Source of the DNA: Frankiaceae bacterium
Lineage (GTDB): Bacteria > Actinomycetota > Actinomycetes > JAVEEB01
Assembly (NCBI GenBank): GCA_030840665.1
Contig: JAVEEB010000477.1
Coordinates: 1 to 10,088, forward strand
Direction of reading: 5' to 3'
DNA length: 10,088 nucleotides
The notes below the pieces were generated by a model. The model did no database searches. It had not been told where the DNA came from and saw only the letters and a list, made by a program, of their open reading frames with translations. The stretch's first letter is position 1; every line of letters starts with the position of its first letter. A program made the position numbers and the translations under genes. This document shows positions 1-10,088 of the stretch, piece by piece.

Positions 1-116
1 TGCTTGCGCAACGATTCGGGTACGACGTGCGGGTGGTCCCGGGGTGCGGGCATGCGGCACACCTCGACGCGCCGCAGGAGTGGGCGGCCATCGTGCTCAG
101 CGTGGCCGCCGAGTGA
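1..116 (+). CDS. Alpha/beta hydrolase, C-terminal fragment (5' end outside window)
   Basis: Reading from base 3, the frame encodes about 37 residues ending in TGA at 114-116. The segment VVPGCGHAAHLDAPQEW matches the typical end of alpha/beta-fold hydrolases, where a G-x-G-H motif carries the catalytic histidine and is followed by an acidic, proline-containing stretch (here HLDAP) and a final amphipathic helix (WAAIVLSVAAE). The nucleophile and acid residues lie outside the window, so substrate and subfamily cannot be named. It converges on the pilT gene, with an 85-bp gap that holds hairpins. The identification rests on the histidine motif and the position near the stop codon; it is likely but short. 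Confidence 0.6.
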   Translation, partial: LAQRFGYDVRVVPGCGHAAHLDAPQEWAAIVLSVAAE

Positions 117-147
117 CCTGGCTCAGCCACGGTGGGCGGACAGCGCG

Positions 148-201
148 GGCGCCAAGGGCGCCGGGGTGTGTCCGTCGTACACCCTGTCCTTGCTCGTTTT
201 T
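148..201 (+). terminator. Candidate terminator region between convergent genes
   Basis: Two hairpins lie in the gap between the hydrolase stop and the pilT stop. The first is GGCGCC-AAG-GGCGCC at 148-162. The second is GGGTGT (164-169) pairing with ACACCC (179-184). A run of five T follows at 197-201, 12 bases after the second stem. For the plus-strand gene this resembles an imperfect intrinsic terminator, since the T run is too far from the stem. Without a T run on the other side it would work less well for pilT. Inference from inverted repeats only. Confidence 0.35.
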
Positions 202-1287
202 CTAGGCGACGAGACCCAGGCGGCGCAGCTCGACGGTGAGGTCGTGCGGGCTGGTCGACGCTGCCATCGCGTCTTCGAGAGTGACGACGCCGTCGCGGAT
301 GAACGAGACCAGGTGCTGGTCGAAGGTCATCATTCCGTAGAACCCGCCCTCGGCGATCAGCGAGTTGATGGTCCCCGTCTTGTCGGGGTCGGCGATCGCG
401 TCGGCGATGCGGCCCGTGTTGACGCAGACCTCCATCGCGACCGCGCGGCCTTCGCCGTCGGCCCGCGGGACGAGGCGCTGGCAGATGATGCCGCGCAGGG
501 CACCCGCGAGGGCGAGGCGCACCTGCTTCTGCTCGTGCGGCGGGAAGAAGTCGATGATCCGGTTGATGGTCTCCTGCGCGTCCGTGGTGTGCAGGGTCGA
601 CATGACGAAGTGACCGGTCTCCGAGGCGGCGAGGGCGGCCTTCACGGTCTCGTGGTCGCGCATCTCACCGACCAGAATGACGTCCGGGTCCTGGCGCATC
701 GCGGCGCGCATCGCCGTCGGGAAGTCCTCGGTGTCGACGCGCACCTCCCGCTGGTTGATCATGGCCAGCTTGTCGAAGTGCAGCACCTCGATCGGGTCCT
801 CGATGGTGACGACGTGGACTTCACGGGTGGAGTTGATGTGGTCGATCATCCCGGCGAGCGTCGTCGTCTTGCCCGAGCCGGTCGGCCCGGTCACGAGCAC
901 GAGCCCGCGCGGCTCCAATGCCAGGGTGCCGATGATGGCCGGCAGGCCGAGGTCGTCCAGGGGGATGGCGCCGACGGACACGCGGCGGAAGACGAGCCCG
1001 GCCGAGCCACGCGAGCGGAAGGCGTTGACGCGGAAGCGGCCGATGCCGGCGAGCGAATAGGCGAAGTCGGCCTCGTTCGTGCGGTGGAACTCCTCCACGA
1101 GGTCGGCGCGCAGCACCTCGAGCACCATCTGCTCGGTGTCGGCGGACGTGAGGTCACGGGTCTGCAGCTTGCGCAGCCGGCCGTCGATCCGGACGCGAGG
1201 GGGGGAACCGACCTTGCAGTGCAGGTCGGAACCACCGCACTCGACGAGGGCACGGAGGAAGGGCTCGATGGTCGTGGTCACGGTCAT
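202..1287 (-). CDS. pilT: PilT-type type IV pilus retraction ATPase
   Basis: A 361-residue protein of the secretion/pilus ATPase superfamily, in the PilT branch. PilT hexamers at the base of type IV pili hydrolyse ATP to depolymerise the pilin fibre and retract it. Visible motifs: an N-terminal PAS-like part with SDLHCKVGSPPRVRIDG (20-36); Walker A GPTGSGKT (134-141); Asp box TIEDPIE (161-167); Walker B ILVGEMRD with the catalytic glutamate (204-211); His box STLHTTDA (230-237). The length is close to the family norm. The C-terminal AIRNLIRE retraction motif of classical PilT is only partly kept, as GTINSLIAEG (305-314). The ATG at 1287 places the family N-terminus correctly but has no obvious ribosome binding site, so translation may be coupled to the biotin carrier gene 52 bp upstream. 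No pilin, PilB, PilC or PilM-Q gene is in the window. Confidence 0.93.
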   Translation of the reverse strand: MTVTTTIEPFLRALVECGGSDLHCKVGSPPRVRIDGRLRKLQTRDLTSADTEQMVLEVLRADLVEEFHRTNEADFAYSLAGIGRFRVNAFRSRGSAGLVFRRVSVGAIPLDDLGLPAIIGTLALEPRGLVLVTGPTGSGKTTTLAGMIDHINSTREVHVVTIEDPIEVLHFDKLAMINQREVRVDTEDFPTAMRAAMRQDPDVILVGEMRDHETVKAALAASETGHFVMSTLHTTDAQETINRIIDFFPPHEQKQVRLALAGALRGIICQRLVPRADGEGRAVAMEVCVNTGRIADAIADPDKTGTINSLIAEGGFYGMMTFDQHLVSFIRDGVVTLEDAMAASTSPHDLTVELRRLGLVA

Positions 1288-1339
1288 CTGTCGGCGCTGG
1301 TGACGCCTGCCTTGACCGCTGACCGGACTTTGTGGCGAC

Positions 1340-1552
1340 TTATTCGATTTCGGCGATGAGGTCGCCCTCTTGGACGACGTCTCCTTCGGCGACGTGGAGC
1401 GTGACGGTGCCGCTTTCGGCGGCCTCGACGGGGATTTCCATCTTCATGGACTCGAGGATCGCGATCGTGTCGCCCGCCTCCACCTCGGCGCCATCCTCGA
1501 CGACGATCTTCCAGACGTTCGCCACCATTTCGGCGCGGACTTCCTCGGCCAT
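1340..1552 (-). CDS. Small biotin carboxyl carrier protein (biotinyl domain only; TB7.3-like)
   Basis: A 70-residue protein consisting of a single biotinyl/lipoyl domain. The biotinylation motif is ESMKMEIPV (34-42), with Lys37 as the expected biotin attachment site; biotin-protein ligase would modify it. Sequence and size closely resemble the mycobacterial biotinylated protein TB7.3 (Rv3221c), by recollection of that family. The carrier would shuttle carboxybiotin from biotin carboxylase to a carboxyltransferase. The ATG at 1550-1552 is chosen because GAAAGGAA lies about 10 bases upstream and the next residues, MAEEVRAEMVANV, match the family start; the frame is open further upstream but runs antiphase through the end of accC. 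It lies 56 bp after biotin carboxylase and 52 bp before pilT, in one direction, so an operon is likely. It lacks the proline/alanine-rich N-terminal region of E. coli AccB. Confidence 0.93.
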   Translation of the reverse strand: MAEEVRAEMVANVWKIVVEDGAEVEAGDTIAILESMKMEIPVEAAESGTVTLHVAEGDVVQEGDLIAEIE

Positions 1553-1608
1553 GAAGACGGTTCCTTTCGTCAGGGTCGTACAGGCGTCGATCCAACCACG
1601 GACGCGCT

Positions 1609-2952
1609 TTACTTCTTGGCGCGCATCCGGTCCACGAGGCCCGTGTCGTACTGGCCGCTCACGAACTCCGGGTTGTCGAGCAACTCCGTGAAGAACGCGA
1701 GGTTGGTCTTGGGACCCACGACCTCGAACTCGGATACGGCCTTGCGAGCGCGTTCCAGGGCCTCGCCGCGGTCCGCGCCGTAAGCGCACAGCTTGGCCAG
1801 CAGCGGGTCGTAGTTCGGCGTGACGGTGTTGCCGTTGGCGTAGCCGGAGTCCACGCGGATGCCCTCGCCCCTCGGCTCGCGCCACGTCGTGATCGTGCCC
1901 GGCCCGGGCAGGAAGCGGACGGGGTCCTCGGCGTACACGCGCATCTCGATGGCGTGGCCGTTGGGCACGACGACGGCGGCCGGGTCGAACGTGACGCCCT
2001 CCCCCGCGGCGATCCGCAACTGCTGCTCGACGAGGTCGACGCCGGTCACCAGCTCCGTCACCGGGTGCTCGACCTGCAGCCGCGTGTTCATCTCCAGGAA
2101 CACGAACTCGTTGCCGGAGACGAGGCACTCCACCGTGCCGGCGTTCTTGTAGTTGACCGCCTCGCCGGCGCGGACGGCCGCGGCGAGCATCCGCGCCCGC
2201 AGCTCGGGAGTCACGGCGGGCGACGGCGACTCCTCGGCCACCTTCTGGTGGCGGCGCTGCACGGAGCAGTCCCGCTCCCCCAGCGCGACGACCCGGCCGT
2301 CGTTCAGCCCGAGGATCTGGACCTCGACGTGGCGGGCGTTGGCCAGGTAGCGCTCGAGCAGGATGGAGGGGGACCCGAAGAAGCGTTCCGCGCGCGTGGA
2401 CGCCGTCTCGAAGGCCTTGCGCAGGCCTTCCTCGTCGTACACGGTCGCCATCCCGATGCCGCCACCACCGGCGGACGCCTTGACCATGATCGGGTAACCG
2501 ATCCCGCGGGCCGCCTCGACCGCGGCCTCGACCTCGGTGAGGGGGTCGGGGGTGCCGGCCGCCACGGGGACGCCGGCCGCCTGCATCAGATTGCGGGAGT
2601 TGATCTTGTCGCCCATCGAGTTGATCGCGTCGGGCGACGGGCCGATCCAGACGAGGCCGGCGTCGACGACCAGCTGCGCGAACCGGGCGCTCTCGGCGAG
2701 GAAGCCGTACCCGGGATGAATCGCCTCGGCGCCGGTCTGCTTCGCGGCCTCGATGATCTTGGTGGCGTCGAGATAGGACTCCTTGGGCGCCGCGGCACCG
2801 AGGAGCACCGCCTCATCGGCCTCGCGGACGAACGGCAGGTCGGCGTCGACGTCCGAGTGCACCGCGACGGCACGGATCCCCAGCCGTTGCGTCGTACGGA
2901 TGATGCGCCGCGCTATTTCACCGCGATTGGCGACCAGAATCGTGTCGAACAT
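1609..2952 (-). CDS. accC: Biotin carboxylase (stand-alone, AccC-type)
   Basis: A 447-residue ATP-grasp enzyme that carboxylates carrier-bound biotin with bicarbonate and ATP. The full length matches stand-alone AccC (E. coli 449). Visible: N-terminal domain MFDTILVANRGEIARR; Lys116; glycine-rich ATP loop KASAGGGGIGM (158-168); RDCSVQRRHQK (227-237); EMNTRLQVEHPVTE (287-300) supplying Glu287, Asn289, Arg291 and Glu295 of the active site; and Arg338 in IEMRVYAEDP, the position of the catalytic arginine in E. coli AccC. All catalytic residues I can place are present. The start has a strong GGAGGAG about 6 bases upstream. Most actinobacterial acyl-CoA carboxylase alpha chains fuse this domain to a carrier domain (about 600 residues); here the carrier is the next gene. 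The carboxyltransferase partner, and hence the acyl or keto-acid substrate, is not in the window. Confidence 0.95.
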   Translation of the reverse strand: MFDTILVANRGEIARRIIRTTQRLGIRAVAVHSDVDADLPFVREADEAVLLGAAAPKESYLDATKIIEAAKQTGAEAIHPGYGFLAESARFAQLVVDAGLVWIGPSPDAINSMGDKINSRNLMQAAGVPVAAGTPDPLTEVEAAVEAARGIGYPIMVKASAGGGGIGMATVYDEEGLRKAFETASTRAERFFGSPSILLERYLANARHVEVQILGLNDGRVVALGERDCSVQRRHQKVAEESPSPAVTPELRARMLAAAVRAGEAVNYKNAGTVECLVSGNEFVFLEMNTRLQVEHPVTELVTGVDLVEQQLRIAAGEGVTFDPAAVVVPNGHAIEMRVYAEDPVRFLPGPGTITTWREPRGEGIRVDSGYANGNTVTPNYDPLLAKLCAYGADRGEALERARKAVSEFEVVGPKTNLAFFTELLDNPEFVSGQYDTGLVDRMRAKK

Positions 2953-2982
2953 GCGTGCTCCTCCGCGAGTTAACCCGGGCCG

Positions 2983-2988
2983 ACCCTA
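2983..2988 (-). promoter_or_regulatory. Candidate -10 element for accC-carrier-pilT
   Basis: TAGGGT on the minus strand fits the actinobacterial housekeeping -10 pattern TAnnnT and would start transcription about 25 bases before the accC ATG. No convincing -35 hexamer is visible 16-19 bases upstream. The 78-bp gap between the HD gene and accC would allow accC to have its own promoter instead of depending on the upstream genes. Confidence 0.35.
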
Positions 2989-3030
2989 GCGAAACGCCAT
3001 CGGAGGTCGGCGAGCGCCGCGCGGCAAGCG

Positions 3031-4362
3031 TCAGCTCAGGCTGTGCGAGACGACGTCGGCGAGGGCGGCCACGACCCGCGGGTCGTACTCGTACGCCATC
3101 CCCAGGCGCAGCCTCTCGAGGGCGTCGCCGTGGCCGCGGATGTTGCCACCCGCCTCGCTGACGAGGTCGTCGTACGCGCTGACGGCTTTGATGATCCGGC
3201 TGCCGAGCGGCACCGTCTCATCGGAATCCCGGCGATTGCGGCGGTACGGCTCGGCCTGGCGTTCGACGAGGACCGCGACCCGGTCCAGGAAGCCGGTGCT
3301 CCGGATGATGTCGGCGCCGAGGCCCGCGACCCGCGTGCGGTGCTGCGCCGTCACCGTGAGCGTGCTGCCGGGCGGCATCGGGTCGTCCAGGGAGAGCTGG
3401 CCGACGTCGTGCAGCAGCGCTGCGTACTCGAGGTCGACCAAGTCGTCCTCGCTCATCCCGAGGCGCCGACCGGTCGCGACGGCGAGTTTCGTGACACGTT
3501 CCGCATGACCTTGTACGACGTACCCGCCGACCTCCGTGATGCGGGAAAGGGCCCGGATCGTCTGGCCGTAGGTGGCGCGGATCTTCGCGTAGCGCCGGTA
3601 AGCGAATTGCGTCACGAGCAGGGGTAGCGACAGCGCCGGCAACGCCCAGAGCTCCATGCGGTTGGCCGCCAGCGGGATCAGGACCCCAGTGGCGGCAATG
3701 GCGGCGCCGAGACCGAGTGACAGACGCAGTTCGGACGTGACCGCGGCCACGAACGGCACCCGCAGGCGCCATCGGCGGTCGAACGCCGCAAGCACGACAT
3801 CGGTCAGCCCCGCCGCGGCAACGACAACCACCATCACCGACAGAATGGTCAGTTGTGGTGATGGGAGCGACAGATCACGTCGTACGACGGGAAAAAGGGC
3901 GGCAGCGAGCGCAACGATCAAGACTCGACGGGCGATCGTGTCCAAACGCAGGGTCCGGCCGACAGCCGCATGAATCATCCCGCCTGCCAGGCTCGCGGCA
4001 GCGGTCACTGAAATCGTCACGTACGCGCCATGCGGGACCGTCGTGGCCGGCGACAAGGACGTCAGACCGACGGAGTCTGTGAGCGCGTACGCGAGCGCCC
4101 CTGCCGTGGCCAGGGGGGACGCTTCGCGGTCGCCGGGCAATGCCACCCTGGCCAGCTCGCCGACGAAGATCAACGCAGCAAAAGCCAACGCAACGACAAC
4201 GGTTTCCCGGCTGAGTGGGTGCAGCATCGCTTCCGGGGCGGCGACAAGGGTCAGTGCCCCCGCAGCGAGAATCAACGGGTGTGCCAGGAGCAATTGCCAT
4301 AGGGCGATGGGCAACGGTGCCGCGCGACGCGCGGGCGTGGCCGCAGAACGCACTTGTGTCAT
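3031..4362 (-). CDS. Membrane HD-domain protein with degenerate HD-GYP site
   Basis: A 443-residue protein with a mostly hydrophobic N-terminal half (about 7-8 candidate membrane segments between residues 18 and 253) and a C-terminal HD domain (about 260-440). The HD core is partly kept: GHAERVTKLA with His286 and LLHDVGQ with His318-Asp319. The rest of the HD-GYP signature is lost. The lysine of HDxGK is Gln322; the HHExxDGxGYP motif is replaced by a stretch containing VERQAEPYRR; and the late VAD/DAFDAM motif is VSAYDD. A full di- or tri-iron phosphodiesterase site is therefore unlikely, so the protein is probably a sensor or regulatory partner. Its ATG overlaps the stop of the intact HD-GYP gene (ATGA, 4359-4362), so the two are translationally coupled and probably co-function. 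The ligand is unknown. An alternative is that it cleaves another nucleotide as a plain HD hydrolase. Confidence 0.85.
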   Translation of the reverse strand: MTQVRSAATPARRAAPLPIALWQLLLAHPLILAAGALTLVAAPEAMLHPLSRETVVVALAFAALIFVGELARVALPGDREASPLATAGALAYALTDSVGLTSLSPATTVPHGAYVTISVTAAASLAGGMIHAAVGRTLRLDTIARRVLIVALAAALFPVVRRDLSLPSPQLTILSVMVVVVAAAGLTDVVLAAFDRRWRLRVPFVAAVTSELRLSLGLGAAIAATGVLIPLAANRMELWALPALSLPLLVTQFAYRRYAKIRATYGQTIRALSRITEVGGYVVQGHAERVTKLAVATGRRLGMSEDDLVDLEYAALLHDVGQLSLDDPMPPGSTLTVTAQHRTRVAGLGADIIRSTGFLDRVAVLVERQAEPYRRNRRDSDETVPLGSRIIKAVSAYDDLVSEAGGNIRGHGDALERLRLGMAYEYDPRVVAALADVVSHSLS

Positions 4363-5675
4363 GCGCGCGCGGAAGGCTGAGGGAGGAGCAGGGGCTCGCT
4401 CATCGAGTCACCGGCCTCCGCCGGCCGGAACGGCTCGGGGTCGCCTTCCCAGCCCACCCTGGCGACCGCCCCGACAAGTGCGGCGACCATCGCAGGGTCG
4501 AACTGGACGCCCTCACACCGGCGCAGCTCGGCTACTGCCTTCTCCACCGACCGCGCTGGACGGTACGAACGCGTCGACGTCATGGCGTCGAATGCGTCGG
4601 CGACCATGATGATGCGGGCGATCTCGGGGATCTCGAGGCCGACGAGCCCAAGGGGATAGCCGGCCCCGTCCATCCGCTCGTGGTGGTGAAAAACGCCGGC
4701 GAGCGAGTCGGTCAGGAATTCGATCCCTTCCAGCATTTCCAGACCGCGGGCCGGGTGCGTCTTGATGACGTCGAACTCTTCGTCGGTCAGCTTGCCGTGT
4801 TTGCCCAGAATCCGACTCGGGATGCCCGTCTTCCCCACGTCGTGCAGCAGGGCGCCATAACGGACGGCGTCGACACGAAACTCGGGCAAGTGGGCCTCGT
4901 GAGCGATCATCGTCGCTATGCGCGACACGCGTTCTGAGTGCCCGCGCGTGTAGCCGTCCTTCACCTCAATCGCCGCGATCAGCGCGCGCAGCGTTGCGTC
5001 ATAGGCCTTTTCCTGCTCGGCATACTGGCGCAACGCCCACCGCGCGCTCAGGAACGGGAGAAGCAACAGCACGGCAGCCACGGGCGTATAGCTCAGCCAC
5101 AACACTGCCAACATCAGGCCCAACGCGCCGTACGCGACGTACGACAGGCTCGACGAGGCGACTGCTCGCAATACCGATGTCGGACGCAGCCCTTCCACCA
5201 TGGCGACCACGCCGGCGGTGAGAGCGACATTGATGATCGACTCGACGAGGACGGTCGCCATGACCACCCAGACCGTCCGAGGGAACGCATTCGACCCGAA
5301 TGAGTGGACGGGCCCACCAAGCTGTTCGTACAACAAGCCGGCTGTGCCGCCCGCCAGGGCGAGTTGTCCGAAATTGAAGGCGCGTTTGACGAGTGCTGGT
5401 GACTCACTGCTGTAGGCAAGTGCGGCCGACGCACAAACCAGCGTCGCGCCGGCGGCACCCACAAGCGTGAAAGAAGCCACCGCGACGACGAGCCCCAATG
5501 ACAAGTCGACCCAGCGCACTTTGGCCGACGAGAGCGAATCGCACGTGACCATGAGCCCGCACAGAAGTGCAACGGTCGGCCAATACGTGACATGGGCACC
5601 GGCAAAGGCGCATGCAGCCATACCGGCGACGGTGACCGTGCCGATGTAGATGCGGGCGCGCGCTGGCAGGCGCAT
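4359..5675 (-). CDS. Membrane HD-GYP protein, probable cyclic-di-GMP phosphodiesterase
   Basis: A 438-residue protein with about 6-7 candidate membrane segments (about 8-205), a short linker, and a complete HD-GYP domain (about 225-400). HD-GYP enzymes hydrolyse c-di-GMP to pGpG/GMP. Visible: GYTRGHSERV with His246; LLHDVGKTGIP with His278-Asp279 and Lys282; KTHP with His307; HHERMDGAGYP (331-341), the signature motif; and VADAFDAMTSTRSYR (358-372). Every ligand I can place is intact, unlike its downstream neighbour. The N-terminal membrane part is not a family I recognise; it may sense a membrane or external signal. The start at 5675 is preferred because GAGGA lies 8 bases upstream. A longer frame from TTG at 5732 is open but has no good binding site and begins directly after the stop of the small ORF. 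It overlaps the next gene by four bases (ATGA). Confidence 0.9.
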   Translation of the reverse strand: MRLPARARIYIGTVTVAGMAACAFAGAHVTYWPTVALLCGLMVTCDSLSSAKVRWVDLSLGLVVAVASFTLVGAAGATLVCASAALAYSSESPALVKRAFNFGQLALAGGTAGLLYEQLGGPVHSFGSNAFPRTVWVVMATVLVESIINVALTAGVVAMVEGLRPTSVLRAVASSSLSYVAYGALGLMLAVLWLSYTPVAAVLLLLPFLSARWALRQYAEQEKAYDATLRALIAAIEVKDGYTRGHSERVSRIATMIAHEAHLPEFRVDAVRYGALLHDVGKTGIPSRILGKHGKLTDEEFDVIKTHPARGLEMLEGIEFLTDSLAGVFHHHERMDGAGYPLGLVGLEIPEIARIIMVADAFDAMTSTRSYRPARSVEKAVAELRRCEGVQFDPAMVAALVGAVARVGWEGDPEPFRPAEAGDSMSEPLLLPQPSARA

Positions 5676-5732
5676 GGGGCAATTCCTCGGGGGAAGAGGA
5701 GTCGAGATGGCGAGGCCGAGACCGGCACGCAA

Positions 5733-5810
5733 TTAGACCCACTTGGTAAAGGGTGCGCCCTTGGTGAGGCTCTCTACCGCGTGCTCGATGGCCGTGAAAA
5801 TCTTCTTCAT
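5733..5810 (-). CDS. Small ORF, 25-residue peptide upstream of the HD-GYP pair
   Basis: An ATG-initiated frame of 25 codons plus TAA, preceded by AAAGGAG ten bases upstream, the strongest binding site in this neighbourhood. The peptide begins MKKIFTAIEHAV and ends PFTKWV. Residues 2-17 form an amphipathic helix with I4, F5, I8, V12 and L15 on one face and Lys/Glu/His on the other; a Gly-Ala-Pro turn and an aromatic, basic tail follow. It is in the same frame as the HD-GYP gene: TAA (5735-5733) is followed at once by an open stretch to the HD-GYP ATG 57 bases on. No homologue is recalled. Possible roles are a secreted or membrane-associated signal peptide for the membrane HD proteins, a small protein subunit, or a translated leader. 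Real expression is inferred from the binding site and position only. Confidence 0.55.
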   Translation of the reverse strand: MKKIFTAIEHAVESLTKGAPFTKWV

Positions 5811-5945
5811 CGAGGACCAACTCCTTTGCAAATGAAGTCACGGGGATCCGCTGAAATCCCGTGCAGCATCCGCTCCGCTGTGGAGTGCGGTTCTACTTGC
5901 TCGATGAGGGTCGTGCGTTCGTACCGGCCTCGGTCTCGCCATCTG

Positions 5946-6041
5946 CAGTTGTCAAATCGTCAGTGATGCCAAAGGCAAACCCTGCTCAACCGGCAGACGC
6001 GAACGTCTTCCCCCGTGCCGGCACGCATGCCGTGGCAACTG
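5946..6041 (+). other. Possible structured RNA element in the divergent region
   Basis: CAGTTGTCA (5946-5954) can pair with TGGCAACTG (6033-6041) over nine bases, including one G-U pair in a plus-strand RNA; the same pair is an A-C mismatch in a minus-strand RNA, so the plus strand folds better. Inside are TGCC-AAA-GGCA (5967-5977), AGACG-CGAA-CGTCT (5995-6008) and the palindrome CGTGCCGGCACG (6014-6025). If real it would lie in the leader of the gene at 6245, about 200 bases upstream. No known class is matched with confidence. Confidence 0.25.
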
Positions 6042-6200
6042 GGCCAGTGAATAGGCTTGATAACGATCACGTCAAGGCACTCGTCGTTAATTCTGGGAGA
6101 TCGGACAAAAACGGACTCCTGCAACAGGGATAACACGGACGAACCGGACACCGGCGCAGCGATTGGCTCCGGTCGGGCGCGCCGACTATCTGAGGAGCGC

Positions 6201-6228
6201 GTGGCGCCCTAGTCTGATGGCGCGCCAC
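6201..6228. repeat. Inverted repeat over the probable promoter of the 6245 gene
   Basis: GTGGCGC (6201-6207) and GCGCCAC (6222-6228) form a perfect 7-bp inverted repeat with a 14-bp centre that includes the candidate -10 TAGTCT (6210-6215). It ends 16 bases before the start codon. Its position suits a repressor site or a leader hairpin; no binding protein can be named. Confidence 0.3.
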
Positions 6229-6244
6229 GAGAGGACCAGACCAG

Positions 6245-6880
6245 ATGACGACATTGCGCCTACGACCCGAGCTGGAAGAAGCGCTGCGTCGCATTCCTGG
6301 CGTCCGCGCGGCGAGCGTCGTCACCATGCACGACGCGACGCCCACTGAGATCCACATCCTGGCCGACAGGGCAAAGCAGCCGAAGCAGCTCGTTCGCGAC
6401 ATCCAGTCGCTCGCCCTGGCCAGCTACGACATCGACCTCGACCACCGGATCGTCAGCGTCGTGCAGCTGGACGACGAGGACGTCGCCGTCGACCCCAATG
6501 GTGAGATCACGATCCGTCCCCTCGTCGCTTCCGTCATGACGCAGACGGCCGGCTCCGACGCCACCGTGAGCGTCACCATTCGCACCGGTGCCGACGACTA
6601 CGTGGGCACGGCGTCCGGCGCCGCCTCGGGCGGGGTGCGGGCGCGCCTGGTGGCACGGGCGACCCTCGACGCCCTCCGCGAGTTGCTGGGCACACCCGCC
6701 GAGATCGAGCACGCCTCGCTGGTGCCCCTCGGTGGCCGCACGATCGCGGTCAGCGTGGTCCACCTGACGACACGGCAGGGCGAACTGGTGCTCTCCGGCA
6801 GCGCCGTCGTACGCAATGACGACGCGGATGCCATCGCGCGGTCCGTCCTGGATGCCGTCAACCGGCGCCTGGCCGGATGA
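6245..6880 (+). CDS. Conserved-looking protein of unknown function, two alpha/beta domains
   Basis: A 211-residue soluble protein with no signal peptide or membrane segment. Its coding character is clear: a good length, typical high-GC codon use and no competing frame. The N-terminal part (about 8-75) reads as helix-strand-strand-helix-strand, with IPGVRAASVVTMHD, TEIHILADRAKQPKQLVRDIQSLAL and IDLDHRIVSVVQL, which suggests a ferredoxin-like fold. The C-terminal part (about 105-210) has strands VSVTIRTGADDYVGTASG, a helix RARLVARATLDALRELLG, two more strands and a final helix, somewhat like small regulatory ligand-binding domains such as that at the end of LeuA; this is inference. AGAGGA nine bases upstream supports the ATG. 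It is divergent from the HD-GYP operon and convergent with rsrA. No function is assigned. Confidence 0.85.
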   Translation: MTTLRLRPELEEALRRIPGVRAASVVTMHDATPTEIHILADRAKQPKQLVRDIQSLALASYDIDLDHRIVSVVQLDDEDVAVDPNGEITIRPLVASVMTQTAGSDATVSVTIRTGADDYVGTASGAASGGVRARLVARATLDALRELLGTPAEIEHASLVPLGGRTIAVSVVHLTTRQGELVLSGSAVVRNDDADAIARSVLDAVNRRLAG

Positions 6881-6900
6881 CCGCCGGCAACTGACCCGGT

Positions 6901-6928
6901 GCGGGCTGACCGCTGCGCGGGCTGACCG
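6901..6928. repeat. 12-bp direct repeat in a convergent gap
   Basis: GCGGGCTGACCG occurs at 6901-6912 and again at 6917-6928, separated by CTGC, between the ends of the unknown gene and rsrA. It probably arose by slippage. No T run or clear terminator hairpin accompanies it. Confidence 0.6.
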
Positions 6929-6931
6929 GCG

Positions 6932-7204
6932 CTAGTCGACCTTGTTGATCTCGATACGCACTTCTTGAATTCGCGCCAGGACCTGGATCCGCAGGCTGTC
7001 CGGGGCGCGGTCCGAGCCGCAACATCGGTGCACGACCGACTTCACTGCCTTGTCCAGCCCGTACTGCTTGAGGCACGGCCCACACTCGTCGAGGTGGTGC
7101 CGCACCTTTTCGTAGTCGGTTGGCTCGATCTCGTTGTCGAGATACAGATAGACCTTGTCCAGCACCTCGGAGCAGTCAGTCGCATGCGGCTGGCCACAGC
7201 TCAT
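6932..7204 (-). CDS. rsrA: Zinc-binding redox-sensing anti-sigma factor RsrA/RshA
   Basis: A 90-residue ZAS-family anti-sigma factor. The family binds its cognate sigma factor when reduced and zinc-loaded, and releases it when thiols are oxidised to a disulfide. The H-x3-C-x2-C motif is HLDECGPC, with His37, Cys41 and Cys44; Cys11 completes the zinc site. These positions are the same as in Streptomyces RsrA, and the accessory Cys3, Cys61 and Cys62 are also present. GGGGAGG precedes the ATG by about 7 bases. The ATG overlaps the sigR stop by four bases (ATGA, 7201-7204), which couples translation and should keep sigma and anti-sigma in balance. It lies in the SigR-driven transcript, giving negative feedback. 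Confidence 0.95.
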
Positions 7205-7950
7205 GACCGGGCCTCCCCTGCAGACGAGCCTGCGCCGTCAACGACGGCGTCGGGATTGGTGAAACCACGCTCGGCCGCGTAGTCCTCCAACGAATGCCGG
7301 AGAGCGCGACGACCGCGGTGCAAACGGGACATGACCGTTCCGATCGGTGTCCCCATGATGTCGGCGATTTCCTTGTACGAAAAGCCCTCGACGTCGGCGA
7401 GATATACCGCTAGCCGGAAGTCCTCGGGCAGCGCCTGGAGCGCGTCTTTCACGTCACTGTCGGGGAGGTGATCGAGTGCCTCGACCTCCGCCGAGCGCAG
7501 CCCACGGGACGTGTGCGACTCGGCGTTCGCGAGCTGCCAGTCCTCGATCTGCTCCGTCGGCGACTGCTGCGGCTGGCGCTGCGCCTTGCGGTAGTTGTTG
7601 ATGAACGTGTTGGTGAGGATCCGGTACAGCCAGGCCTTGAGGTTGGTGCCTTCCTGGAACTGGTGGAAAGCCGCGAACGCCTTGACGAACGCCTCTTGGA
7701 CGAGGTCCTCGGCGTCCGCCGGCTTGCGCGTCATGCGCAGGGCGGCCGCGTACAACTGGTCGAGGAACGGCAGCGCATCGCGTTCGAAGCGCGCACTGCG
7801 CTGCTCAGCCGTCTCCTGTGTTGCAGGCTGCTCGGTGACGGGTCCCACCTCCAAAGCTTGTGGACCGGAGGATACGACCCCGTCGAAAAACCACTGCACA
7901 CGTGGTTCGACAACCGCCGCCGGCCGTTCTGCGCAACCGCACGCGCCCAC
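7201..7950 (-). CDS. sigR: ECF sigma factor SigR/SigH (oxidative and thiol stress), long form
   Basis: A 249-residue group IV sigma factor. Region 2 (about 55-125) contains [34 protein letters not shown] and [18 protein letters not shown]. Region 4 (about 163-220) contains the helix-turn-helix [18 protein letters not shown]. The similarity to Streptomyces SigR and mycobacterial SigH is strong throughout. SigR activates thioredoxin, mycothiol and protein quality-control genes after thiol oxidation. The GTG at 7950 is chosen because a near-perfect AAGGAG sits 5 bases upstream. It adds a 34-residue N-terminal extension with Cys4 and Cys6 compared with the core protein. A second in-frame GTG at 7848, reading [10 protein letters not shown], would give a 215-residue form that matches the usual SigR start as I recall it. 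Two isoforms, a stable short one and an unstable long one, are known in S. coelicolor. The gene is followed directly by its anti-sigma gene. Confidence 0.95.
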
Positions 7951-7988
7951 AAGATCTCCTTCGAGTTTGCCCGTTCCTGTGTGGCGTC

Positions 7989-8015
7989 AACGCATGTTGT
8001 GCCACCACTAATTCC
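7989..8015 (-). promoter_or_regulatory. SigR-type autoregulatory promoter of sigR-rsrA
   Basis: On the minus strand GGAAT (8015-8011) and GTT (7991-7989) are separated by 19 bases. The SigR/SigH consensus is GGAAT-N18/19-GTT. Transcription would start near 7980, about 30 bases before the GTG start of the long form. The -35 element lies in the last codons of the upstream hydrolase gene. Confidence 0.75.
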
Positions 8016-8670
8016 GGACGCTCCGCAGGACCCATTGGGCGGCCAGCATTGCGGCCTCGGTGAGCGCGGGACCGGGTCGGGGCGAGTGCCCGGCGCCGGG
8101 TATCGGGTGGATGTGCGGGCCGGGCACGGCGGCCGCCAACTCGGTCGGACTGCCGAAGGTGTCGCGCTGGCCCTGCAGGACGAAGGCGGGCACTCCTGCC
8201 CCGGCCAGCTCCGACGCCCGAGACCTGTCCGGGCGGCCGGGCGGGTGCAGCGGAAAGCTCAGAGCCAGCACAGCAGCTGCGCCCAGGGCGCTCGCCGAGC
8301 GTGCCGCGACTCTGGCCCCGTTGCTGCGCCCGCCAACGACGAGCGGGACCGGCGCCGCCACCCGGCTGCGAGCCTCAGCCACGAGCAGGGCAAAGCACGC
8401 GTCGAGCTGCGCGACCGGAGTGGGAACACGCCGGCCCGCAACCCGGTAAGGCTGCACCGTGCGGGCCACCGCACACCCGGCGGTGAGCAATGCGTCCCGG
8501 ACCGCGAGGATGTCCGGCGCGTCGGAGTCGCCGGACGCGCCGTGGCCGATGACGACCAGGGCGGCGGGCGGCGGGGCAGTCGGCGTGGCTGCGAACGCTT
8601 GACCGTCGAGCAACAGGTGCGCCGGCCCGAACGGCGTGGCGACAATGATGGTCGACCCCGGAGATGTCAC
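8008..8670 (-). CDS. Alpha/beta-fold hydrolase of the KANL3/Tex30-like group
   Basis: A 220-residue predicted serine hydrolase. After an N-terminal strand pair it shows VVIGHGASGD (39-48), an oxyanion-hole loop; VVGGRSNGARVA (111-122), the nucleophile elbow with Ser116; VLQGQRDTFG (164-173) with the likely acid Asp170; and PGAGHSPRPG (191-200) with the catalytic His195. The GGRSxGxR elbow and short length resemble the bacterial COG3571-type hydrolases; the substrate is unknown. The GTG at 8668-8670 is chosen because AGGA lies 7 bases upstream; a longer frame to 8817 would be antisense to the divergent methyltransferase and has an unlikely Arg/Pro-rich start. It lies upstream of sigR in the same direction, and the sigR promoter overlaps its end. 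Confidence 0.85.
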   Translation of the reverse strand: MTSPGSTIIVATPFGPAHLLLDGQAFAATPTAPPPAALVVIGHGASGDSDAPDILAVRDALLTAGCAVARTVQPYRVAGRRVPTPVAQLDACFALLVAEARSRVAAPVPLVVGGRSNGARVAARSASALGAAAVLALSFPLHPPGRPDRSRASELAGAGVPAFVLQGQRDTFGSPTELAAAVPGPHIHPIPGAGHSPRPGPALTEAAMLAAQWVLRSVRN

Positions 8671-8705
8671 ACCGACATCCTGGCGAATTGGAGGCTGGCG
8701 CACCC

Positions 8706-9455
8706 ATGGTGGCCCTCGGACCGGCGTTCCCGCACGCCGTCGGGGAGCGACCGGACCCCTATTCGACCTTCTATCTCGACGTCGCGGCGGCCCAACTGGC
8801 CGACTGGCTCCCGACAACGGAGTCGCTCACCGTCCTCGACCTGTCCCGGGCAGCAGGCCGCTTCGCGCGCCAACTCGCCGCCGACGGCCACACCGTTGTG
8901 CACGTCGCGGCCCAGCTCTCGGACGCGACCGGCCACGACAGGCCGAGCGTCGTCGCCGTCGTGGCCGACAGCCGCGATCTGTCGTGGCTGTCGGACGACT
9001 GCGTGGACGCTGTCCTGGCGGAGGCGGGGGCGCTGTGCTTCTCCCTGGCTGCCGAGGAGACCGTGGCCGACATTGCGCGCGTCCTCCGGCCGCAGGGCCG
9101 CCTCCTGCTGTGCGTCGAGTCCCTCGTACTGGGGCTGTCGCGCCTGGCTGAACAAGGCCTCTGGGCGGAGCTCGCGGACGCGCCCGCTGCGGATGTCGTC
9201 CTCGTCCCCAGTGCCGACGGCACGATCACCCGCTGTTTCTGGCCCGAGGAGCTCCGGGAGCTCTTGACCCGCGCGGGCTTCGCGCTCGACTGGATCCGCC
9301 CGCGCTCGGTCCTGCCGCAAGCAGTCGTCGAACGAGCCCTCGCGGACAACCCGCTGTCGCTGCCGATGCTCGTACAAACAGAAGTTGCCCTTGCCGCGGA
9401 GCGCGAGAGCGACCCGGTCGGTATCCACCTGGTGGCGTCGGCGCGGCTCGCCTGA
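8706..9455 (+). CDS. Class I SAM-dependent methyltransferase-like protein
   Basis: A 249-residue protein with the class I methyltransferase layout: a start helix region DPYSTFYLDVAAAQLADWLP; motif I LTVLDLSRAAGRFARQLA (41-58); an acidic stretch VVADSRDLSWLSDDCVDAVLAEAG (85-108); the post-motif strand VLRPQGRLLLCVES (126-139); and a helix EELRELLTRAGF (181-192) typical of the family end. Motif I is degenerate: the usual E/DxGxGxG is LDLSRAAGR, with just one glycine in place. SAM binding may be altered. The ATG at 8706 has GGAGG 11 bases upstream; an ATG at 8664 is in frame but lacks a binding site and overlaps the divergent hydrolase. The substrate is unknown. Confidence 0.75.
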   Translation: MVALGPAFPHAVGERPDPYSTFYLDVAAAQLADWLPTTESLTVLDLSRAAGRFARQLAADGHTVVHVAAQLSDATGHDRPSVVAVVADSRDLSWLSDDCVDAVLAEAGALCFSLAAEETVADIARVLRPQGRLLLCVESLVLGLSRLAEQGLWAELADAPAADVVLVPSADGTITRCFWPEELRELLTRAGFALDWIRPRSVLPQAVVERALADNPLSLPMLVQTEVALAAERESDPVGIHLVASARLA

Positions 9456-9486
9456 ACGCGCCGCGGCGGTAGGCGGTGTGACGGGG

Positions 9487-9831
9487 TCAGGCCTCCGACT
9501 TGGCCTGATCCTCGATGCAGCGCGCCGCCTCCGGTCGCGCCTCGAGGCGCTCGTCCGGGAGCTGCTTGCCGCACACCACGCACCTGCCGTAGGTGCCGGC
9601 GTCGATGCGGGCCAGAGCCTCGATGACCTGGTCACGCTGGTCGCTGATCGCGTGCAGGATCGCGTCCTGACGCTGGGCGTCGGCGACGATGCTGCCGCTG
9701 TCCGCCGGGTGCTGATCGAAGGAGCTGAGCTCGGTGAAGTCCATCGCGTTCTCGCCTTCGAGGACCTTCGCGGACCCGTCGATGTCGGCGAGGAGCACCT
9801 CGAGGCGGGCGCGGGCGTCGTCGGTCTTCAC
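9487..9831 (-). CDS. TraR/DksA-family zinc-finger-like protein
   Basis: A 114-residue protein with an N-terminal helical region, a DAQRQDAILHAISDQRDQVIEALARIDAGTYG segment (51-82) typical of the coiled-coil/linker of actinobacterial TraR/DksA proteins, and a C-terminal zinc-finger region. The finger reads C84-x2-C87-x17-C105-x2-D108: the fourth cysteine of the C4 site is replaced by aspartate. DksA-type proteins enter the RNA polymerase secondary channel and tune transcription in stress; whether this protein does so is inferred from the family. The GTG start has AAAGGA six bases upstream. A -10-like TAAGGT is present at 9882-9887. It converges with the methyltransferase, 31 bp apart, and diverges from aroA. 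Confidence 0.85.
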   Translation of the reverse strand: MKTDDARARLEVLLADIDGSAKVLEGENAMDFTELSSFDQHPADSGSIVADAQRQDAILHAISDQRDQVIEALARIDAGTYGRCVVCGKQLPDERLEARPEAARCIEDQAKSEA

Positions 9832-9881
9832 GATGGTTCCTTTCGAGTGGCGGTGCCGGCAACTGCTGCGGCATCCGGGTG

Positions 9882-9887
9882 ACCTTA
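9882..9887 (-). promoter_or_regulatory. Candidate -10 of the TraR/DksA-like gene
   Basis: TAAGGT on the minus strand fits TAnnnT and lies about 50 bases before the GTG start. No clear -35 is visible. Confidence 0.25.
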
Positions 9888-9971
9888 CGGCCGACTGCCC
9901 CCGTACCCCGGGTCAGCAGCGCTACCCATGGGCGGCCCGGCGGGATCGGCGAGCTGCGGCACAACCGCGGC

Positions 9972-9977
9972 TAGGAT
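9972..9977 (+). promoter_or_regulatory. Candidate -10 of aroA
   Basis: TAGGAT is a typical actinobacterial housekeeping -10. Transcription would start near 9984, about 19 bases before the aroA ATG, just enough leader to hold its GGAGGAGG binding site. No good -35 hexamer is seen, which is common in high-GC promoters. Confidence 0.45.
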
Positions 9978-10002
9978 CGCCGCGAGGCGGAGGAGGCAAC
10001 GG

Positions 10003-10088
10003 ATGAGCACGTCGACAGTTCACGAGCTGTGGCCGGCCCCCACGCCGATCGCGCCCGTCGACGCGAGAGTGGCCGTCCCGGGATCCAA
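10003..10088 (+). CDS. aroA: 3-phosphoshikimate 1-carboxyvinyltransferase (EPSP synthase), N-terminal fragment
   Basis: The first 28 codons of a gene that leaves the window. The sequence ELWPAPTPIAPVDARVAVPGS resembles the N-terminus of actinobacterial AroA, where a W-PAP motif precedes V-PGSKS; the lysine and serine of GSKS bind the substrates. The last partial codon (AA-) is compatible with that lysine. AroA joins shikimate 3-phosphate and phosphoenolpyruvate in aromatic amino acid synthesis. GGAGGAGG lies 7 bases upstream of the ATG. In mycobacteria aroA (Rv3227) lies close to sigH (Rv3223c), which supports the call by gene order. Confidence 0.85.
   Translation, partial: MSTSTVHELWPAPTPIAPVDARVAVPGS

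Follow-up and report, generated by a model that had tools for sequence, protein, structure and literature searches.

Organization of the locus

The window, by which we mean the whole 10,088-nucleotide stretch of DNA analysed, is an entire contig of a Frankiaceae assembly that is 78% complete and consists of 503 contigs. A small open reading frame (ORF) on its minus strand is followed by two longer genes (Table 1). The preliminary description of this DNA proposed an unannotated peptide at the head of an HD-GYP operon. Its coordinates, strand, frame and stop are all correct (25 codons plus TAA), and the AAAGGAG ribosome binding site that it pointed out is found 10 nucleotides upstream of the ATG. 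The gene next downstream does encode an HD-GYP protein, and the second downstream gene, also as described, carries an HD domain, with a weaker match. The HD-GYP protein is canonical, with HD, HHExxDGxGYP and related catalytic residues present, and its predicted membrane domain may be similar to the S-components of ECF transporters. No export or modification genes were recognized among the window's own genes. A promoter and terminator scan of the window gave nothing useful: a single terminator-like site lies upstream of the ORF (positions 5981–5997), and about 0.5 such sites are expected by chance.

Table 1 Genes and RNA features around the small ORF, in window coordinates
Feature	Coordinates	Strand	Basis
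Second HD-domain gene, start overlaps the stop of the first gene	3031..4362	-	PF13487 E 2.1e-10, PF01966 E 1.3e-5
HD-GYP phosphodiesterase gene, S-component-like membrane domain, 438 aa, ATG at 5675	4359..5675	-	PF13487 E 4.3e-37
3' arm of long stem, starts 3 bases past the small-ORF stop	5704..5729	-	Helix search and pair tally
Small ORF, 25 aa, MKKIFTAIEHAVESLTKGAPFTKWV	5733..5810	-	Read from window sequence
RNA core, match to covariance model R1, from AGCGGAGCGGA (5869-5879) to ORF start	5802..5881	-	E 3.5e-14 in own genome (window is one of the 13 sequences used to build R1)
Hairpin GCACGGG...AGCGG...CCCCGTGAC	5837..5864	-	Pairing and covariation
5' arm of long stem	5920..5945	-	Helix search and pair tally
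Promoter-like bipartite element, TTGACG-N18-TTCACT	6046..6075	-	Pattern match, putative

Conservation of the small ORF upstream of HD-GYP genes

A search of 40 genomes, namely the window's own and relatives that share only the class with it, gave an HD-GYP match at E ≤ 0.001 in 26. In front of most of the 19 best of these 26 matches lies a short Trp-tailed ORF of the MKKI..AVE..L type or a variant form, and in 13 of the 19 loci, the window among them, AGCGGAGCGGA stands directly upstream of the ORF. In a larger sample of the class (393 genomes), 121 genomes have an HD-GYP orthologue at E ≤ 1e-60. Ninety-nine upstream regions, from 98 of these 121 genomes and from genome G419, were scanned by a mechanical rule that asks, within 480 nucleotides, for a frame of 8–45 residues with ribosome-site-like purines and a Trp among its final four residues. 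Such a frame is present at 74 of the 80 loci outside family f18 (a count that includes L179, a locus of family f33, through a wrong frame and misses the other f33 locus, L161, as well as L116 and L119, whose ORF is plain), as against 6 of 80 on the reverse strand (10 of 99 overall) and 20.1 of 99 expected from dinucleotide shuffles. A real gene stands in front of the HD-GYP gene, as had been claimed. Three loci of family f16 (L138, L143 and L152) seem to be without it. Family f18 has the frame at 1 of 19 loci and nevertheless keeps the HD-GYP gene, showing that the enzyme can be kept where the element is missing. Absence of the frame from relatives that keep the HD-GYP gene had been named in advance as the finding that would speak against the peptide; the frame is conserved in most such relatives examined, f18 being the exception. 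The synteny of the locus is also kept among relatives.

Substitutions in the small ORF have the synonymous bias that the preliminary description proposed to look for. The pooled within-family pN/pS is 0.46 in frame and, for the two shifted frames, 0.87 and 1.25, computed from non-independent pairs among 29 of the 44 collected ORFs (those in compared family groups), with most changes coming from f38 and no equal-length pair from f40. A profile of the amphipathic form of the peptide, which does not reach the forms of families f5, f11 and f16, has 40 strong matches in 38 of the 393 genomes (E 5.4e-5 or better; 4.1e-5 in the window's own genome), and by their coordinates all of these are at the HD-GYP locus or in a second copy beside the RNA described below. 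There are also 14 weak matches (E 7e-4 to 0.05), of which 12 fall in frames of at least 99 residues and two in short frames (G387 and G392). These comparisons show that the small ORF codes for a peptide and that it is conserved in front of HD-GYP orthologues.

Short frames are common, and the window comes from the incomplete, fragmented assembly described above, both of which could suggest a chance frame at a locus where only the RNA, or nothing, matters. This explanation was rejected on the shifted-frame controls of pN/pS and the strand and shuffle controls of the mechanical rule. Frame, stop and Trp are conserved in many families, the locus is syntenic, and the ORF is present also where the RNA core is missing; we regard a chance frame as very improbable indeed.

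The peptide and its forms

Residues 2–16 of the window peptide have a hydrophobic moment of 0.56, compared with a shuffle mean of 0.23, and this value is matched by 0.2% of 5000 shuffles, which bears out the amphipathic helix of the preliminary description. The "aromatic basic tail" of the same description stands in part: the Trp near the stop is conserved, and the basic residues are not the conserved part.

Across the loci, the ORF encodes between 9 and 53 residues. The amphipathic form is 20–25 residues long, a membrane-like form has 25–28 residues (e.g. MKKIAAVIGGLVALFVAGGAGAGWH and MFVSMFSAMMAAVLVASTFTGWSWW), and a form of 34–35 residues has the C-terminus PGVSWT or PGISWT. Shorter forms consist of 16 residues (MLKETVGPVHPGISWT), 13 residues (MFKMLLEPGVSWR, in small genomes) or 10 residues (MQINSNWKWA), and the forms of 9–16 residues lack the amphipathic helix. 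The f33 form (L185 and L186) has 53 residues with two tandem RGWxWxG repeats (RGWGWGG or RGWEWRG units) and looks like a multi-core precursor. In L002, L003 and L104, a second ORF of nine residues, MREENWKWG, comes after one of 21 residues, so that two Trp-tailed ORFs stand in tandem. A small basic protein that looks like ribosomal protein bL37 is encoded in L011, L185 and L186 divergently from the ORF, between rsrA and the element.

The sole invariant column among 28 hand-picked representatives is a Trp in the final codon or close to it, and Glu9 and Trp are invariant across 27 amphipathic-type rows, likewise hand-picked; the 53-residue f33 forms are in neither set. The window ORF and the 13-residue form have only one Trp codon each, and forms ending in GWSWW have three Trp residues. 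In f30, f40 and f33, a W-x-W motif is placed 2–9 residues before the stop. The Trp tail persists in lineages without the RNA core. Genome G042 carries the element twice (contigs C33 and C61), and the peptide of one copy ends in GWGGH, with the usual second Trp lost; the two copies could reflect a strain mixture. Family f5, with genomes of 1.2–1.7 Mb, keeps the element with a peptide of just 13 residues, which points to a selected function. The same 13-residue form, otherwise seen in genomes of this size, occurs in two records of metagenome-assembled genomes labelled Bifidobacterium breve (L067 and L077), a label that is doubtful.

A structured RNA around the ORF

The RNA core contains a short hairpin with AGCG in its loop, in which 97.1% of cells are paired and both sides have changed in four of the eight pairs; further pair types are at chance level (124 of 500 shuffles). 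A covariance model built from the 13 loci with AGCGGAGCGGA has matches at E ≤ 0.01 in 42 of the 393 genomes of the class, 41 of them at 1e-6 or better; the 42nd (E 0.006) is doubtful. Of the 42, G042 alone has two matches and the other 41 have one each. An HD-GYP orthologue is found in 39 of the 41 RNA-bearing genomes, and the RNAs of the other two (G008 and G082) are at contig ends. Scanning the genomes of named species with a pattern yielded 41 stretches, of which 28 have the small ORF, 12 are chance-like and one (L075) is cut off upstream of the ORF position. HD-GYP sequence follows in 25 of the 28 ORF-bearing stretches, the remaining three ending within 190 bases, and is absent from the 11 examined of the 12 chance-like ones. 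The 29 real stretches carry labels of actinobacteria or uncultured bacteria, and the two records with the doubtful Bifidobacterium breve label are among them. A hairpin over the ribosome site of the small ORF is only weakly indicated (at least half paired in 26 of 33 elements, mean z -0.64).

No Rfam 15 family reached its cut-off in the 12 sources scanned, and a known riboswitch was rejected on this ground. Positions 5650–6260 of the window matched only psaA (13.7 bits, gathering score 50), and eleven further loci gave only IRES_Bip in L013 (20.8 bits versus 40), within the HD-GYP coding region. The c-di-GMP riboswitches are similar in being structured RNAs upstream of c-di-GMP enzyme genes, but their models had no match up to E 1 in the same 12 sources. 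A new riboswitch class with c-di-GMP as its ligand is possible.

The element also has a 26-bp stem, with one arm upstream of the core and the other past the ORF's stop; in all 33 distinct elements, the ORF lies in the loop of this stem. With G-U counted as half, the top-scoring ungapped helix of 26 bases reaches 22.5–25 of 26 in 32 elements and 18.5 in the remaining one; two elements (L046 and L073) had scored low at first, their arms lying beyond the reach of the search, and a wider search recovered them. Since the helix search optimizes, controls matter here. The local score of cognate arms averages 65.5, that of non-cognate arms 43.9 and that of shuffled arms 34.3 (shuffle maximum 53.2), and the best-scoring partner is the element's own arm in only 45% of rows because relatives share arms. 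For the pair tally, 33 rows became 32 on leaving out L043 and 27 on merging identical rows. In these 27 rows 90.6% of cells pair, compared with 75.3% after shuffling and at most 44.4% after sliding, and both sides have changed in 21 of the 26 pairs, compared with 12.8 in shuffles. None of the covariation tests showed an alternative structure or a terminator. A mobile inverted repeat was rejected, as the covariance-model matches are nearly all single and syntenic, and G-U cells outnumber A-C cells by 25 to 5 (pairs 1–12 and 15–22), as expected for an RNA of this strand.

The bipartite pattern TTGACN-N17/18-TTCACT occurs in 20 of the 33 elements, 77–238 nucleotides upstream of the 5' arm, where mononucleotide shuffles give an expectation of 0.0. 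It is absent from the f38 elements examined, and its second box, TTCACT, differs from the usual TANNNT.

The stem could also be a processing stalk, like those around rRNAs, at which RNase III would cut, so that the hairpin and ORF come free as a mini-mRNA or small RNA and the HD-GYP mRNA keeps only a short 5' end. The helix is of suitable form, its only break in many rows falling around the middle (pairs 13–14), and its base in many elements is 15–35 nucleotides upstream of the HD-GYP start. The ORF persists, however, in lineages that lack the stem, and we consider such processing rather improbable; it would be compatible with either a regulatory or a product role of the peptide.

Possible function of the element

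A small gene within a folded RNA probably helps to control how the HD-GYP enzyme is made, and we infer regulation of HD-GYP by the element. Regulatory leader ORFs are often embedded in structured RNA. In the reading that we prefer, to which we give an even chance, the HD-GYP operon has a new cis-regulatory 5' leader with the small ORF as its leader cistron, and translation of this Trp-tailed ORF gates the operon. The AGCGG-type hairpin would bind a protein or ligand and determine how often the leader is translated. Ribosomes at the Trp-x-stop end, slowed by the supply of Trp-tRNA or by arrest of the nascent chain, would compete with RNA structure that begins soon past the stop codon, and this competition would set the expression of the c-di-GMP phosphodiesterase. 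The peptide would then be mainly a device read by the ribosome.

This leader role is favoured by the position of the ORF within folded RNA, by the very small size that it can have and, in f16, by a hairpin downstream of it that covers the ribosome site of the HD-GYP gene. The forms of 10, 13 and 16 residues are too short for ordinary proteins. By eye, the f16 hairpin begins right after the small-ORF stop in five loci with the 16-residue form; some f16 loci have a GC-rich hairpin after the stop, without a T run. The linkage of RNA and HD-GYP genes across genomes, the covariation in stem and hairpin and the invariant Trp near the end also argue for it. A uniform arrest model fits less well. The 3' arm starts 3 bases past the stop in the window and up to 90 elsewhere, and in f38, at 18–90 nucleotides, it would be too far for a ribosome at the stop codon to melt. 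The varying distance between W-x-W and stop in f30, f40 and f33 misfits a fixed arrest point, and in f33 the HD-GYP gene seems, by eye, to be served by a separate -10 element located at the start codon, in which case its expression would not be coupled to the leader.

A second explanation stays strong, in which the peptide is the functional product and acts in trans, as a membrane-surface or exported W-x-W micropeptide. It would bind either the S-component-like membrane domain of the HD-GYP enzyme or the HD partner of that enzyme and so set c-di-GMP turnover, and the RNA would set only the peptide dose. The f33 form with its repeats, the possible f33 promoter and the retention of the Trp tail where the RNA core is missing all lend it weight, as do purifying selection in frame, the invariant Glu9 and Trp of the amphipathic-type rows and the amphipathic helix itself. 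Set against these are the shortest forms, which have no such helix, the retention of the HD-GYP gene without the ORF in f18, and the window, which shows no recognized export or modification genes. The known ligands of S-components, moreover, are small molecules. We hold a role in trans to be possible but tentative. In its most specific version, which seems unlikely, the S-component-like sensor fused to the phosphodiesterase binds the micropeptide directly as its ligand, and the stalk of the structured RNA in which the peptide is encoded gates the peptide dose.

Relation to known systems

The element resembles trp-type attenuators in having a short Trp-rich ORF upstream of an operon and beside RNA structure, as far as such attenuators are presented in the account of leader peptides in PMC2965389, and at least one Trp codon is near the ORF end in 28 of 28 representatives. 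It differs from them in the single Trp codon of the window and the 13-residue forms, and in its downstream genes (HD-GYP, HD2 and others among the loci, instead of genes for Trp synthesis). Such attenuators have a terminator/antiterminator pair after the leader, and here the scan gave one terminator-like site, upstream of the ORF. TnaC, a termination-arrest leader peptide, is also encoded by a short ORF before the genes it regulates and has its critical residues toward the end, according to the part of PMC8429421 that concerns it, but its sequence and downstream genes are unrelated, and the Trp tail here is at a varying distance from the stop. Arrest is a feature of TnaC and is one way in which ribosomes may be slowed on the small ORF. 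The Downstream-peptide RNA motif, as outlined in PMC2864571, is likewise a structured RNA 5' of a short conserved ORF. That motif belongs to another group and has another sequence, and here the ORF is inside the closing stem, with no Rfam match above cut-off. Neither the peptide nor the RNA appeared among the titles and abstract openings listed in a literature search with most subscription papers outside its coverage.

The element thus adds a structured RNA for which no matching Rfam family was found, and in which translation of a tiny Trp-tailed ORF may be tied to a c-di-GMP enzyme. Were the micropeptide the direct ligand of the sensor, the locus would constitute a peptide-to-c-di-GMP switch in actinobacteria, and a peptide acting in trans would more generally be a new ligand for a second-messenger enzyme. 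If the ORF is instead a leader cistron, as we prefer to think, it would give actinobacteria a means of adjusting c-di-GMP via translation, and one that is open to testing.
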